Shown here in pieces: positions 1-64,000 of a stretch of 64,000 bases of DNA. Positions within the stretch are counted from its first letter, which is position 1; each line of letters starts with the position of its first letter. This stretch comes from Streptomyces europaeiscabiei (GTDB taxonomy: Bacteria; Actinomycetota; Actinomycetes; Streptomycetales; Streptomycetaceae): positions 7,382,001-7,446,000 of the forward strand of contig NZ_CP107841.1 of NCBI RefSeq assembly GCF_036346855.1. The letters run 5' to 3'. The position numbers and the translations under genes are program-made. Under the pieces are notes generated by a model, which saw only the letters and a list, made by a program, of their open reading frames with translations, did not search any database and was not told the origin of the DNA.

Positions 1-1162
1 CGAGGACGCCGACGAGCCCGTCTTCGTTGCGGTCCTCCCGGCCGGTTACCCGACCCAGGACCTTTTCCGGAACCTCCGCACCGAGACCGGCGTGAGCGGC
101 CTGTACGCCGTCCGTCTCGGCGACCGCTTCGACGCTCGCGCCGACAGCGATGTGCTGAGCCGGCAGGCCGTGGCGAACCTGGTCTCGGCGGTCCAGGGCA
201 CCAGTGACCCGAAGGCCCAGCTCAACGACTTCGTGGACGACGCCCTGCGCAGCAACCCCGGCGGCACGGCCCCGTCGAGCTGGAGCGACGGCGGAGGCGA
301 CGCGGGCGTGGACGCGGGTGCTCTGGTGGCGACGGGCGCGGTGGTGGCGGCGGGCGGTGTGGGCGCGTACGCGCTGGTTCGCCGCAACCGTCGCAAGAAG
401 GAGGAGGAACGACAGGAGGCGCTGGCCAGGCTCGCCGTGGTGGTGGACGAGGACATCACGGCCTTCGGCGAGGAACTGGACCGCCTGGACTTCCACCCGG
501 CCGAGTCGGGCGCGGACGACGCGATGCGCGCCGACTACGAACGGGCCCTGGACGCGTACGAGAAGGCCAAGTCCCTCATGGCGGCGGCCACCCGCCCCGA
601 GGAGGTCCGCGCGGTCACCCAGACCCTGGAGGACGGCCGTTTCTCCCTCACCCAGCTCGCCGCCCGCAGAGAAGGCGTGCCCCTCCCCGAACGCCGCGCG
701 CCCTGCTTCTTCGACCCCCGCCACGGCCCCTCGGTCGCGGACGTCCTGTGGACCCCGGGCGTCGGCACCGAACGCGAGGTCCCGGTCTGCGCGGCGGACC
801 AGGCCCGTCTCGCGGACGGCCGGGACCCCATGATCCGCGAGGTGGACACGGTGTCCGGCGGGCGTCGCCCCTACTGGGACGCGGGCCCGGCCTACGGCCC
901 CTGGGCGGGTGGCTACTACGGCGGCGGCCTCCTCCCGGGCCTCCTCGTCGGCACGATGCTCGGCAGCATGATGGCCACCCCGTCCTACGCGGCCATGTAC
1001 GGCTCCGGTTACGGCGACTTCGGCGCGGCCTCCGGCTACGGGGGCGGCGACGTCTCGGGCGCCGACTTCGACACGGACGACTTCTCCGGCGGCTTCGGCG
1101 GCGGTGACTTCGGCGGTGGCGGTGACTTCGGGGGCGGCGGGGACTTCAGCGGAGGCTTCTGA
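1..1162 (+). CDS. Gly-rich C-terminal membrane protein, 5' end outside window
   Basis: The reading frame is already open at base 2 and runs to TGA at 1160-1162, so the true start lies upstream of the window. The visible part starts with a folded-looking segment (about 80 residues, ending near the SAVQGTSDPKAQL region), then a single hydrophobic stretch rich in Ala/Gly/Val (about 335-385) followed by basic RRNRRKKEEE, which is the pattern of one membrane helix with a cytoplasmic stop-transfer. A charged helical region and a Tyr/Gly-rich region follow. The last 40 residues are repeats of GGGDFGGG type ending SGGF, a tail often seen on TPM/YgcG-like envelope proteins. I do not recognise a catalytic motif. 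Function unknown; an envelope protein is the best inference. Confidence 0.75.
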   Translation, partial: EDADEPVFVAVLPAGYPTQDLFRNLRTETGVSGLYAVRLGDRFDARADSDVLSRQAVANLVSAVQGTSDPKAQLNDFVDDALRSNPGGTAPSSWSDGGGDAGVDAGALVATGAVVAAGGVGAYALVRRNRRKKEEERQEALARLAVVVDEDITAFGEELDRLDFHPAESGADDAMRADYERALDAYEKAKSLMAAATRPEEVRAVTQTLEDGRFSLTQLAARREGVPLPERRAPCFFDPRHGPSVADVLWTPGVGTEREVPVCAADQARLADGRDPMIREVDTVSGGRRPYWDAGPAYGPWAGGYYGGGLLPGLLVGTMLGSMMATPSYAAMYGSGYGDFGAASGYGGGDVSGADFDTDDFSGGFGGGDFGGGGDFGGGGDFSGGF

Positions 1163-1179
1163 GCACGTGGCCCGCCGCG

Positions 1180-1217
1180 GGCACGGGCCCGGCGCGAGAG
1201 AACGCCGGGCCCGTGCC
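1180..1217. terminator. Bidirectional terminator hairpin
   Basis: Perfect 15-bp inverted repeat (1180-1194 with 1203-1217) and an 8-nt loop. It sits between the convergent Gly-rich protein gene and the trypsin gene, so it can serve both. There is no T-run, as is usual in Streptomyces. Confidence 0.8.
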
Positions 1218-1242
1218 GTCGTACGACGTGGTGCCGGTTCGG

Positions 1243-2118
<876 letters not shown>

Positions 2119-2281
2119 TCAGCCTTGATGGCATGACCAGGTCAATTTCTGTTGCAGGATTATGAGAACGCCGAAAGCCCTCACACAAGAGGCATGAACC
2201 AGCCAGCTTCACTTCCGGCCCACGCACCGCTCCCGTGAAAAGGACGTGCGGCGGCGTCGGGGGAGCGCCCACACTGACCCG

Positions 2282-3157
2282 GTGATCGACATCACCCCGG
2301 ACCTCGTACGCGCCCTGATCTCAGCCCAGTTCCCCGACTGGAGCGAGCTGCCCGTCCGGCCCGTCGACCGGCAGGGCTGGGACAACCGCACTTTCAGACT
2401 CGGCGACGAGCTGACGGTCCGGCTGCCGAGCGCGGAGGGCTATGCGGCCGCCGTGGCGAAGGAGGACCGCTGTCTGCCCGCGCTGGCCCGGCACCTGTCG
2501 CTGCCCGTGCCGGAGCCGGTCGCCGCCGGGAGGCCGGGGGAGGGCTACCCGTTCCCGTGGTCGGTACGGCGGTGGCTCCCCGGGGACACGGTCGAGGTCG
2601 CCGTGGGCGTCGACCGCACGCGACTGGCCCGCGATCTCGGCGACTTCCTGAGCGAACTGCGTAAGGCCCCGCCCGGCCGGGGTCCGGCGGCCGGGCGGCA
2701 CTCGTACTTCCGCGGCTGCCATCCCAGCGTGTACGGCGACGAGGTCGAAGCGGCCCTGGAGAGGTTGGCGGACCTCGTCGACGTCACCGCCTGCCGTGCC
2801 GTCTGGGCGGACGCCCTGACGTCGGCCTGGCCGTCGCCGCCGACGTGGTTCCACGGTGATGTCGCCGCCGGGAACCTCCTCGTCACGGACGGCACCCTCC
2901 GCGCCGTCATCGACTTCGGCTCCTCCGGCGTCGGCGACCCCGCCTGTGACCTCGTCATCGCCTGGAACCACTTCACCGGCGAGGAACGGAAGGTCTTCCG
3001 CGAGGCCGTCGGCCTGCCCGACGACGCATGGCGCCGGGCACGCGGCTGGGCGCTGTGGAAGGCGCTGGTGAGCACGGCGGGGCTGTCCAGCCCCGACCCT
3101 GAGGGACGACAGCGCCGGGTGCTCGACCAGGTGCTGAACGACGCGATCGTCGTATAG
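2282..3157 (+). CDS. Aminoglycoside phosphotransferase-family kinase
   Basis: Protein of 291 aa from GTG 2282; an in-frame GTG at 2246 with AAGG just upstream is an alternative start adding 12 residues. It has the APH/choline-kinase fold signature: HGDVAAGNLL with catalytic Asp193, then the metal-binding DFGSSGVGDP at Asp211 and a following DLVIAW helix. The N-lobe has the WDNRTFRLG and TVRLPS strands typical of this family in Streptomyces. The substrate cannot be read from the sequence; such genes are common on Streptomyces chromosomes and many are not resistance genes. It lies just downstream of the divergent trypsin gene and is probably transcribed alone. Confidence 0.82.
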   Translation: MIDITPDLVRALISAQFPDWSELPVRPVDRQGWDNRTFRLGDELTVRLPSAEGYAAAVAKEDRCLPALARHLSLPVPEPVAAGRPGEGYPFPWSVRRWLPGDTVEVAVGVDRTRLARDLGDFLSELRKAPPGRGPAAGRHSYFRGCHPSVYGDEVEAALERLADLVDVTACRAVWADALTSAWPSPPTWFHGDVAAGNLLVTDGTLRAVIDFGSSGVGDPACDLVIAWNHFTGEERKVFREAVGLPDDAWRRARGWALWKALVSTAGLSSPDPEGRQRRVLDQVLNDAIVV

Positions 3158-3195
3158 GACGAGAACCGACCTATATCCGGTCTACCGTGCGGAGC

Positions 3196-3852
3196 ATGAC
3201 CACTCCCGAGGGCATCACTCCCGACGGCACGGCTCCCGAGGGCACCACTCCCGACGGCACGGCTCCCGAAGGCACCACTCCGGACGGAACGGAAGCCCAC
3301 GCGTTTCCCGACGCCGGCCACCTCGACGCCTGGCTGACCGCCCACCCCGCCCCGTGCGGCGGCGGCCTCTGGGTCAAGGTCGCCAAGAAGGGGTCGGGGA
3401 TTCGTTCGGTCAGCGCCGGTGACGTCAATGACGTGGCCCTCTGCCACGGCTGGATCACGGGCCACCGGCGGCGCCTCGACGAGGCGTACTTCCTGCAGCG
3501 GATCACCCCGCGGAGGCCGGGCGGCGACTGGTCGATGGTGAACGTGCGGCGGGTGGGGGAGCTGACCGCCGCCGGGCGGATGCGGGCCGGTGGCCTCGCG
3601 GAGGTTGCCGCGGCGCGGGCGGACGGCCGATGGGAGGCGGCGTACGAGTCGCAGAAGAACGCCGTGGTCCCCGAGGACCTCGCGGCCGCACTGGAGCGCA
3701 ACCCCCGTGCGAAGGCCGCCTTCGACGGGCTCGGCAGGACGGACCGGTACCTCGCCATGCTCGGGGTGCTGCGGGCGCGTACTCCACAGAGCCTGGCGGC
3801 TCAGGTGGCGGCGGCGGTCGCGAGACTGGAGGAGGGACGGGTGGCCCGGTGA
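3196..3852 (+). CDS. YdeI/OmpD-associated (OmdA) family protein with repeat-rich N-terminus
   Basis: A protein of about 218 aa with an extra low-complexity N-terminus made of three 10-residue PEGTTPDGTA-type units, followed by a YdeI/OmdA-type domain beginning near FPDAGHLDAWL and containing WVKVAKKGSG, GWITGHRRRLDEAYFLQRITPRR and a C-terminal helical segment (FDGLGRTDRYLAMLGVL). The family is linked in some bacteria to stress or bacteriocin tolerance, but the biochemical role is not established. The start is ATG 3196; a GTG at 3187 is possible. There is no well-spaced Shine-Dalgarno, and a TACCGT box 7 nt before the ATG would fit a leaderless message. Confidence 0.75.
   Translation: MTTPEGITPDGTAPEGTTPDGTAPEGTTPDGTEAHAFPDAGHLDAWLTAHPAPCGGGLWVKVAKKGSGIRSVSAGDVNDVALCHGWITGHRRRLDEAYFLQRITPRRPGGDWSMVNVRRVGELTAAGRMRAGGLAEVAAARADGRWEAAYESQKNAVVPEDLAAALERNPRAKAAFDGLGRTDRYLAMLGVLRARTPQSLAAQVAAAVARLEEGRVAR
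3205..3294 (+). repeat. In-frame tandem repeat, three 30-nt units
   Basis: Units 3205-3234, 3235-3264 and 3265-3294 encode PEGITPDGTA, PEGTTPDGTA and PEGTTPDGTE. The first two DNA units differ at very few positions and the third has more silent changes, so the array probably grew by slippage at the start of the YdeI-type gene. Confidence 0.85.
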
Positions 3853-4036
3853 GGGAGGCGGACACTCGATGCGCGTGCTCGGTCCCGCGCACGCCGGACG
3901 GACCTCACGGGGTGCCGACGCCTCCGGGCCGAAGCCGAGCAGCCTGCCGGCTCCCACAGGTGCCCGGGTCCGTGACGACGGCCGATGGCCGGGGGCCGGG
4001 GGCCGCCATGAGGTGCCCGATGTGTCCGGACATGCC

Positions 4037-4082
4037 GAGCACCCGCCCTCCTGATACGGGGAGTCGGAGGGCGGGTGTGCTC
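4037..4082. terminator. Bidirectional terminator between convergent genes
   Basis: Inverted repeat 4037-4051 / 4066-4082: a 12-bp perfect stem continued after a 2-nt bulge, with a 14-nt loop. It lies between the YdeI-type gene and the convergent yceI gene. I see no gene in the rest of 3853-4120. Confidence 0.7.
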
Positions 4083-4120
4083 AACGGGTGTCGGAACGGC
4101 TCGGCGTCGCCGCCGAGGGC

Positions 4121-4732
4121 TCACGCGTTGCGGATCGCCGAGATGTCGAAGGTCAGCTTGATCTTGTCGGACACCAGGACGCCGCCCGTCTCCAGCGCCG
4201 CGTTCCACGTGAGGCCCCACTCGGAGCGCAGGATCTCCGCCTTGCCCTCGAAGCCGACGCGCTCGTTGCCGAAGGGGTCCTTGGCCGCGCCGTTGAACTC
4301 CAGGTCGATGCTGAGCGGCCTGGTCGTGCCGAGGATGGAGAGGTCACCGGTGATGCGGTAGTCGTCGCCGCCGAGGGCCACCGCCTCGGTGGAGCGGAAG
4401 GTCATCGTGGGGAACTCCTCCGTCTTGAAGAAGTCCGCGCTCTTCAGATGACCGTCACGGTCGGCGTTGCCGGTGTCGATGCTCTCCATCTTGACGTCGA
4501 TGGAGGCGGTGGACCGGGACGGGTCCGAGCCGTCCAGGTGCAGGCTGCCGGAGAAGTCGAGGAAGCCGCCCTTGACGTTGGTGACCATGGCGTGGCGGGC
4601 CGTGAAGCCGATCGTGGTGTGGGACGCGTCGATCGTGTAGTCGCCGGTCAGCGCCGCCAGCTCGGGGTTCACCGCGGAGACGGTGGCGGTGGCGGTCTCG
4701 GTGGTCGTGCTGCTGCGGCCGAAGATGCCCAT
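4121..4732 (-). CDS. YceI family lipid-binding-fold protein
   Basis: Protein of 203 aa from ATG 4732, preceded by AAGGAG with good spacing. The lipocalin-like YceI domain covers about residues 28-203: GDYTIDASHTTIGFTARH, MVTNVKGGFLDFSG, DRDGHLKSADFF, FPTMTFRST and the C-terminal KIKLTFDISAI strand. YceI proteins bind polyisoprenoids or other amphiphiles. This copy has no signal peptide; instead a short Thr/Ala-rich N-terminus precedes the domain, so it is probably cytoplasmic. A canonical promoter with repeated GTTCAA elements precedes it, suggesting regulation by an unlinked repressor, possibly MarR type. The gene is divergent from the polysaccharide lyase gene. Confidence 0.88.
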   Translation of the reverse strand: MGIFGRSSTTTETATATVSAVNPELAALTGDYTIDASHTTIGFTARHAMVTNVKGGFLDFSGSLHLDGSDPSRSTASIDVKMESIDTGNADRDGHLKSADFFKTEEFPTMTFRSTEAVALGGDDYRITGDLSILGTTRPLSIDLEFNGAAKDPFGNERVGFEGKAEILRSEWGLTWNAALETGGVLVSDKIKLTFDISAIRNA

Positions 4733-4753
4733 GACGTACTCCTTGAGTGATGT

Positions 4754-4813
4754 CGTTCAATGTTCAACGAACCGAACACGGCCTACCGTAGACCTATTCC
4801 GTTCAAGTTTCAA
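4754..4813 (-). promoter_or_regulatory. yceI promoter with GTTCAA repeats
   Basis: On the minus strand a -35 TTGAAA (4808-4813), 17-nt spacer and -10 TACGGT (4785-4790) fit a housekeeping promoter. GTTCAA occurs at 4755-4760, 4762-4767 and 4801-4806, plus TTTCAA at the -35. The pair at 4755-4767 lies just downstream of the predicted start, a classic repressor position. Confidence 0.6.
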
Positions 4814-4879
4814 CCTTATCGATTCGGTGACCGATCCGTCACGCACTGTTGATCCCGTCGCGGCGGGGTGATAGACGGC

Positions 4880-7249
4880 ATGGGCATGGCCCCCACCCGC
4901 CGTACCGTCCTGCTCCTCGCCGCGACCCTGGCGGCGACGACCCTCACGCCCACCCCCACCGCGTACGCCACCGACGCGTACGACACCCTCCGCCGCCGCT
5001 GGCTGACCATCGCGCTCGGCGCCGGATACGACCCCACCGTCGAGCCCTACGCCACCCGCCTGCGCGAGACCGGAGACCTCGCCCACGCCTTCCGCGCGGC
5101 CATGGCACCCACCGCCGGCTCCCTCTGGCCGGGCCACCCCTTCGACCCGCCCGCCGGGATCACCCAGAGCTACGGCCGCCTCTGGACGATGGCCCAGGCG
5201 TACGCGCAGCCCGGCACCGGCTCGACCGGCGACGCCGCCCTCCTCGCGGACGTCCTGCGCGGCCTCGACCACCTCACCGCGACGGTCTACAACCCCTCCA
5301 CCACCCGCTACGGCAACTGGTGGGAGTGGCAGATCGGCAGCCCCCGCCTCCTGCTGGACATCGTCGCCGCCCTGTACGACGAGCTGACGCCCACCAGCAG
5401 GGCCGACGCCTGTGCGGCGATCGACCACTTCGTCCCCGACTCGATGCTCCACGAGTACACCGGCACCTCCACGGGCGCCAACCGCGTCGACCTCTGCCGC
5501 TCCGTGGCCCTGCGCGGCATCCTCGGCCGCGCCCCCGAGAAGATCGCCCTGGCCCGGGACGCCCTCTCGCCCGTCTTCCCGTACGTCACCCGGGGGGACG
5601 GGCCGTACGCCGACGGCTCGTTCGTACAGCACACCTGGGTGGCCTACTCGGGGACGTACGGGCAGGTCCTGCTCGACGGCCTGGGCCGGCTCTTCGCGCT
5701 GCTGGCCGGATCCTCCTGGGAGGTGACCGACCCGAACCGGCAGATCGTCCTCGACAGCGTGGAACGGGCGTACGCGCCCCTCATCCATGACGGACTGGTG
5801 ATGGACAGCGTCAACGGCCGTGCCATCAGCCGGGGTTACCTGAAGGGCGACGACCGGCACATCCTGCGGAGCGACCACTTCCACGGTCAGGGGCTCATCG
5901 CCGCGATCGCGCTGCTCGCGCTCGGCGCCACCGCCGGCGAGCGCGAGCGCTGGCACGGGCGGATCAAGGGGTGGATCGAACGCGACACGGTCACGCCGAT
6001 CCTCACGGCGAGGCAGTTCGGCGTCGCGGACCTGGCCCGGCTGCACGCCGTCGCCGCCTCCCCGATCGCCGCCGCGCCCGAACCCGTCGGTCACCGTCTC
6101 TTCGCCGCCATGGACAGAGCCGTCCACCGCCGCCCCGGTTTCACGGTGAACATCGCCATGGCCTCCGACCGCATTGCCCACTACGAGTGCGGCAACGGCG
6201 AGAACCCGCGCGGCTGGCACACCGGCGCGGGGCTGACCCTCTGGTGGGCCGCGGACCACGGCGACCAGTACACGGACTGGTTCTGGCCCACCGTCGACTG
6301 GTACCGCCTCCCCGGCACGACCGTCTCCACCAAGCGGCTCGCCGACAAGGAGGGCGGCGAATGGGGCGCGCCGAAGCCCGCCGCACGATGGGTCGGCGGA
6401 ACCACGGACGGCGAGTACGCGGCGATCGGCCAGCACCTCGAAGGGCTCGGCTCCACCCTCCGGGCCCGCAAGTCCTGGTTCTGCGTCGCCGACGCCGTCA
6501 TCTGTCTGGGGTCGGGGATCAGCTGCACCGACGGGGTGCCGGTGGAGACGGTGGTCGACAACCGGAACCTCGGGGAGGCCGACAGCGGCGACCCCGGGCA
6601 GGGCGGAGGCGGAGCATCCCAGGCCCTCGTACGAGGCCGACGCTGGGCACACCTGGAAGGCCACGGGGGCTGGGTCTTCCCGGTCCTCCCGGGCCCCGTG
6701 GGCGGCGCCCTGCGCACCCTGCGCGAGGACCGCGCCGGTGCCTGGTCCGACATCAACCTCACCAGCACGGCCGAACGCCGCACCCGGCGCTGGCAGACCG
6801 TCTGGCTGGACCACGGCACCGATCCGGTGGACGCCGCCTACGTCTACCTCCTGATGCCCGGTGCGTCACGCCACGCCGTGGCGGCTCGTGCCGCCGACCG
6901 GCACTGGTTGTCGATCCTCGCCAACGACACCACGTGCCAGGCCGTCCGCGTCCCCTCGCTCGGTCTGACGGCCGCCAATTTCTGGCAGTCGGGCACGGCG
7001 GGCCCGCTGACGGCCTCCGCCGCGGCGAGTGTGCTGCTACGCCGCCGGGGGAGGACCGCTACCCTCTGCGTGAGCGAACCGCCGCGCTCGGGCGAGCCGG
7101 TGGAGATCACTTGGCGCGGACCGGTCCGCGAGGTCGTCCGGGCGGACGAACCGGTCGAGGTGCTGGAGGCGACACGCGGCCGGCTACGGCTCCGCGTCAC
7201 CCCCGGAACGGCCTGCGCCACGCACACCTGTGACCTGACTCTCGTCTGA
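4880..7249 (+). CDS. Polysaccharide lyase family 8 (hyaluronate/xanthan/chondroitin lyase type), secreted
   Basis: An exported lyase of 789 aa that cleaves uronic-acid-containing polysaccharide by beta-elimination. The N-terminus APTRRTVLLLAATLAATT is a Tat signal (twin Arg followed by a hydrophobic core), with cleavage near TAYA. The (alpha/alpha) toroid carries the family 8 catalytic residues: Asn146 in GNWWEWQIG, His251 in SFVQHTW and Tyr260 in SGTYGQV. The central beta-sandwich has the family hallmark ENPRGWHTGAGLTLWW and FWPTVDWYRLPGTT. Start ATG 4880 follows GGGGTGA; ATG 4886 is an alternative. The exact substrate (hyaluronan, chondroitin or xanthan) cannot be decided here. Monocistronic and divergent from yceI. 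Confidence 0.92.
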   Translation: MGMAPTRRTVLLLAATLAATTLTPTPTAYATDAYDTLRRRWLTIALGAGYDPTVEPYATRLRETGDLAHAFRAAMAPTAGSLWPGHPFDPPAGITQSYGRLWTMAQAYAQPGTGSTGDAALLADVLRGLDHLTATVYNPSTTRYGNWWEWQIGSPRLLLDIVAALYDELTPTSRADACAAIDHFVPDSMLHEYTGTSTGANRVDLCRSVALRGILGRAPEKIALARDALSPVFPYVTRGDGPYADGSFVQHTWVAYSGTYGQVLLDGLGRLFALLAGSSWEVTDPNRQIVLDSVERAYAPLIHDGLVMDSVNGRAISRGYLKGDDRHILRSDHFHGQGLIAAIALLALGATAGERERWHGRIKGWIERDTVTPILTARQFGVADLARLHAVAASPIAAAPEPVGHRLFAAMDRAVHRRPGFTVNIAMASDRIAHYECGNGENPRGWHTGAGLTLWWAADHGDQYTDWFWPTVDWYRLPGTTVSTKRLADKEGGEWGAPKPAARWVGGTTDGEYAAIGQHLEGLGSTLRARKSWFCVADAVICLGSGISCTDGVPVETVVDNRNLGEADSGDPGQGGGGASQALVRGRRWAHLEGHGGWVFPVLPGPVGGALRTLREDRAGAWSDINLTSTAERRTRRWQTVWLDHGTDPVDAAYVYLLMPGASRHAVAARAADRHWLSILANDTTCQAVRVPSLGLTAANFWQSGTAGPLTASAAASVLLRRRGRTATLCVSEPPRSGEPVEITWRGPVREVVRADEPVEVLEATRGRLRLRVTPGTACATHTCDLTLV

Positions 7250-7413
7250 GCGGCCCGACCGCCTTTGTGCGACTCCTACAACCTCCACACCCTCTGAGCA
7301 GTCGGTTCGCCTGCATCCCGACGAGGTTCTGTTCAGGGGTACCAGGAAAACACGCCGGAGACTGTACGGAGTCGACGGACCGGTTTCCTCGCTCGGCTTC
7401 GTAAGGTCACTAC

Positions 7414-8997
7414 ATGACCGTTTTGGATGAGGCACCGGGTGAGCCGACGGACGCGCGAGGGCGAGTGGCCGAGCTGCACGAGATCCGTGCCCAGGCGTTG
7501 GCCGGCCCCAGCGAGAAGGCGACCGAGGCGCAGCATGCCAAGGGCAAGCTGACCTCCCGGGAGCGCATCGAGCTGCTGCTGGACCCGGGCTCCTTCAACG
7601 AGGTCGAGCAGCTGCGGCGGCACCGGGCCACCGGATTCGGTCTGGAGTCCAAGAAGCCGTACACCGACGGGGTCGTCACCGGCTGGGGCACGGTGGAGGG
7701 CCGTACGGTCTTCGTCTACGCCCATGACTTCCGTATCTTCGGCGGCGCGCTGGGCGAGGCCCACGCCACGAAGATCCACAAGATCATGGACATGGCCATC
7801 GCGGCCGGGGCCCCGCTGGTCTCGCTCAACGACGGCGCGGGCGCCCGTATCCAGGAGGGCGTCTCCGCCCTCGCCGGGTACGGCGGCATCTTCCAGCGCA
7901 ACACCAGGGCGTCCGGTGTCATCCCGCAGATCAGCGTGATGCTCGGCCCCTGCGCGGGCGGCGCGGCGTACAGCCCCGCCCTCACCGACTTCGTGTTCAT
8001 GGTCCGCGAGACGTCCCAGATGTTCATCACGGGCCCGGACGTCGTCAAGGCGGTCACCGGCGAGGAGATCACGCAGAACGGCCTCGGCGGCGCGGACGTG
8101 CACGCCGAGACCAGCGGCGTGGCCCACTTCGCGTACGACGACGAGGAGACCTGCATCGCCGAGGTGCGCTACCTCCTGTCGATGCTCCCGCAGAACAACC
8201 GCGAGAACCCGCCGCGCGTGGAGGCCTCCGACGCGGCGGACCGCCGCGGTGACGTCCTCCTCGACCTGGTCCCGGCCGACGGCAACCGGCCGTACGACAT
8301 GACCAAGGTCATCGAGGAGATCGTCGACGACGGCGACTACCTGGAGGTCCACGAGCGCTGGGCCCGCAACATCATCTGCGCGCTGGGCCGTCTCGACGGT
8401 CAGGTGGTCGGCATCGTGGCCAACCAGCCGCAGAGCCTCGCGGGCGTCCTGGACATCGAGGCCTCGGAAAAAGCTGCACGTTTTGTCCAGATGTGCGACG
8501 CTTTTAACATCCCGATCATCACGCTGCTGGATGTCCCCGGGTTCCTTCCGGGTGTCGACCAGGAGCACGGCGGAATCATCCGCCACGGCGCGAAGCTGTT
8601 GTACGCGTACTGCAACGCGACCGTGCCCCGGATCTCCCTCATCCTGCGCAAGGCGTACGGAGGGGCCTACATCGTCATGGACAGCCAGTCCATCGGTGCC
8701 GACCTCACGTACGCGTGGCCGACCAACGAGATCGCCGTCATGGGCGCCGAAGGTGCCGCCAACGTCATCTTCCGGCGGCAGATCGCCGAGGCCGAGGACC
8801 CCGAGGCGATGCGGGTCCGGATGGTCAAGGAGTACAAGGCCGAACTGATGCACCCGTACTACGCGGCCGAGCGCGGCCTCGTGGACGACGTGATCGACCC
8901 CGCGGACACCCGCGCGGTCCTCATCCGCTCCCTCGCGATGCTCCACACCAAGCACGCGGACCTGCCGTCCCGCAAGCACGGCAACCCGCCGCAGTAA
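7414..8997 (+). CDS. accB: Acetyl-CoA carboxylase carboxyltransferase beta subunit AccB
   Basis: Transfers carboxyl from biotin on the alpha subunit (encoded elsewhere) to acyl-CoA, giving malonyl-CoA for fatty acids and polyketides. The 527-aa chain has the two crotonase-like carboxyltransferase halves: GGALGEAHATKIHKIMDMA and GPCAGGAAYSPA in the N-half, and LDVPGFLPGVDQEHGGIIRHGAKLLYAY plus RKAYGGAYIVM in the C-half. Residue 420, in GGAYIVM, is Ile. The equivalent position (about 422) is reported as Ile in the S. coelicolor acetyl-CoA-accepting AccB and Asp in propionyl-specific PccB, which favours AccB. It is followed after 57 nt by accE, a partnership known from S. coelicolor. Start ATG 7414. 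Confidence 0.93.
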   Translation: MTVLDEAPGEPTDARGRVAELHEIRAQALAGPSEKATEAQHAKGKLTSRERIELLLDPGSFNEVEQLRRHRATGFGLESKKPYTDGVVTGWGTVEGRTVFVYAHDFRIFGGALGEAHATKIHKIMDMAIAAGAPLVSLNDGAGARIQEGVSALAGYGGIFQRNTRASGVIPQISVMLGPCAGGAAYSPALTDFVFMVRETSQMFITGPDVVKAVTGEEITQNGLGGADVHAETSGVAHFAYDDEETCIAEVRYLLSMLPQNNRENPPRVEASDAADRRGDVLLDLVPADGNRPYDMTKVIEEIVDDGDYLEVHERWARNIICALGRLDGQVVGIVANQPQSLAGVLDIEASEKAARFVQMCDAFNIPIITLLDVPGFLPGVDQEHGGIIRHGAKLLYAYCNATVPRISLILRKAYGGAYIVMDSQSIGADLTYAWPTNEIAVMGAEGAANVIFRRQIAEAEDPEAMRVRMVKEYKAELMHPYYAAERGLVDDVIDPADTRAVLIRSLAMLHTKHADLPSRKHGNPPQ

Positions 8998-9054
8998 CCC
9001 GCCGGTTCCCTCGCGGCACCCCTGCGGAAACCTCTTCCACGGAGACTGACACCC

Positions 9055-9246
9055 ATGAAGCTGCCTGATATTCGCGTCGAGAAGGGCCACGCCGAGCCCG
9101 AGGAAGTGGCCGCGATCACCGCGCTGCTCCTGGCCCGCGCCGCCGCCCAGCCCGTCGAGGCCCCGGCCCACCGCACCCGCCCCCGCGCCGGCTGGCGACG
9201 GCTGGAGCGCGAGCCGGGTTTCCGGGCACCGCACAGCTGGCGGTAA
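9055..9246 (+). CDS. accE: Acyl-CoA carboxylase epsilon subunit AccE
   Basis: Small (63 aa) actinobacterial subunit that stimulates the AccA-AccB carboxylase complex. The sequence begins MKLPDIRVEKGHAEPEEVAA, with a helix carrying EEVAAITALLLARAA, and ends with the family's GWRRLEREPGFRAPHSW. GGAG precedes ATG 9055. It is co-oriented with accB and ended by a strong hairpin, so the two form one unit. Confidence 0.9.
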   Translation: MKLPDIRVEKGHAEPEEVAAITALLLARAAAQPVEAPAHRTRPRAGWRRLEREPGFRAPHSWR

Positions 9247-9267
9247 GCCTGCGGCGCTGAACCGCAC

Positions 9268-9300
9268 CAAGGGGTCCCTCTGTGACAGAGGGACCCCTTG
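9268..9300 (+). terminator. accBE terminator
   Basis: Perfect 15-bp stem (9268-9282 / 9286-9300) with a 3-nt loop, 21 nt after the accE stop. Its core is the same as in the hairpin at 9515-9549. Confidence 0.85.
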
Positions 9301-9371
9301 GCCGTGCCCGGCTCCCGCTCAGCGTCGTCGGGGTGAGCGTGTGGGTACGGCTGACGGTCGGTCGTGGCCGG

Positions 9372-9444
9372 TCGCGCAGTTCCCCGCGCCTCTGAAGACT
9401 CCGGGCGCGCCCCATGCCCTCAAGGGGCGCGGGGAACTGCGCGA
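9372..9444. repeat. Dispersed intergenic palindrome, full copy (R1)
   Basis: Two arms, 9372-9390 and 9426-9444, form a perfect 19-bp inverted repeat around a 35-nt centre. The arm reads TCGCGCAGTTCCCCGCGCC. The same arm, whole or degenerate, recurs at seven more places in this window. Confidence 0.85.
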
Positions 9445-9514
9445 GCAACCACACACGACCCGCAGCCGAACCCCAATCCGCAGGACAACGGCGCTGAACG
9501 GGGGCCGGGCACGA

Positions 9515-9549
9515 CGAAGGGGTCCCTCTGTCGCAGAGGGACCCCTTCG
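9515..9549 (-). terminator. cvn2 operon terminator
   Basis: Perfect 16-bp stem (9515-9530 / 9534-9549) with a 3-nt loop, 20 nt past the cvnD2 stop. It shares a 13-nt arm (AGGGGTCCCTCTG) with the accBE terminator, as if one was copied from the other. Confidence 0.85.
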
Positions 9550-9569
9550 TACGGCTGAGCGCCGCAGGC

Positions 9570-10151
9570 TTACCGCAGGCGGGCCATGAGCGCGTGCTCG
9601 ACGAGGGTGATCAGCGCCGACTTCGCGTCCGACCGATGCCGTGCGTCCGTCGTGATGATCGGCGTGTCGGGTCCGATCTGCAGCGCCTCGCGCACCTCGT
9701 CCGGGTTGTACGGCTGCTGGCCGTCGAAGCCGTTGAGGGCGATGACGAAGGGGAGGCCGCTGTTCTCGAAGTAGTCGACGGCGGGGAAGCAGTCGGCGAG
9801 GCGGCGGGTGTCGACGAGGACGATGGCGCCGATGGCGCCGCGGACCAGGTCGTCCCACATGAACCAGAAGCGGTCCTGGCCGGGGGTGCCGAAGAGGTAC
9901 AGGATCAGGTCCTGGTCCAGGGTGATGCGGCCGAAGTCCATGGCGACGGTCGTCGTCGTCTTGTCTCCGGTGTGGGTGAGGTCGTCGATGCCCGCTGACG
10001 CGGACGTCATCACGGCCTCGGTACGCAGCGGGTTGATCTCCGAGACGGCCCCGACGAACGTGGTCTTGCCCACGCCGAAGCCGCCCGCCACCACGATCTT
10101 CGCGGACGTGGTGGAGCGGGAAGGCCCTCCGCTAGAGCTTGCGAAGTCCAC
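9570..10151 (-). CDS. cvnD2: Conservon GTPase CvnD (cvn2)
   Basis: Ras-like small GTPase of 193 aa, the output component of a conservon, proposed in S. coelicolor to act in a membrane complex like a eukaryotic G-protein system. G1 P-loop GGFGVGKTTF lies near residue 25; G3 is GTPGQDRFWF and the base-recognition region is ALNGFDG, lacking a canonical NKxD. It starts with GTG (10151) and overlaps the end of cvnC2 by 20 nt, so translation is coupled. Remarkably, its DNA matches cvnD1 5.3 kb away without mismatch from 9724 to 10103. Confidence 0.93.
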   Translation of the reverse strand: MDFASSSGGPSRSTTSAKIVVAGGFGVGKTTFVGAVSEINPLRTEAVMTSASAGIDDLTHTGDKTTTTVAMDFGRITLDQDLILYLFGTPGQDRFWFMWDDLVRGAIGAIVLVDTRRLADCFPAVDYFENSGLPFVIALNGFDGQQPYNPDEVREALQIGPDTPIITTDARHRSDAKSALITLVEHALMARLR

Positions 10152-10701
10152 TGAGCACCCTTTCGAGCAATGTCACGGCTGGCTGGCCGCCGGCGCTCTC
10201 GTCGCCGCCGGGCTGATGAATGGCGACCAGGCCCGCCTCCGCCAAGTCGGCGACGAGGATCCTGGCCACGCCGAGAGGGATCGTCAGGAGGGCCGAGATC
10301 TCGGCCACCGACTTGATCTCCCGGCAGAGGTTGCAGATCCGCTGATGCTCGGGCAACTGGCCCTGCATCTGGTGCGGCTGCGCGGTGGTGTGCACCAGCG
10401 CCTCGATGGCGAGCTGGTAGCGAGGCCTGGTGCGGCCGCCCGTCATGGCGTACGGGCGCACCAGGGGGTTGTGCGCCGCCCCTGCGGGCGACGGCTCAGG
10501 GCTGCGGCGTTGCGGCTGCACGGGCTGGATGCGCGGCGCCGGCGGCTGGTCGTACGGCGAAGGACCGGGGCCCTGCGGTACGTACGGCTGCTGGCGGCTC
10601 GGTGCGGAGGGGAAGTTGTACCGATTCTGGTCACCCTGGCCCGGCCCCTGGCCAGGGTAGGACCAGTTGCCCGACGACGAACCGCCTGGGGGTGTTGCCA
10701 C
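10132..10701 (-). CDS. cvnC2: Conservon DUF742 protein CvnC (cvn2)
   Basis: DUF742 protein of 189 aa. I start it at GTG 10701 because GGAGGAG lies upstream at ideal spacing; an ATG at 10734 has no such site. The N-terminal ~70 residues are Pro/Gln/Tyr-rich and disordered. The C-terminal domain (from VRPYAMTGGRTRPRYQL) is a winged-helix-like DUF742 fold with LPEHQRICNLC, MPLGVARILVADLAEAGLV-type (here IPLGVARIL) and terminal LERVLSGLRKL. It is thought to bridge the CvnA kinase-like protein and the CvnD GTPase. Compared with CvnC1 it has a much longer disordered leader. Confidence 0.9.
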   Translation of the reverse strand: MATPPGGSSSGNWSYPGQGPGQGDQNRYNFPSAPSRQQPYVPQGPGPSPYDQPPAPRIQPVQPQRRSPEPSPAGAAHNPLVRPYAMTGGRTRPRYQLAIEALVHTTAQPHQMQGQLPEHQRICNLCREIKSVAEISALLTIPLGVARILVADLAEAGLVAIHQPGGDESAGGQPAVTLLERVLSGLRKL

Positions 10702-10799
10702 GTTCTCTCCTCCTCCGACTGTGCTGGCATCCATGGCTCATTGGAGGCCGCGTCCCGAAACCTTACGGCCCCGGGACGCCAAAACGCACCGTCTGACTG

Positions 10800-11222
10800 T
10801 TAGTTGAGCAGGCTGCCCTGGAGCTCCGCACGAAGATCGGGCGTCAGGACCGTACCGGCACGGTCCACCAGAAGTGCCATCTCGTACCCGATGAGACCGA
10901 TGTCGGCCTCGGGATGTGCGAGAACGGCGAGCGAGGAACCATCGGAAACGGACATGATGAAGAGGAATCCCCGCTCCATCTCCACAACCGTCTGATTGAC
11001 GCTGCCACCTTCGAAAATGCGGGAGGCGCCCGCGGTCAGAGAGGTCAGACCCGACGCGACGGCCGCCAGCTGGTCGGCACGGTCACGGGGAAACCCTTCG
11101 GACATCGCCAGAAGGAGTCCGTCGGCGGAGACCACCACCGTGTGCGACACCCCGGGGGTGTTGTCCACGAAATTGGTGATCAACCAGTTCAGGTTCTGCG
11201 CCGCCTGGCTCATCGGGCTCAC
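10800..11222 (-). CDS. cvnB2: Conservon roadblock/LC7 protein CvnB (cvn2)
   Basis: Roadblock/LC7-fold protein of 140 aa beginning (M)SPMSQAAQNLNWL. GTG 11222 directly follows the cvnA2 stop and sits 7 nt after GGAG; ATG 11213 is an alternative. Recognisable segments are NFVDNTPGVSHTVVVSADGL and FPRDRADQLAAVASGLTSL. Roadblock proteins regulate partner GTPases (as MglB does MglA), so its partner is presumably CvnD. Over its central part the protein is almost identical to CvnB1, although the DNA differs at many synonymous sites. Confidence 0.92.
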   Translation of the reverse strand: MSPMSQAAQNLNWLITNFVDNTPGVSHTVVVSADGLLLAMSEGFPRDRADQLAAVASGLTSLTAGASRIFEGGSVNQTVVEMERGFLFIMSVSDGSSLAVLAHPEADIGLIGYEMALLVDRAGTVLTPDLRAELQGSLLN

Positions 11223-11223
11223 A

Positions 11224-14200
11224 CTAACGCTCCTGGTTGTAGGTGCTGTCAGGACCACTGTGGTGATTCCTTGTGGCCTGGCCGTTCGTTTCACTGCTTG
11301 CGTTGCGCCCCCGTTGGACCCCGCGGCGCAGGTTGCTCAGCCTGCCCCGGACGTCCTCGGGAGCGCGGGAGATCTGTGGACCTCCCTGCGGGGTCGTCTG
11401 GGCGGCGCCCTCGACCAGGTTGGCCTTGGGCACCCGCCGCGGCAGGCCGGAGGAGGTGACCCCGCCCGCCTTGGGCTTCTTCAGCTGGGAGGCCTGCTGC
11501 CAGCGCGCGTCGTTGTCCGAGCGCCAGTCGCCGTTCGGTCCCCCGGCCGTCGGCTGGTCCTGGGCCACTTCCTGCCGTCCGTTCACGGCGCCCGCGCTCG
11601 TGCCGCCCGCGCTCGCGGTGGATCCGCGGCGGGGCAGGCCGGCGTCGGTCAGCGCGTGGCCGGCGGAGGGGGTGGGTCCCGGACGGTCGAAGCCTACGCG
11701 GTCCGGCTCCTTCACGTCAGCGGCCTGCGCAGATTCCGGTTCCGGAGCGTACTCGGAGCGGTACGAGTTCTGGTAGTCCTGCTGCTGCGGCCAGTCGTCC
11801 TGATAGGACGGCTCTTCGAAGCCCGAGTACGTCTCCGGGGCGCTCGTGGCGGCCGCCGCGTGCTCGTCCTGGACGGACTCCGTATAGGCGGGCTCAGGGT
11901 AACCGCCGGTAGCGGTGAACGTGTCGTTCCCGCCCGGCAGGTGCCCGTTGCCGTTCGCCACACCGTTGCCGTTCGGACCGAAGTACGCCTCGTCGTACGA
12001 CGGCTGCTGCGGCTCCTCGTACGCCGTCTGCTGGTCGTACGACCGCTGCGGGTCCACGTACGCCGTCGCGCCGTTGTCGTAGGACGGCTCGGGCGACTGG
12101 AAGTCGTCGCCGTAGCGCGGCGTCTGGCCCGCGGGCAGCTGCGGGTGCGCCTGGGCCTCCAGTGCCGCGCGACGCTCGTCGCGCATCAGCGAACGGCCCA
12201 CGGGGTCCAGGTCGCGGATGTCGTCCGGCACCTCGTAGCGGCTGTCGTCGAAGCCCAGCTCGGCGGCGGTCCGCATCGGGGCCATGGCCGGCTGCTGGAA
12301 CGCGTGCTGCTGTTCCGGGATGATCTGCGAGACCGTGAACTGGTCGGCCGCCGGCTGCTGCTCGCCACCGCCACCGTGGGTGATGACGTCGGGGAGCATG
12401 ACCAGCGAGGTCGTACCGGCCTGTTCGCCCGAGGGGCGCAGCTGGACGCGGATGCCGTGCCGGTCGGACAGTCGGCCGACCACGAAGAGACCCATGCGCT
12501 GCGAGATCGCGGCGTCCACGGTCGGCGGGTTGGCCAGCTTGTGGTTGATGTCCGCGAAGTCCTCGGCGGTGAGGCCGATGCCCTTGTCGTGGATCTCGAT
12601 CATCACACGGCCGTCGGGGAGACGGGTCGCGGTGACACGGACCTTGGTCTGCGGGGAGGAGAACGTGGTGGCGTTCTCCAGGAGCTCGGCGAGCAGGTGC
12701 ACGAGGTCGGTCACGGCGCGGCCGTGGATCTCGGCCTCCGGGACGCCGGAGAGCTCGATGCGCTCGTACTGCTCCACCTCGGAGGAGGCGGCGCGCAACA
12801 CGTCGACCAGCGGGACCGGCTGGTCCCAGCGGCGGCCGGGCTCCTCGCCGGCGAGGACCAGGAGGTTCTCGCCGTTGCGGCGCATACGGGTCGCCAGGTG
12901 GTCCAGCTTGAAGAGGTTCTCCAGCTGGTCCGGGTCGGCCTCGTTGTTCTCCAGGTCGGTGATCAGGGTCAGCTGGCCCTCGATCAGCGACTGGTTGCGG
13001 CGCGAGAGGTTGGTGAAGATCGCGTTGATGTTGCCCCGCAGGAGGGCCTGCTCGGCGGCGAGCCGGACGGCCTCGCGGTGGACCTGATCGAAGGCGCGGG
13101 CGACTTCGCCGATCTCGTCCGTGGTGTTGATGGGGATCGGCGCGACCCGGGTGTCGACCCGGCCGGGGTCGGTGCGCGAGAGCTGGTCGACCAGCATCGG
13201 CAGACGCTGCTCGGCGATGCCGAAGGCGGCGTTGCGCAGCTGGCGCATCGCGCGGCTCATCTGGCGGGCCATGATCCCGGCGATGATGAACGCCGCGAGC
13301 AGGGCGACGATGACGATGGCGCCGTTGATGTAGGCGTCACGCTGGGCGTCGGAGGCGATCTGGCCGGCCTCGGACACGGCGCGGTTGATCAGTTCGGTCT
13401 CGACCTCGCTGTAGCCCTCGAACTTCAGCGTGGAGGCCGCCATCCAGTTCTGGTAGGTGACGCCCTGCTTCGCCAGGTCCTCGGCGTTGGCGCCGCTGCC
13501 GATCGCCTGGATCATCTTCAGCATGGTGTCCGGCGGCGGAACGTAGTTCGCGTCCTTGGCCGCGGCCTCGGCGGCCTGCTTCTTGCCCTCTTCGGTCTTC
13601 TGCGCCATGACCGACTGCAGACGCGCGGCGTCGGCCTCGGTACCACCGGAGACGTACTCCTGTACGGCGATGTTCTCCAGGTACGCGTACGAGGTGAACG
13701 CGGTGACCTGCTGACGGAACACCCTCTCGTCCTCGCTGGGCCGGACCAGCAGGTGGGTGCCGATCGAGCGCTGCAGAGAGGCGGCGCCCTTGGCGAGCGT
13801 GACCGCGTAGACCGTACGGCCGTACGCGGTGATGTTGCCGGTACCGAGTCCGAGCTCGTTGGAGAACTCCGCCAGGAGGTGCTCGACGGTGACGTAGCCC
13901 TCTTCGGTCTGTACCGGGTCGGCGGCCCGGGTGAAGGCGGTCTGCCGGAGTTTCTCCAGCGCCGGCTCGGCCTCCTCCACCAGACGCAGACGGCGCTCCA
14001 GGCCCTGCCCGGCCGGCATCCCGACGACCTCCGCGTGGAAGGCGTCCGCCTTCTCGTCGGTGAAGGCGCGGGCGTCCTTGACGACATCGCTGTCCCGGTC
14101 GCCGTCCAGCAGCGGCTGGGCGGAGATGTCACGCTCGTTGAGCAGCGCTTCGGCGTAGACACCGGCGGCGGCCACGATCTTGGCCACCTTCTCGGCGTCC

Positions 14201-14454
14201 TTCGCCTCCTGCCAGGTGTCGATCGAGTTCTTCACCTGGAAGCCGCCCATGATCAGGCCGACCAGCACGGGTATGAGGAGGATCGCGTTCAGACGCGTCG
14301 GGACCCGCCAGTTGCGCGGGGAGAGACGACTGCCGCTGGGCGCGGGAGCTGCCGTCGGCTCCGGTCGGGTCACTTGTGCGGGTGCCGCTCCGCGCGACGG
14401 CGGGGTGAAATTGCCCCGCGCCGACGGCTCGGGACCTTTCTTGCTTCGCCTCAC
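11224..14454 (-). CDS. cvnA2: Conservon sensor-kinase-like CvnA (cvn2)
   Basis: Membrane histidine-kinase-like protein, 1,076 aa from GTG 14454 (product MRRSKKGPEPSARGNF). The upstream in-frame ATG at 14508 lacks a ribosome site. Order: short cytoplasmic tail, helix 1 (AILLIPVLVGLIMGGF), a ~240-residue extracellular nitrate/NIT-type sensor, helix 2 (GAIVIVALLAAFIIAGIM), HAMP, a dimerisation helix with KLDHLATRMRRNGENLLVLAG, then a GHKL ATPase domain (LLAELLENATTFSS and IEIHDKGIGLT). The last ~350 residues are Tyr/Gln/Pro-rich and unstructured. First gene of the cvn2 operon; a stop-start junction links it to cvnB2. Confidence 0.92.
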   Translation of the reverse strand: MRRSKKGPEPSARGNFTPPSRGAAPAQVTRPEPTAAPAPSGSRLSPRNWRVPTRLNAILLIPVLVGLIMGGFQVKNSIDTWQEAKDAEKVAKIVAAAGVYAEALLNERDISAQPLLDGDRDSDVVKDARAFTDEKADAFHAEVVGMPAGQGLERRLRLVEEAEPALEKLRQTAFTRAADPVQTEEGYVTVEHLLAEFSNELGLGTGNITAYGRTVYAVTLAKGAASLQRSIGTHLLVRPSEDERVFRQQVTAFTSYAYLENIAVQEYVSGGTEADAARLQSVMAQKTEEGKKQAAEAAAKDANYVPPPDTMLKMIQAIGSGANAEDLAKQGVTYQNWMAASTLKFEGYSEVETELINRAVSEAGQIASDAQRDAYINGAIVIVALLAAFIIAGIMARQMSRAMRQLRNAAFGIAEQRLPMLVDQLSRTDPGRVDTRVAPIPINTTDEIGEVARAFDQVHREAVRLAAEQALLRGNINAIFTNLSRRNQSLIEGQLTLITDLENNEADPDQLENLFKLDHLATRMRRNGENLLVLAGEEPGRRWDQPVPLVDVLRAASSEVEQYERIELSGVPEAEIHGRAVTDLVHLLAELLENATTFSSPQTKVRVTATRLPDGRVMIEIHDKGIGLTAEDFADINHKLANPPTVDAAISQRMGLFVVGRLSDRHGIRVQLRPSGEQAGTTSLVMLPDVITHGGGGEQQPAADQFTVSQIIPEQQHAFQQPAMAPMRTAAELGFDDSRYEVPDDIRDLDPVGRSLMRDERRAALEAQAHPQLPAGQTPRYGDDFQSPEPSYDNGATAYVDPQRSYDQQTAYEEPQQPSYDEAYFGPNGNGVANGNGHLPGGNDTFTATGGYPEPAYTESVQDEHAAAATSAPETYSGFEEPSYQDDWPQQQDYQNSYRSEYAPEPESAQAADVKEPDRVGFDRPGPTPSAGHALTDAGLPRRGSTASAGGTSAGAVNGRQEVAQDQPTAGGPNGDWRSDNDARWQQASQLKKPKAGGVTSSGLPRRVPKANLVEGAAQTTPQGGPQISRAPEDVRGRLSNLRRGVQRGRNASSETNGQATRNHHSGPDSTYNQER

Positions 14455-14852
14455 TCGACCAACAACCTCTCGGCGCCGGCACCTACGTCGTGCCGCGGGT
14501 GACTCCACGCCCTAGTACGTCTTTGACTAATGGGCAGTTCAGGCATTCCAGCACGTCACGCTGAGGACTTCCAAACACTGGGAGGCAACGATTCCGCGTG
14601 ATGTAAGTCCCAGATAAATCGGTCATAAAGAGCGAGCCCCGGCAAAAAGCGGGGGCATTGTGAGCGCAGCGGTACCGATCGACCGCGACGCGTGGTCGTA
14701 CCACCCTATTTCTCTGTCGAAACGTTATGAACACCGAGGCCGACCGTGTCAAAGGACACAGCCGGCTTCGGTGTAACTACGACAAGCGCCGTAGGGCGTT
14801 GTGGACTTGGGTCCTGTTTTGGGCCCAGCCGTGGTACTTCGGCCGCTCTGCC
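14455..14852. other. Intergenic region between cvn2 and cvn1
   Basis: 398 nt without a supported gene. It must hold the cvn2 promoter (minus strand), which I could not define with confidence, and it contains the cvn1 terminator at 14731-14774. Base composition is noticeably less G+C-rich than its surroundings around 14570-14650. Confidence 0.5.
14731..14774 (-). terminator. cvn1 operon terminator
   Basis: Arms 14731-14750 and 14755-14774 pair over 20 bp if G-U pairs are allowed, around an AAAG loop. It lies 79 nt past the cvnD1 stop on the minus strand. Confidence 0.7.
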
Positions 14853-15428
14853 CTACCGGAGGCGGGCCATGAGCGCGTGCTCGACGAGGGTGATCAGCGC
14901 CGACTTCGCGTCCGACCGATGCCGTGCGTCCGTCGTGATGATCGGCGTGTCGGGTCCGATCTGCAGCGCCTCGCGCACCTCGTCGGGCGTGTACGGCTGG
15001 TGCCCCTCGAAGCCGTTGAGGGCGATGACGAAGGGGAGGCCGCTGTTCTCGAAGTAGTCGACGGCGGGGAAGCAGTCGGCGAGGCGGCGGGTGTCGACGA
15101 GGACGATGGCGCCGATGGCGCCGCGGACCAGGTCGTCCCACATGAACCAGAAGCGGTCCTGGCCGGGGGTGCCGAAGAGGTACAGGATCAGGTCCTGGTC
15201 CAGGGTGATGCGGCCGAAGTCCATGGCGACGGTCGTCGTCGTCTTGTCTCCGGTGTGGGTGAGGTCGTCGATGCCCGCTGACGCGGACGTCATCACGGCC
15301 TCGGTACGCAGCGGGTTGATCTCCGAGACGGCCCCGACGAACGTGGTCTTGCCCACGCCGAAGCCGCCCGCCACCACGATCTTCGCCGAGGTGGTGGCCC
15401 GCCCCGATTCAGAGCTTCCGAAGTCCAC
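14853..15428 (-). CDS. cvnD1: Conservon GTPase CvnD (cvn1)
   Basis: 191-aa small GTPase paralogous to CvnD2. P-loop GGFGVGKTTF at 21-30, G3 GTPGQ at 86-90, ALNGF at 136-140. GTG start at 15428 overlaps cvnC1 by 20 nt, exactly the same overlap as in cvn2. The two CvnD proteins differ only in the first ~12 residues and in a short patch (EGHQPYTPDE here, DGQQPYNPDE there). In S. coelicolor, cvn1 loss impairs aerial growth, as I recall from published work. This near-identity predicts that the two GTPases share effectors while the sensors differ. Confidence 0.93.
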   Translation of the reverse strand: MDFGSSESGRATTSAKIVVAGGFGVGKTTFVGAVSEINPLRTEAVMTSASAGIDDLTHTGDKTTTTVAMDFGRITLDQDLILYLFGTPGQDRFWFMWDDLVRGAIGAIVLVDTRRLADCFPAVDYFENSGLPFVIALNGFEGHQPYTPDEVREALQIGPDTPIITTDARHRSDAKSALITLVEHALMARLR

Positions 15429-15807
15429 TGAGCACCCTTTCCAGCAGAGTCACGTCCGGGGCACCACCGGCGTTCTCGTCGCCACCGGGCTGGTGGATCG
15501 CGACGAGTCCGGCCTCGGCGAGGTCCGCGACAAGGATCCGTGCCACACCGAGCGGCATGGACAGCAGGGCCGACACCTCGGCCACCGACTTCACCTCGCG
15601 GCACAGGTGGCAGATCCGCTGGTGCTCGGGGAGCAGTCCCGACAGATGCGCGGGGTCTGCCGTCGTGCTGATCAGCGCCTCGAGGGCGAGCTGGTAACGC
15701 GGCCGCGTCCGACCACCGGTCATGGCGTACGGCCGAACCAGAGGCTGGTCGCCCTCGTCTCCGTACGGCTCTGCGTACGGATCGTGAGGAGCGGTGGGCG
15801 GGGTCAT
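15409..15807 (-). CDS. cvnC1: Conservon DUF742 protein CvnC (cvn1)
   Basis: DUF742 protein of 132 aa from ATG 15807 with GGAGG 4-8 nt upstream. Only a short acidic N-terminus (PYAEPYGDEGDQ) precedes the domain, which opens with LVRPYAMTGGRTRPRYQLALEA-type sequence and contains LLPEHQRICHLCREVKSV, MPLGVARILVADLAEAGL and the terminal LLERVLSGLRKL. The HxxIxxLCRE segment is shared with CvnC2. Translationally coupled to cvnD1. The contrast with the long Pro/Gln leader of CvnC2 suggests the leader is dispensable for the core function. Confidence 0.92.
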   Translation of the reverse strand: MTPPTAPHDPYAEPYGDEGDQPLVRPYAMTGGRTRPRYQLALEALISTTADPAHLSGLLPEHQRICHLCREVKSVAEVSALLSMPLGVARILVADLAEAGLVAIHQPGGDENAGGAPDVTLLERVLSGLRKL

Positions 15808-15916
15808 TGATCCTCCGAGCGGGACAGCAAGTCGGTCAGTCGTGCCGTCTGACGGGGGCCGGTGGGGGCTTTGGCGGCCGGACGGTGATTTGGTGAGTTG
15901 TGTGGATCCGCAGGCG

Positions 15917-16339
15917 TCAGTGGAGCAGACTGCCTTGGAGTTCGGCGCGCAGGTCGGGCGTGAGCACGGCGCCCGCGCGGTCGACGAGCAACGCCATCTC
16001 GTAACCGACCAGGCCGATGTCGCACTCGGGGTGGGCGAGGACGGCCAGGGACGATCCGTCGGAGACGGACATCAGGAAGAGGAAGCCGCGCTCCATCTCG
16101 ACCACCGTCTGGGCCACGTCCCCGCCCTCGAAGATCCGGGAGGCCCCGGCCGTGAGCGAGGTGAGCCCGGAGGCGACGGCCGCGAGCTGATCGGCACGGT
16201 CGCGCGGAAAGCCTTCCGACATCGCCAGAAGAAGGCCGTCGGCGGATACGACGACGGTGTGGGACACCCCGGGGGTGTTGTCCACAAAGTTGGTGATCAA
16301 CCAGTTGAGGTTCTGTGCCGCCTGGCTCATCTGGCTCAA
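15917..16339 (-). CDS. cvnB1: Conservon roadblock/LC7 protein CvnB (cvn1)
   Basis: 140-aa roadblock/LC7 protein. TTG 16339 follows the cvnA1 stop immediately and is 6 nt after GGAG, giving MSQMSQAAQNLNW; ATG 16330 is an alternative. Same domain as CvnB2 with scattered differences (GGDVAQT for GGSVNQT, PECDIGLV for PEADIGLI). The rare TTG start placed at a stop codon implies reinitiation, keeping CvnB in proportion to CvnA. Confidence 0.92.
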   Translation of the reverse strand: MSQMSQAAQNLNWLITNFVDNTPGVSHTVVVSADGLLLAMSEGFPRDRADQLAAVASGLTSLTAGASRIFEGGDVAQTVVEMERGFLFLMSVSDGSSLAVLAHPECDIGLVGYEMALLVDRAGAVLTPDLRAELQGSLLH

Positions 16340-19300
16340 CTAACGCTCCTGCTGGTGAGTGGGGCTCGGGAAGCTGCCGGTCTGGCCGTTGCCGGCCTGT
16401 CGACCCTGCGCGATGCCCCGACGGAGATTGGTCAGCCGGCCGCGTACGTCATCAGGCGAACGCGAGACCTGCGGACCGGTTTGGTGCTGTTGCTGCTGAG
16501 CCGTGCCCGGCACGAGGTTCGCGCGCGGGACCCGGCGCGGCAGGCCGGAGGTGGTGACCCCGCCCGCCGAAGGCTGTCGGGCACGTTCGGCCTGGCGGAC
16601 CAGGTCGTCGTTGGGTGTGCTGCGCCAGTTGGGGGAAGCAGGCGCAGCGGGGGTCGCCGGACGCTGAGGAGCGACCGGAGTCTGAGGAGCGACCGGAGCC
16701 TGGGGAGCGGGGGCGGCCTGCTGCTGCGGCGCCGAACCGTTGCCCGGCTGGTTGCCCTGCTGCTGACCGTTCTGCCCGCCCTGACCGTGGAACCAGTTGG
16801 TCTCCAGCGTGTCGTACAGCGGAGTACGGCCGTCCATCGGACCCGTCGCCGGGGGCAGTGCCTCCGGCTCCTGCGGACGCGCGGGGCGCTGCGGGGGCAT
16901 CGGGGGACGCTGCGGCGGAACCGGCGGGCGGGGCGCGCCGAAGCTCTCCCCGTTGACCTGCGGCCGCTCGAACTGGCCGGTGTCCTGGGAGTTCTGCCGA
17001 CCCGGAGCGTTGTACTGCCCGGAGCCCTGGCCGTTCTGCCGGCCGGGCGCACCGTACTGTCCCGGGTCCTGCGGGTTCGGCCGGCCCGGAGCCGGGAACT
17101 GGCCCGTGCCGGCGGCGTCGTAGCCCGGCATGGCGAACTGGCCGGTGGACGACGGGTCCTGCGAGGCGCCCCGGGACGGACCGGTGGGCGCCGGCGGAGC
17201 ACCGGCCCCGCCGAACACGTCGGAGCGGACGTAGGACCCGGTGCCGTCCTGCGGCGCGCCCGCGCCGGGGCGCTGGCTGTCGAAGTCGGCCCGCGGGGAA
17301 CGCGGGAAGTCCGTGGGCGAGCCCGGAGCCTGGCCGGGGTCGACGCGCGGCATCGGCGCGGTGACGTCCGGCTGCTCCTCGTGGCCGCGCGGGGCGTCCA
17401 GCGAGGCGCGCGGCACCGACGGCTGGGCGTTGTCGTCGCTCCAGCTCGGCGTCCGCGACGGGGAGTTGCCGCCGGGCAGCTCGGCGCGCGGGCCACCGCG
17501 GCCGGGCAGCTGCGGACGGCGCCTGCCGGAACGTTCCTTGCCCTGCTTGGGCGGCACGGCACCCGGACCGCCGTCGGTCCCGCCCTGCCGGGCCGCACCG
17601 GCGTCACCGGGGCCGCCGGCCGGGCGCAGGCCCGAACCGCCGCTCGGGAAGCCGCCCTGGCGTCCGGAGTCGTCGAAGCTCTCGAAGTTGCCGGGGCCAC
17701 CGGTCCCGGCGGCCTGCAGGCCCTGTGGGGCACCGGGCGCCTGACCGCCGCCGAACGCACCGCCGTTGCCGAACCCTCCGGCACCGGCACCGGCGCCCGC
17801 CGGAGGCCGGTTGCCCTGCGGAGGCACCGGCGGACCACCCTGCGGCCCACGCGGACCCCCGGGGTTGCCGAGACCGCCCGGACCACTGGGGTTGCCGGGG
17901 AGCGCGGCCCGCGGACCCTGGCCCGCGCCGACCTGCCCACGCTGCGGAGGGGCGCCGAGGAGGCCGCCACCGGCGGAGGGGCCGCCGAGCGGCGGACCCG
18001 ACTGGTTGCCGGCCTGGCGACGCGCGGCGGCGGCACCGGCCGCGGCCTGCGCGGCGGCCGGACCACCGGAGGAAGGCGCGCCCTGGCCGGGCTTGCCCGG
18101 GGTGGGCTTCTTGTTGCCCTGTGCCACGTCGACGGGAAGCATGACGAGGGCGGTCGTACCGCCCGAGTCGGACGGGCGCAGCTGGATACGGATGCCGTGG
18201 CGCTGCGACAGCCGGCCGACCACGAACAGACCCATGCGGCGGGAGACCGACACGTCCACGGTGGGCGGCGAGGCGAGCCGCTCGTTGATCGCCGCGAGGT
18301 CCTCGGGGGAGAGGCCGATACCCGTGTCGTGGATCTCGATCAGCACCCGGCCGTCGGGCAGCGCGTGACCGGTGACCTTGACCTTGGTCTGCGGCGAGGA
18401 GAAGGAGGTGGCGTTCTCCAGCAGCTCGGCGAGGAGGTGCACGAGGTCGTTGACCACGCGGCCGGCGACCTCGGTCGTCGGCACGGAGGACAGTTCGATG
18501 CGCTCGTACTGCTCCACCTCGGAGGCTGCGGCGCGGAGCACGTCGACCAGCGGGACCGGGCGGGTCCAGCGGCGGCCGGGTTCTTCACCGGCGAGAACGA
18601 GGAGGTTCTCACCGTTACGGCGCATGCGGGTCGCGAGGTGGTCGAGCTTGAAGAGGGAGGACAGCTGGTCCGGGTCGGCCTCGCGGGACTCCAGTTCGGA
18701 GATGAGCGACAGCTGACGCTGGATGAGGCCCTGGGAGCGGCGCGAGAGGTTGGTGAACATCGCGTTGACGTTGCCCCGCAGGAGGGCCTGCTCGGCGGCG
18801 AGGCGGACGGCCTCGCGGTGCACGTCGTCGAAGGCCGCGGCCACCTGGCCGATCTCGTCCCGGGAGTGCACACCGACCGACTCGACGGAGGTGTCGACGT
18901 CCTGCGGGTCCGACTCCGACAGCTGCTTGACCAGCTCGGGCAGCCGGTCCTGGGCGACCTTGGTCGCGGTGTCCTGCAGCCGGCGCAGCGAGCGGATCAT
19001 GGACCGGGCCACGACGAACGCGCCGACCAGGGAGACACCGAGGACGAGCAGGATCAGCGCACCGGAGATGATCGCCTCTTGCTCCGCGTCGGCGCGGAGG
19101 TTTCGGGCGGTCTGTTCCATCTCCTCGAGGAGCGAGCCCTCGATCTTCTTCATCTGCTCGATCTTGGCCGCGGAGTCGTCGGTCCAGTCCTTGTACGAGC
19201 GCTTGTCCTGCCCGCCCAGACCACCCGCGCTGGCGAGGACCCGGTCCGCGTAGACGTCGGAGGCCTCGATGGTGGGGCTCGCGTCGTCGATCGGCCTGGT

Positions 19301-20254
19301 CTTGACCTCGGCACCGGAACCGTAGATGTCGCGGAAGGTGCTGCGGTCGGACTCCTCGTTGCCCAGCGCCGCGAACGCGTACAGCCGGTCGTTCTCGGAG
19401 AGCTGGCCGCTCTTGTTGTCGGTCTCGGGCAGGGCCGCCGCGATGACCGCGCGCTGCACGGAGGCGTACTCCTTGGCGGAGGAGAACGCCGCCAGGGCAC
19501 GGGTCCGCTTGATCATGTCCGGGTTGCTGGTCGCCTCGGCCATGTCCGTGGACAGTTCCAGCAACTGATCGACCAGGCGGTGGTAGGCCTCGACCGTCTG
19601 CGTGGAGTTCTTGGGGTCCACGTAGGCGTTCTTGCGGATGGCGCTGAGGTTGTAGAGCTCGCGCACGACCCGGACGAGGCTGTCGCGGACACCGGGCAGC
19701 TTCGTGGTGGTGTTCGCGGTCTCGGCGGCCTGGGTCGCGTCCGTGAACTGGATGCGGGCCTGGTCGGTCTTCTCGCGGGCGCCCTTGACCGTGTAGTCGT
19801 TGGCGTTCAGACCGTGTGCCAGGGGACCGGCCGACACGTCACGTTCCTGCTGGAGCGCGGTGGCGAGCTCGGTCGCCTGCTTGGTCATGTCGGTGAGCAG
19901 CCGCATGTTGTCGAGCTGCTGGATGTCGTCCACGTTGTCGCCGATGCGCAGCGCACCGAGCGAGGTCGCCGCCACCACGGGGAGCGCGAGCAGCGAGACG
20001 AGACGGGTCGAGATGCGCCAGTTGCGCAGGGCTATTCGGGAGCCGTTGCCGACTCCGCCGTTGGTACCGCCCTTGGGTTTCCCGGACGGCATGGGAGCAA
20101 CTGACGCGCCGGGGCGCCCGGAGCGCTCCCCGCCGTCGCCGATCTCCGCCGGACCCGGGTTCTGGGCGTGCTGGGGGGAGGAACCGTTGCCGGCTCCGTT
20201 GTGTGGCTCCGGCTCCGCCGAAGCGCTGCCATCCCTCTTGAAACGTCCCTGCAC
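16340..20254 (-). CDS. cvnA1: Conservon sensor-kinase-like CvnA (cvn1)
   Basis: 1,304-aa membrane kinase-like protein from GTG 20254 (MQGRFKRDGSASAEPE). Layout matches CvnA2: cytoplasmic Gly/Pro-rich lead, helix 1 (VSLLALPVVAATSLGAL), a ~260-residue extracellular NIT-type sensor, helix 2 (ISGALILLVLGVSLVGAFVV), HAMP, the dimerisation helix with His539 in KLDHLATRM, and a GHKL ATPase domain (LLAELLENATSFSS; IEIHDTGIGLS). The C-terminal ~560 residues are Gly/Pro/Gln-rich and disordered, far longer than in CvnA2, and include three 14-residue tandem units. Whether it autophosphorylates cannot be told from sequence. Heads the cvn1 operon. Confidence 0.92.
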   Translation of the reverse strand: MQGRFKRDGSASAEPEPHNGAGNGSSPQHAQNPGPAEIGDGGERSGRPGASVAPMPSGKPKGGTNGGVGNGSRIALRNWRISTRLVSLLALPVVAATSLGALRIGDNVDDIQQLDNMRLLTDMTKQATELATALQQERDVSAGPLAHGLNANDYTVKGAREKTDQARIQFTDATQAAETANTTTKLPGVRDSLVRVVRELYNLSAIRKNAYVDPKNSTQTVEAYHRLVDQLLELSTDMAEATSNPDMIKRTRALAAFSSAKEYASVQRAVIAAALPETDNKSGQLSENDRLYAFAALGNEESDRSTFRDIYGSGAEVKTRPIDDASPTIEASDVYADRVLASAGGLGGQDKRSYKDWTDDSAAKIEQMKKIEGSLLEEMEQTARNLRADAEQEAIISGALILLVLGVSLVGAFVVARSMIRSLRRLQDTATKVAQDRLPELVKQLSESDPQDVDTSVESVGVHSRDEIGQVAAAFDDVHREAVRLAAEQALLRGNVNAMFTNLSRRSQGLIQRQLSLISELESREADPDQLSSLFKLDHLATRMRRNGENLLVLAGEEPGRRWTRPVPLVDVLRAAASEVEQYERIELSSVPTTEVAGRVVNDLVHLLAELLENATSFSSPQTKVKVTGHALPDGRVLIEIHDTGIGLSPEDLAAINERLASPPTVDVSVSRRMGLFVVGRLSQRHGIRIQLRPSDSGGTTALVMLPVDVAQGNKKPTPGKPGQGAPSSGGPAAAQAAAGAAAARRQAGNQSGPPLGGPSAGGGLLGAPPQRGQVGAGQGPRAALPGNPSGPGGLGNPGGPRGPQGGPPVPPQGNRPPAGAGAGAGGFGNGGAFGGGQAPGAPQGLQAAGTGGPGNFESFDDSGRQGGFPSGGSGLRPAGGPGDAGAARQGGTDGGPGAVPPKQGKERSGRRRPQLPGRGGPRAELPGGNSPSRTPSWSDDNAQPSVPRASLDAPRGHEEQPDVTAPMPRVDPGQAPGSPTDFPRSPRADFDSQRPGAGAPQDGTGSYVRSDVFGGAGAPPAPTGPSRGASQDPSSTGQFAMPGYDAAGTGQFPAPGRPNPQDPGQYGAPGRQNGQGSGQYNAPGRQNSQDTGQFERPQVNGESFGAPRPPVPPQRPPMPPQRPARPQEPEALPPATGPMDGRTPLYDTLETNWFHGQGGQNGQQQGNQPGNGSAPQQQAAPAPQAPVAPQTPVAPQRPATPAAPASPNWRSTPNDDLVRQAERARQPSAGGVTTSGLPRRVPRANLVPGTAQQQQHQTGPQVSRSPDDVRGRLTNLRRGIAQGRQAGNGQTGSFPSPTHQQER
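16979..17104 (-). repeat. Three 14-residue tandem units in the CvnA1 tail
   Basis: Three consecutive 42-nt units encode GQFPAPGRPNPQDP, GQYGAPGRQNGQGS and GQYNAPGRQNSQDT. They lie in the disordered C-terminal region and look like a slippage-expanded linker or a multivalent binding segment. Confidence 0.75.
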
Positions 20255-20860
20255 TAGCGTCGCAACCTCTGGACCAGGCGCCCCACCGCGTGAACGGCGG
20301 GACGGTGTCGGCGTCTTCGGGGGCGCCCTGAATACGTCCCCAATTGGGTGGTCGTGAGTGACCGGCGCTGGCTCCCCCTCCCACCGCCGCCAGGCGCTGT
20401 TGATCTGCGCCTCTGCGCGCCGGCACGATCCTGCGGCGGTCCGTGGAATTCCAGCACAGTGCCGGATCTGCAACAAGGCCAATGGGTAACGGTCTGTTCA
20501 CTGTGACAGCATGTGATGACCGTGTCACCGGGCGTGGAAGGTGTTTCCGCTTATTACGGACATAACCGTACGGCCCCATGGCGCGAGCTGGGTGTCCCAG
20601 TCGCCATGATCAGGAGCGGAATAAGCGCTTCAGGTAACAGATGTCCGTTTCATGGGGGCGGATCGATGGCCGGGATTGCCCGTTTTACCCATGACTGAGT
20701 GAGGAAACTCACACACCGATCATGCCTTCTTCACGACTTGACCCGGGAATCGGATGTTTAGCCTGACGCTTTACAGGGATGGCGAATCCGACAACCCGCG
20801 CTTGTGGGACGGCCCTTGCGGTCCGCCCGGCGCCCGCACATGACGAGGTCCAGGACAACA
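20255..20860. other. Long intergenic region upstream of cvn1
   Basis: About 600 nt, lower in G+C than the genes around it. It holds the cvn1 promoter on the minus strand and the promoter of the 54-aa gene on the plus strand. Visible elements are an inverted repeat GTGACA (20503-20508) / TGTCAC (20523-20528) and a small GTGAG-GAAA-CTCAC hairpin at 20699-20712. I see no convincing gene. Confidence 0.5.
20738..20764 (+). promoter_or_regulatory. Candidate promoter of the 54-aa gene
   Basis: TTGACC (20738-20743), a short 15-nt spacer and TAGCCT (20759-20764) fit the housekeeping consensus apart from the spacing. Confidence 0.4.
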
Positions 20861-20875
20861 GTGAAGACGACGACG

Positions 20876-21040
20876 ATGTTCCGCAACATAGCCAACCCCC
20901 GGCGTACGACGCTGGCCCACCTCGCCGACGCCGAGGACCTGCGCACGCCGGAGCAGGAGCACTCCGTCGACCTCCCCTCCCAGACCGCCAACCCCCGCCG
21001 GACGGTCCTGATGACGGTCCCGGTCCAGACGGTGGAGTAG
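20876..21040 (+). CDS. 54-aa protein with a duplicated ANPRRT motif
   Basis: Small protein MFRNIANPRRTTLAHLADAE... of 54 aa; GTG 20861, five codons upstream, is an alternative start with AGGAC before it. The sequence contains IANPRRTTL near the N-terminus and TANPRRTVL near the C-terminus, joined by an acidic linker. Third-position G+C is high, supporting coding. I do not recognise a named domain. It is flanked by a candidate promoter and a strong terminator, so it is a free-standing unit divergent from cvn1. Confidence 0.65.
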   Translation: MFRNIANPRRTTLAHLADAEDLRTPEQEHSVDLPSQTANPRRTVLMTVPVQTVE

Positions 21041-21126
21041 TTGCACGCTCAAGTACGCGCGGGATCCGCCAACCGCTCAACCCGGTTTCTGTGAAGATTC
21101 GGCGGATTCCCGTGCGTACGAAGCCG

Positions 21127-21156
21127 AAGGGCGCCCGGCTCGTGCCGGGCGCCCTT
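21127..21156 (+). terminator. Terminator after the 54-aa gene
   Basis: Perfect 13-bp stem (21127-21139 / 21144-21156) with a TCGT loop, ending in CTTCC. Confidence 0.85.
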
Positions 21157-21259
21157 CCGCGTGCGTGCCTCACCAATAATGCGCGAGGCGGGCACCCCGC
21201 CCCGCGTTAGCCTGGACCGTCAGACTCCAGCCAGCTCAGTTAAGGGGCGCAAGCATCCC

Positions 21260-22036
21260 GTGCGCATCGCCAGGTTCTCCATCGACGGGAACGTAGCCTT
21301 CGGCGCGGTCGAGGGCGACAAGCCGGACGAGCTCGTCCTCGACATCATCAAGGGCATTCCGTTCGCGGACTTCGAGCTCTCCGGTACGAAGGTCCCGCTC
21401 AGCAAGGTCAGGCTGCTGCCGCCGGTGCTCCCCAACAAGATCGTGGCCTTCGGCCGCAACTACGCCGAACACGCGCGCGAGCTGGGCAACGAGGTACCCG
21501 ACGCCCCGTTCGCCTTCTTCAAGCCGGCCACCTCTGTGATCGGCTCCGGCGACGAGATCCAGTACCCCTCGTTCTCGCAGGAACTGCACCACGAGGCCGA
21601 GTTGGCCGTCGTCATCGGCCGCCTGTGCCGCGAGGTCCCGCGCGAACGCGTCAAGGACGTGGTCTTCGGCTACACCTGCGCCAACGACGTCACCGCCCGT
21701 GACGTCCAGAAGCGTGAGAAGCAGTGGGCCAGGGCCAAGGGCTTCGACACCTCCTGCCCGCTGGGCCCCTGGGTGGAGACCGACCTCGACCCGAGCGACC
21801 TGACCATCCAGCTCACGGTCAACGGCGGGCAGCGTCAGCTGGGCCGGACGAGCGAGATGATCAACTCCATCGAGGACCTGATCGTCAACATCACCGAGGC
21901 CATGACGCTGCTCCCCGGCGACGTGATCCTCACGGGCACCCCGGCAGGGGTCGGCCCCCTCAACGTCGGCGACGAGGTCGCCGTCACCATCGAAGGCATC
22001 GGCACTCTCACCAACAAGGTGATCAAGCGTGGCTAA
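21260..22036 (+). CDS. Fumarylacetoacetate hydrolase family protein
   Basis: 258-aa FAH-fold enzyme from GTG 21260 (AAGGGG about 12 nt upstream). Conserved features: the short N-terminal domain, [25 protein letters not shown], the metal-ligand cluster [11 protein letters not shown] and the downstream [11 protein letters not shown], then [11 protein letters not shown]. Such enzymes hydrolyse or decarboxylate acylpyruvate or oxo-acid substrates with a divalent metal; the exact substrate is not evident. The last 8 nt overlap the gltX start, so the two are cotranslated, a pairing also seen in other actinobacteria. Confidence 0.88.
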
Positions 22037-23504
22037 CGGCTCCGTCCGCGTACGTTTCTGTCCGTCCCCGACCGGCAACCCCCATGTGGGCCTGGTCCGC
22101 ACGGCCCTGTTCAACTGGGCGTTCGCCCGCCACACCGGCGGCACGTTCGTCTTCCGCATCGAGGACACCGACGCGGCCCGCGACTCCGAGGAGTCCTACG
22201 GGCAGCTCCTGGACTCCCTGCGCTGGCTGGGCTTCACCTGGGACGAGGGCCCCGAGATCGGCGGCCCGCACGCGCCGTACCGCCAGTCGCAGCGCATGGA
22301 GACGTACAAGGAGGTGGCCGAGAAGCTCAAGGACGCCGGCCACGCCTACTCCTGCTACTGCACCGCCTCCGAGCTGGAGGAGCGCCGCGACGCCGCCCGC
22401 GCCGCCGGAAAGCCCTCCGGCTACGACGGCAAGTGCCGCGAGGTCACGGCCGAGCAGAAGGCTCAGTACGAGGCCGAGGGCCGTGAGCCGATCGTCCGTT
22501 TCCGGATGCCCGACGAGACGATCACCTTCACGGACCTGGTCCGCGGCGAACTGACCTTCACCCCGGAGAACGTGCCGGACTACGGCATCGTCCGCGCGAA
22601 CGGCGCCCCGCTCTACACGCTCGTCAACCCCGTCGACGACGCCCTGATGGAGATCACCCACGTCCTGCGCGGCGAGGACCTGCTCTCCTCCACGCCCCGC
22701 CAGATCGCCCTCTACAAGGCACTGACCGAGCTGGGCATCGCCAAGGAGATCCCGTCCTTCGGCCACCTGCCGTACGTGATGGGCGAGGGCAACAAGAAGC
22801 TCTCCAAGCGCGACCCGGAGTCGAGCCTGAACCTCTACCGGGAGCGCGGTTTCCTCCCCGAGGGCCTGCTCAACTACCTCTCCCTGCTCGGCTGGTCGCT
22901 CTCCGCCGACAAGGACATCTTCACGATCGAGGAGATGGTCGCCGCCTTCGACGTCTCCGACGTGAACCCCAATCCGGCCCGCTTCGACCTGAAGAAGGCC
23001 GAGGCGATCAACGCCGACCACATCCGGCTGCTGGACGTGAAGGACTTCACCGAGCGCTGCGCCCCGTGGCTGAAGGCCCCGTTCGCCCCCTGGGCGCCGG
23101 AGGACTTCGACGAGGCAAAGTGGGAGGCCGTCGCCCCCCACGCGCAGACCCGCCTCAAGGTCCTCTCGGAGATCACGGAGAACGTCGACTTCCTGTTCCT
23201 GCCGGAGCCGGTGCAGGACGAGGCGAGCTGGGCGAAGGCCATGAAGGAGGGCTCCGACGCGTTGCTCCGTACGGCGAAGGAGAAGCTGGAGGCGGCCGAC
23301 TGGACCTCGGCCGAGTCCCTGAAGGAGGCCGTCCTGGCCGCCGGCGAGGCCCACGGCCTCAAGCTCGGCAAGGCCCAGGCCCCGGTTCGCGTCGCCGTCA
23401 CCGGCCGCACGATCGGCCTCCCCCTCTTCGAGTCCCTGGAGATCCTGGGCCGGGAGAAGACCATGGCGAGGATCGACGCGGCCCTGGCCAGGCTGGCCGC
23501 GTAA
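22029..23504 (+). CDS. gltX: Glutamyl-tRNA synthetase
   Basis: Class I synthetase of 491 aa, from GTG 22029 inside the end of the upstream gene. The HIGH-type motif is [10 protein letters not shown] (residues 12-21) and the KMSKS-type motif is KLSKR (257-261). The length and the helical anticodon-binding C-domain match bacterial GluRS. Actinobacteria generally lack GlnRS and make Gln-tRNA through Glu-tRNA-Gln and GatCAB, so this enzyme is probably non-discriminating. It lies about 0.9 kb from five tRNA-Gln and tRNA-Glu genes. Confidence 0.96.
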
Positions 23505-23514
23505 CTCTCGTACG

Positions 23515-23552
23515 GAAGGGGCGGTACCCGGCAGTCCGGGTGCCGCCCCTTC
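23515..23552 (+). terminator. gltX terminator
   Basis: 17-bp stem (23515-23531 / 23536-23552) with one G-U pair and a short loop, 10 nt after the gltX stop. Confidence 0.85.
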
Positions 23553-23604
23553 GTCATCCCCCATCCTCCGGACAGGACGGCCGGCCTCGGGCTACCGTCT
23601 GATC

Positions 23605-24336
23605 ATGGACATCAAGGCCGTGCTCTGGGACGTCGACGACACCCTTTTCGACTACACCGCGGCCGACCGGGCCGGCATGCGGGACCATCTCGCCGCCGAG
23701 GGCCTGCTGCTCGGGTACGACTCCGTCGAAGAGGCTCTGACCCGCTGGCGCGAACTGACGAGCCTGCACTGGAGGCGGTACGCGGCGGGCGAGGGCGACT
23801 GGGAGGCCACCCGCCGCGACCGGGTACGGGACTTCCAGGGCCGGCCCCTCAGCGACACGGAGGCCGACGCCTGGTTCGAGCGTTACATCGCCCACTACGA
23901 GCGGGCCTGGTCGCTCTTCCCGGACGTGGTGCCGGTCCTCGACGCGCTCGCCGCGAGTCACCGGCACGCGGTGCTCTCCAACTCCAGCCTCCCCGTCCAG
24001 GAACGCAAGCTGCGCGCCCTCGGCGTGTGGGACCGCTTCGAGACGGTGTTGTGCGCCGAGCAACTGGGCGTCCACAAGCCGGCCGCCGAGGCGTTCCATG
24101 TGGCCTGCGAAGCGCTGGAGCTGGCGCCGCACGAGGTCGTGTACGTCGGCGACCATCCGGAGATCGACGGCCGGGGCGCCGCCGACGCCGGTCTGCTGTC
24201 GGTCTGGATCGACCGCGGTGGTCTCCACGCGACCGTCGACCCGCCCGTCGGGCCGCACCGGATCGCCACCCTCGCCGAACTCCCCGCGATCCTCGGCTCG
24301 GATACCCGTTTTGGAGCGCCGTCCACCTTCGGGTAA
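23605..24336 (+). CDS. HAD family hydrolase
   Basis: 243-aa haloacid-dehalogenase-type phosphatase. Motif I is DVDDTLF (Asp10, Asp12), motif II is the SNSS stretch after HRHAVL, motif III Lys is in LGVHKPAAEAF, and motif IV is YVGDHPEIDGRGA. A helical cap follows motif I. The family dephosphorylates small metabolites; substrate unknown. ATG 23605 has no Shine-Dalgarno; a TACCGT box a few nt upstream would fit a leaderless message. The stop codon overlaps the -10 box of the tRNA cluster. Confidence 0.88.
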   Translation: MDIKAVLWDVDDTLFDYTAADRAGMRDHLAAEGLLLGYDSVEEALTRWRELTSLHWRRYAAGEGDWEATRRDRVRDFQGRPLSDTEADAWFERYIAHYERAWSLFPDVVPVLDALAASHRHAVLSNSSLPVQERKLRALGVWDRFETVLCAEQLGVHKPAAEAFHVACEALELAPHEVVYVGDHPEIDGRGAADAGLLSVWIDRGGLHATVDPPVGPHRIATLAELPAILGSDTRFGAPSTFG

Positions 24337-24339
24337 TGT
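24311..24339 (+). promoter_or_regulatory. Candidate promoter of the tRNA cluster
   Basis: TTGGAG (24311-24316), 17-nt spacer, TAATGT (24334-24339). The -10 box overlaps the HAD hydrolase stop codon, leaving roughly 80 nt of leader before the first tRNA. Confidence 0.5.
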
Positions 24340-24426
24340 TCTTCCTGCGCCGCCGGAGCGGGCCGAAAGGCCGGGAGCCGGAGGTGCACACTAGAACAAG
24401 ATCCCTTCAGGGGCTTGAGTTCCAGT

Positions 24427-24498
24427 GGCCTATGGTGTAATTGGCAGCACGACGGTTTCTGGTTCCGTTAGTCTTGGTTCGAGTCCAGGTAGGCCAGC
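24427..24498 (+). tRNA. tRNA-Gln (CTG), copy 1
   Basis: 72-nt cloverleaf; acceptor TGGCCTA pairs with TAGGCCA, discriminator G, anticodon loop TTCTGGT, T-loop TTCGAGT. CCA is not encoded. The base pair closing the anticodon stem (31-39) is T-T, a mismatch that copy 2 does not have. Confidence 0.95.
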
Positions 24499-24539
24499 TC
24501 GCAGAGCTCATCTGCACAAGCGGAGATCATCTCCGCGAA

Positions 24540-24612
24540 GCCCCCGTTGTGTAGCGGCCTAGCACGCTGCCCTCTCACGGCAGTAGCGCCGGTTCGAATC
24601 CGGTCGGGGGTA
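24540..24612 (+). tRNA. tRNA-Glu (CTC), copy 1
   Basis: 73 nt; acceptor GCCCCCG with CGGGGGT (first pair G-T), discriminator A, anticodon loop CTCTCAC. No CCA. Differs from the other two copies by a compensatory T-A for C-G pair in the anticodon stem and C for A at loop position 38. Confidence 0.96.
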
Positions 24613-24674
24613 CTGATCCTTCCCGCGAAGGTGGCCAGGGTAGCTCCCACCACCATCGATGCAGGATCGCTAGG

Positions 24675-24747
24675 GCCCCCGTTGTGTAGCGGCCTAGCAC
24701 GCCGCCCTCTCAAGGCGGTAGCGCCGGTTCGAATCCGGTCGGGGGTA
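24675..24747 (+). tRNA. tRNA-Glu (CTC), copy 2
   Basis: 73 nt, anticodon loop CTCTCAA. Identical to copy 3 and preceded by the same spacer GCAGGATCGCTAGG. No CCA encoded. Confidence 0.96.
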
Positions 24748-24767
24748 CGCAAAGGTCTAAACCATAT

Positions 24768-24839
24768 TGGTCTATGGTGTAATTGGCAACACTACGGTTT
24801 CTGGTACCGTCATTCTTGGTTCGAGTCCAGGTAGACCAG
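24768..24839 (+). tRNA. tRNA-Gln (CTG), copy 2
   Basis: 72 nt; acceptor TGGTCTA with TAGACCA; anticodon loop TTCTGGT; fully paired anticodon stem (ACGGT with ACCGT). No CCA encoded. Confidence 0.95.
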
Positions 24840-24885
24840 CTCGGACCTGCGGCGTTGTAAATTGAACGCGTGCAGGATCGCTAGG

Positions 24886-24958
24886 GCCCCCGTTGTGTAG
24901 CGGCCTAGCACGCCGCCCTCTCAAGGCGGTAGCGCCGGTTCGAATCCGGTCGGGGGTA
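24886..24958 (+). tRNA. tRNA-Glu (CTC), copy 3
   Basis: 73 nt, identical to copy 2, again preceded by GCAGGATCGCTAGG. Last gene of the cluster. No CCA encoded. Confidence 0.96.
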
Positions 24959-24967
24959 CGTCGAGTA

Positions 24968-24995
24968 AAGGCCCTCCACCTCGGTGGGGGGCCTT
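24968..24995 (+). terminator. tRNA cluster terminator
   Basis: 12-bp stem with one mismatch and a TCG-containing loop (24968-24980 / 24984-24995), 9 nt after the last tRNA; it also lies at the end of the convergent MerR-type gene. Confidence 0.75.
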
Positions 24996-25010
24996 CGTCG
25001 TGCGCTCTGG

Positions 25011-25655
25011 CTACTCGATGCCGTAACGCCGCGCCGACTCCTCCTCCTGAGCCAGCCGGTGCAGTGAGCGGAGCACCGGCTCGAAGAGCACCGCCGCCGA
25101 GACGGCCACCTCCACCTTCTCCGTGTCGGATGCGTAGGTCTCTATGTGGTCCAGGTCCCGGGCGGCCGCCTGATGCATCAACTCGGCGTACGGGGCCATG
25201 AGTTCGGCGTCGCACGGATAGCCGAGCCGCAGCAGCGTCGCCACCAGTGCCACCAGTGAACGGTGCGCGGGGGAGAGGGGGCCGATCTCCCTCGCCGAAT
25301 CCCAGCCCAGTGTCCGCAGCAGACGGTCCACCTCGGCCGTCGCGGCGACCGTCACCGGGTCGTCCTCGGCCGCGCCGGGAGTCTGCGGCAATGCCCACAG
25401 GGCCGCCCCCAGCCGGATCGTACGACCCAGCGACTCGTCGTCCACGTGCTGCAGCACCTCCCGGGCGTTCGCCACCGGCACCTTGCCCACCTGGATCAAC
25501 GCCCGCACCAGCCGCAGCCGGCGCAGATGCTCCTCGTCGTACTCCGCGGTCGTCGCGTTGATCTGGCGGCCCGGCGCCAACAGCCCTTCGCGCAGGTAGT
25601 ACTTGATCGTCGCCGTGGACACCCCGCTGCGCTCGCTCAGCTCCGCCAGCCGCAT
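25011..25655 (-). CDS. MerR family transcriptional regulator
   Basis: 214-aa regulator from ATG 25655, with AGGAGAGG about 12 nt upstream. The N-terminal winged HTH (MRLAELSERSGVSTATIKYYL, residues 1-21, then REGLLAPGR) is typical MerR; residues about 40-85 form the rest of the DNA-binding and hinge region. The C-terminal ~120 residues are helical, lack a cysteine metal site and are probably a ligand-sensing or dimer domain. Divergent from a DUF4188 gene across an 81-bp gap holding a strong dyad, so it is probably both autoregulated and the regulator of that gene. Confidence 0.9.
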   Translation of the reverse strand: MRLAELSERSGVSTATIKYYLREGLLAPGRQINATTAEYDEEHLRRLRLVRALIQVGKVPVANAREVLQHVDDESLGRTIRLGAALWALPQTPGAAEDDPVTVAATAEVDRLLRTLGWDSAREIGPLSPAHRSLVALVATLLRLGYPCDAELMAPYAELMHQAAARDLDHIETYASDTEKVEVAVSAAVLFEPVLRSLHRLAQEEESARRYGIE

Positions 25656-25683
25656 ATCTCTTGCGCCTCTCCTTGGGAAGTGC

Positions 25684-25713
25684 CACTATCCAAGCATGGC
25701 TGATCGGATAGTG
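25684..25713. promoter_or_regulatory. Candidate MerR operator
   Basis: Inverted repeat CACTATCC (25684-25691) and GGATAGTG (25706-25713), 14 nt apart, in the gap between the divergent MerR and DUF4188 genes. Confidence 0.65.
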
Positions 25714-25736
25714 CCGCTCACCAATCAGGGGGAGTC

Positions 25737-26252
25737 ATGTTCGGAAAGCGGGTTGTCGCCGGTCGTACCACCGCGGCCGCCGAGGGCGACGCGGTGGTCC
25801 TGTTGATCGGGATGAGGATCAATCACTTCTGGGCCGTGCACCACTGGGGGCCCGTGCTCGCGGCGATGCCGCGGATGCTGCGGGAGCTGCGGAAGGACCC
25901 GGACCGGGGGCTGCTGAACGCCGTGCTGCTCACGGCCTCGCCGCGGACGTACTACGTCGTCCAGTACTGGGAGTCCAAGGAGAAGCTGTACGGGTATGCG
26001 CACGCGCCCGACGCGTTCCATCGCGTGGCGTGGGCCGCGATGAACCGCAAGGAGCGGAAGGGCAAGTCGCGTCAGCATGTGGGGCTCTGGCACGAGACGT
26101 ATGTGGTGCCGGAGGGGTCGTACGAGTCGATCTACGCCGACATGCCCGCATTCGGCCTCGCGGCGGCCACGGGGGTGCTGCCGATCGAGGGGCGGGGGAA
26201 GTCGGCGAAGGAGCGGTTCGCCCATCGGTCGGGGAAAGGCGTGAGTGCGTGA
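25737..26252 (+). CDS. DUF4188 domain protein
   Basis: 171-aa protein of the DUF4188 family, which has a monooxygenase-like ferredoxin fold. Recognisable segments: VVLLIGMRINHFWAVHHW, the YYVVQYWESKEKLYGYAHAP strand-helix pair, and GLWHETYVVPEGSYESIY. Start ATG 25737 follows GGGGGAG. No established reaction; some relatives are annotated as aldoxime-dehydratase-like or haem-associated, which I cannot confirm. Its control by the divergent MerR regulator suggests a response to a small molecule. Confidence 0.82.
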   Translation: MFGKRVVAGRTTAAAEGDAVVLLIGMRINHFWAVHHWGPVLAAMPRMLRELRKDPDRGLLNAVLLTASPRTYYVVQYWESKEKLYGYAHAPDAFHRVAWAAMNRKERKGKSRQHVGLWHETYVVPEGSYESIYADMPAFGLAAATGVLPIEGRGKSAKERFAHRSGKGVSA

Positions 26253-26326
26253 GCGCCCAGGTCGCTTCCGGTGGCTCTTGGTCGGAGATCATCCGGCCGT
26301 TCGGCACCGAGCGAGGTGACTCGTGA
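26249..26326 (+). CDS. Possible 25-aa coupled peptide
   Basis: A GTG at 26249 overlaps the DUF4188 stop (GTGA) and opens a 25-codon frame ending at TGA 26324-26326 (VSAQVASGGSWSEIIRPFG...). The overlap and G+C-rich third positions are the only evidence. It may simply be chance; no family is recognised. Confidence 0.25.
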   Translation: MSAQVASGGSWSEIIRPFGTERGDS

Positions 26327-26579
26327 GGCGCCGGCTGCCTCACCGGACTCGTCCGTAACCGCTCACGAACGGCTTCAAGAGCCGTCAGAAACGGCCTAGC
26401 CACCGTGGGGGAGCCGTGCTCTGGCGGCCGCGGGGTGTTCGTGGCCGCTCGCGGCGAAGCCGTATTTCGATACGGCCCCGCGTCCCTGTGGGCGCGCGAG
26501 GCTGGTGTCGCCCCACGAGAAAAGGCCTGCCGCGGCGTTGAGGCAGGCCTTCTTCGTGGTTGGACGGGATCTCCGGGGG
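26327..26579. other. Intergenic hairpin-rich region before ndgR
   Basis: No gene is seen. Three hairpins: ACGGCT/AGCCGT (26369-26385), a perfect 7-bp stem with TTCG tetraloop (26459-26476), and the terminator at 26522-26551. Confidence 0.55.
26522..26551 (-). terminator. ndgR terminator
   Basis: 10-bp perfect stem AAGGCCTGCC / GGCAGGCCTT, followed on the minus strand by TTTTC; may also stop plus-strand transcripts. Confidence 0.8.
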
Positions 26580-27296
26580 TCAGCCTGTGCGACGCAGGGC
26601 CTCCGAGAGGCGGCCTGCGGCGTCGATGACCGCCTGGGCGTGCATGCGGCCGGGGTGGCGGGTGAGGCGTTCGATGGGGCCCGAGACCGAGACGGCGGCC
26701 ACCACGCGGTTCGACGGGCCGCGTACGGGGGCGGAGACCGAGGCGACGCCCGGCTCGCGCTCGCCGATGGACTGGGCCCAGCCCCGGCGCCGTACGCCCG
26801 AGAGGGCGGTGGCCGTGAAGCGGGCGCCCTGCAGGCCGCGGTGCAGGCGCTCGGGCTCCTCCCAGGCCATGAGGATCTGGGCCGAGGAACCCGCTTTCAT
26901 CGTGAGGGTCGAGCCGACCGGGACCGTGTCCCGCAGACCTGAGAGCCGTTCCGCGGCGGCGACACAGATACGCATGTCGCCCTGCCGGCGATAGAGCTGC
27001 GCGCTCTCGCCCGTGATGTCACGGAGATGCGTGAGCACCGGGCCCGCCGTCGCGAGGAGGCGGTCCTCGCCGGCGGCCGCGGCCAGCTCGGCCAGCCGGG
27101 GGCCGAGGATGAAACGGCCCTGCATGTCGCGTGCCACCATGCGGTGGTGTTCCAGAGCCACGGCCAGGCGGTGGGCCGTGGGTCGTGCGAGTCCGGTGGC
27201 GCCGACCAGACCCGCGAGGGTGGCCGGACCGGACTCCAGAGCGCTCAGGACCAGGGCCGCCTTGTCCAGAACGCCGACGCCGCTACTGTTGTCCAT
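26580..27296 (-). CDS. ndgR: IclR family regulator NdgR
   Basis: 238-aa IclR-type regulator from ATG 27296 (MDNSSGVGVLDKAALVL). The winged HTH spans about residues 10-70 (VGATGLARPTAHRLAVAL as the recognition segment); the C-terminal effector domain has FILGPRLAEL, GESAQLYRRQGDMRICVAAAER and VAAVSVSGP. In S. coelicolor, NdgR (also called LtbR) controls leuCD and other amino-acid genes. The divergent position to leuC with a palindrome between the two genes matches that role. No CxxC or other metal site is seen. Confidence 0.93.
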   Translation of the reverse strand: MDNSSGVGVLDKAALVLSALESGPATLAGLVGATGLARPTAHRLAVALEHHRMVARDMQGRFILGPRLAELAAAAGEDRLLATAGPVLTHLRDITGESAQLYRRQGDMRICVAAAERLSGLRDTVPVGSTLTMKAGSSAQILMAWEEPERLHRGLQGARFTATALSGVRRRGWAQSIGEREPGVASVSAPVRGPSNRVVAAVSVSGPIERLTRHPGRMHAQAVIDAAGRLSEALRRTG

Positions 27297-27310
27297 GCAA
27301 CGATACTCGC

Positions 27311-27327
27311 GTCTCACTCTGTGAAAC
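27311..27327. promoter_or_regulatory. Candidate NdgR operator
   Basis: GTCTCAC-TCT-GTGAAAC, a near-perfect 17-bp palindrome 15 nt upstream of ndgR ATG in the ndgR-leuC gap; size and symmetry suit an IclR dimer. Confidence 0.5.
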
Positions 27328-27453
27328 GCAAGTTCAATTTCGCGTGGACCTTGCCACTCTGGAAGCAGAACAACGGCTCGCGGACCAACGAGCCCGGCGG
27401 CCGGCGCTCATACGAGGGGTACGTGCGCCCGCCACCTCCGATATCTCTAGTTG

Positions 27454-27477
27454 GGCCGGCGCTCGGACAAGCCGGCC
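27454..27477 (+). promoter_or_regulatory. Stem abutting the leuC ribosome site
   Basis: GGCCGGC (27454-27460) pairs with GCCGGCC (27471-27477); the Shine-Dalgarno GGAGGG begins at the next base. The stem could limit ribosome access. Confidence 0.4.
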
Positions 27478-27489
27478 GGAGGGAAAGCG

Positions 27490-28920
27490 ATGGGTAGGAC
27501 ACTCGCGGAGAAGGTCTGGGACGACCATGTCGTCCGGCGCGCCGAGGGCGAGCCCGACCTCCTCTTCATCGATCTGCACCTGCTGCACGAGGTGACCAGC
27601 CCCCAGGCCTTCGACGGTCTCCGCAAGAGCGGGCGGAAGGTTCGCCGGCTCGATCTGACCATCGCGACCGAGGATCACAACACCCCCACCCTCGACATCG
27701 ACAAGCCCATCGCGGACCCGGTCTCCCGCGTGCAGCTGGAGACGCTGCGTGCGAATGCCGCCGAGTTCGGTGTGCGTCTGCACCCGCTGGGTGACGTCGA
27801 GCAGGGTGTCGTGCACGTCGTCGGCCCGCAGCTGGGTCTGACCCAGCCCGGTATGACGGTCGTCTGTGGCGACTCCCACACCTCCACGCACGGCGCCTTC
27901 GGCGGTCTGGCGTTCGGTATCGGCACCTCCCAGGTGGAGCACGTGCTGGCCACGCAGACGCTGCCGCTGGTCCGCCCCAGGACCATGGCGATCACGGTCG
28001 AGGGTGAGCTGCCCGACGGCGTCACCGCCAAGGACCTGATCCTGGCGATCATCGCCAGGATCGGCACCGGCGGCGGCCAGGGTTATGTCCTGGAGTACCG
28101 CGGCGCGGCCATCGAGAACCTCTCGATGGAGGCCCGGATGACCATCTGCAACATGTCGATCGAGGCCGGCGCCCGCGCGGGCATGATCGCCCCCGACGAG
28201 ACCACCTTCGAGTACCTCAAGGGCCGTCCGCACGCCCCCGAGGGCGAGGACTGGGACGCGGCCGTCGCGTACTGGAAGACGCTCAGGACGGACGAGGACG
28301 CGGAGTTCGACGCCGAGGTGGTCATCGACGGTGCCGCTCTGTCGCCGTTCGTCACCTGGGGCACCAACCCCGGCCAGGGCGCGCCGCTTTCGGCGTCGGT
28401 CCCCGACCCGGCTTCGTACGAGGACGCCTCGGAGCGCTTCGCCGCCGAAAAGGCCCTGGAGTACATGGGGTTGGAGGCCGGCCAGCCACTGAAGTCCATC
28501 AACGTGGACACCGTCTTCGTAGGTTCGTGCACCAACGGCCGCATCGAGGACCTGCGCGCCGCCGCCGAGCTGATCAAGGGCCGCAAAGTCGCCGACGGCG
28601 TACGGATGCTGGTCGTCCCCGGCTCCGCGCGGGTCGGTCTGCAGGCCGTCTCCGAGGGCCTGGACGTCGTCTTCAAGGAGGCCGGCGCCGAGTGGCGCCA
28701 CGCGGGCTGCTCGATGTGCCTGGGCATGAACCCCGACCAGCTGGCCCCCGGTGAGCGCTCCGCATCCACCTCCAACCGCAACTTCGAGGGCCGGCAGGGC
28801 AAGGGCGGACGCACCCACCTGGTCTCGCCGCAGGTCGCCGCCGCGACGGCCGTCCTGGGCCACCTGGCGTCCCCCGCCGACCTGACCGACGCCACCGCCC
28901 CCGCGCCCGCTGGAGTCTGA
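27490..28920 (+). CDS. leuC: 3-isopropylmalate dehydratase large subunit
   Basis: Isomerises 2- to 3-isopropylmalate in leucine synthesis, together with LeuD. The 476-aa chain (ATG 27490, GGAGGG upstream) has the aconitase-family 4Fe-4S ligands Cys347 (GSCTNGR), Cys407 and Cys410 ([12 protein letters not shown]), and the substrate loop [13 protein letters not shown]. Followed after 6 nt by leuD, forming a two-gene operon. NdgR, divergent, is the likely repressor. Confidence 0.97.
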
Positions 28921-28926
28921 ACAGCC

Positions 28927-29520
28927 ATGGAAGCATTCACCACACACACCGGCCGGGCCGTCCCGCTGCGCCGCAGCAACGTCGACACCGACCAGATCAT
29001 CCCCGCCCACTGGCTCAAGAAGGTGACCAGGGACGGCTTCGAGGACGGACTGTTCGAGGCCTGGCGCAAGGACCCGTCCTTCATCCTCAACCAGCCCGAG
29101 CGCAAGGGCGCCACCGTCCTGGTCGCCGGCCCCGACTTCGGCACCGGCTCCTCCCGTGAGCACGCCGTCTGGGCGCTGCAGAACTACGGCTTCAAGGCCG
29201 TCATCTCCTCCCGCTTCGCCGACATCTTCCGCGGCAACTCGCTCAAGAACGGCCTGCTCACGGTCGTTCTGGACCAGAAGACCGTGGACGCGCTGCAGGA
29301 GCTCACCGACCAGGACCCCCAGACCGAGATCACGGTCGACCTCCAGGCCCGCGAGGTGCGCGCCGAGGGCATCACCGCCGCCTTCGAACTGGACGAGAAC
29401 TCCCGCTGGCGGCTGCTGAACGGGCTGGACGACATCTCCATCACCCTCCAGAACGAGGCCGACATCTCCGCCTACGAGGCCAAGCGGCCCTCGCACAAGC
29501 CGAGGACGCTGAAGGTCTGA
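28927..29520 (+). CDS. leuD: 3-isopropylmalate dehydratase small subunit
   Basis: 197-aa swivel domain partner of LeuC. The N-terminus [41 protein letters not shown] (active-site serine loop) and [15 protein letters not shown] are diagnostic of LeuD. The start lies 6 nt after the leuC stop, within one transcript that ends at the hairpin 66 nt downstream. Confidence 0.96.
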
Positions 29521-29585
29521 CCCAGCGGCGCGAGCCACCCGTCGGGCGGCCCGTGCAAGGCGGATTCCAGCCACCGCGACACCCC

Positions 29586-29621
29586 CAGGTACCCCCAATC
29601 GTGCACGGTTGGGGGTACCTG
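29586..29621 (+). terminator. leuCD terminator
   Basis: Perfect 13-bp stem (29586-29598 / 29609-29621) with a 10-nt loop. Confidence 0.85.
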
Positions 29622-29807
29622 CATGTCCGGGTCCGGAGACCTTCGAAGTCATGTGCAGAAAGGTTTCAACTCCCCTAGTTACAAAGGTGATTGCTGGGGT
29701 AGGCGCATCATGGTGTGGCATCGACCGGGGGTGCTCCCCAGGCCCCCGGGAGACGGCAGTTGCCCCCTGCGCAGGCGACAACTCGCCCCAGATGGCACAA
29801 TCTGTGC

Positions 29808-30038
29808 ATGGAACACGACGGCCAACTCGAGCTCTATACGGCGGTCGCGGGCCAACTCAAGGAAGCGCACTCAAGGGTGCGCGCACTGCAAGTCCCGGAG
29901 GGCGTACGCATGGCGCTGGCCCGGAAGCTGCTGGTCATTACGGCCGTGGCCAAGCACGATCTCGCCGACGCGGCAAGGCGTCTGGAGGGCTTCACGACGG
30001 ACCTCGACGAGGGGCGAATGCCCACAGAGGAACGCTGA
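29808..30038 (+). CDS. 76-aa helical protein upstream of hupS
   Basis: MEHDGQLELYTAVAGQLKEAHSRVRALQ... is 76 aa, mostly alpha-helical by composition, with conserved-looking VPEGVRMALARKLLVITAVAKHDL. No recognised domain. No Shine-Dalgarno precedes ATG 29808; CACAAT (29796-29801) is 6 nt upstream, as expected for a leaderless message. It is separated from hupS by 138 nt that contain an independent promoter. Confidence 0.75.
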   Translation: MEHDGQLELYTAVAGQLKEAHSRVRALQVPEGVRMALARKLLVITAVAKHDLADAARRLEGFTTDLDEGRMPTEER

Positions 30039-30096
30039 GAGAACTCCATGGCTGCCGAGTTCGTTGCGGCACAAGGGTGATAAGCCCGTTTCGTGT

Positions 30097-30125
30097 TTGA
30101 TTTGCGGTATATATCTGCCTAACGT
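30097..30125 (+). promoter_or_regulatory. hupS promoter
   Basis: TTGATT (30097-30102), 17-nt spacer, TAACGT (30120-30125), about 50 nt before the GTG start; spacer unusually A+T-rich (GGTATATATC). Confidence 0.65.
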
Positions 30126-30176
30126 GCGAAAAAGCTTGAACACTTTCGTTCTGGCGATGTCTCCGAAGGGGAAGAC

Positions 30177-30839
30177 GTGAACAAGGCGCAGCTCGTAGAA
30201 GCGATTGCGGACAAGGTCGGCGGGCGTCAGCAGGCCGCCGACGCGGTCGACGCCGTTCTGGACGCCATCGTCCGCGCGGTCGTCGCCGGGGACCGGGTGT
30301 CGGTCACCGGCTTCGGTTCCTTCGAGAAGGTCGACCGGCCGGCCCGTTACGCCCGCAACCCGCAGACGGGTGAGCGGGTTCGGGTCAAGAAGACCTCCGT
30401 GCCGCGTTTCCGCGCGGGCCAGGGCTTCAAGGACCTGGTGAGCGGCTCGAAGAAGCTTCCCCGTGGTGGCGAGGTCGCGGTCAAGAAGGCGCCCAAGGGC
30501 AGCCTGAGCGGTGGGGCTTCGGCGACGGTCAAGAAGGCCGCGGCGAAGAAGACCACGGCGGCGGCGAAGAGGGCGACGACCGCCCGCAAGACCACGGCCG
30601 CCGCGAAGAAGACCACGGCCACCGCGAAGAAGACCACGGCGAAGAAGACGACCGCGAAGAAGGCCACCACCAAGACGGCGGCGGCGAAGAAGACGACCGC
30701 CAAGAAGACCACGGCGGCGGCGAAGAAGACCGCGGCGAAGAAGGCGCCGGCCAAGAAGGCCACCGCGAAGAAGGCGCCGGCCAAGAAGTCGACAGCTCGC
30801 AAGACGACCGCGAAGAAGGCTGCCACTCGCCAGGCGTAG
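30177..30839 (+). CDS. hupS: HU family nucleoid protein with lysine-rich tail (HupS type)
   Basis: DNA-compacting protein of 220 aa. Residues 1-92 are a normal HU domain (MNKAQLVEAIADKVGG, GFGSFEKVDRPARYARNPQTGE with the DNA-inserting Arg-Asn-Pro loop, VPRFRAGQGFKDLV). From about residue 98 the chain is a histone-H1-like tail of AKKTTA/AKKAPAKK units without acidic residues. In S. coelicolor HupS is important in spore chromosome compaction. GTG 30177 follows AAGGGGAA. The tail codes almost only AAG and GCC/ACC/GCG, so the DNA is repetitive. Confidence 0.96.
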   Translation: MNKAQLVEAIADKVGGRQQAADAVDAVLDAIVRAVVAGDRVSVTGFGSFEKVDRPARYARNPQTGERVRVKKTSVPRFRAGQGFKDLVSGSKKLPRGGEVAVKKAPKGSLSGGASATVKKAAAKKTTAAAKRATTARKTTAAAKKTTATAKKTTAKKTTAKKATTKTAAAKKTTAKKTTAAAKKTAAKKAPAKKATAKKAPAKKSTARKTTAKKAATRQA

Positions 30840-30864
30840 AACGCCGGGTACTCACACACGCGCC

Positions 30865-30894
30865 GGGCCGGGCTCCTGTCGAGGAGCCCGGCCC
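30865..30894 (+). terminator. hupS terminator
   Basis: 12-bp perfect stem GGGCCGGGCTCC / GGAGCCCGGCCC with a 6-nt loop. Confidence 0.85.
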
Positions 30895-30970
30895 GCGGCG
30901 TGTTCCGGAGACTTCTGATGCCTGCTCGCCGTTGGGGGACATGTGCGCGGGCCGGTGCGGCGTGTGTGTG

Positions 30971-30994
30971 GTTGCTCCCGCAGTTCCCCGTGCC
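30971..30994. repeat. Dispersed palindrome, degenerate half copy (R2)
   Basis: GCTCCCGCAGTTCCCCGTGCC-type arm only, upstream of the minus-strand 67-aa gene. No matching second arm is seen. Confidence 0.55.
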
Positions 30995-31027
30995 CGGATC
31001 GGGGCACGCCCCCGGTCCGGTTCCGCT

Positions 31028-31231
31028 TCAGAACGTCTGCAGGGTGATCAGGGTGATGCGCAGGCTCTCCGCCCCGCCCTCCGTCTCGATGCGTACGCGC
31101 TGGCCCGGGCGGAGGAGGCGCAGGGCGCCCGCGTCGAAGGCGGGGGCGTCGAAGGGGACCGGGGTGCCGTCGTCCAGGAGAACCTGGCCGGTGCGGGTGG
31201 CGGGGTCGTAGGTGTACGCGGTGGCCTGCAT
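31028..31231 (-). CDS. 67-aa beta-barrel-like protein next to CofC
   Basis: MQATAYTYDPATRTGQVLLDDGTPVPF... is 67 aa, rich in beta-strand residues, with GQVLLDDGTPVPFD and LLRPGQRVRIETEGG resembling a cold-shock or S1-like barrel, though the RNP motifs are not clear. It follows cofC on the same strand after 9 nt and is probably cotranscribed. Function unknown. Confidence 0.75.
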   Translation of the reverse strand: MQATAYTYDPATRTGQVLLDDGTPVPFDAPAFDAGALRLLRPGQRVRIETEGGAESLRITLITLQTF

Positions 31232-31240
31232 GGCCGCAGC

Positions 31241-31891
31241 CTACTGGCCGGGGATCAGCAGGCGCGCGGCCGCGGCGGCCGTACGGGGGCCGACGCCGAG
31301 GCAGAGGGCGGCGAGGAGGTCGTCGCCGGTGTCGACGTCCTGGCGCACGGAGCCGACGGTGGCGAGGGCGAGTTCCACGGCCCCGGAGCGGCGGTGGCGC
31401 AGGCGGGAGTCGGGGCCGAAGGCGGGGGAGAGATCGTGGCCGGGGGTCGCGGCGAGCAGGGTGGTGCCGGTGCCGGCGGCGTCCGGGAGGAAAGAGCGGG
31501 GGAATTCGGCGGCCGCGTTCAGGACGCGGGTCAATTCCTCGGAGCGCAGAGCGGGCAGATCGGCGTTCAGGGCCGCCACGGGGCTTTGCGGTCGTACATC
31601 GCGCACGACGGCCGTTCCGTGCCGCAGAGCGGCGTTCAGGCCGTCCGGGGATCCGTCGCGGGGGTTCTCCGGGACGGTGCGGGCGCCCAGGGCCGCCAGT
31701 TCGCGGGCGGCGAGGGGGTCGTCCGTGACCACCACCACACCGTGGACCGCCGTGGCGGCCAGGGCCGCGGCCACGGTGTCCTGGGCGAAGGCGAGGGCAA
31801 GGCCGGGGCGCACCGCGTCGGCGGCGGTGTCCGAGAGCCTGCTCTTGGCCCGCTCCAGGGGCTTCACGGGTACGACCAGGGTCCACTGCAC
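31241..31891 (-). CDS. cofC: Phospholactate/phosphoenolpyruvate guanylyltransferase (CofC/FbiD)
   Basis: Makes the GDP-activated C3 acid used to build the side chain of deazaflavin coenzyme F420. The 216-aa nucleotidyltransferase fold starts WTLVVPVKPLERAKSRL, followed by VVVVTDDPLAARELAALG, LNADLPAL (metal-binding Asp region) and PAFGPDSRLRHRRSG. GTG 31891. In actinobacteria phosphoenolpyruvate is the reported substrate for FbiD-type enzymes. The LLM oxidoreductase at 61.4 kb is a possible F420 user, but the two are 30 kb apart. Confidence 0.92.
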   Translation of the reverse strand: MQWTLVVPVKPLERAKSRLSDTAADAVRPGLALAFAQDTVAAALAATAVHGVVVVTDDPLAARELAALGARTVPENPRDGSPDGLNAALRHGTAVVRDVRPQSPVAALNADLPALRSEELTRVLNAAAEFPRSFLPDAAGTGTTLLAATPGHDLSPAFGPDSRLRHRRSGAVELALATVGSVRQDVDTGDDLLAALCLGVGPRTAAAAARLLIPGQ

Positions 31892-32056
31892 GGGCGTTCC
31901 GTCCCTCTCTTGTCGCCGCCATTGTCACCTGGGCGCAATGGACGGCCGCAGGGCGGGGCGTACGGTGTTCTCGACAGACCGGCAGCCCGGGGCGACACTT
32001 GTGCGGCTCCGGGCCCCCGGAACAGGCCCTGGGAAGTCCTAGAGGAAGGTGTCCGC

Positions 32057-32869
32057 GTGCCCCGCCGGAGAATCGGCTTCTGGTACCGCCTCGCCGCGGT
32101 GATCGCCAAACCGCCCCTGGTGGTGCTGATCAAGCGGGACTGGCGTGGAATGGAGAACATTCCGGCCGAGGGTGGATTTATCACTGCCGTGAACCACAAT
32201 TCGCATGTCGATCCCTTTGCGTACGCCCATTATCAGTACAACAGTGGCCGGGTTCCGCGATTTCTCGCGAAGAGCGGTCTCTTCGGCAAGGGATTCATCG
32301 GCGCCGTGATGCGTGGCACCGGGCAGATTCCCGTCTATCGCGAGAGCACCGACGCGCTGAGCGCCTTCCGGGCCGCGATCGACGCCGTGGAGCGCGGCGA
32401 GTGCGTCGCCTTCTACCCCGAGGGCACCCTCACCCGCGACCCGGACGGCTGGCCCATGACCGGCAAGACCGGCGCAGCGCGGGTCGCCCTGCAGACCAGG
32501 TGCCCGGTGATCCCGGTCGCGCAGTGGGGCGCCAACGAACTGCTCCCCCCGTACGCCAAGAAGCCCAGCCTCCTGCCGCGCAAGACCCACCACGTGCTCG
32601 CGGGCCCGCCCGTGGACCTCACGCGCTTCTACGGCCAGGAGATGAGCCCCGACCTGCTGAAGGACGCGACGGAGGTCATCATGGCCGCCGTCACCCACCA
32701 GCTGGAGGAGATCCGCGGGGAGAAGGCGCCCAGGACGCCGTACGACCCGAAGCGGGAGCGGACCGAGCAGCGGCGCAGTACCGCCCGGGCGGTCGAGCGT
32801 CGGCGGCCCGAGCAGCACAATGGAGCACTGCGGGGACAGCAACGTCAGGAAGAGGGGCAGGGCAAGTGA
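32057..32869 (+). CDS. plsC: 1-acyl-glycerol-3-phosphate acyltransferase (PlsC family)
   Basis: Transfers a fatty acyl chain to lysophosphatidate in phospholipid synthesis. 270 aa from GTG 32057 with GAGGAAGG upstream. Motifs: VNHNSHVD (His and Asp of HX4D), GTGQIPVYRES, FYPEGTLTRDPDGW and VIPVAQWGANELL. A short amphipathic N-terminus (RRRIGFWYRLAAVIAKPPLVVL) would anchor it at the membrane. A charged, Gln/Arg-rich tail of about 40 residues follows the catalytic domain. The stop overlaps the gpsA start by 4 nt, so lipid head-group and acyl steps are cotranslated. Confidence 0.94.
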   Translation: MPRRRIGFWYRLAAVIAKPPLVVLIKRDWRGMENIPAEGGFITAVNHNSHVDPFAYAHYQYNSGRVPRFLAKSGLFGKGFIGAVMRGTGQIPVYRESTDALSAFRAAIDAVERGECVAFYPEGTLTRDPDGWPMTGKTGAARVALQTRCPVIPVAQWGANELLPPYAKKPSLLPRKTHHVLAGPPVDLTRFYGQEMSPDLLKDATEVIMAAVTHQLEEIRGEKAPRTPYDPKRERTEQRRSTARAVERRRPEQHNGALRGQQRQEEGQGK

Positions 32870-33876
32870 GCAAGCCGGTCAAGGCGGCAGTGTTCGGCAC
32901 CGGTTCGTGGGGCACTGCCTTCGGCATGGTGCTCGCCGACGCGGGATGCGAGACCGTTCTGTGGGGGCGGCGCCCGGATCTCGCGGACGCGGTCAACTCC
33001 ACCCGCACCAACCCGGACTACCTGCCCGGAGTGGAACTACCGGAGAACCTGCGGGCCACCGCCGACCCCGCCGAGGCCGCCGCCGACGCCGACTTCACGG
33101 TCCTCGCCGTGCCCTCCCAGACGTTGCGCGCCAACCTCGCCGACTGGACCGGGCTGCTGGCCCCCGACACCGTCCTCGTCTCGCTGATGAAAGGCGTCGA
33201 ACTCGGTTCCGCCATGCGGATGAGCGAGGTGATCGAGGACGTCGCCAAGGTCGGGCAGGACCGTATCGCCGTCGTCACCGGGCCCAACCTGGCGCGTGAG
33301 ATCGCCTCCCGGATGCCGGCCGCCTCCGTGGTCGCCTGCACCGACGAGGGCGTCGCCCAGCGGCTCCAGGCCGCCTGCCACACTCCGTACTTCCGCCCGT
33401 ACACCAACACCGACGTCGTCGGCTGTGAGCTGGGCGGCGCGGTGAAGAACGTGATCGGCCTCGCCGTCGGCATCGCGGACGGCATGGGCCTCGGCGACAA
33501 CGCCAAGGGGTCGCTCATCACCCGCGGTCTCGCCGAGACGACCCGCCTCGGCCTCGCGATGGGCGCCGACCCGCTCACCTTCGCCGGACTCGCGGGTCTC
33601 GGCGACCTGGTGGCGACCTGCTCCTCGCCGCTCTCCCGCAACCACACCTTCGGCACCAACCTCGGCAAGGGCATGACCCTCCAGGAGACCATCGCGGTCA
33701 CCAGGCAGACCGCCGAGGGCGTCAAGTCCTGTGAGTCCGTACTGGACTTGGGGCGCCGGCACGGCGTCGACATGCCCATCACGGAGACGGTCGTCGACAT
33801 CGTCCACGACGGCAAGCCGCCCGTCGTCGCCCTCAAGGAGATGATGTCGCGCAGCGCCAAGCCTGAGCGACGCTGA
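32866..33876 (+). CDS. gpsA: Glycerol-3-phosphate dehydrogenase (NAD(P)+)
   Basis: Supplies sn-glycerol-3-phosphate for phospholipids. 336 aa from GTG 32866, overlapping plsC (GTGA). N-terminal Rossmann motif GTGSWGTAFG near residue 11, then LMKGVELGS, the catalytic Lys in GGAVKNVIGLAVG, and TRGLAETTRLGLAMGA and GLGDLVATC in the C-domain. The plsC-gpsA-ddlA order joins membrane and wall precursor synthesis. Confidence 0.97.
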   Translation: MSKPVKAAVFGTGSWGTAFGMVLADAGCETVLWGRRPDLADAVNSTRTNPDYLPGVELPENLRATADPAEAAADADFTVLAVPSQTLRANLADWTGLLAPDTVLVSLMKGVELGSAMRMSEVIEDVAKVGQDRIAVVTGPNLAREIASRMPAASVVACTDEGVAQRLQAACHTPYFRPYTNTDVVGCELGGAVKNVIGLAVGIADGMGLGDNAKGSLITRGLAETTRLGLAMGADPLTFAGLAGLGDLVATCSSPLSRNHTFGTNLGKGMTLQETIAVTRQTAEGVKSCESVLDLGRRHGVDMPITETVVDIVHDGKPPVVALKEMMSRSAKPERR

Positions 33877-33897
33877 GCGAAAGCGACAGTGTGGGCA

Positions 33898-33926
33898 CTG
33901 ACTGGCGCACTACCAACGGGTACTCT
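33898..33926 (+). promoter_or_regulatory. ddlA promoter
   Basis: CTGACT (33898-33903), 17-nt spacer, TACTCT (33921-33926). The predicted start falls within 3 nt of the ddlA ATG, so the message should be leaderless or nearly so. Confidence 0.6.
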
Positions 33927-33935
33927 CAACGCGAT

Positions 33936-35093
33936 ATGAGCAGCGAGAACCTTCCCCAGAGCCCTGAGCAGCCGTCCCGCAAGCCGCGCGTGGCCGTCGT
34001 CTTCGGCGGCCGCAGCTCGGAACACGGGATCTCCGTGGTCACGGCCGGTGCCGTCCTGCGGGCCATCGACCGGACGAAGTACGACGTCCTGCCGATCGGC
34101 ATCTCCCGGGAAGGCCGCTGGTTCCTCACCGCCGACGAACCGGACCGCATGGCGATCACCGACCGTCGCACGCCGAGCGTCGAGGAACTCGCCGAATCGC
34201 GGGAGGGCGGCGTGGTGCTCCCCGTCGACCCCGCCAACCGCGAAGTCGTCTACAGCGAGCCCGGATCGGTACCGAAGGCGCTCGGCGAGGTCGACGTCGT
34301 CTTCCCCGTCCTGCACGGCCCGTACGGCGAGGACGGCACCCTCCAGGGCATGCTGGAGCTCTCGGGCGTCCCCTACGTCGGCTCGGGCGTCCTCGCCTCG
34401 GCCGTCGGCCAGGACAAGGAGTACATGAAGCGGGTGTTCACCTCCTTCGGGCTCAAGGTCGGCCCGTACGTGGTGATCCGTCCGCGCGAGTGGCAGCTCG
34501 ACGAGGCCGCCGCTCGCAAGAAGATCATCGACCTCGCGGGTGAGCACGGCTGGCCCCTCTTCGTGAAGCCCGCCCGCGCGGGCTCCTCCATCGGCATCAC
34601 CAAGGTCGACGACCTCGCCGGTCTCGACGAGGCGATCACCGAGGCCCAGCGCCACGACCCGAAGATCCTCGTCGAGGCGGCCCTGCGCGGCCGTGAGATC
34701 GAGTGCGGTGTCCTGGAGTTCGAGGACGGCCCCCGGGCCTCCGTCCCCGCCGAGATCCCGCCGCCCGAGGCCCACGCGTACTACGACTTCGAGGCCAAGT
34801 ACATCGACTCGACGCCCGGCATCGTCCCGGCCCCGCTGACGCCGGAGGAGACCGCCGAGGTCCGCAGGCTCGCCGTCGACGCCTTCGACGCGGCGTCGTG
34901 CGAGGGCCTGGTCCGCGCGGACTTCTTCCTCACGGAGGGCGGCGAGTTCGTGATCAACGAGATCAACACGCTGCCCGGCTTCACCCCGATCTCGATGTAC
35001 CCGGCGATGTGGAAGGCGAGCGGGATCGAGTACCCGGAGCTGGTGGACCGCCTGATCCAGGCAGCCCTGCACCGCTCGACGGGCCTGCGCTGA
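33936..35093 (+). CDS. ddlA: D-alanine--D-alanine ligase
   Basis: ATP-dependent ligase making the D-Ala-D-Ala dipeptide of peptidoglycan. 385 aa from ATG 33936. Motifs: VFGGRSSEHGISVVTAG, the substrate Glu/Ser region, LHGPYGEDGTLQGMLE, FVKPARAGSSIGITKV (ATP-grasp lysine) and INEINTLPGFTPISMYP (metal-binding Glu/Asn). No Shine-Dalgarno; expected to be translated from a leaderless message. The dipeptide-type YPxMW end indicates D-Ala rather than D-Lac ligase, but the specificity residue was not aligned. Confidence 0.96.
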   Translation: MSSENLPQSPEQPSRKPRVAVVFGGRSSEHGISVVTAGAVLRAIDRTKYDVLPIGISREGRWFLTADEPDRMAITDRRTPSVEELAESREGGVVLPVDPANREVVYSEPGSVPKALGEVDVVFPVLHGPYGEDGTLQGMLELSGVPYVGSGVLASAVGQDKEYMKRVFTSFGLKVGPYVVIRPREWQLDEAAARKKIIDLAGEHGWPLFVKPARAGSSIGITKVDDLAGLDEAITEAQRHDPKILVEAALRGREIECGVLEFEDGPRASVPAEIPPPEAHAYYDFEAKYIDSTPGIVPAPLTPEETAEVRRLAVDAFDAASCEGLVRADFFLTEGGEFVINEINTLPGFTPISMYPAMWKASGIEYPELVDRLIQAALHRSTGLR

Positions 35094-35096
35094 GAC

Positions 35097-35158
35097 GCGC
35101 CCCTGTTGGGCCGAAGGCCCAAAGGGGCGCGGGGGAACCGTGCGATCAGCCACAAACC
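35097..35158. repeat. Dispersed palindrome copy R3, also ddlA terminator
   Basis: GCGCCCCT (35097-35104) pairs with AGGGGCGC (35123-35130), enclosing an inner stem TTGGGCC/GGCCCAA with GAA loop; the GGGGGAACCGTGCGATCAGC flank matches the family arm. The nested stem probably terminates ddlA. Confidence 0.7.
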
Positions 35159-35194
35159 GGTCCGCACTCTCCCTACGGCCTCCTGAGGCACCCC

Positions 35195-35716
35195 TCAGGA
35201 GGCGACTCCCTCGGGAACCGCCTTCTTGATGGCAGGAGCGAGCCCCACCAGGATCGGTGAGGTGTCCTCCCCGGCCCGATCCGCCGACACCGTCACCTCC
35301 ACGTACGCGGAGCGATTCGCCGTGGTGAAGCGGTACGCCCCGTCGTCCTGCTTCTCCATCAGCCAGTCGACCCCGTCGACGGCCCCGGCCACGGCTTCGG
35401 CGTCACGTCCCTCGGCCACCCCGGGGTCGATCATCTTGGGCGGCTGGGGCACACCACAGCGCAGTATGATCACCGCGTCGCCCCAGCCTGCCGTCAGCGC
35501 GGAGGCAGGCTGAGGATCTTGGCGGCCGAGACCGTCCACCTCTCGCGGCAGGGCCCCGTCCAGCTTCCGGCACAGTTTCGTGGCGGCAGCCCCAGGGCTG
35601 GGAACCGCCGCCGAGCCGCCGTCGTCTGCTGAGGAGCAGCCCGCGACGGCGATCAACGACACGGCCAGGACGGGCAGCCCGAGGCGAGCGGAGCGCCGGT
35701 GACGGAACGAGTTCAC
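35195..35716 (-). CDS. DUF3515 lipoprotein
   Basis: 173 aa from GTG 35716. An N-terminal signal with lipobox (SLIAVAGC, Cys27) indicates a membrane-anchored lipoprotein. The DUF3515 domain holds a Cys pair: LCRKLDGALP and ILRCGVPQPP, probably disulfide-bonded, and ends with FTTANRSAYVEVTV. Function unknown. Convergent with ddlA. Confidence 0.87.
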   Translation of the reverse strand: MNSFRHRRSARLGLPVLAVSLIAVAGCSSADDGGSAAVPSPGAAATKLCRKLDGALPREVDGLGRQDPQPASALTAGWGDAVIILRCGVPQPPKMIDPGVAEGRDAEAVAGAVDGVDWLMEKQDDGAYRFTTANRSAYVEVTVSADRAGEDTSPILVGLAPAIKKAVPEGVAS

Positions 35717-35736
35717 CGGCCAAGGGTAGACGGGGG

Positions 35737-35970
35737 CTACAGATGCACGACCGGGCAGGTCAGGGTGCGGGTGATCCCGTCCACTTGCTGGACCTTCGCG
35801 ACCACCAGCCGGCCGAGGTCGTCGACGGTGTCGGCCTGGGCGCGCACGATGACGTCGTAGGGACCCGTCACGTCCTCGGCCTGGACGACCCCAGGGATCT
35901 TGCTGATTGCGTCGGCGACGGTCGACGCCTTGCCGACCTCGGTCTGGATCAGGATGTACGCCTGTACCAC
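35737..35970 (-). CDS. Stand-alone Lrp/AsnC ligand-binding domain protein
   Basis: 77 aa from GTG 35970 with GGAGG at ideal spacing. The whole protein is one RAM domain: VQAYILIQTEVGKASTVADA, IPGVVQAEDVTGPYDVIVRA and the final VDGITRTLTCPVV. It has no HTH, so it is not itself a DNA-binding regulator. Such orphan domains bind amino acids and may multimerise with full-length AsnC proteins. Divergent from thiL. Confidence 0.9.
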   Translation of the reverse strand: MVQAYILIQTEVGKASTVADAISKIPGVVQAEDVTGPYDVIVRAQADTVDDLGRLVVAKVQQVDGITRTLTCPVVHL

Positions 35971-36188
35971 GGAACCTCCAGGGCGGCCACGAGGATCATG
36001 TGGGGAAAAGGAACGCCACGGTATCGCGTCGCCACGCGCCGCGGGGAGACCCGTGGAGGCCGCGCCGCGCACACCGGGGTGCGGGGACGACGGAAGTTGA
36101 CGGTCCACTCGACCGTACCGAGGACGACAACGGCCCGCGACCGGGCACGCGTGACACTGGAAGCGGCACGAGAAGGGGCGATACGACG

Positions 36189-37154
36189 ATGAAGGGCACC
36201 GTGGGAGAGCTGGGGGAGTTCGGGCTCATCAGGGAGTTGACCTCCCGGCTCACCACCACCCCGGCGGTCCGGGTCGGGCCCGGCGACGACGCCGCCGTGG
36301 TGGCGGCGCCGGACCGCAGGGTCGTGGCGAGCACCGACCTGCTCCTTGAGGGACGGCACTTCCGGCGCGACTGGTCCACGGCGTACGACGTCGGACGCAA
36401 GGCGGCCGCGCAGAACCTCGCGGACATCGCCGCCATGGGCGCCGTGCCCACCGCGCTGCTCCTCGGCCTGGTCGCGCCCGCCGAACTCCCGGTGACCTGG
36501 GCCACCGAGCTGATGGACGGCCTGCGCGACGAGTGCCAGGTCGCCGGTGCGGCCGTGGTGGGCGGTGACGTCGTCCGCGGCGACACCATCATGATCTCGA
36601 TCACCGCTCTCGGCGATCTGCGCAACCACGAGCCCGTGACCAGGGGCGGTGCCCAGCCCGGCGACGTCGTGGCCGTCACCGGCTGGCTCGGCTGGTCCGC
36701 CGCCGGGCACGCGGTGCTCTCCCGCGGCTTCCGCTCGCCCCGCGCCTTCGTGGAGGCCCACCGGCGCCCCGAGCCGCCGTACCACGCGGGCCCCGCCGCC
36801 GCCTCCCTGGGCGCGACCGCGATGTGTGACGTGAGCGACGGGCTGATCGCGGACCTGGGCCACATCGCCGAGGCGAGCAAGTGCCGGATCGACATCCGCT
36901 CCGGCGCGATCGACATCCCCTCCCAGATGCACGACATCGGGCAGGCCGTCGGCGTCGACCCCCTCCAGTGGGTGCTCACCGGCGGAGAGGACCACGCGAT
37001 CGTGGCGACCTTCCCGCCGGAGGTGAAGCTGCCCGCGCGGTGGAAGGTGATCGGCGAGGTCCTCAACCCCTCGGCGCTGCCCCAGGTGACCGTGGACGGG
37101 GCACCCTGGACCAGCAAGGGCGGCTGGGACCACTTCGCGGACATCGAGTCGTGA
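36189..37154 (+). CDS. thiL: Thiamine-monophosphate kinase
   Basis: Phosphorylates thiamine monophosphate to the active diphosphate. 321 aa, ATG 36189 with AAGGGG upstream. PurM-like ATP-binding motifs: [10 protein letters not shown], the [16 protein letters not shown] helix, VGGDVVRGD and [17 protein letters not shown]. The stop overlaps thiD by 4 nt, giving a thiamine salvage/synthesis operon. Confidence 0.96.
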
Positions 37155-37984
37155 GCGCGTCCGGAGCCGCGGGGCCGGCGGGCGCCCCGGTGAGGGTGCT
37201 CACCGTGGCCGGGTCCGACTCCGGCGGCGGGGCCGGGATCCAGGCCGACCTGAAGACGATGCTCGCGCTCGGTGTGCACGGCATGAGCGTCGTCACGGCC
37301 GTCACCGCACAGAACTCCCTCGGTGTGCAGGGCGCTTGGGAACTGCCCGTCGAGGCCGTGCGCGCCCAGTACCGCAGTGTCGTCGACGACATCGGCGTCC
37401 AGGCGGTCAAGACAGGCATGCTCGCCTCCGCCGAACTCGTCGAGGCGGTCGCCGAGTTGCTGGCCGCCACGGACGCACCCGTCGTCGTCGACCCGGTCGG
37501 CGTCTCCAAGCACGGCGACCCGCTCCTGGCCGCCTCCGCGCTGGACTTTGTACGGACGCGACTGCTGCCGGTGGCGACCGTGGCGACTCCCAACCTCGAC
37601 GAGGTCGCCCAACTCACCGGCATACGGGTCCGGTCGGAGGCCGGGATGCGCGAGGCGGCCGAGGCCCTGCTGGCGTACGGGCCCCGATGGGCGCTGATCA
37701 AGGGCGGGCATCTCTCGGGAGACGCCGTCGACCTGCTGACCGACGGTTCCGACGAGCACTGGTTGCGGGCCCCCAGGTACGACAACCGGCACACGCACGG
37801 CACTGGCTGCACCCTCGCCTCCGCGATCGCTTCGCACCTCGCGCTGGGACGGACCGTGCCGGAGGCCGTGGCGGCGGCCAAGGAGTACGTCACCGGGGCG
37901 ATCGCCGCCGGGTTCGCGCTCGGTGGGGGGATCGGACCCGTGGCGCACGGGTGGGCCCTGACGCGTGGGACGCCGGCAGCTTGA
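37151..37984 (+). CDS. thiD: Hydroxymethylpyrimidine/phosphomethylpyrimidine kinase
   Basis: Ribokinase-type kinase for HMP and HMP-phosphate. 277 aa from GTG 37151 (GTGA overlap with thiL). Motifs: [43 protein letters not shown] and the catalytic [12 protein letters not shown] anion hole near the C-terminus. Ends at a convergent open stretch on the minus strand. Confidence 0.96.
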
Positions 37985-38165
37985 TGTTCGTGGCCGACTT
38001 CTCGGTGAGCCGGTCGGCGTGGATCTGCGCGGTCGCTTCGCAGTACAGCGTGATCGCGTCGCCGTACGGGTGGTGGGCCCCAGGACGTTCGGGGACGGCA
38101 CGCACCTCCGGCCGGGGTGTGGGGCCGCCCTGGTCCGGCGCGACGAGATGGGGGCGGGCGGACAT
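37890..38165 (-). pseudogene. Possible small or decayed coding stretch antisense to thiD end
   Basis: From ATG 38165 (just past the rpmB terminator) the minus strand stays open for 91 codons. The part outside thiD, about 60 codons, has strongly G+C-rich third positions and a plausible protein composition (ITLYCEATAQIHADRLTEK). The frame then runs into thiD, where antisense bias is expected. No ribosome site and no confident family; I considered a fragment of a P27-type terminase small subunit but the similarity is weak. Confidence 0.25.
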
Positions 38166-38172
38166 GGCAAAA

Positions 38173-38200
38173 AGCCGGCCCACCTTATGGTGGACCGGCT
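38173..38200 (-). terminator. rpmB terminator
   Basis: 12-bp stem with one mismatch and an ATAA loop, followed on the minus strand by a run of T. Confidence 0.85.
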
Positions 38201-38240
38201 CTGAGCAGCGAACCAGCAGTGGCCGCGCGCTGGCTGAGCG

Positions 38241-38426
38241 TCAGCGCGAGACCTTGCCGGCCTTGATGCACGAGGTGCAGGCGTTCACGCGCTTCGGCGT
38301 CCCACCGACCACGGTACGTACGCGCTGGATGTTCGGGTTCCAGCGACGGGACGTACGGCGGTGCGAGTGCGAGATGTTGTTGCCGAAGCCCGGCCCCTTG
38401 CCGCAGACGTCGCAGTTGGCAGCCAC
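38241..38426 (-). CDS. rpmB: Ribosomal protein L28 (zinc-cysteine form)
   Basis: 61 aa from GTG 38426 with GGAGTG upstream. [17 protein letters not shown]... and CTSCIKAGK give two CxxC pairs, so this is the zinc-binding (C+) L28. Streptomyces also encode cysteine-free paralogues under Zur control elsewhere. The leader contains three hairpins with GATCC arms. Confidence 0.96.
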
Positions 38427-38460
38427 GGGTCACTCCAAAGACTTCAGATGCGCTTACGGT

Positions 38461-38548
38461 TGATCCCGGCACGCCGGGATCACGATCCCATTGACTGGGA
38501 TCTGAGTGGCGCTGCCGGGGGGAGAGTCCGACCCGGATCATCGATCCG
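38461..38548 (-). promoter_or_regulatory. Three GATCC hairpins in the rpmB leader
   Basis: Perfect stems: TGATCCCGGC/GCCGGGATCA (38461-38482, 2-nt loop), GATCCCA/TGGGATC (38484-38502, 5-nt loop), CGGATC/GATCCG (38534-38548). The arms share GATCC(C), so they can pair in alternative combinations. They lie in the rpmB-fakA divergent gap (38427-38727), in which I see no gene. Confidence 0.6.
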
Positions 38549-38727
38549 AACCAGACAACCGGAGCAGCATACAACGACTGCGTCGGTGCAACGAAATTAC
38601 CATGGCTGGTCCGGGCCTCGTCCCGGCCCCCTTACCGGCGGTCACCATCGCGGGTCTACGCTGCGTGCGACGTGTGGCGTCCCCTCTGGTCCCACGTCCA
38701 GCAGCCACGCAGCTCAAGGAGGCGCAG

Positions 38728-40413
38728 GTGCCGCAGGTGCCGCAGACATTCTTCGATGCTCTCGCGGTACGCACCTGGTGCGGACTCGCGCTGGCGGCGC
38801 TGGGACGCGCGCGTGAGGAGATCGACGCCATCAACGTGTACCCGGTGGCCGACGGCGACACCGGCACGAACCTGTACCTGACGATGGAGTCGGCCGCGGC
38901 GGCCGTGGAAGCGGTGTTCGCCGGCCACGAGGCCGCAGGCCCCGCGGCCGGCGCGGGCAAGCCCACGCTCGCCGAGGCGGCGCGGGCCATGGCGCACGGG
39001 GCCCTGATCGGGGCCCGGGGGAACTCCGGGACGATCCTCGCCCAACTTCTCCGGGGCATGGCCCAGGTCCTCTCCGGTGACGGTGAGGCGGCCCACACCG
39101 ACGGCCAGGGCCTGCGGCTCGCCCTCCGGCACGCCGCCGACTCCGCCCGTGACGCCGTCGCCCACCCGGTCGAGGGCACCGTCCTCACGGTCGCCTCCGC
39201 GGCGGCCGACGCGGCCACCGGCACCGAGGGCGACTGCGCCACGGTCGCCCGAGCCGCCTACGAGGGCGCCGGTACGGCCCTGGCGGCGACCCCCGGGCAA
39301 CTGGCCGCCCTGGCCCGCGCCGGCGTCGTGGACGCGGGTGGACGGGGCCTGGTGGCGGTGCTGGCGGCTCTGGTGGAGACCTTCACGGGGGACGCACCCA
39401 GGGCAGTGGCCGTTGCCGGGGGGCACGCGCGCGTGGCCGAGGTCGGGGAGGCCGCGGAGGTGTGCGCGGACGACCGGCCCGGCGCGGGCGGTCCCGCCTT
39501 CGAGGTGATCTACCTCCTGGAGGCGGAGGACTCGGCCGTGGCCCGTCTGCGGCGACGGCTGGACGCGCTCGGCGACTCGCTCGTGGTGGTCGGCGGGGAC
39601 GGCCTGTGGAACGTCCATGTGCACGTCGACGATGCCGGGGCCGCCGTGGAGGCGGGCGTCGAGGCCGGGCGGCCGTACCGGATCCGGATCACACACTTCG
39701 GGGCCGAGGACGCCCACATGACCGGTGAGGCCGGGCGGCAGCCGCGCGAGCGCGCCCAGCGGGCCGTCGTGGCCGTCGTACCGGGGGAGGGGCTGGCCGG
39801 GCTGTACGCCGAGGCCGGCGCGACCACGGTCCTGGCCCGCCCCGGGGAGCCGCCCGCCAGCGGGGAGCTGGTCGAGGCCGTACGGCGTGCCCACGCGCGC
39901 GAGGTGGTGCTGCTGCCCAACGACGCGGACCTGCGCCACACGGCGGCCGCCGCCGCCGAGCAGGCCCGCGCCGAGGGCGTCCGGGTCGCCCTCATCCCCA
40001 CCCGCTCGGCCGTTCAGGGCATCGCCGCCCTCGCCGTCCACGAGCCGGACCGCCGCTTCGACGAGGACGTCGTCTCGATGACCTCCGCCGCCGGCGCCAC
40101 CCGCTACGCCGAGGTCGTCATCGCCGAGCGCCAGTCCTGGACCATGGCCGGCATCTGCCAGGCCGGCGACGTCCTCGGCCTCATCGACGGCGACGTCGCC
40201 GTCATCGGCTCCGACGTCACGCTGACCACGGCCTCGGTGGTCGACCGGATGCTGGCCGCAGGCGGCGAGATGGTCACCCTCGTCCTGGGCGACGAGGCCC
40301 CAGCGGACGTCGTGGACCACGTGGAGGCGCGAGTACGGGAACACCTGGCGGTGGACACGGTGGTGTACCGGGGCGGGCGGCAAGGGGCGTTGCTGCTGAT
40401 CGGCGTGGAGTAG
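38728..40413 (+). CDS. FakA-type fatty acid kinase (DAK2-domain protein)
   Basis: 561 aa from GTG 38728, which has AAGGAGG ideally placed; longer frames upstream lack this. The N-terminal DhaL/DAK2 domain has NVYPVADGDTGTNLYLTM (metal/ATP-binding aspartates) and GARGNSGTILAQLLRGMA. The middle and C-terminal DUF1949/FakA-C regions include YLLEAEDSAVARLRRRL, VHVHVDDAGAAVEAG and the C-terminal LALGDEAP-type segment. FakA phosphorylates fatty acids bound to FakB (not in this window). In many actinobacteria it is immediately upstream of recG; here 5.2 kb separates them. Confidence 0.88.
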   Translation: MPQVPQTFFDALAVRTWCGLALAALGRAREEIDAINVYPVADGDTGTNLYLTMESAAAAVEAVFAGHEAAGPAAGAGKPTLAEAARAMAHGALIGARGNSGTILAQLLRGMAQVLSGDGEAAHTDGQGLRLALRHAADSARDAVAHPVEGTVLTVASAAADAATGTEGDCATVARAAYEGAGTALAATPGQLAALARAGVVDAGGRGLVAVLAALVETFTGDAPRAVAVAGGHARVAEVGEAAEVCADDRPGAGGPAFEVIYLLEAEDSAVARLRRRLDALGDSLVVVGGDGLWNVHVHVDDAGAAVEAGVEAGRPYRIRITHFGAEDAHMTGEAGRQPRERAQRAVVAVVPGEGLAGLYAEAGATTVLARPGEPPASGELVEAVRRAHAREVVLLPNDADLRHTAAAAAEQARAEGVRVALIPTRSAVQGIAALAVHEPDRRFDEDVVSMTSAAGATRYAEVVIAERQSWTMAGICQAGDVLGLIDGDVAVIGSDVTLTTASVVDRMLAAGGEMVTLVLGDEAPADVVDHVEARVREHLAVDTVVYRGGRQGALLLIGVE

Positions 40414-40445
40414 ACCTTTTCTCGCCCTCGCCCCCGCGCCCTCGC

Positions 40446-40487
40446 CGCGGTTCCCCGCGCCCCTTTCCAGGGGCGCGGGGAACCGCG
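40446..40487. repeat. Dispersed palindrome, full copy (R4)
   Basis: Perfect 19-bp stem (40446-40464 / 40469-40487) with TTCC loop. It is the tightest copy and probably terminates the FakA-type gene and the convergent TPR gene. Confidence 0.85.
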
Positions 40488-40572
40488 CGAACGGGGTCCG
40501 AGGCGGAGCCCCGAGGGATGGGACGGGTAGGGGCGGCGGGGGCGAAAGCCCCTGAGGCGCGCCCCACGCAGC

Positions 40573-43509
40573 TCAGCTCGGCGTACCGCTCTGAGCCGCC
40601 GCCAGCTCGGACAACCGCTCGGCCTCCGCCTGCCGCGCGACCGCCGTTCCGTCGTCCCGCCCGGCGAACGCGGACAACACGCTCCGCGCCCGATCCCCGG
40701 CGGCGACCGGCCGCCGGAGGTCGATCTCCAACCGGCCCGCGGCGAGTTCCGCGGCGGTCCGCGCGTCGAGGAAGTCCGGGCCGAGGGAGTCGTACACCGA
40801 GACCGCCCGCTCGACGAACCCGAGCGCCTCCTCGAAGACGGGCCCGAAGGCGGCGAGTTCCGCGTCCTCGGCCACGGAGCGGGCGAGCAGGTCGCCGAAC
40901 TGCCCGCAGGTCTCGCCGAGTTCCGCGACGATCCGCCGCCGGTTCTCCTCACCGGTCACATCGGACAGGGCCGCCTCGCAGCCCTCCACGGCGTCACCCA
41001 TCAACGCGCGGCCCTCATCCAGTCCCGAACCGTCCCGCGTCGCGTACCAGGCCCGCGCCCGCAGCGCCCGGACGTACCCGTGGACGTTCCCCAGCTCGCC
41101 CCAGAGGTCGACGGCACGCGCGTACGCCCGGTCGGCCTCCGCGGGCAGCCCCGCACGCGCGAGTGCTTCCGCGGCGAGATGGGCGAGCAGGGCGTGGTCG
41201 CGCTGGTCGGGCCAGCGCCGGGCGATGTCGGCGGCCCGCAGCCACCGTTCGGCGGCCTCGCGGTGCTCACCCAGCTCGGTGTGACAGTCGCCGAGCCACC
41301 ACAGGGTCTGCGCGACGGCCCCGTCCCCGTGCGTCTCGGCGGTGAGATCCGGCAGCGCCGACTCCAGCACCTCGGCCGCCTCCGCCCACCGCCCCAGCCG
41401 CAGCAGGAACCCGCCGAGCAGATGCCGGGCCCAGGCGCCGAGCGTCGGACCCTCGCCCGCCTCGTCGGCCCAGTGCGCCGCCTCCAGGGCGTGCGCGGAG
41501 GCCGCCTCCACCCGCTCGTCGGCGCCGAGCAGTTCGGCCAGCTGGAGGTGCAGCTGGGCGTGGCCCACCGGCTCCAGATCCGACCCGCCGTGCTCCAGCG
41601 CGGCGCGGGCCGCCCGCTCGGCGGTCCCCAGGTCCCCGAGGTGCTGCGCGACCCCGGCGAGCCGCGCCTCGTACTGCACCGCGAACCACGGCAGCCCGGC
41701 CGTCACATACCGCTCCGCGGCCTCCGCGAACAGTTCGGCGGCGGTCGCCGCGTCCCCGCCGCGCGCGGCCAGCTCCCCGAACATCGCCCGCGCCTCCGCG
41801 GCCCGCGAGGCCAGCCGTACGTCCTCCGTGCGACGCGGCTCGACGAAATCCGCCAGCTCGCGCACAGCCTCCTCGGCGGGGGCAACCGCGTCCTCGTCCT
41901 CGGCCTCGTGCATCCGCTGCACGAGTATCCGAGCCCGGCCCACCAGCACGGACGCCGTCTGCCGCGCACCCGTCCCGCCGTCCGCCCACAGGGCGAGGAT
42001 CCGTTCGTAGGGCTCGACGATCAGCTCAAGGGCCGCCTCGGGGTGGCCCGCCAGGGCATGGACGTTCGCCCCGCGCGCGCGTGCCGCCATTGCCTCGCCC
42101 GGGTCGCCGGCCGCCTCGTACAGCTCGGCCGCGCGTTCGAAGAGGGCGCGGCCCTCGGGCCCGAGGCCGATCGCCTCGTGATCGACGATCTCCGCGCGCT
42201 CCCAGGCGTCCAGCTCCGCGCCCTCGGCCTCGGCGGCCCGCGCCACGGCCGCCCAGGCGCCGACGGAACCGGGATGCAGCGACTCGGACAGCCGCCGCGC
42301 CTCGGCGAGGAGAGCGGGCAGGCCGTCCGGGGCGGCGGCCCCCGTCAGCTCCACGGCGGCCGGCGGCCGGGGCGCGGGCACCGCGGCGACGGTCCGTGCC
42401 GAACGCACCCCCAGCGGCAGCCGGTCCAGCAGCGGCGTCCGGTCCATCCGCTCCCGGACATGCGTGCCGACGTACGCCGTGCCGTTGCGCTCGTCGAAGA
42501 GTCCGGCCAGGGAAAGGGCCTCCTCGCGCGCGTGGGAGGCCAGTTCGCGGGCGGTCCAGGTACGCCCGGGGGGACCGGGGACCGTCTGATCGGCGAACCC
42601 ACGTGCGGTGAGGCGGTCCATCAGCAGGGCCACCACACTCATGAAGTCCAGCTTGCTGCGCGGGTCCCCGGAGTCCGTGAAGTACGCCGGACGCTCGGCC
42701 AGCAGCTCCAGACCGCGGGCCTCGTTGCCGGTCAGGGCGCAGAACTCCACGTGGTCCGCGTACGCGCCCCGCATGCTCTCCATGGTCCGCACCAGCCGGA
42801 AACCGCGCAGATGGTGGGCCCGCGCCTCGTCGGGACGCCCCAGGCGCAGCAGCGGCACCAGGGAGGACGCCAGGACGGTGTGCGGCTCGTGGGCGCACGT
42901 GTACTCGCCCTCCAGCACCGGCGCCCACAGCTCCAGCGCCTCGGCGTCCTCGCGCCGCCGGGCCCGCCACCAGCCCTGCCCGTGCAGCTCGCACGCGGGA
43001 CAGTCGGCCATCGTGTCCCGGTCGGCGGCCAGCCACGCCGCGTACGCCCGCTCGGCCCGCGCCAGGTCGCCGATGTGCGCGGCCACGCTCAACTCGGCGC
43101 TGCGCACGGCCCGTTCCGAGTGCCCGGCGACCCGGTAGCGGTGCTCCATCTCGCCGAGCCACTTCTCGATGGAGGCGAGCGGGACGTGCGGCTGGTTCAG
43201 CATGCCGGCCGACATCCACTTGAACACCCAGTGCAGGGAGTGGATCTCGTACTCGTCGAAGTCCTCGGGGCGCTCGTCCCACATGCGCAGCAGGCGCGCG
43301 AAGGGGACGAACATCTTGTCCTTCTCGGAGCTGTAGTTGTAGACCTTCAGCTGGTGTCCGAGCGCCTCGATCACGGCGAGCGGGACGTTCAGCTTCTCGG
43401 CCTGGGCGAGCAGCAGCTCCGCGCGCGCGTTGCGTGCGGGGCCCTCCGGCTGCTCGTAGTTCTCCGCCATGGCCCGGCGCAGCTCGTCGAAATCCATGAC
43501 GTGACTCAT
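40573..43509 (-). CDS. Tetratricopeptide repeat protein coupled to Hsp90-family gene
   Basis: 978 aa from ATG 43509, which overlaps the Hsp90-family stop (ATGA). The N-terminal ~130 residues have a distinct pattern (MDFDELRRAMAENYEQPEG; VYNYSSEKDKMFVPFARLLRMW; MLNQPHVPLASIEKWLGEME). Then a long solenoid of TPR-like helical pairs (for example ARAERAYAAWLAADRD, ALFERAAELYEAAGDPGEA, AWARHLLGGFLLRLGRWAEAAEVL). A Cys/His cluster, C170-x2-C173 and C205-x-H-x2-H210, may bind zinc. No enzymatic motif or membrane segment. It is probably a protein-interaction platform working with the Hsp90-like ATPase. Confidence 0.85.
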   Translation of the reverse strand: MSHVMDFDELRRAMAENYEQPEGPARNARAELLLAQAEKLNVPLAVIEALGHQLKVYNYSSEKDKMFVPFARLLRMWDERPEDFDEYEIHSLHWVFKWMSAGMLNQPHVPLASIEKWLGEMEHRYRVAGHSERAVRSAELSVAAHIGDLARAERAYAAWLAADRDTMADCPACELHGQGWWRARRREDAEALELWAPVLEGEYTCAHEPHTVLASSLVPLLRLGRPDEARAHHLRGFRLVRTMESMRGAYADHVEFCALTGNEARGLELLAERPAYFTDSGDPRSKLDFMSVVALLMDRLTARGFADQTVPGPPGRTWTARELASHAREEALSLAGLFDERNGTAYVGTHVRERMDRTPLLDRLPLGVRSARTVAAVPAPRPPAAVELTGAAAPDGLPALLAEARRLSESLHPGSVGAWAAVARAAEAEGAELDAWERAEIVDHEAIGLGPEGRALFERAAELYEAAGDPGEAMAARARGANVHALAGHPEAALELIVEPYERILALWADGGTGARQTASVLVGRARILVQRMHEAEDEDAVAPAEEAVRELADFVEPRRTEDVRLASRAAEARAMFGELAARGGDAATAAELFAEAAERYVTAGLPWFAVQYEARLAGVAQHLGDLGTAERAARAALEHGGSDLEPVGHAQLHLQLAELLGADERVEAASAHALEAAHWADEAGEGPTLGAWARHLLGGFLLRLGRWAEAAEVLESALPDLTAETHGDGAVAQTLWWLGDCHTELGEHREAAERWLRAADIARRWPDQRDHALLAHLAAEALARAGLPAEADRAYARAVDLWGELGNVHGYVRALRARAWYATRDGSGLDEGRALMGDAVEGCEAALSDVTGEENRRRIVAELGETCGQFGDLLARSVAEDAELAAFGPVFEEALGFVERAVSVYDSLGPDFLDARTAAELAAGRLEIDLRRPVAAGDRARSVLSAFAGRDDGTAVARQAEAERLSELAAAQSGTPS

Positions 43510-45401
43510 CCGCGACCGCCCTCCCCGAAACCGGCGCCGGAGCCGGATCCGGAAGAACCCGGCCCGGACCCGGGTTCGGTGTGCGTGGCCCACTCCAGCA
43601 GGCCGATGAAGGCGCGGTTCAGGAGCGCCGAGTCGGCGGGCCTGAGCGGCCGCTGGGCCATCAGCAGGGCCTGCCCGTACAGGGACTCCGTGGCCGTGCC
43701 GATCAGCTCCCGGTCGGTCAGGGAACTGATCCTCCGGATCAGAGGGTTGAGGTGGTTGAGCACCAGCCGCGCGCGTGGGGCGCTGCTCCGCAGCGAGCCG
43801 AGGATGCCCGCCCACAGGTCGTCGGCGTGCTCCTCCGCCTCCGCGCGGGCCTGCTCGTGTCGGGAGGAGCGGTCGTCCAGGTGCAGCGCGGGCACCGAGA
43901 GCGGATGGAAGGCCCGCAGCACGACATCGCACCCCAGGGGGTCGAGCTTCGCCCGCGCGGCCGACAGGAAGCCCGCCAGCGCCAGCTCCTCGTCCGGGTC
44001 CGGCGTGTCCAGGTGCGCGGTCACGGTGTCGGCGTCAAGCTCGGCGACCACCGTCCCCGGACGCACCGACGGCAGCGCCTCGACCAGCTCGCTGTCGTAC
44101 GTGTAGCCGCCGTTGACGACCCCCACGCCCTGCGCGGACGCGATGGGGGCGACCTGGCGGTACTCCTCGACCGTCCGCGTGAAGTGCACCACCGGGTGCC
44201 GCTGTGCGAACTCCTCCAGGGACAGCCGCCCGTCGGTCGTCTCGAAGGGGAGCCACGGCAGCATCGTGCGCAGCATCTCCGTGTCGTGCCGCGCCAGGGA
44301 CTTCACGCCCAGGTAGTGCACCGACAGGAAGGCCGCCAGCCGCTCCGGATCACCGGCGGCGAGCCCGGTGAGCCAGCCGCGGATCCGCTCGCCCAGCGCC
44401 TCCCGTACGGCCGCCAGGGTCTCGTCCTCGTACAGCGACTCCCGCGACGCGGTGGGCCGCAGACTGTCCGTGTCGAGGACGCACCGCACGAAGAACGCCC
44501 AGTCGGGCAACAGCTGTTCGGCCCGCTCGGTGAGCAGCATGCCCTTCAGGTGCACCCGGTGGCTCGCCCGCTGGGCCGGGCTGACGGCGGCCGGCAGGAC
44601 GTACGCCACGCCCCGGATCCCGGCCAGCGGCACGTCCAGCTCTATGGAGTCCAGCGGGGTGAACCCGAACAGGTCGTGACAGTGCCGGGCCAGGGCCACC
44701 CGCCGGGTGGCGGGGGAGGGGTACCCGCGGTCCCAGGGCGCCGGCAATTCGGTGACCGCCTCGTCGCCCACCCGCACGTCGTACGGCAGCAGCGACCCGA
44801 AGTCCCGCGCCAGTGTCAGCACGCGCGCGTGGGAGAGCCATTCCGCGGCCCCGGGCCGCGCGACCAGGTGCACGGTCGTGCCCGGCTCGGGGCGCGCCTC
44901 GTCGGGCAGGGTCCGCACGGTGTACGAGCCGTCGTCGGCCGCCGTCCACTCCACGGGCGGCGCGTCCGGTGTGCGGGCGCTGCGGCTGACCACACGGATC
45001 CGCTCGGCGACCACGAAACAGGCCAGCAGGCCGATACCGAACTGCCCGAGAAAGTCCGAGCGGACCTCCTGGATGCCACCGTCGTCGCGCTTCGAACTGC
45101 GCCCGATGGTGGCCAGCAGGTCGTGCACATCGGCCTCGGTGAGCCCGATGCCCGAGTCCTCCACCCGCAGCGCGCCGCCCTCGGCGAACAGCCGCACCCG
45201 GGCGGGAGCGTCGGGCTGCCCGGCGCGGCGCGCGGTGATCGCGTCCACGGCGTTCTGCAGCAGCTCCCGCAGATAGACCTTCGGACTGGAATAGAGGTGG
45301 TGCGAGAGCAGATCCACCAGGCCACGCAGATCGACCTGGAACGTATGAGGCGACTGTGGCGCCTGAGGAGTCTGGGGTGCCTGGGATGACTGTGAGGTCA
45401 T
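43506..45401 (-). CDS. Hsp90 (HtpG-like) family ATPase
   Basis: 631 aa from ATG 45401 (MTSQSSQAPQ); ATG 45410 is equally possible and no strong ribosome site decides. The GHKL ATPase domain is clear: RELLQNAVDAIT (Asn50), VEDSGIGLTEADVHDLLATIGRSS (Asp82) and FLGQFGIGLLACFVVAERI. A middle domain (HLKGMLLTERAEQLLPDWAFFVRC, with the HtpG-like ASRESL equivalent) and a C-terminal domain follow; the end is a Gly/Ser-rich tail rather than an MEEVD motif. Hsp90 chaperones remodel client proteins. The next gene is a translationally coupled TPR protein, suggesting a dedicated client or cochaperone pair. Confidence 0.9.
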   Translation of the reverse strand: MTSQSSQAPQTPQAPQSPHTFQVDLRGLVDLLSHHLYSSPKVYLRELLQNAVDAITARRAGQPDAPARVRLFAEGGALRVEDSGIGLTEADVHDLLATIGRSSKRDDGGIQEVRSDFLGQFGIGLLACFVVAERIRVVSRSARTPDAPPVEWTAADDGSYTVRTLPDEARPEPGTTVHLVARPGAAEWLSHARVLTLARDFGSLLPYDVRVGDEAVTELPAPWDRGYPSPATRRVALARHCHDLFGFTPLDSIELDVPLAGIRGVAYVLPAAVSPAQRASHRVHLKGMLLTERAEQLLPDWAFFVRCVLDTDSLRPTASRESLYEDETLAAVREALGERIRGWLTGLAAGDPERLAAFLSVHYLGVKSLARHDTEMLRTMLPWLPFETTDGRLSLEEFAQRHPVVHFTRTVEEYRQVAPIASAQGVGVVNGGYTYDSELVEALPSVRPGTVVAELDADTVTAHLDTPDPDEELALAGFLSAARAKLDPLGCDVVLRAFHPLSVPALHLDDRSSRHEQARAEAEEHADDLWAGILGSLRSSAPRARLVLNHLNPLIRRISSLTDRELIGTATESLYGQALLMAQRPLRPADSALLNRAFIGLLEWATHTEPGSGPGSSGSGSGAGFGEGGRG

Positions 45402-45605
45402 TGAATCCATCGTCGCAGCGCCGGTGGGGTGGGAATCTGGCGACGGCGGCGGGGTCGGGCGGTCCCGCGAGACGGTGACCGCGGACGGGGGCGGTACGGA
45501 CCCTGACACGGCTGGGCCCGGGAGTGCGTCATCCTAAGCGCGAACGACCCGTCTGACCAGCGGATTTCAAGGACCTATACGGGATTGTCAGTGCCGTGGT
45601 GTGCA

Positions 45606-47813
45606 ATGGATCTCGTGCCCGCGCTCGAAGAACCGCTCAAGAACACGCTCGGCGCCGCCACCGCGAAGGTGATGGCCGAGCACCTCGGCCTGCACACCGT
45701 CGGGGACCTGCTGCACCACTATCCCCGCAGGTACGAGGAGCGGGGCCAGCTCACCCACCTCGCGGACCTGCCCATGGACGAGCACGTCACGGTGGTCGCC
45801 CAGGTCGCCGACGCCCGCCTGCACTCCTTCGCCTCCGCCAAGGCCCCCCGGGGCAAGGGCCAGCGCCTCGAAGTGACCATCACGGACGGCAGCGGCCGCC
45901 TCCAGCTCGTCTTCTTCGGCAACGGCGTGCACAAACCCCACAAGGACCTCCTCCCCGGCACCCGCGCGCTCTTCTCCGGCAAGGTCTCCGTCTTCAACCG
46001 CCGCCTCCAACTGGCCCACCCGGCCTACGAGCTGCTGCGCGGCGACGACGTGACGGAGACCGTCGACACCTGGGCCGGCGCCCTCATCCCGATCTACCCG
46101 GCCACCGCCAAGATGGAGTCCTGGAAGATCGCCAAGGCCGTCCAGACGGTCCTGCCGAGCGCGCAGGAGGCCGTGGACCCCCTGCCCGAGTCGCTGCGCG
46201 AGGGCCGAGGCCTGGTATCGCTGCCAGAAGCCCTCCTGAAGATCCACCGGCCCCACACCAAGGCGGACAGGGACAGCGCCCGCGACCGCCTCAAGTGGGA
46301 CGAGGCCTTCGTCCTCCAGGTCGCCCTCGCCCGCCGCCGTCACGCCGACGCACAGCTTCCCGCCGTCGCCCGCCGTCCCGCCCCCGACGGCCTCCTCACC
46401 GCCTTCGACGCCCGCCTCCCCTTCACCCTCACCGAGGGTCAGCAGAAGGTCTCCAGGGAGATCTTCGACGACCTGGCCACCGAGCATCCGATGCACCGGC
46501 TGCTCCAGGGCGAAGTGGGTTCGGGCAAGACGATGGTGGCGCTGCGCGCCATGCTCGCCGTCGTCGACGCCGGTGGTCAGGCGGCCATGCTCGCGCCCAC
46601 CGAGGTGCTCGCCCAGCAGCACCACCGGTCGGTCACCGAGATGATGGGCGAGCTGGCCGAGGGCGGGATGCTGGGCGGCACCGAGCACGCCACCAAGGTG
46701 GTGCTGCTCACCGGGTCGATGGGCGCCGCAGGCCGCCGACAGGCGCTCCTGGACCTGGTCACGGGCGAGGCCGGCATCGTCATCGGCACACACGCGCTGA
46801 TCGAGGACAAGGTGCAGTTCCACGACCTGGGTCTGGTCGTCGTGGACGAGCAGCACCGCTTCGGCGTCGAGCAGCGCGACGCCCTGCGCGGTAAGGGCAA
46901 GCAGCCGCCCCACCTCCTCGTCATGACGGCCACCCCCATCCCGCGCACGGTCGCCATGACCGTCTTCGGCGACCTGGAGACCTCGGTCCTCGACCAGCTC
47001 CCCGCCGGCCGCTCACCCATCGCCAGCCATGTCGTCCCGGCCGCCGACAAGCCCCACTTCCTCGCCCGCACCTGGGAACGCGTCCGCGAGGAGGTGGAGA
47101 ACGGCCACCAGGCGTACGTCGTCTGCCCTCGCATCGGGGACGAGGAGGACGACCCGAAGAAGTCGGGAAAGAAGTCCCCCGGGGACGAGGCCGAGAAGCG
47201 CCCGCCCCTCGCCGTCCTCGACATCGCCGCCCAGCTCGTCAGGGGCCCCCTCCAGGGCCTCGGGGTCGAGGTGCTGCACGGCCGTATGCACCCCGACGAC
47301 AAGGACGCGGTCATGCGCCGCTTCGCCGCAGGCGAGACCCATGTCCTGGTCGCCACCACGGTCATCGAGGTCGGCGTGAACGTCCCGAACGCCACCGCCA
47401 TGGTGATCATGGACGCCGACCGCTTCGGCGTCTCCCAGCTCCACCAGCTCCGCGGCCGCGTGGGCCGGGGCTCCGCCGCCGGCCTCTGCCTCCTGGTCAC
47501 CGAGATGCCCGAGGCGAGCCCGGCCCGCCAGCGCCTGGGCGCCGTCGCCTCCACCCTCGACGGCTTCGAACTCTCCCGCATCGACCTCGAACAACGTCGC
47601 GAGGGTGACGTCCTCGGCCAGGCCCAGTCCGGCGCCCGCACCAGCCTCCGCATGCTCGCCGTCATCGAGGACGAGGAGATCATCGCGGAGGCCAGAGAGG
47701 AAGCGACGGCGGTGGTGGCCGCCGACCCGGACCTGGAGCGCCTGCCGGGCCTGAGGACAGCCCTGGACGCCCTCCTGGACGAGGAGAGGGAGCAGTACCT
47801 GGACAAGGGCTAG
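45606..47813 (+). CDS. recG: ATP-dependent DNA helicase RecG
   Basis: Branch-migrating helicase that rescues stalled forks. 735 aa. Wedge/OB region at about 60-150 (HVTVVAQVADARLHSF; LEVTITDGSGRLQLVFFG), then helicase motifs I (GEVGSGKTMVAL), Ia (MLAPTEVLAQQH), II (VDEQHRFGVEQR, diagnostic for RecG), III (LLVMTATPIPRT), V/VI (VIEVGVNVPNATAMVI; HQLRGRVGRG). Start uncertain: ATG 45606 chosen; GTG 45615 also fits. A 12-residue basic insertion (KKSGKKSPGDEAEK) lies after motif IV. Confidence 0.95.
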   Translation: MDLVPALEEPLKNTLGAATAKVMAEHLGLHTVGDLLHHYPRRYEERGQLTHLADLPMDEHVTVVAQVADARLHSFASAKAPRGKGQRLEVTITDGSGRLQLVFFGNGVHKPHKDLLPGTRALFSGKVSVFNRRLQLAHPAYELLRGDDVTETVDTWAGALIPIYPATAKMESWKIAKAVQTVLPSAQEAVDPLPESLREGRGLVSLPEALLKIHRPHTKADRDSARDRLKWDEAFVLQVALARRRHADAQLPAVARRPAPDGLLTAFDARLPFTLTEGQQKVSREIFDDLATEHPMHRLLQGEVGSGKTMVALRAMLAVVDAGGQAAMLAPTEVLAQQHHRSVTEMMGELAEGGMLGGTEHATKVVLLTGSMGAAGRRQALLDLVTGEAGIVIGTHALIEDKVQFHDLGLVVVDEQHRFGVEQRDALRGKGKQPPHLLVMTATPIPRTVAMTVFGDLETSVLDQLPAGRSPIASHVVPAADKPHFLARTWERVREEVENGHQAYVVCPRIGDEEDDPKKSGKKSPGDEAEKRPPLAVLDIAAQLVRGPLQGLGVEVLHGRMHPDDKDAVMRRFAAGETHVLVATTVIEVGVNVPNATAMVIMDADRFGVSQLHQLRGRVGRGSAAGLCLLVTEMPEASPARQRLGAVASTLDGFELSRIDLEQRREGDVLGQAQSGARTSLRMLAVIEDEEIIAEAREEATAVVAADPDLERLPGLRTALDALLDEEREQYLDKG

Positions 47814-47822
47814 GGAGTACCG

Positions 47823-47839
47823 CTCGGCCGAGGGCCGAG
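47823..47839 (+). terminator. recG hairpin terminator
   Basis: 7-bp stem CTCGGCC / GGCCGAG with 3-nt loop, 10 nt past the stop. Confidence 0.6.
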
Positions 47840-47858
47840 GGCAGCCTCGCCGGCTTTT

Positions 47859-47881
47859 CGGGGCGCGGGGAACCACGCGAG
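47859..47881. repeat. Dispersed palindrome, half copy (R5)
   Basis: GGGGCGCGGGGAACCACGCGA-like single arm between recG and rsmD; no second arm. Confidence 0.6.
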
Positions 47882-47977
47882 GCCCCACGAACCAGCAGCC
47901 GTCCACGAGGCAGAAGCACCCCCCACCTCCGACTGCCAAACTGGACCCGTGACCACGCCCTCGAACAAGGACCCACG

Positions 47978-48565
47978 ATGACCCGCGTGATCGCCGGCAA
48001 GGCCGGCGGACGTCGCCTCTCGGTACCCCCCGGCACCGGAACCCGCCCCACCTCCGACCGCGCACGCGAGGGCCTCTTCTCCACCTGGCAATCACTCCTC
48101 GGCGGCCCCCTGGACGGCGAACGGGTCCTCGACCTGTACGCCGGCTCGGGCGCGGTCGGCCTGGAGGCCCTCTCCCGAGGCGCCGCCCACACCCTCCTCG
48201 TGGAGGCCGACGCCCGCGCAGCCCGAACGATCCGGGACAACGTCGGATCGCTCGGCCTCCCCGGCGCCGAGGTGAGACCGGGCAAAGCGGAGCAGATCAT
48301 CCAGGGCCCGGCGCCGGACGAACCGTACGACCTCGTCTTCCTCGACCCTCCGTACGCCGTCCCGGACGACGATCTTCGCGAGATCCTGCTCACACTCCGT
48401 ACCGGGGGCTGGCTCGGAGACGAAGCCCTCGTCACCGTGGAGCGCAGCACCAGAGGCGGTGAGTTCGCCTGGCCGACCGGTTTCGAAGCCATCAGGGCCC
48501 GTCGCTACGGCGAGGGAACGTTTTGGTACGGTCGCGCCGCCTCTACGTGCGAAGACGCACGATGA
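47978..48565 (+). CDS. rsmD: 16S rRNA (guanine966-N2)-methyltransferase
   Basis: 195 aa, ATG 47978 with AAGGA upstream. SAM-dependent class I fold: [24 protein letters not shown], motif [18 protein letters not shown], motif IV DPPY, and a final [17 protein letters not shown] stretch. Methylates 16S rRNA during 30S assembly. rsmD-coaD pairing is common in bacteria; coaD starts 27 nt downstream, with an alternative ATG overlapping the rsmD stop. Confidence 0.94.
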
Positions 48566-48591
48566 CCGGACCGGAGAGCGAGGGAGCCCAA

Positions 48592-49071
48592 GTGCGCCGT
48601 GCCGTCTGCCCCGGGTCGTTCGACCCCGTCACCAACGGACACCTCGACATCATTGGCCGCGCCTCCAAGTTGTACGACGAGGTCTATGTCGCGGTGATGA
48701 TCAACAAGTCCAAGAAAGGCCTCTTCGAGGTCGAGGAGCGGATGGAGCTGATCCGCCAGGTCACCACCGAGTACGCGAACGTACGCGTGGAGGCCTTCCA
48801 CGGCCTGCTCGTCGACTTCTGCAAGCAGCGCGACATCCCGGCGATCGTCAAGGGCCTGCGCGCGGTCAGCGACTTCGACTACGAGCTGCAGATGGCCCAG
48901 ATGAACATCGGCCTGTCGGGCGTGGAGACCCTCTTCGTCCCCACCAACCCCACCTACAGCTTCCTGTCGTCCTCCCTGGTCAAGGAGGTCGCGACCTGGG
49001 GCGGCGACGTCTCCCACCTGGTGCCCCCGCTCGTCCTCGAAGCCCTCGGTGAGCGCCTGAAGCAGGACTGA
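48592..49071 (+). CDS. coaD: Phosphopantetheine adenylyltransferase
   Basis: Penultimate step of coenzyme A synthesis. 159 aa from GTG 48592 (GGAG spaced 8 nt), matching the usual family N-terminus [17 protein letters not shown] with the TxGH motif ending at His17. Further motifs: [25 protein letters not shown] [11 protein letters not shown] and the ATP-binding [16 protein letters not shown] 48562, overlapping rsmD, would add 10 residues and is less likely. Confidence 0.95.
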
Positions 49072-49148
49072 GCGGACGCAGGTCCCCCGCTGGCCGTACA
49101 GTCGACCCGACCGTTTTCAACACAGTCGTAGAGAGTGGCGAGCACACG

Positions 49149-50255
49149 GTGGACCACACGGTGGACGTGCAGAAGAAGCTCGACGAGATCGTCTCGGTGG
49201 TCTCGGGCGCCCGATCCATGCCCATGTCGGCCTCGTGCGTGGTCAACCGCGCCGAGCTGCTCTCCCTGTTCGACGAACTGCGCGCGGCCCTGCCCGACTC
49301 CCTCGCCCAGGCACGGGAACTGATCGGCGACCGTGACCACATGGTCGAGCGGGCCCGCCTGGAGGCCGAGCGGATCATCGAGCACGCGCACGCCGAGCGC
49401 GGCTCCCTGATCTCCGACACCGAGGTCGCCCGCCGTTCCCAGAACGAGGCCGACCGCATCCTGGGCGAGGCCCGCCAGGAGGCCGAGGAGGTCCGCGCCG
49501 AGGCCGACGACTACGTCGACTCCAAGCTCGCCAACTTCGAGGTCGTCCTCACCAAGACCCTCGGTTCGGTGGGCCGCGGCCGCGAGAAGCTCCTCGGCAC
49601 GGGCCCCGGCCTCGACGAGCAGGGCTACGAGGACGAGGACGCCCCCGAGCGCAGCCACGACCCCGAGACCCTGCGCCGCGACGCGGACGCCTACGTGGAC
49701 GCCAAGCTCGGCGCCTTCGAGGCGGTCCTCGCCAAGACCCTGGAGGCCGTCGGGCGAGGCCGCCAGAAGCTCCACGGCCGCATCGCCACCGACGACCTCG
49801 GAGCCCTCTCCCTGACCGGCGACGGCACCTCCCAGCAGCTCACGAGCGACGCAGACTACCTGGCCGGGCTCGCCGACCTCTCCGACAACCCCGCCCAGCA
49901 GTCCCGGTCGGTGCCGGAGCAGCAGTCGTACGGCGGGCAGCAGGACGCGTACCAGGCGACGGCGTACCAGCAGGATCCGTACGGCGGCTATCAGCAGCAG
50001 TACGCCCAGCCTCAGCAGGCCGCCGACCCCTACGGCTACCAGCAGGCCGACCCGTACGCCGCCGGCTATCCGCAGCAGCCGGCGTACGACCCGAACCAGG
50101 GGCACCAGGACCATGGGCAGGACCACGCGCAGGACCACGTGCAGGACCAGCAGGGGTACGCGCAGCCGCAGGCGAACGTGCTCGACGAGACCAGCCTCTT
50201 CGACACGACCATGATCACGGCGGAGCAGTTGCGCCGCTACGAACAGGGCCGCTGA
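49149..50255 (+). CDS. Coiled-coil protein with internal duplication and Gln/Tyr-rich tail
   Basis: 368 aa from GTG 49149. Residues about 15-110 are a long helix rich in Glu/Arg/Ala (ARLEAERIIEHAHAERGSLI; NEADRILGEARQEAEEV), resembling the stalk of ATP synthase b subunits or DivIVA-like coiled coils, the reason databases often name it after F0 subunit b. A ~33-residue element (YVDSKLANFEVVLTKTLGSV) recurs as YVDAKLGAFEAVLAKTLEAV. The C-terminal ~130 residues are Gln/Tyr/Pro-rich with AYQQDPYGGYQQQY units, ending in a conserved-looking DTTMITAEQLRRYEQGR. No membrane helix. Possibly a cell-pole or division scaffold; unproven. Confidence 0.8.
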   Translation: MDHTVDVQKKLDEIVSVVSGARSMPMSASCVVNRAELLSLFDELRAALPDSLAQARELIGDRDHMVERARLEAERIIEHAHAERGSLISDTEVARRSQNEADRILGEARQEAEEVRAEADDYVDSKLANFEVVLTKTLGSVGRGREKLLGTGPGLDEQGYEDEDAPERSHDPETLRRDADAYVDAKLGAFEAVLAKTLEAVGRGRQKLHGRIATDDLGALSLTGDGTSQQLTSDADYLAGLADLSDNPAQQSRSVPEQQSYGGQQDAYQATAYQQDPYGGYQQQYAQPQQAADPYGYQQADPYAAGYPQQPAYDPNQGHQDHGQDHAQDHVQDQQGYAQPQANVLDETSLFDTTMITAEQLRRYEQGR

Positions 50256-50409
50256 CAGCGGATTGGGCCGAGAGCGAAAGGTCCAGTATCCTGGCTCTTC
50301 GGTCGTGCGTGCGTTCATGCTGTCCGCAACAGACGCCCGCGATCGAGCGCTGCCCGGAACACCAAGGGCTGCGCCCTCTTCCCACCAGTACCGAAGACCG
50401 AAAGCAGAA

Positions 50410-51063
50410 ATGGCTCTGAACGCCCGCCTCGACCATCGCAACCCCCTCGTGTTCGACACGCACGAGCTGGGTCGGCGGCCCGGTGCGCAACAGCGCCTGA
50501 CGCGTTCGATCGACGCTCCGCAGGACCTCGGGATCAAGGGGGTCGTCGGAGTGCCGGAAGGCGCCCCGATGGAGCTCGAACTCCGTCTGGAGTCGGTCAT
50601 GGAAGGGGTGCTTGTCACAGGCGCCGCCCGTGCACAGGCCAAGGGGGAGTGCGTAAGGTGTCTGGAGCCGCTGGAGCTCGAACTCGAAGCGGACTTCCAG
50701 GAGATGTTCTCGTACCCCGACGCCGATGAGCGGGGCCGCGTGATCGCGGAGCCCGACACCGACGCCGAGGACGACGAGGACATGCTCTTCCTCGAGGACG
50801 GTTTGTTCGACCTCGAACCGGTGCTGCGTGATGCGGTGGTGCTCGCACTGCCGATGCAGCCGGTGTGCCAGGACGACTGCCCCGGCCTGTGCTCCCAGTG
50901 CGGAGTACGGCTGGCGGACGACCCGGACCACCACCACGACGCCGTCGACATCCGTTGGGCGGCACTGCAGGGACTCGCCGGTTCACTCGAAGATGGCGAG
51001 AAGGACGAGTTGAGCGGCGGCGCGCTTCCATCAGCGCACGTCGACGAGAAGCAGGAGAAGTAG
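50410..51063 (+). CDS. DUF177 (YceD) family protein
   Basis: 217 aa from ATG 50410 ([23 protein letters not shown]). The DUF177 core includes [23 protein letters not shown] and the CxxDCxGLCxxCG cluster ([13 protein letters not shown]), candidate zinc ligands. YceD is usually just upstream of rpmF and affects 23S rRNA maturation in some bacteria and plants. Here rpmF starts 3 nt downstream. No canonical ribosome site. Confidence 0.9.
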
Positions 51064-51065
51064 CC

Positions 51066-51239
51066 GTGGCTGTTCCGAAGCGGAAGATGTCGCGCAGCAA
51101 CACGCGCCACCGCCGGTCGCAGTGGAAGGCTGCGGTCCCCACCCTGGTTGCGTGCGAGCGCTGCCACGAGCCCAAGCTGCAGCACATCGCGTGCCCGTCT
51201 TGCGGCACCTACAACAAGCGCCAGGTCCTCGAGGTCTGA
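51066..51239 (+). CDS. rpmF: Ribosomal protein L32 (zinc-cysteine form)
   Basis: 57 aa from GTG 51066, AGGAG upstream. [20 protein letters not shown] is the L32 signature. CERC and CPSC are a zinc ribbon (C+ form). Lies in the DUF177-rpmF-rnc-mutM cluster typical of actinobacteria; the rnc start is 19 nt after its stop. Confidence 0.97.
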
Positions 51240-51258
51240 GCGGCTGGTGAGAGGCTCT

Positions 51259-52104
51259 ATGTCTGACGCCAAGGCGGAGACCAACGCCAAGAAAAAGGCG
51301 GAGAACACAGCCTCGTCCCACACGCTTCTGGAAGGGCGGCTCGGCTACCGGCTCGAGTCCGCCCTTCTGGTGCGTGCACTGACCCACCGTTCGTACGCGT
51401 ACGAGAACGGCGGTCTGCCCACCAACGAGCGCCTGGAGTTCCTCGGGGACTCCGTCCTCGGCCTCGTGGTCACGGACACGCTGTATCGCACCCACCCCGA
51501 CCTGCCCGAAGGCCAACTGGCCAAGCTGCGGGCCGCGGTGGTCAATTCTCGTGCGCTGGCGGAGGTGGGCCGTGGGCTCGACCTCGGCTCCTTCATCCGG
51601 CTCGGCCGCGGTGAAGAGGGCACGGGTGGCCGGGACAAGGCATCCATCCTCGCCGACACCCTCGAAGCGGTGATCGGTGCGGTCTATCTCGACCAGGGGC
51701 TCGACTCGGCGGCGGAGCTGGTACACCGCCTGTTCGACCCGCTGATCGAGAAGTCTTCGAACCTCGGAGCCGGCCTGGACTGGAAGACCAGTCTCCAGGA
51801 GCTCACCGCGACCGAGGGGCTCGGCGTGCCCGAGTACCTGGTCACGGAGACCGGACCCGACCACGAGAAGACCTTCACAGCTGCCGCCCGCGTCGGAGGC
51901 GTCTCGTACGGCACCGGCACCGGCCGCAGCAAGAAGGAAGCGGAGCAGCAGGCGGCCGAGTCCGCCTGGCTCGCGATCCGCTCCGCGGCGGACGAGCGGG
52001 CGAAGGCGGCGGCTCAGGCCGCGGCTCTGCCCGAAGAATCCGCCGAGACTCCTTCGGACACCGCACCTTCGGACACCGCACCTTCGGACACCGCGTCTGC
52101 CTGA
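51259..52104 (+). CDS. rnc: Ribonuclease III
   Basis: Double-stranded-RNA endonuclease; the S. coelicolor orthologue (absB) globally affects antibiotic production. 281 aa from ATG 51259. Catalytic signature [13 protein letters not shown] with Glu60 and Asp64; second metal-site segment [16 protein letters not shown]-terminal ds[17 protein letters not shown] ... [14 protein letters not shown]. After the dsRBD there is an extra Ala/Ser/Thr tail of about 35 residues with three tandem PSDTA units, absent from typical RNase III. Confidence 0.96.
52051..52095 (+). repeat. Tandem 15-nt repeat in the rnc tail
   Basis: Three units of CCTTCGGACACCGCA (the last ends in G) at 52051-52065, 52066-52080 and 52081-52095, encoding PSDTA three times. 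Confidence 0.9.
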
Positions 52105-52200
52105 TGGCGGGCGCCACCTGCCCGAGGCCGCCCCCGACCCCCGCTGAGGGATGAGGGGGCGGCTGCGGTCCGCGGGTGCGTGCAGGTCGTTCGTGGTTGC

Positions 52201-52274
52201 TCGCGCAGTTCCCCGCACCCCTGAAAAACCTGGGGGCGCCCCCTGATCTTTCAGGGCCGCGGGGAACTGCGCGA
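52201..52274. repeat. Dispersed palindrome, full copy (R6)
   Basis: Outer arms 52201-52216 / 52259-52274 form a perfect 16-bp stem, with an inner CCCTGAAA / TTTCAGGG pair. It lies in the 240-nt rnc-mutM gap, where I see no gene. Confidence 0.85.
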
Positions 52275-52344
52275 CCAGCCAAGAAGCACCCGCAGCAGCC
52301 CCACGACATCACCCCCATCCCCCGCCCAACCTCCGGAGGACCCC

Positions 52345-53205
52345 GTGCCCGAACTCCCCGAGGTCGAGGTCGTACGGCGGGGTCTGGAGCGCTGGGTGGC
52401 CCACCGCACCGTCGCCGATGTCGACGTGCTGCACCCACGCGCGATCCGCCGGCACCTGGCCGGCCCCGAGGACTTCGCGCTCCGGTTGAAGGGCCACCGC
52501 ATCGGGGAGCCCAGCCGGCGCGGCAAGTACCTGTGGCTGCCCGTGGAGGACACCGGCATCGCCGTCCTTGCCCACCTCGGCATGAGCGGCCAGCTGCTCG
52601 TGCAGCCGTACGACACGGCCGACGAGAAGCACCTCAGGATCCGCGTCCGCTTCGCGGACGACCTCCGCACCGAACTCCGCTTCGTCGACCAACGCACCTT
52701 CGGCGGACTGTCGTTGCACGACACCACCCCCGAGGGCCTGCCGGACGTCATCGCGCACATCGCCCGCGACCCTCTCGACCCGCTGTTCGACGCGGAGGCC
52801 TTCCACCAGGCGCTGCGACGGAAGCGGACGACCATCAAACGGGCCCTGCTCGACCAGTCGTTGATCAGCGGGGTGGGCAACATCTATGCCGACGAGGCGC
52901 TTTGGCGCTCGCGCATCCACTACGAGCGCCCCACCGCCGGTTTCACCCGCCCCCGCACCACCGAACTCCTGGGCCACGTACGGGACGTGATGAACGCGGC
53001 GCTCGCGGTGGGCGGCACGAGCTTCGACAGCCTCTACGTCAACGTGAACGGCGAGTCGGGGTACTTCGACCGGTCGCTGGACGCGTACGGCCGCGAGGGG
53101 CTGCCCTGCCGCCGCTGTGCCACGCCGATGCGCCGACGGCCCTGGATGAACCGGTCCAGCTACTTCTGCCCCACGTGTCAGCGGGCGCCGCGCGTCTCGT
53201 CGTAA
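52345..53205 (+). CDS. mutM: Formamidopyrimidine-DNA glycosylase
   Basis: Removes 8-oxoguanine and Fapy lesions. 286 aa from GTG 52345 with GGAGGA upstream. N-terminal [14 protein letters not shown] supplies catalytic Pro2 and Glu3; Lys in [16 protein letters not shown]; helix-two-turns-helix [21 protein letters not shown]-terminal zinc finger with CRRC and CPTC. The last 28 nt overlap the convergent HxlR gene. Confidence 0.96.
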
Positions 53206-53618
53206 CGCTCGCGGGCCCGGAGCACGTCCTCCATGCGGTCCTCCACACAGGTGATGAGGGACAGCAGGCGCTCGGAGACCTCGCGGCCGAGCGGGGTGAG
53301 GGTGTAGTCGACGCGGGGCGGGTTGGTGGGCTGGGCCTCGCGGTGGACCAGGCCGTCCCGCTCCAGGGCGTGCAGGGTCTGGGAGAGCATCTTCTCGCTG
53401 ACGCCGTCGACGCGACGACGCAACTCGTTGAAGCGGAGCGATCCCTCGTGCAGGGCACTCATCGTCAGCACGCCCCAGCGGCCCGTGACGTGTTCCAGGG
53501 TGCCCCGCGACGGACAGTTCCTGGCGAACACGTCGAAAGCGAGCTCGTCGAGGTCCAAGGCGTCCGCGCCCGCGGAGGCCTGCGCGGGCGTCACGGCGGT
53601 GTGCGCGGCTGTTTCCAT
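53178..53618 (-). CDS. HxlR family transcriptional regulator
   Basis: 146 aa from ATG 53618. The winged-helix domain reads [45 protein letters not shown] (recognition helix region), [24 protein letters not shown] and GREVSERL. Cys near the N-terminus (ARNCPSR) fits redox- or electrophile-sensing HxlR proteins. A perfect 8-bp dyad lies 40-60 nt upstream. Its target is unclear because the neighbour behind it is convergently arranged mutM and the CAP gene reads the same strand. Confidence 0.9.
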
Positions 53619-53657
53619 GTCCCGAGGATACTCCGACGCAGCGCTAACCAGAAGGTT

Positions 53658-53678
53658 GCACTAACTCTTGGTTAGTGC
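53658..53678. promoter_or_regulatory. Candidate HxlR operator
   Basis: GCACTAAC-TCTTG-GTTAGTGC, a perfect 8-bp inverted repeat with a 5-nt centre, between the HxlR gene and the CAP-domain gene. A related GCTAACC / GGTT half lies just left of it. Confidence 0.65.
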
Positions 53679-53697
53679 AGGCTCTCTCGGGTGGTGT

Positions 53698-54672
53698 CTA
53701 GTAGCCGAAGTCCTGTGTCCACCACGGTCCGCCGTCGCCCAGGTGGACACCGACGCCGAGGGTCTTGAAGTCGCAGTTCAGGATGTTCGCCTTGTGGCCG
53801 GGGCTGTTCATCCAGGCCTCCATGACCGCCTCGGCGGTGGCCTGGCCGCGGGCGATGTTCTCGCCGCCCAGGCCGGTGATCCCGAGGGCCGCGGCTCGGT
53901 CCCACGGGTCCTCGCCGTCGGGGTTGGTGTGGTCGAAGAAGCTGCGGAGGGCCATGTCCTCGCTGAAGGTCTCGGCCAGCTTCGCCAGATCGCTGTCGGC
54001 CGCCACCGGGCTGCAGCCCGCCTTGGCCCGCTCCTCGTTGACCAGCAGGAGGACCGCGGCCTCGGCCTGGGTCTCCACGGAGATCTCCACCGGGGGAGTG
54101 GTCTTCTCCTTGTCCTTCTCCTTGGTGGGCTCGGCGGACGGCGTCCTGGCCTTCTCCGAGCCGGAGTCCTTGCCCGCCTTGTCGGAGGGCTTCTTCTCGG
54201 ACGGCTTCTTCGAGGGGGACGGGCTGTTCGACGGCGAGGCCTCGCGCTCGGCGTCACGGCTGGTGGACTCGTCCTCGCGCTGTTCCTGCGCGGCGCCGTC
54301 CGTACCGCCCTGCTGGGTCGCCGCACCCGTCGGCTGGCCGACGGGAACCACCGTCTCGTTGCTGCTGCCCCCGCTGACCGCGTACTTGTCGCCACCCGGG
54401 AGCACCCCGGTGGCGACCGCGACGGTACCGAGGGCGACGGCGGCGGAGACGCCGAGCAGGCCGGTCTTCACGGGAGTCACGGTCCGCTTCTTACGGCGGC
54501 GCGAACCACCGCCGCGCGACGCGGCCTGGGCGTCGGCCTCCAGGACAGCGGCGAACCCGTACAGGTTCTCCGGGCCGTAGTGGGGCTCCTCGGGAGCGAA
54601 GCCCGTGTCGGTGACCCCGGCGCGCCCCCCCCTGGCGGCGCGGCCGGCGGCGGAGCGTCGGTGGCGTCCCAT
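53698..54672 (-). CDS. CAP-domain (SCP/PR1-like) extracellular protein
   Basis: 324 aa from ATG 54672, AGGAAGG upstream. A 66-residue cytoplasmic N-terminus ends in a basic RRRKKR segment, then one membrane helix (67-90), a Ser/Lys/Pro/Glu linker (about 110-195), and a C-terminal CAP domain: AVLLLVNEERAKAGCSPVAAD, FFDHTNPDGEDPWDRAAALG, GENIARGQATAEAVMEAWMNSPGH (His in NSPGH) and GVGVHLGDGGPWWTQDFG. Acts outside the membrane, possibly on peptidoglycan or lipids. Stop TAG at 53698. Confidence 0.9.
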   Translation of the reverse strand: MGRHRRSAAGRAARGGRAGVTDTGFAPEEPHYGPENLYGFAAVLEADAQAASRGGGSRRRKKRTVTPVKTGLLGVSAAVALGTVAVATGVLPGGDKYAVSGGSSNETVVPVGQPTGAATQQGGTDGAAQEQREDESTSRDAEREASPSNSPSPSKKPSEKKPSDKAGKDSGSEKARTPSAEPTKEKDKEKTTPPVEISVETQAEAAVLLLVNEERAKAGCSPVAADSDLAKLAETFSEDMALRSFFDHTNPDGEDPWDRAAALGITGLGGENIARGQATAEAVMEAWMNSPGHKANILNCDFKTLGVGVHLGDGGPWWTQDFGY

Positions 54673-54861
54673 GTCTTGGCCTTCCTCGTCCTTGCGTGTC
54701 CTGCGGTCAACGTTGGAGATGTCGTCAACGTTGTGATCGTCGCCTTCACGAACCTCACACGAAGGGGTGAGTTTCATATGAGATTCATTGGGTGGGGACG
54801 GTACAGCATGGCGCCAGGGGAGGGAGAGACCCGAGGGACATTGGCCCGTTAGCGTGCAGCC

Positions 54862-55143
54862 ATGAGTGAGGATGTACGGCTGGTCGTCTGGGTGCGTGGA
54901 CGGGTGCAAGGGGTGGGTTTCCGCTGGTTCACCCGGGCTCGGGCGCTGGAGACCGGTGGACTGAGTGGTTTTGCTCTCAATTTGGCCGACGGACGGGTCC
55001 AGGTGGTCGCCGAGGGCCCCCGCGAGGCGTGCCAAGGGCTCCTGGAGTGGCTCCAGGGCGACGACACGCCCGGGCGCGTGGACGGCGTCACCGAGATCTG
55101 GGACACACCACGAGGAGGCTACGACGGCTTCGCCATCCGCTGA
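54862..55143 (+). CDS. acyP: Acylphosphatase
   Basis: 93 aa. The signature [15 protein letters not shown] holds phosphate-binding Arg21; [10 protein letters not shown] holds the catalytic Asn40. No Shine-Dalgarno; TAGCGT (54850-54855) lies 6 nt before ATG 54862, consistent with a leaderless message. Between the CAP-domain gene (divergent) and smc. Confidence 0.94.
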
Positions 55144-55545
55144 CGCCCTTCGGTGAAGCCGGCTGGGCGAGAGTGGAGGGGCACGCCACCGTCATATGCC
55201 AGGAGCATGCACAAACCAGAAATGTGCAGGTGATTGCCAAGACGGGTTTGTCATGGCACGCTCCGAAGAAAGGATGATCCCCTCGCTCCGCCGGCCAGGA
55301 GAGGTCCCGGAAGTGCCGCAGCGTCGCCCCCTCAGGGCTGCGCGGCAGTGGGGTGCCCGCCGATGCGGGGCGTGATCGTGTTGACCGTCAAACTTTTTGG
55401 TGAGACGCTAAAAGCAACCCCGCGCACCTTAGCTGTTTGGCATGGAGAACGGCAGTAAAACTCAACAGTGCCAAGCATCGCGGGTGCGATTCCCTCACGA
55501 CCCACACCGCTTCGGTCGGTCACTCAGTGTGGAGGACCATCCATC
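55144..55545. other. Intergenic region before the small coiled-coil gene
   Basis: About 400 nt without a convincing gene. A TTGACC-GTCAA element (about 55379-55390) has a matching -35 hexamer but no clear -10 at 16-18 nt. The region around 55390-55445 is unusually A+T-rich for this genome. Confidence 0.4.
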
Positions 55546-55746
55546 ATGGCAAAGGCGCTTCTCGGTTACGTCGGCGGCTCCGACCCGCGACTCCTCGCCG
55601 AGATGCGACGGCTCCAGCAGCGTGTCCAGGACCTGGAATCCGAACTCGGACGAATCCAGGCGGAGAACGACGCGCTGACGGCTGCCGCTTCTCACGACTC
55701 GCTCATGGAGCTCGACGCACGCCAGGCGGAGCCTGCGCTCACCTGA
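55546..55746 (+). CDS. 66-aa coiled-coil protein upstream of smc
   Basis: MAKALLGYVGGSDPRLLAEMRRLQQRVQDLESELGRIQAEND... is 66 aa with GGAGG about 12 nt before the ATG. The middle shows heptad-like leucines (LLAEMRRLQQRVQDLESEL), so it should form a short coiled coil. No named domain. It is bounded by a strong T-tailed terminator, so it is transcribed separately from smc. Confidence 0.8.
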   Translation: MAKALLGYVGGSDPRLLAEMRRLQQRVQDLESELGRIQAENDALTAAASHDSLMELDARQAEPALT

Positions 55747-55817
55747 TCACTGCATCGCACCACGACAGACAGCAGTGGTTGGGCTGCTCGTATCAGCCGC
55801 TACGTTGTCAGATCTGC

Positions 55818-55846
55818 AAGGGACGCCTTCTCTAGAGGCGTCCCTT
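55818..55846 (+). terminator. Terminator with T-run before smc
   Basis: 10-bp core stem AAGGGACGCC / GGCGTCCCTT followed by CTTTCTTTC, the most canonical intrinsic terminator in the window. Confidence 0.9.
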
Positions 55847-55970
55847 CTTTCTTTCCCCCCGAACTCCCGAGTTCCCCCACACTCTTCAACGTCTGATGTG
55901 CCCTGCACGTTCATGTGCGAAACCGCGCGTTCATGGAGTGGGACAAGGCCGGAAGGTAGAGTCCGGCGGC

Positions 55971-58900
55971 GTGCACCTCAAGGCCCTGACCCTCCGCGGG
56001 TTCAAATCGTTCGCCTCGGCGACCACGCTCCGCTTCGAGCCGGGCATCACGTGCGTCGTCGGACCGAACGGCTCGGGCAAGTCCAACGTCGTGGACGCGC
56101 TCAGCTGGGTCATGGGCGAACAGGGCGCGAAGTCGCTGCGCGGCGGCAAGATGGAGGACGTCATCTTCGCCGGCACCACCGGGCGCCCCCCGCTCGGCCG
56201 CGCCGAGGTGTCCCTGACCATCGACAACTCCGACGGGGCCCTCCCCATCGAGTACTCCGAGGTCACGATCACGCGGATCATGTTCCGCAACGGTGGCAGC
56301 GAGTACCAGATCAACGGCGACACCTGCCGCCTCCTCGACATCCAGGACCTGCTCTCCGACTCCGGCATCGGCCGTGAGATGCACGTGATCGTCGGCCAGG
56401 GCCGGCTCGACTCCGTCCTGCACGCCGACCCCATGGGCCGCCGCGCCTTCATCGAGGAGGCCGCCGGCGTCCTCAAGCACCGCAAGCGCAAGGAGAAGGC
56501 GCTGCGGAAACTGGACGCCATGCAGGCCAACCTGGCCCGCGTCCAGGACCTCACCGACGAACTCCGCCGCCAGCTCAAGCCGCTGGGCCGCCAGGCCGCC
56601 GTCGCCCGCCGGGCCGCCGTCATCCAGGCGGATCTGCGGGACGCACGGCTGAGGCTGCTGGCCGACGATCTCGTGCGACTCCACGCGGCGCTTCGCACCG
56701 AGGTCGCAGACGAGGCCGCGCTGAAGCAGCGCAAGGACGCCGCCGAGGCCGAACTGAGGAAGGCGCTCCAACGGGAGGCGCTCCTTGAGGGCGAGGTACG
56801 ACGGCTGGCTCCGCGCCTCCGGCGGGCCCAGGAGACCTGGTACGAGCTGTCGCAGCTCGCCGAACGGGTGCGCGGCACGATCTCCTTGGCCGACGCCCGG
56901 ATCAAGAGCGCCACCTCCGCGCCCCCCGAGGAGCGGCGCGGCCGTGACCCGGAGGACATGGAGCGCGAGGCTGCCCGCATCCGCGAACAGGAGGCCGAGC
57001 TCGAAGCTGCCCTGGAGGCGGCCGAGCACGCACTGGAGGACACGGTCGAGCACCGCGCCGAGCTGGAGCGCGAACTGACCGTCGAGGAACGCCGGCTGAA
57101 GGATGTCGCCCGCTCCATCGCCGACCGCCGCGAGAGCCTCGCCCGGCTGAACGGCCAGGTCAACGCCGCCCGCTCCCGCGCGGCCTCCGCCCAGGCCGAG
57201 ATCGACCGTCTCGCAGCCGCCCGCGACGAGGCTCAGGAACGCGCGGTCACCGCCCACGAGGAGTACGAGGCGCTGAAGGCCGAGGTCGACGGCCTCGACG
57301 CCGACGACACCGAACTGGCCGAGCGGCACGACGCCGCGAAGCGCGCCCTGGCCGAGGCCGAGTCCACTCTCACCGCCGCCCGCGACGCCACCACCACCGC
57401 CGAACGCCGCCGCGCCGCCACTCAGGCCCGCCACGAAGCCCTCGCGCTGGGCCTGCGCCGCAAGGACGGCACGGGGGCGTTGCTCACCGCGAAGGACCGG
57501 CTCGGTGGGGTCCTGGGTCCGGCCGCCGAACTCCTGACGGTCGCCCCGGGCCACGAGGTCGCCCTGGCCGCCGCCTTCGGCGCGGCGGCGGACGCCATCG
57601 CCGTGACCACGCCCGCCTCGGCCGCCGAGGCCATCCGGCTGCTCCGGAAACAGGACGCGGGCCGGGCGGCACTGCTGCTGGCGGGGGCGCCGGAGGACGC
57701 CACATCCGCGCTCGACAGGGGCGTGGGGAACCGCGTGCCCGGCCACGACGAACCCGCAGCCGAGCGGCGGCCGCTGCACACGCCCCCTGCCGGGCGACTC
57801 GCAGCCGACCTCGTCCGCGGCCCGTCGGACCTCATGCCGGCCGTACGCCGCCTGCTGCACCGCGTCGTCGTGGTCGACACCCTCGAAGACGCCGAGGACC
57901 TCGTCTACGCGCGCCCCGATCTCACCGCCGTCACCGCCGAAGGCGACCTGCTCGGGGCGCACTTCGCGCACGGCGGATCCGCCGGGGCGCCGAGTCTGCT
58001 GGAGGTGCAGGCCTCCGTCGACGAGGCGGCGGCCGAGCTGGCGGAACTGGCCGTACGGTGTGAGGAGCTGGCCGAGGCCCAGTACAGCGCGGTCGAGTCG
58101 CGGCGCGAACGGGCCGGCCTCGTGGAGGAGCTGGGGGAGCGGCGCCGGGCCGCCGAGCGGGAGAAGTCCGCGGTCGCCCAGCAGCTCGGTCGGCTGGCCG
58201 GGCAGGCGAGGGGCGCCGCGGGGGAGGCCGAGCGGTCCACGGCCGCCGCCGCACGCGCTCAGGAGGCGCTGGACAAGGCGGTACAGGAGGCCGAGGAGCT
58301 GGCCGAACGGCTTGCGGTGGCCGAGGAGATGCCCGTCGAGGAGGAGCCGGACACCTCCGTACGCGATCGGCTCGCGGCGGACGGGGCCAACGCGCGCCAG
58401 ACCGAGATGGAGGCCCGGCTTCAGGTGCGGACGCACGAGGAGCGGGTCAAGGGGCTCGCGGGGCGCGCGGACTCGCTCGACCGGGCCGCGCGCGCCGAGC
58501 GCGAGGCGCGGGCGCGGGCCGAGCAGCGCAGGGCGCGGCTGCGGCACGAGGCGGCCGTGGCGGAGGCCGTCGCGTCCGGTGCCCGACAGCTGCTCCGCCA
58601 CGTCGAGGTCTCCCTCGCCCGCGCGGAGAAGGAACGCACCGCCGCCGACGCCGCCAAGGCACGCAGGGAGCAGGAGCTTGCGCAGGCCCGTGGCGAGGGG
58701 CGCGACCTCAAGGCCGAGCTGGACAAGCTGACCGACTCCGTACACCGGGGCGAGGTGCTCGGCGCCGAGAAGCGGATGCGGATCGAGCAGTTGGAGAGCA
58801 AGGCGCTGGAGGAGCTGGGCGTCGAGCCGGAAGGGCTGATCACGGAGTACGGGCCCGACCAGCTCGTACCGCCGTCGCCTCCTGCCGACGGGGAGGAGCT

Positions 58901-59591
58901 GCCGGAGGACCCGGAACACCCCCGCAATCAGCCGAAGACGTTCCACCGTGCCGAGCAGGAGAAGCGGCTCAGGGCGGCCGAGCGGGCGTACCAGCAGCTC
59001 GGCAAGGTCAATCCGCTGGCGCTGGAGGAGTTCGCGGCCCTGGAGGAGCGGCACAAGTTCCTCAGTGAGCAGCTGGAGGACCTGAAGAAGACCCGCGCCG
59101 ATCTGCTCCAGGTGGTGAAGGAGGTCGACGAACGGGTCGAGCAGGTGTTCGCCGAGGCCTTCTGGGACACCGCACGGGAGTTCGATGGTGTCTTCGGTCG
59201 GCTCTTTCCCGGAGGTGAGGGGCGGCTGATCCTCACCGACCCGGACAACATGCTGACCACCGGCGTCGACGTCGAGGCCCGGCCGCCGGGCAAGAAGGTC
59301 AAGCGGCTGTCACTGCTCTCCGGTGGTGAGCGGTCGCTGACCGCCGTCGCCATGCTCGTGTCGATCTTCAAGGCGCGGCCCAGCCCGTTCTATGTGATGG
59401 ACGAGGTCGAGGCGGCGCTCGACGACACCAACCTGCAGCGGCTGATCCGGATCATGCAGGAGCTGCAGGAGGTGTCGCAGCTCATCGTGATCACCCATCA
59501 GAAGCGGACGATGGAAGTCGCCGACGCGTTGTACGGCGTGTCGATGCAGGGTGACGGCGTGTCGAAGGTCATCAGTCAGAGGCTGCGTTAG
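55971..59591 (+). CDS. smc: Chromosome segregation SMC protein
   Basis: DNA-organising ATPase, 1,206 aa from GTG 55971; TAGAGT 5 nt upstream suggests a leaderless message. Walker A GPNGSGKS (31-38); long coiled coils; hinge at about 500-680 (GGVLGPAAELLTVAPGHE ... ALAAAFGAAADAI ... GGSAGAPSLLEV); C-terminal signature LSGGERSLTA (about 1116) and Walker B FYVMDEVEAALDD. Between hinge residues about 580 and 605 the chain reads SALDRGVGNRVPGHDEPAAE, encoded by DNA that matches the dispersed intergenic repeat of this genome. The protein may be about 20 residues longer than typical Streptomyces Smc; this needs alignment. Confidence 0.95.
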   Translation: MHLKALTLRGFKSFASATTLRFEPGITCVVGPNGSGKSNVVDALSWVMGEQGAKSLRGGKMEDVIFAGTTGRPPLGRAEVSLTIDNSDGALPIEYSEVTITRIMFRNGGSEYQINGDTCRLLDIQDLLSDSGIGREMHVIVGQGRLDSVLHADPMGRRAFIEEAAGVLKHRKRKEKALRKLDAMQANLARVQDLTDELRRQLKPLGRQAAVARRAAVIQADLRDARLRLLADDLVRLHAALRTEVADEAALKQRKDAAEAELRKALQREALLEGEVRRLAPRLRRAQETWYELSQLAERVRGTISLADARIKSATSAPPEERRGRDPEDMEREAARIREQEAELEAALEAAEHALEDTVEHRAELERELTVEERRLKDVARSIADRRESLARLNGQVNAARSRAASAQAEIDRLAAARDEAQERAVTAHEEYEALKAEVDGLDADDTELAERHDAAKRALAEAESTLTAARDATTTAERRRAATQARHEALALGLRRKDGTGALLTAKDRLGGVLGPAAELLTVAPGHEVALAAAFGAAADAIAVTTPASAAEAIRLLRKQDAGRAALLLAGAPEDATSALDRGVGNRVPGHDEPAAERRPLHTPPAGRLAADLVRGPSDLMPAVRRLLHRVVVVDTLEDAEDLVYARPDLTAVTAEGDLLGAHFAHGGSAGAPSLLEVQASVDEAAAELAELAVRCEELAEAQYSAVESRRERAGLVEELGERRRAAEREKSAVAQQLGRLAGQARGAAGEAERSTAAAARAQEALDKAVQEAEELAERLAVAEEMPVEEEPDTSVRDRLAADGANARQTEMEARLQVRTHEERVKGLAGRADSLDRAARAEREARARAEQRRARLRHEAAVAEAVASGARQLLRHVEVSLARAEKERTAADAAKARREQELAQARGEGRDLKAELDKLTDSVHRGEVLGAEKRMRIEQLESKALEELGVEPEGLITEYGPDQLVPPSPPADGEELPEDPEHPRNQPKTFHRAEQEKRLRAAERAYQQLGKVNPLALEEFAALEERHKFLSEQLEDLKKTRADLLQVVKEVDERVEQVFAEAFWDTAREFDGVFGRLFPGGEGRLILTDPDNMLTTGVDVEARPPGKKVKRLSLLSGGERSLTAVAMLVSIFKARPSPFYVMDEVEAALDDTNLQRLIRIMQELQEVSQLIVITHQKRTMEVADALYGVSMQGDGVSKVISQRLR
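57717..57767 (+). repeat. Dispersed repeat half copy inside smc hinge (R7)
   Basis: AGGGGCGTGGGGAACCGCGT followed by CCGGCCACGACGAACCCGCA and GCCGAGC matches the right arm plus flank of copy R1 (9424-9477) with few differences. It is in frame with smc. Confidence 0.7.
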
Positions 59592-59620
59592 TCGCTTCCG
59601 GGTGCGGGTAGGCGGGGCTG

Positions 59621-59641
59621 GTCGCACAGTTCCCACGCCCC
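59621..59641. repeat. Dispersed palindrome, half copy (R8)
   Basis: GTCGCACAGTTCCCACGCCCC-like left arm, 30 nt after the smc stop. Confidence 0.55.
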
Positions 59642-59720
59642 GGGTCTGCAGTCCTGCCATTTCTTCAAGAATTGAACGCAATGTGACGAACCTCGTCTCC
59701 GGGCAACGAAGTACCCCCTC

Positions 59721-59775
59721 TTGACTGCAAAACTTGAAGGCATAGTCTCTGGAATGTTGCTTTTGCCTTCAAGTT
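59721..59775 (+). promoter_or_regulatory. glcP promoter with overlapping operator dyad
   Basis: -35 TTGACT (59721-59726), 16-nt spacer, -10 TAGTCT (59743-59748). A perfect 12-bp inverted repeat AACTTGAAGGCA (59731-59742) / TGCCTTCAAGTT (59764-59775) has its left arm inside the spacer and its right arm about 10-20 nt past the expected start. A second TTCAA-GAA-TTGAA element lies around 59667. Confidence 0.75.
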
Positions 59776-59826
59776 AAAGGTTCCCCCCACGTCGGCAACG
59801 TTGCCGGTGGTCCGAGGAGTACAGAC

Positions 59827-61245
59827 GTGACCAGCAGTGCGCAGGCACCCAGGACGCGAGTGCGGGTCCCCCAGCCCGACCATCTCTCGCACGTGATCTT
59901 CATCGCGGCGGCGGCCGCGATGGGCGGTTTCCTCTTCGGCTACGACAGCGCCGTGATCAACGGCGCCGTCGAAGCCATCCGGCACCGCTACGACATCGGC
60001 TCCACGGCGCTGGCGCAGGTCATCGCCGTCGCGCTGATCGGCTGCGCCGTCGGCGCGGCCACGGCCGGCCGGATAGCCGACCGCATCGGCCGCATCCGGT
60101 GCATGCAGATCGCGGCCGCCCTCTTCACGGTCAGCGCCGTCGGCTCGGCGCTCCCCTTCGCGCTGTACGACCTCGCCTTCTGGCGGATCGTCGGCGGCTT
60201 CGCCATCGGCATGGCGTCCGTCATCGGCCCCGCCTACATCGCCGAGGTCGCCCCGCCCGCGTACCGGGGACGGCTCGGTTCGTTCCAGCAGGCCGCGATC
60301 GTCGTCGGCATCGCCATCTCCCAGCTGGTCAACTGGGGCATCCTGAACGCTGCCGGCGGAGACCAGCGCGGTGAGCTGCTCGGCCTGGAGGCCTGGCAGA
60401 TCATGCTCGGCGTCATGGTCGTCCCGGCCGTGCTGTACGGCCTGCTCTCCTTCGCGATCCCCGAGTCCCCGCGCTTCCTGATCTCCGTCGGCAAGGACGA
60501 GCGCGCCCGCGAGGTGCTCGCCGAGGTCGAGGGCAAGGACGTCGACCTGGACGCCAGGGTCGCCGAGATCGAGTCGGCCATGCACAGCGAGCACAAGTCG
60601 ACCTTCAAGGACCTGCTCGGCGGCGGTTTCCTCTTCAAGCCGATCGTCTGGATCGGCATCGGCCTGTCGGTCTTCCAGCAGTTCGTCGGCATCAACGTCG
60701 CCTTCTACTACTCCGCGACGCTGTGGCAGTCCGTCGGTGTCGACCCGGCCGAGTCGTTCTTCTACTCCTTCACGACCTCGATCATCAACATCGTCGGCAC
60801 CGTCATCGCGATGATCTTCGTGGACCGCATCGGCCGCAAGCCGCTCGCTCTCATCGGCTCCGTCGGCATGGTCGTCGGCCTCGCCCTGGAGGCCTGGGCC
60901 TTCTCCTTCGACCTCGTCGACGGCAAGCTCCCCGCCACACAGGGCTGGGTCGCGCTGATCGCCGCCCACGTCTTCGTCCTCTTCTTCGCCCTTTCCTGGG
61001 GAGTCGTCGTCTGGGTCATGCTCGGTGAGATGTTCCCGAACAGGATCCGTGCCGCCGCCCTGGGCGTGGCCGCGTCCGCGCAGTGGATCGCCAACTGGGC
61101 CATCACCGCGAGCTTCCCGTCCCTGGCCGACTGGAACCTCTCGGTGACCTACATGATCTACACGGTCTTCGCGGCGCTCTCCATCCCCTTCGTCCTGAGG
61201 TTCGTGAAGGAGACGAAGGGCAAGACGCTGGAGGAGATGGGCTGA
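59827..61245 (+). CDS. glcP: Sugar porter MFS transporter (GlcP-type glucose permease)
   Basis: Proton-coupled hexose uptake. 472 aa, 12 predicted helices, GTG 59827 with GAGGAG upstream. Sugar-porter motifs: GGFLFGYDSAVINGAV (helix 1), GRIADRIGRIR (loop 2-3), PAYRGRLGSFQQ, PESPRFL at the centre, QQFVGINVAFYYS (helix 7, sugar contact), DRIGRKPL (loop 8-9), PNRIRAAALG and PFVLRFVKETKGKTLEE at the end. Close to GlcP of S. coelicolor. Ends at a strong hairpin. Confidence 0.94.
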   Translation: MTSSAQAPRTRVRVPQPDHLSHVIFIAAAAAMGGFLFGYDSAVINGAVEAIRHRYDIGSTALAQVIAVALIGCAVGAATAGRIADRIGRIRCMQIAAALFTVSAVGSALPFALYDLAFWRIVGGFAIGMASVIGPAYIAEVAPPAYRGRLGSFQQAAIVVGIAISQLVNWGILNAAGGDQRGELLGLEAWQIMLGVMVVPAVLYGLLSFAIPESPRFLISVGKDERAREVLAEVEGKDVDLDARVAEIESAMHSEHKSTFKDLLGGGFLFKPIVWIGIGLSVFQQFVGINVAFYYSATLWQSVGVDPAESFFYSFTTSIINIVGTVIAMIFVDRIGRKPLALIGSVGMVVGLALEAWAFSFDLVDGKLPATQGWVALIAAHVFVLFFALSWGVVVWVMLGEMFPNRIRAAALGVAASAQWIANWAITASFPSLADWNLSVTYMIYTVFAALSIPFVLRFVKETKGKTLEEMG

Positions 61246-61328
61246 GCCGTCGGCCGTGCACCTCCCAGGGTCCGAGGATCCGAGAAGGGGGGCGAGAGTC
61301 CCCGTTGCCGCCATCCCCGTACCCCTCA

Positions 61329-61365
61329 GCCGTCCCGGCCCGTCCTCCGAGCGGGCCGGGACGGC
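61329..61365. terminator. Bidirectional terminator after glcP
   Basis: Perfect 14-bp stem (61329-61342 / 61352-61365) with 9-nt loop, between convergent glcP and the LLM gene. Confidence 0.85.
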
Positions 61366-61392
61366 GGTTCACCGGAGTGCGAGGCGGGACGG

Positions 61393-62364
61393 TCAGCCGT
61401 CGAGGCGCGGCAGCACCCGCTCGGCGAACAGACGGAGCCCACGCCACCCCTCCTCGACCGGCATCCCGCCGGCCAGTGGATGCAGGACGTAGTTGTCCAG
61501 GCCCAGAGCCACGCACTCGTCCGGGGTGACGATCCGGTACACGCCTTCCGCGCGCAACTCCCCGACCGTCGACGCCCCCGACCGCACGGCCGACCGGATG
61601 CCGGCCGACTGCCAGGAGGCGTACGTCCGCGCCTCGTGCAGGAAGTGCCCGCCGTACTCGGCCCACGCCCGGTCCGGATCCTCCGCCACGTGCAGCAACG
61701 GGGTCTCGGCGGCGGGCATCATCGTCCACCCCTCGGTGCCGTACTCGACGAGCCGCTCCTTGTAGTACGCCTCCAGCTCCGGCAGATGTGCGCTCGGGAA
61801 GAAGGGGAGCCCGAGGCGGGCCGCCCGGCGGGCCGCGGCCTTCGAGGAGCCGCCGACCAGCAGCAGCGGATGCGGTTCGGTGCCCGGACGCGGGGTGACC
61901 CGGACCGTGCGCCCCCGGTAGGCGAACGGCTCACCGGTCCATGCCCGGAGCAGCGTCTCCAACACCTCGTCCTGGAGCCTTCCACGGCTCTTCCAGTCGA
62001 CGTCGAACTGCGCGTACTCCTCCGGCCGGTACCCGATCCCGGCGACGGTCACCAGCCGTCCGCCGCTCACCAGATCCAGTACGGCGATGTCCTCGGCCAG
62101 CCGCAGCGGGTCGTGCAGCGGCCCGATCATCGCCGACACCGTGACCGCGATGCGCCGGGTGGCCCCGAACACCGCCCCCGCGAAGACGAACGGCGACGGC
62201 AGCCAGTTGTTCTCGACGCCGTGGTGCTCCTCCGTCTGCACGGTACTGATGCCCCGCTCATCGGCGTACGCGGCCATCTCGACGGCGGCCCGGTAGCGGG
62301 TCCGGAGCGAGGCGGGAGTGGCGCCGGGCTCTACCAGGTTGAAACGGACGACCGTGACGGGCAT
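61393..62364 (-). CDS. LLM class flavin-dependent oxidoreductase
   Basis: 323 aa luciferase-like TIM barrel from ATG 62364, GAAGGGGG upstream. Motifs: EEHHGVENNWLPSPFVFAG (substrate/flavin region), IAVTVSAMIGPLHDPLRLAED, LDLVSGGRLVTVAGIGYRPEEYAQF and PLLLVGGSSKAAARRAA. The family uses FMN or F420; which one cannot be told without modelling. Substrate unknown. Confidence 0.9.
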   Translation of the reverse strand: MPVTVVRFNLVEPGATPASLRTRYRAAVEMAAYADERGISTVQTEEHHGVENNWLPSPFVFAGAVFGATRRIAVTVSAMIGPLHDPLRLAEDIAVLDLVSGGRLVTVAGIGYRPEEYAQFDVDWKSRGRLQDEVLETLLRAWTGEPFAYRGRTVRVTPRPGTEPHPLLLVGGSSKAAARRAARLGLPFFPSAHLPELEAYYKERLVEYGTEGWTMMPAAETPLLHVAEDPDRAWAEYGGHFLHEARTYASWQSAGIRSAVRSGASTVGELRAEGVYRIVTPDECVALGLDNYVLHPLAGGMPVEEGWRGLRLFAERVLPRLDG

Positions 62365-62696
62365 GGGGACCCCCTTCGGGCGGCTGTGGAGGGGGACGTT
62401 AGCTGACGATGTGTCAGGTTTCTAGAGGGGAGGGAGTGTGCGGCGACCCACTGCCTGGGCCGTCACACACCCCGGGGGCGCTTCGTCGTGTACCCGGCGG
62501 GACTCTCCGCCACTGGTCCCGTTCTGCACCCTCCCCCTCCGTGTGCGGGGAATCCCGCCCGACGCCGCTGGGCCGCTCGGTGAGCGATCGAGTCCTACGC
62601 GATCGGCGCCGGCCGGGTCGGAACCGGCCCGGTGGGGTGTCGGCCCCACGTGGGCGACGGACCGTCGGGCGGGAGGTCACGCATACTGGAGCGGTT

Positions 62697-63896
62697 ATGG
62701 AACTCATCCTTGCTGTAGTCATCGCCGTGGTCGTGCTCGGCGTGCTGGGCGGGCTCGTCGTAGGCGGCCGCAAGAAGAAGTCGCTGCCCCCGGCGCCCCC
62801 CACGACACCCGACATCACCGCACCCCCGGCCGAGCCGCATGTCGGCGACGAGGCCGAGACGCCGCGCGACGAACCGCGCCGAACGATCGAGGAGGTGGAT
62901 CTCCCCCACGGCACGGCGCCGGCACCCGTCGCCGTCGAGGAACCGCCGGCCGTCCCCGAGATCGAGATCCCGGAGCCGGCCGCCGGCCGCCTGGTGCGAC
63001 TGCGTGCCCGGCTCTCCCGCTCGCAGAACGCGCTCGGCAAGGGGCTGCTCACGCTGCTCTCGCGCGAGCACCTCGACGACGACACCTGGGAGGAGATCGA
63101 GGACACCCTCCTCACCGCCGACGTCGGCGTCCAGCCCACCCAGGAGCTGGTCGAACGACTGCGCGAGCGGGTGAAGGTGCTCGGCACCCGTACCCCGGCC
63201 GAGCTGCGCACACTCCTGCGCGAGGAGCTGCTGCAGATCCTCGTCCCCGAGTTCGACCGTGTGGTCAACACCGACTCGCCGCTGGACACCCCGGGCATCG
63301 TGATGGTCGTCGGCGTCAACGGCACCGGCAAGACCACCACCACCGGCAAGCTCGCCCGCGTCCTCGTCGCCGACGGCAAGAACGTCGTCCTCGGCGCCGC
63401 GGACACCTTCCGCGCCGCCGCCGCCGACCAGCTGCAGACCTGGGGAGAGCGGGTCGGCGCCCGTACCGTGCGCGGTCCCGAGGGCGGCGACCCGGCGTCC
63501 ATCGCCTTCGACGCCGTCAAGGAGGGCATCGAGGAGGGCGCCGACGTCGTCCTCATCGACACCGCCGGCCGACTGCACACCAAGACCGGCCTCATGGACG
63601 AGCTGGGCAAGGTCAAGCGCGTAGTGGAGAAGCACGCGCCGCTGGACGAGATCCTGCTCGTCCTCGACGCCACCACCGGTCAGAACGGTCTCGTCCAGGC
63701 CCGTGTCTTCGCCGAGGTCGTCGACATCACCGGCATCGTCCTCACCAAGCTCGACGGCACCGCGAAGGGCGGCATCGTCATCGCCGTCCAGCGCGAGCTG
63801 GGCGTACCCGTCAAGCTCGTCGGCCTGGGAGAGGGCGCGGACGACCTGGCGCCCTTCGAGCCGGAGGCGTTCGTGGATGCACTTATCGGCGAATAA
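62697..63896 (+). CDS. ftsY: Signal recognition particle receptor FtsY
   Basis: Docks SRP-ribosome complexes at the membrane for cotranslational insertion. 399 aa from ATG 62697 (GGAG 6 nt upstream). It starts with a hydrophobic anchor (residues 3-24) and a Pro/Glu-rich linker, then the NG domain: N-domain four-helix bundle (about 100-190), G1 GVNGTGKTTTTGK (206-218), ADTFRAAAADQL, DTAGR (Asp288), TKLDGTAKGG and GLGEGADDLAPF. Usually lies near smc, as here. Confidence 0.96.
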   Translation: MELILAVVIAVVVLGVLGGLVVGGRKKKSLPPAPPTTPDITAPPAEPHVGDEAETPRDEPRRTIEEVDLPHGTAPAPVAVEEPPAVPEIEIPEPAAGRLVRLRARLSRSQNALGKGLLTLLSREHLDDDTWEEIEDTLLTADVGVQPTQELVERLRERVKVLGTRTPAELRTLLREELLQILVPEFDRVVNTDSPLDTPGIVMVVGVNGTGKTTTTGKLARVLVADGKNVVLGAADTFRAAAADQLQTWGERVGARTVRGPEGGDPASIAFDAVKEGIEEGADVVLIDTAGRLHTKTGLMDELGKVKRVVEKHAPLDEILLVLDATTGQNGLVQARVFAEVVDITGIVLTKLDGTAKGGIVIAVQRELGVPVKLVGLGEGADDLAPFEPEAFVDALIGE

Positions 63897-63937
63897 CCGC
63901 ACAGACCCACCTCCGAGAACTGGTAGGTGGGGTGCTG

Positions 63938-63978
63938 GAAGCGCCCGCCCCCGAAGTGCAGTCGGGGACGGGCGCTTC
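63938..63978 (+). terminator. ftsY terminator
   Basis: 17-bp stem with one mismatch (63938-63954 / 63962-63978), 42 nt after the ftsY stop. Confidence 0.85.
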
Positions 63979-64000
63979 GCTGTGTGCGTATCCGAGGGTG

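Follow-up and report, generated by a model that had tools for sequence, protein, structure and literature searches.

Concerted evolution of the GTPase gene cvnD and the roadblock gene cvnB in two tandem conservons of Streptomyces

In two neighbouring conservons, the cvnD gene (GTPase) and the cvnB gene (roadblock) evolve in concert; the sensor gene and the intervening DUF742 gene hardly do. The best explanation, with a probability of about 0.93, is an old tandem duplication of the four-gene operon followed by repeated gene conversion of cvnD, with the same process acting on cvnB in other lineages. The window is the whole stretch of 64,000 nucleotides of Streptomyces europaeiscabiei that was analysed. 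The cvnABCD layout is present at both loci, with Pfam matches for all eight proteins and PF03029 as the GTPase match. The sequences predict for each operon a sensor kinase-like A, a roadblock B, a DUF742 protein C and a Ras-like GTPase D. The features are as follows.

9570..10151, minus strand: cvnD of the downstream conservon (cvnD1), 193 aa, predicted small Ras-like GTPase (Pfam PF03029 ATP_bind_1, E 7e-35)
9577..9701 = 14860..14984, minus strand: 125-nt tract, base-for-base identity of cvnD1 and cvnD2
9702..9723, minus strand: unconverted island in cvnD, 6 mismatches, D/E, Q/H and N/T differences
9724..10103 = 15007..15386, minus strand: 380-nt tract, base-for-base identity of cvnD1 and cvnD2
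10132..10734, minus strand: cvnC of the downstream conservon (DUF742, Pfam), free of conversion in the window
10800..11294, minus strand: cvnB of the downstream conservon (Robl_LC7, Pfam), free of conversion in the window
11224..14508, minus strand: cvnA of the downstream conservon (NIT, HATPase_c; Pfam), longest open reading frame, start possibly too early
14853..15428, minus strand: cvnD of the upstream conservon (cvnD2), 191 aa, open reading frame and Pfam match
15409..15807, minus strand: cvnC of the upstream conservon (DUF742), open reading frame and Pfam match
15917..16339, minus strand: cvnB of the upstream conservon (Robl_LC7), open reading frame and Pfam match
16340..20482, minus strand: cvnA of the upstream conservon (NIT, HAMP, HATPase_c; Pfam), longest open reading frame, start possibly too early

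A comparison of CvnD with PDB chains gave no sequence match at E 0.001. For Cvn9, interaction of the products and GTPase activity of the D protein are described in sections of two reports (PMC8510531, PMC9739842).

The two cvnD genes were aligned at an offset of 5283. Within 9571 to 10103, all mismatches are at 9576, 9702, 9705, 9706, 9717, 9720 and 9723. The perfect 380-nt block of the initial annotation holds without a single mismatch. A second identical stretch, placed there at 9576-9700, exists with 125 nt and lies one base further on. Silent differences were found at 6 of 183 comparable codons, where 77.6 would be expected if codons were chosen independently according to the usage of these genes. 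For the 126 codons of the 380-nt block, independent choice yields a log10 P of -32. This genome has 13 cvnD genes, which make 78 pairs; the silent divergence of cvnD1 and cvnD2 is 0.03, against 0.29 for the next lowest pair and a median of 0.37.

The neighbouring genes differ. At 94% amino acid identity, close to the 95% of the cvnD pair, the cvnB pair has silent differences at 64 of 125 codons (59.1 predicted by independent codon choice), in line with the many silent changes between nearly identical proteins noticed earlier. The cvnC pair shares 69% identical amino acids (47/102 silent differences, 50.5 predicted) and the cvnA pair 45% (136/398, 191.3 predicted); both pairs are indeed far more different than cvnB and cvnD. 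Relative to independence, cvnB and cvnC are thus as predicted, cvnA is somewhat lower and cvnD far lower. One suggestion of the initial annotation, that conversion would keep the GTPase common to two different sensors, was not confirmed. The cvnB pair, whose silent sites are fully diverged, indicates that such a protein can be maintained by purifying selection alone. The similarity of the GTPases would probably persist without conversion.

The survey was extended to other genomes. Of the 60 regions, L098 (G011) was dropped because no second conservon turned up in it. L070 (G026, broken cvnD frame) and L101 (G118, split cvnA frames) were kept in the 60-genome divergences, the trees and the run scan, and left out of the quartets, the enlarged-set divergence, the amino acid difference fit, the best-window identity and the by-locus tests. 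Among 80 named loci, 13 lacked a pair of D frames reaching 190 aa, and L165 exactly duplicates L046; overlap between the genome sets was checked by exact sequence only. The enlarged-set divergence, the best-window identity and the small-divergence pairs used 117 of 126 genomes, the by-locus tree tests 30 of 58.

Median silent divergence within genomes was 0.12 for cvnD, 0.32 for cvnB, 0.34 for cvnC and 0.34 for cvnA (60 genomes; 59 for cvnA), and 0.18, 0.37, 0.38 and 0.34 in the same order in the enlarged set of 117 genomes. The count of synonymous differences proposed at the outset was thus lowest for cvnD in both sets. Nucleotide-level selection on the D coding sequence could keep the copies alike without conversion, and the median silent divergence of D orthologues between genomes is somewhat under that of B (0.26-0.28 versus 0.33-0.38). 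These D orthologues nevertheless differ more than the copies within a genome, and the silent variants are common to the genome, not to the locus. Silent constraint fails for these two reasons and is very improbable.

The trees point in the same direction. A by-locus tree for cvnD was rejected in 30 Streptomyces genomes (dlnL 508.6, p-AU 3.2e-10), and so was that for cvnB (p-AU 0.002). The expectation that cvnD copies from several Streptomyces genomes would group by genome was thereby confirmed. Same-genome cherries were formed by cvnD in 21 of 60 genomes (17 with support of at least 0.9), by cvnB in 11 of 60 (7), by cvnC in 1 of 60 and by cvnA in 0 of 59. Disjoint minimal clans holding both copies of their genomes numbered 23 for cvnD (19 with support of at least 0.9) and 12 for cvnB (7) among the 60 genomes; support was below 0.9 for 4 of the 23 and 5 of the 12. 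A separate homogenisation of cvnD is needed in each of the 23 groups. Recurrence is defined in PMC6053082 by at least five species, a number exceeded by the clans of both genes. Conversion between the cvnD copies is therefore strongly supported as a recurrent process by the rejected locus tree and the 23 clans. Quartets and medians placed paralogues closer than orthologues at silent sites too, beyond a certain species distance. Where silent divergence in cvnA was below 0.12, the share of genome pairs with cvnD grouped by genome was 20% (10 pairs) and 25% (60 pairs). Conversion is episodic, since cvnD groups mostly by locus at small divergence.

If the operon had been duplicated in tandem recently and separately in every lineage, the copies would also be similar, and the tandem position and 5.3-kb spacing agree with this. 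The flanking genes do not: cvnA and cvnC are far diverged, cvnA grouped by locus in all 59 genomes (its locus-1 copies form one clan with support 1.0) and cvnC in all 30 tested genomes (support 98, G118 left out). The duplication is older than the compared species by both genes. Two close CvnD matches were found in 100 of 121 Streptomyces genomes, and pairs are present in 12 other genera; four genera have at most one match per genome. Repeated re-duplication is extremely improbable. The cut-off of the genus search missed 14 genomes, 4 with truncated close matches and 10 with only 60-69% identity matches. As these ten, one of them in 2 contigs, have nothing closer, the cvnD pair may be absent there.

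A repeat collapsed or mis-scaffolded during assembly could mimic identical copies. Nine of the 80 named contigs break off within or next to cvnD, and the truncated matches in the 4 missed genomes have more than 90% identity. On the other side, the source genomes of 56 of the 60 regions are assembled in 10 contigs or fewer, and the copies have lineage-specific differences, distinct 5′ ends and distinct flanks. With 3 contigs for the 10.95 Mb genome of the window, collapse of a repeat is unlikely there. An artefact has very little probability as the general cause.

Near relatives revealed mosaic tracts. Between the window and its sister genome G105, the 8 codons that vary in the interval 9998 to 9848 agree between the D copies of each genome and differ between the genomes; the cvnD 5′ end and the island (9725-9704) are mostly by locus. 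In S. stelliscabiei and S. scabiei, cvnD1 and cvnD2 share perfect runs over 10114-9724, and both D copies carry silent alleles absent from the window. One two-copy silent allele of S. stelliscabiei is absent from S. scabiei. The island residues Q versus H and N versus T or S each follow the locus in 8 of the 9 near genomes, and the residue E is found in 4 of 9 D2 copies. Read from the sequences, this mosaic is consistent with non-reciprocal exchange by homologous recombination.

Both conservons probably descend from an old tandem duplication of an operon with genes A (sensor kinase), B (roadblock), C (DUF742) and D (GTPase). The D repeats lie some 5.3 kb from each other; homologous recombination between them would repeatedly copy stretches of one D onto the other, with the intervening operon retained. 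The copying would explain why silent variants are common to a genome and not to a locus. B genes would be exchanged likewise in other lineages. A recombination pathway with exchange in both directions is probable. Tracts seem to end where the paralogues become too unlike, as in the N-terminal tail, at the gene ends and in the tails of cvnA and cvnC. Purifying selection that acts on CvnB and CvnD may keep the homology sufficient for further conversion. The identity, the divergence of the neighbours, the grouping by genome, its recurrence and the tract edges are observed; the recombination itself is deduced from them.

Exact shared runs of at least 100 nt in 146 genomes were located mainly in cvnD (82) and cvnB (26), and never mainly in cvnA or cvnC. 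cvnB is likewise converted, in lineages other than that of the window. In G118, a run of 1109 nt covers cvnB and 693 nt upstream, where cvnA ends. The cvnC copies of G118 form a cherry, so the locus-1 C copies are no clan in the 60-genome tree. In 1 of 117 other genomes, the C copies are mutually nearest. At 19 loci in 12 other genera, silent differences in cvnB were 0/132 or 0/133 at three loci; silent divergence was 0.24-0.39 for cvnA (18 loci) and 0.19-0.48 for cvnC, with the lowest values, 0.19 and 0.22, in two genera. Thus, cvnA and cvnC are not wholly exempt from homogenisation.

Selection for a shared switch is a possible cause of this pattern, judged from the sequences. With two different sensors sharing a single GTPase-roadblock pair, converted B and D would be at an advantage, and conversion of C or A, the carriers of operon identity, would be selected against; this combination is tentative. 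In many genera, homogenisation affects the same two genes of the four despite C between them, and conservon cross talk is suggested for S. coelicolor in a part of PMC8510531. However, the frequency of conversion tracks residual homology. Median best 60-codon identity in the unconverted state was 0.944 for cvnD (19 genomes), 0.903 for cvnB (92), 0.867 for cvnA (106) and 0.844 for cvnC (108), so the pattern may come from opportunity. The identity of cvnA is near that of cvnB, yet cvnA has no 100-nt run of its own, and homology is perhaps not the whole cause. The 94% identity of the window CvnB proteins persists without conversion, and a tandem conservon pair of another family, with D at 80% amino acid identity, had no conversion (silent divergence 0.46); both observations speak against the shared switch.

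A search was also made for amino acid positions that selection keeps different in spite of conversion. Differences in CvnD fall with silent divergence in 124 genomes (Spearman 0.43, linear intercept 2.9 differences). Nine genomes with a D silent divergence below 0.03 have a mean of 1.7 amino acid differences left. This is more than proportional, which also favours the shared switch. The leftover differences are partly at tract ends, which counts against it: R/K at 9575, the end of the gene, is present in 6 of the nine genomes. The residual differences lean towards some retention despite conversion, and the relatedness of the genomes keeps this from being proof. A split of non-synonymous D sites, 8 by genome versus 192 by locus, was not used. 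Two factors confound it: the N-terminal tail, which is unconverted, and the scarcity of new replacements.

Concerted evolution of GTPase genes has a precedent in tufA/tufB (elongation factor Tu), a pair reported in parts of PMC1780047 and PMC6053082 to stay near identical long-term through gene conversion. Unlike the tuf copies, which have the same role, the cvnD copies lie in two operons with different sensors, and their tracts are partial and episodic. Concerted evolution of several pathway genes is a feature shared with amo/hao of Nitrosomonadales (Table 1 of PMC6053082); many genes of that set are homogenised according to the table, whereas in cvn two alternate genes of four are affected and the intervening one hardly. 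The conservons of S. coelicolor have the same four gene types. There, CvnA1 (SCO5544) and CvnA2 (SCO5540) are four gene numbers apart in the relevant section of PMC9739842, and adjacent duplicated conservons are mentioned in a passage of PMC4316618. The literature searched held no report of gene conversion in conservons. cvnB and cvnD add a new case to concerted evolution, a process already known from tuf, and do not represent a new mechanism. The tables of a prokaryote survey list 26 genes in which concerted evolution is recurrent and long-lasting, and cvnB and cvnD are absent from them (PMC6053082). They would add a signalling switch to the surveyed genes.

Cross-species trees of cvnD and cvnB mix the loci, so cvnA or cvnC should be used to assign conservon orthology. 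Given that converted genes alternate with unconverted ones, B-D pairs are predicted to be exchangeable between the conservons, and A and C are not. In Streptomycetaceae, conversion that proceeds gene by gene and skips cvnC might, as a speculative reading, allow two neighbouring receptors of distinct function to keep a common, exchangeable G-protein switch of CvnB and CvnD. If true, selection on protein interaction would be readable from which genes of tandem operons are homogenised.

Two conservons lie head to tail on the minus strand of the window, in a Streptomyces-type genome of 10.95 Mb and three contigs. Its closest named relatives by the best cvnA segment are S. stelliscabiei (96%), S. 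caniscabiei (95%) and S. scabiei (94%). D1 and D2 are the labels of the initial annotation and imply no equation with cvn1 of S. coelicolor.

20482 to 14853, minus strand: upstream conservon, order cvnA, cvnB, cvnC, cvnD
14853 to 15428, minus strand: D2, cvnD of the upstream conservon, PF03029 (Pfam)
14508 to 9570, minus strand: downstream conservon, order cvnA, cvnB, cvnC, cvnD
9570 to 10151, minus strand: D1, cvnD of the downstream conservon, PF03029 (Pfam)

Pfam domains were NIT and HATPase_c in both CvnA proteins, Robl_LC7 in the CvnB proteins and DUF742 in the CvnC proteins.

The initial annotation had described a mismatch-free block of 380 nt common to both cvnD copies and a silent divergence of the neighbouring cvnB genes. 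Base comparison confirmed the block as exact: between 9571 and 10103, D1 and D2 differ at seven positions (9576, 9702, 9705, 9706, 9717, 9720 and 9723). The island at 9702–9723 separates the block from a second identical tract of 125 nt. Silent differences amount to 6/183 in cvnD, as against 64/125 in cvnB, 47/102 in cvnC and 136/398 in cvnA. Independent codon choice, with the codon usage of the window's cvn genes, predicts 77.6, 59.1, 50.5 and 191.3, respectively; hence cvnB and cvnC are fully diverged and cvnA nearly so. Under the same assumption, the chance of identity over the 126-codon block is ~10^-32. The remaining 77 of the 78 cvnD pairs in this genome have a silent divergence of at least 0.29.

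A genus search found a close CvnD match in 107 of 121 genomes and two such matches in 100; the 14 genomes without one had truncated close matches (4) or only matches of 60–69% identity (10). Sixty pairs comprise the window and 59 of 60 fetched regions, 56 of the 60 being from genomes with at most 10 contigs; cvnA comparisons in this set cover 59 genomes. An enlarged set including named relatives has 117 genomes. Nine of the 80 named loci (L111, L123, L127, L128, L145, L155, L158, L169 and L180) are contigs of 4.8–6.8 kb that carry cvnA, cvnB and cvnC of one conservon and stop, on one side or both, within or next to cvnD; assembly breaks at identical cvnD copies would give such contigs.

The annotation had read the block as likely gene conversion, to be checked by silent substitutions and cvnD trees. 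Both checks agreed with it. Median silent divergence within genomes was lowest in cvnD, with 0.12 in the sixty pairs (cvnB 0.32, cvnC 0.34, cvnA 0.34) and 0.18 in 117 genomes (0.37, 0.38 and 0.34). Between genomes, the medians of the cvnD orthologues were 0.26 and 0.28 in the 60-pair set. The two copies of a genome formed a cherry in 21/60 cases for cvnD (17 with support of at least 0.9), 11/60 for cvnB (7), 1/60 for cvnC and 0/59 for cvnA. The cvnD tree of 60 genomes contained 23 disjoint minimal clans with both copies of their genomes, 19 of them at support of at least 0.9. Forcing all D1 copies together, that is, grouping by locus, cost 508.6 log-likelihood units and was rejected (p-AU 3.2e-10, 30 genomes). 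The by-locus constraint on cvnB cost 219.1 units (p-AU 0.002). CvnC grouped by locus with a support of 98 in the same 30 genomes and not in the 60-genome tree, which includes G118, a 5.9-Mb genome in which both cvnA frames appear split.

Grouping changed with species distance in a quartet comparison of 117 genomes (6786 pairs, binned by silent divergence of cvnA). CvnD grouped by genome in 20% of 10 pairs (<0.08), 25% of 60 (0.08–0.12), 32% of 197 (0.12–0.16), 65% of 1557 (0.16–0.20), 86% of 1525 (0.20–0.24) and 99.5% of 1977 (0.24–0.28). The last two bins gave 79% and 91% for cvnB and 10% and 32% for cvnC, with silent sites there near saturation; cvnA reached 0.1% at 0.24–0.28. In the 39 nearest pairs, synonymous sites supported locus over genome at 533:235 in cvnD, 1118:49 in cvnB, 1102:11 in cvnC and 3187:76 in cvnA.

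The tracts bear signs of repeated events. Compared with its sister genome G105, which has the same 380-nt run, the window has eight variable codons at 9998–9848 that are alike in both copies of each genome and unlike between genomes. Grouping is mostly by locus at the 5′ end (upstream of 10104) and in codons 9725–9704. D2 of G105 is distinct at several codons of the 3′ part, hence no homogenisation occurred there. In S. stelliscabiei and S. scabiei, the run is 391 nt long (10114–9724), and both copies bear silent alleles absent from the window; a further allele, at 10013, is particular to S. stelliscabiei. Thus, this stretch has been homogenised at least twice. In the 3′ tract of the window, both copies have the commoner D1 type of nine near genomes at codons 9641–9626 and the commoner D2 type at 9608 and 9590; this mixture suggests conversion in both directions. 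Zero silent differences in 126 codons limit the divergence since the last event to at most ~0.024 (rule of three); the cvnA divergence between the window and G105, 0.059, is above this bound.

The unconverted island at 9725–9704 begins at the final residue of the stretch NGFD, which we take to resemble the guanine-specificity motif NKxD. This residue is D in D1, E in D2 of the window, G105, S. stelliscabiei and S. scabiei, and D in D2 of five other near relatives.

Exact same-gene runs, each assigned to the gene of greatest overlap, reached at least 100 nt in 82 of 146 genomes for cvnD and 26 for cvnB, and at least 200 nt in 38 and 14. Neither length occurred in cvnA or cvnC, with longest runs of 91 and 95 nt. 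Several cvnB runs stop a few bases from the gene ends (L199, −3 to +3; L193, +6 to +1). In G118 (L101), an exact repeat of 1109 nt in both conservons, counted under cvnB, spans cvnB and 693 nt upstream, a segment that includes the end of cvnA.

Twenty pairs were fetched beyond the main set, 19 of them from 12 other genera of the family. Silent divergence in these 19 was 0.02–0.28 in cvnD, 0.19–0.48 in cvnC and 0.24–0.39 in cvnA (18 pairs); cvnB had 0/132 or 0/133 differences in three (g15, g8 and g17), its figure being inflated at a few loci where the open frame used overruns the gene. Genera g2, g5, g9 and g16 had at most one match per genome. Conversion was absent in a tandem pair of another family (G187; cvnD 80% amino acid identity, silent divergence 0.46). 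In the same family, G219 (L205) has two cvnD genes 11.7 kb apart with a silent divergence of 0.17 and cvnC neighbours at 0.39, a possible case of this process beyond the window's family.

Two loci differ in gene content. L203 (G011) has a D-like gene at 8961–9512 in the place of the second conservon, with 71–77% amino acid identity to the window's copies; the 9 kb upstream of the conservon that remains revealed no cvnA, cvnB or cvnC of a second one. L191 (G160, genus g14) has an extra cvnB frame and a cvnA-matching piece between the upstream conservon's own cvnA and cvnB, an arrangement that looks like a further, partial duplication of the operon.

The shared tracts probably arose by homologous recombination between paralogues, at a rate that would drop as divergence grows, with purifying selection on cvnB and cvnD presumably holding both above the homology limit. 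Tracts end where homology is lost, at indels in the N-terminal part of CvnD, unlike flanks and variable cvnA and cvnC tails. For genomes with an unconverted copy of the gene in question, the best 60-codon window has a median nucleotide identity of 0.944 in cvnD, 0.903 in cvnB, 0.867 in cvnA and 0.844 in cvnC. Edges and order are consistent with divergence-dependent recombination. Selection for one switch serving two receptors would fit as well, and has some scope in that cvnA, at 0.867, lacks a 100-nt run of its own. For S. coelicolor, CvnD has been described as the most conserved of the conservon proteins, followed by CvnB, and cross talk between conservons was proposed (PMC8510531).

Among the openly licensed papers listed for conservons, gene conversion and concerted evolution, we found no report of conversion between conservon genes; cvnB and cvnD are absent from the 26 genes in the tables of PMC6053082. 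The process itself is well known from tuf, and the cvn genes are a new case of it.
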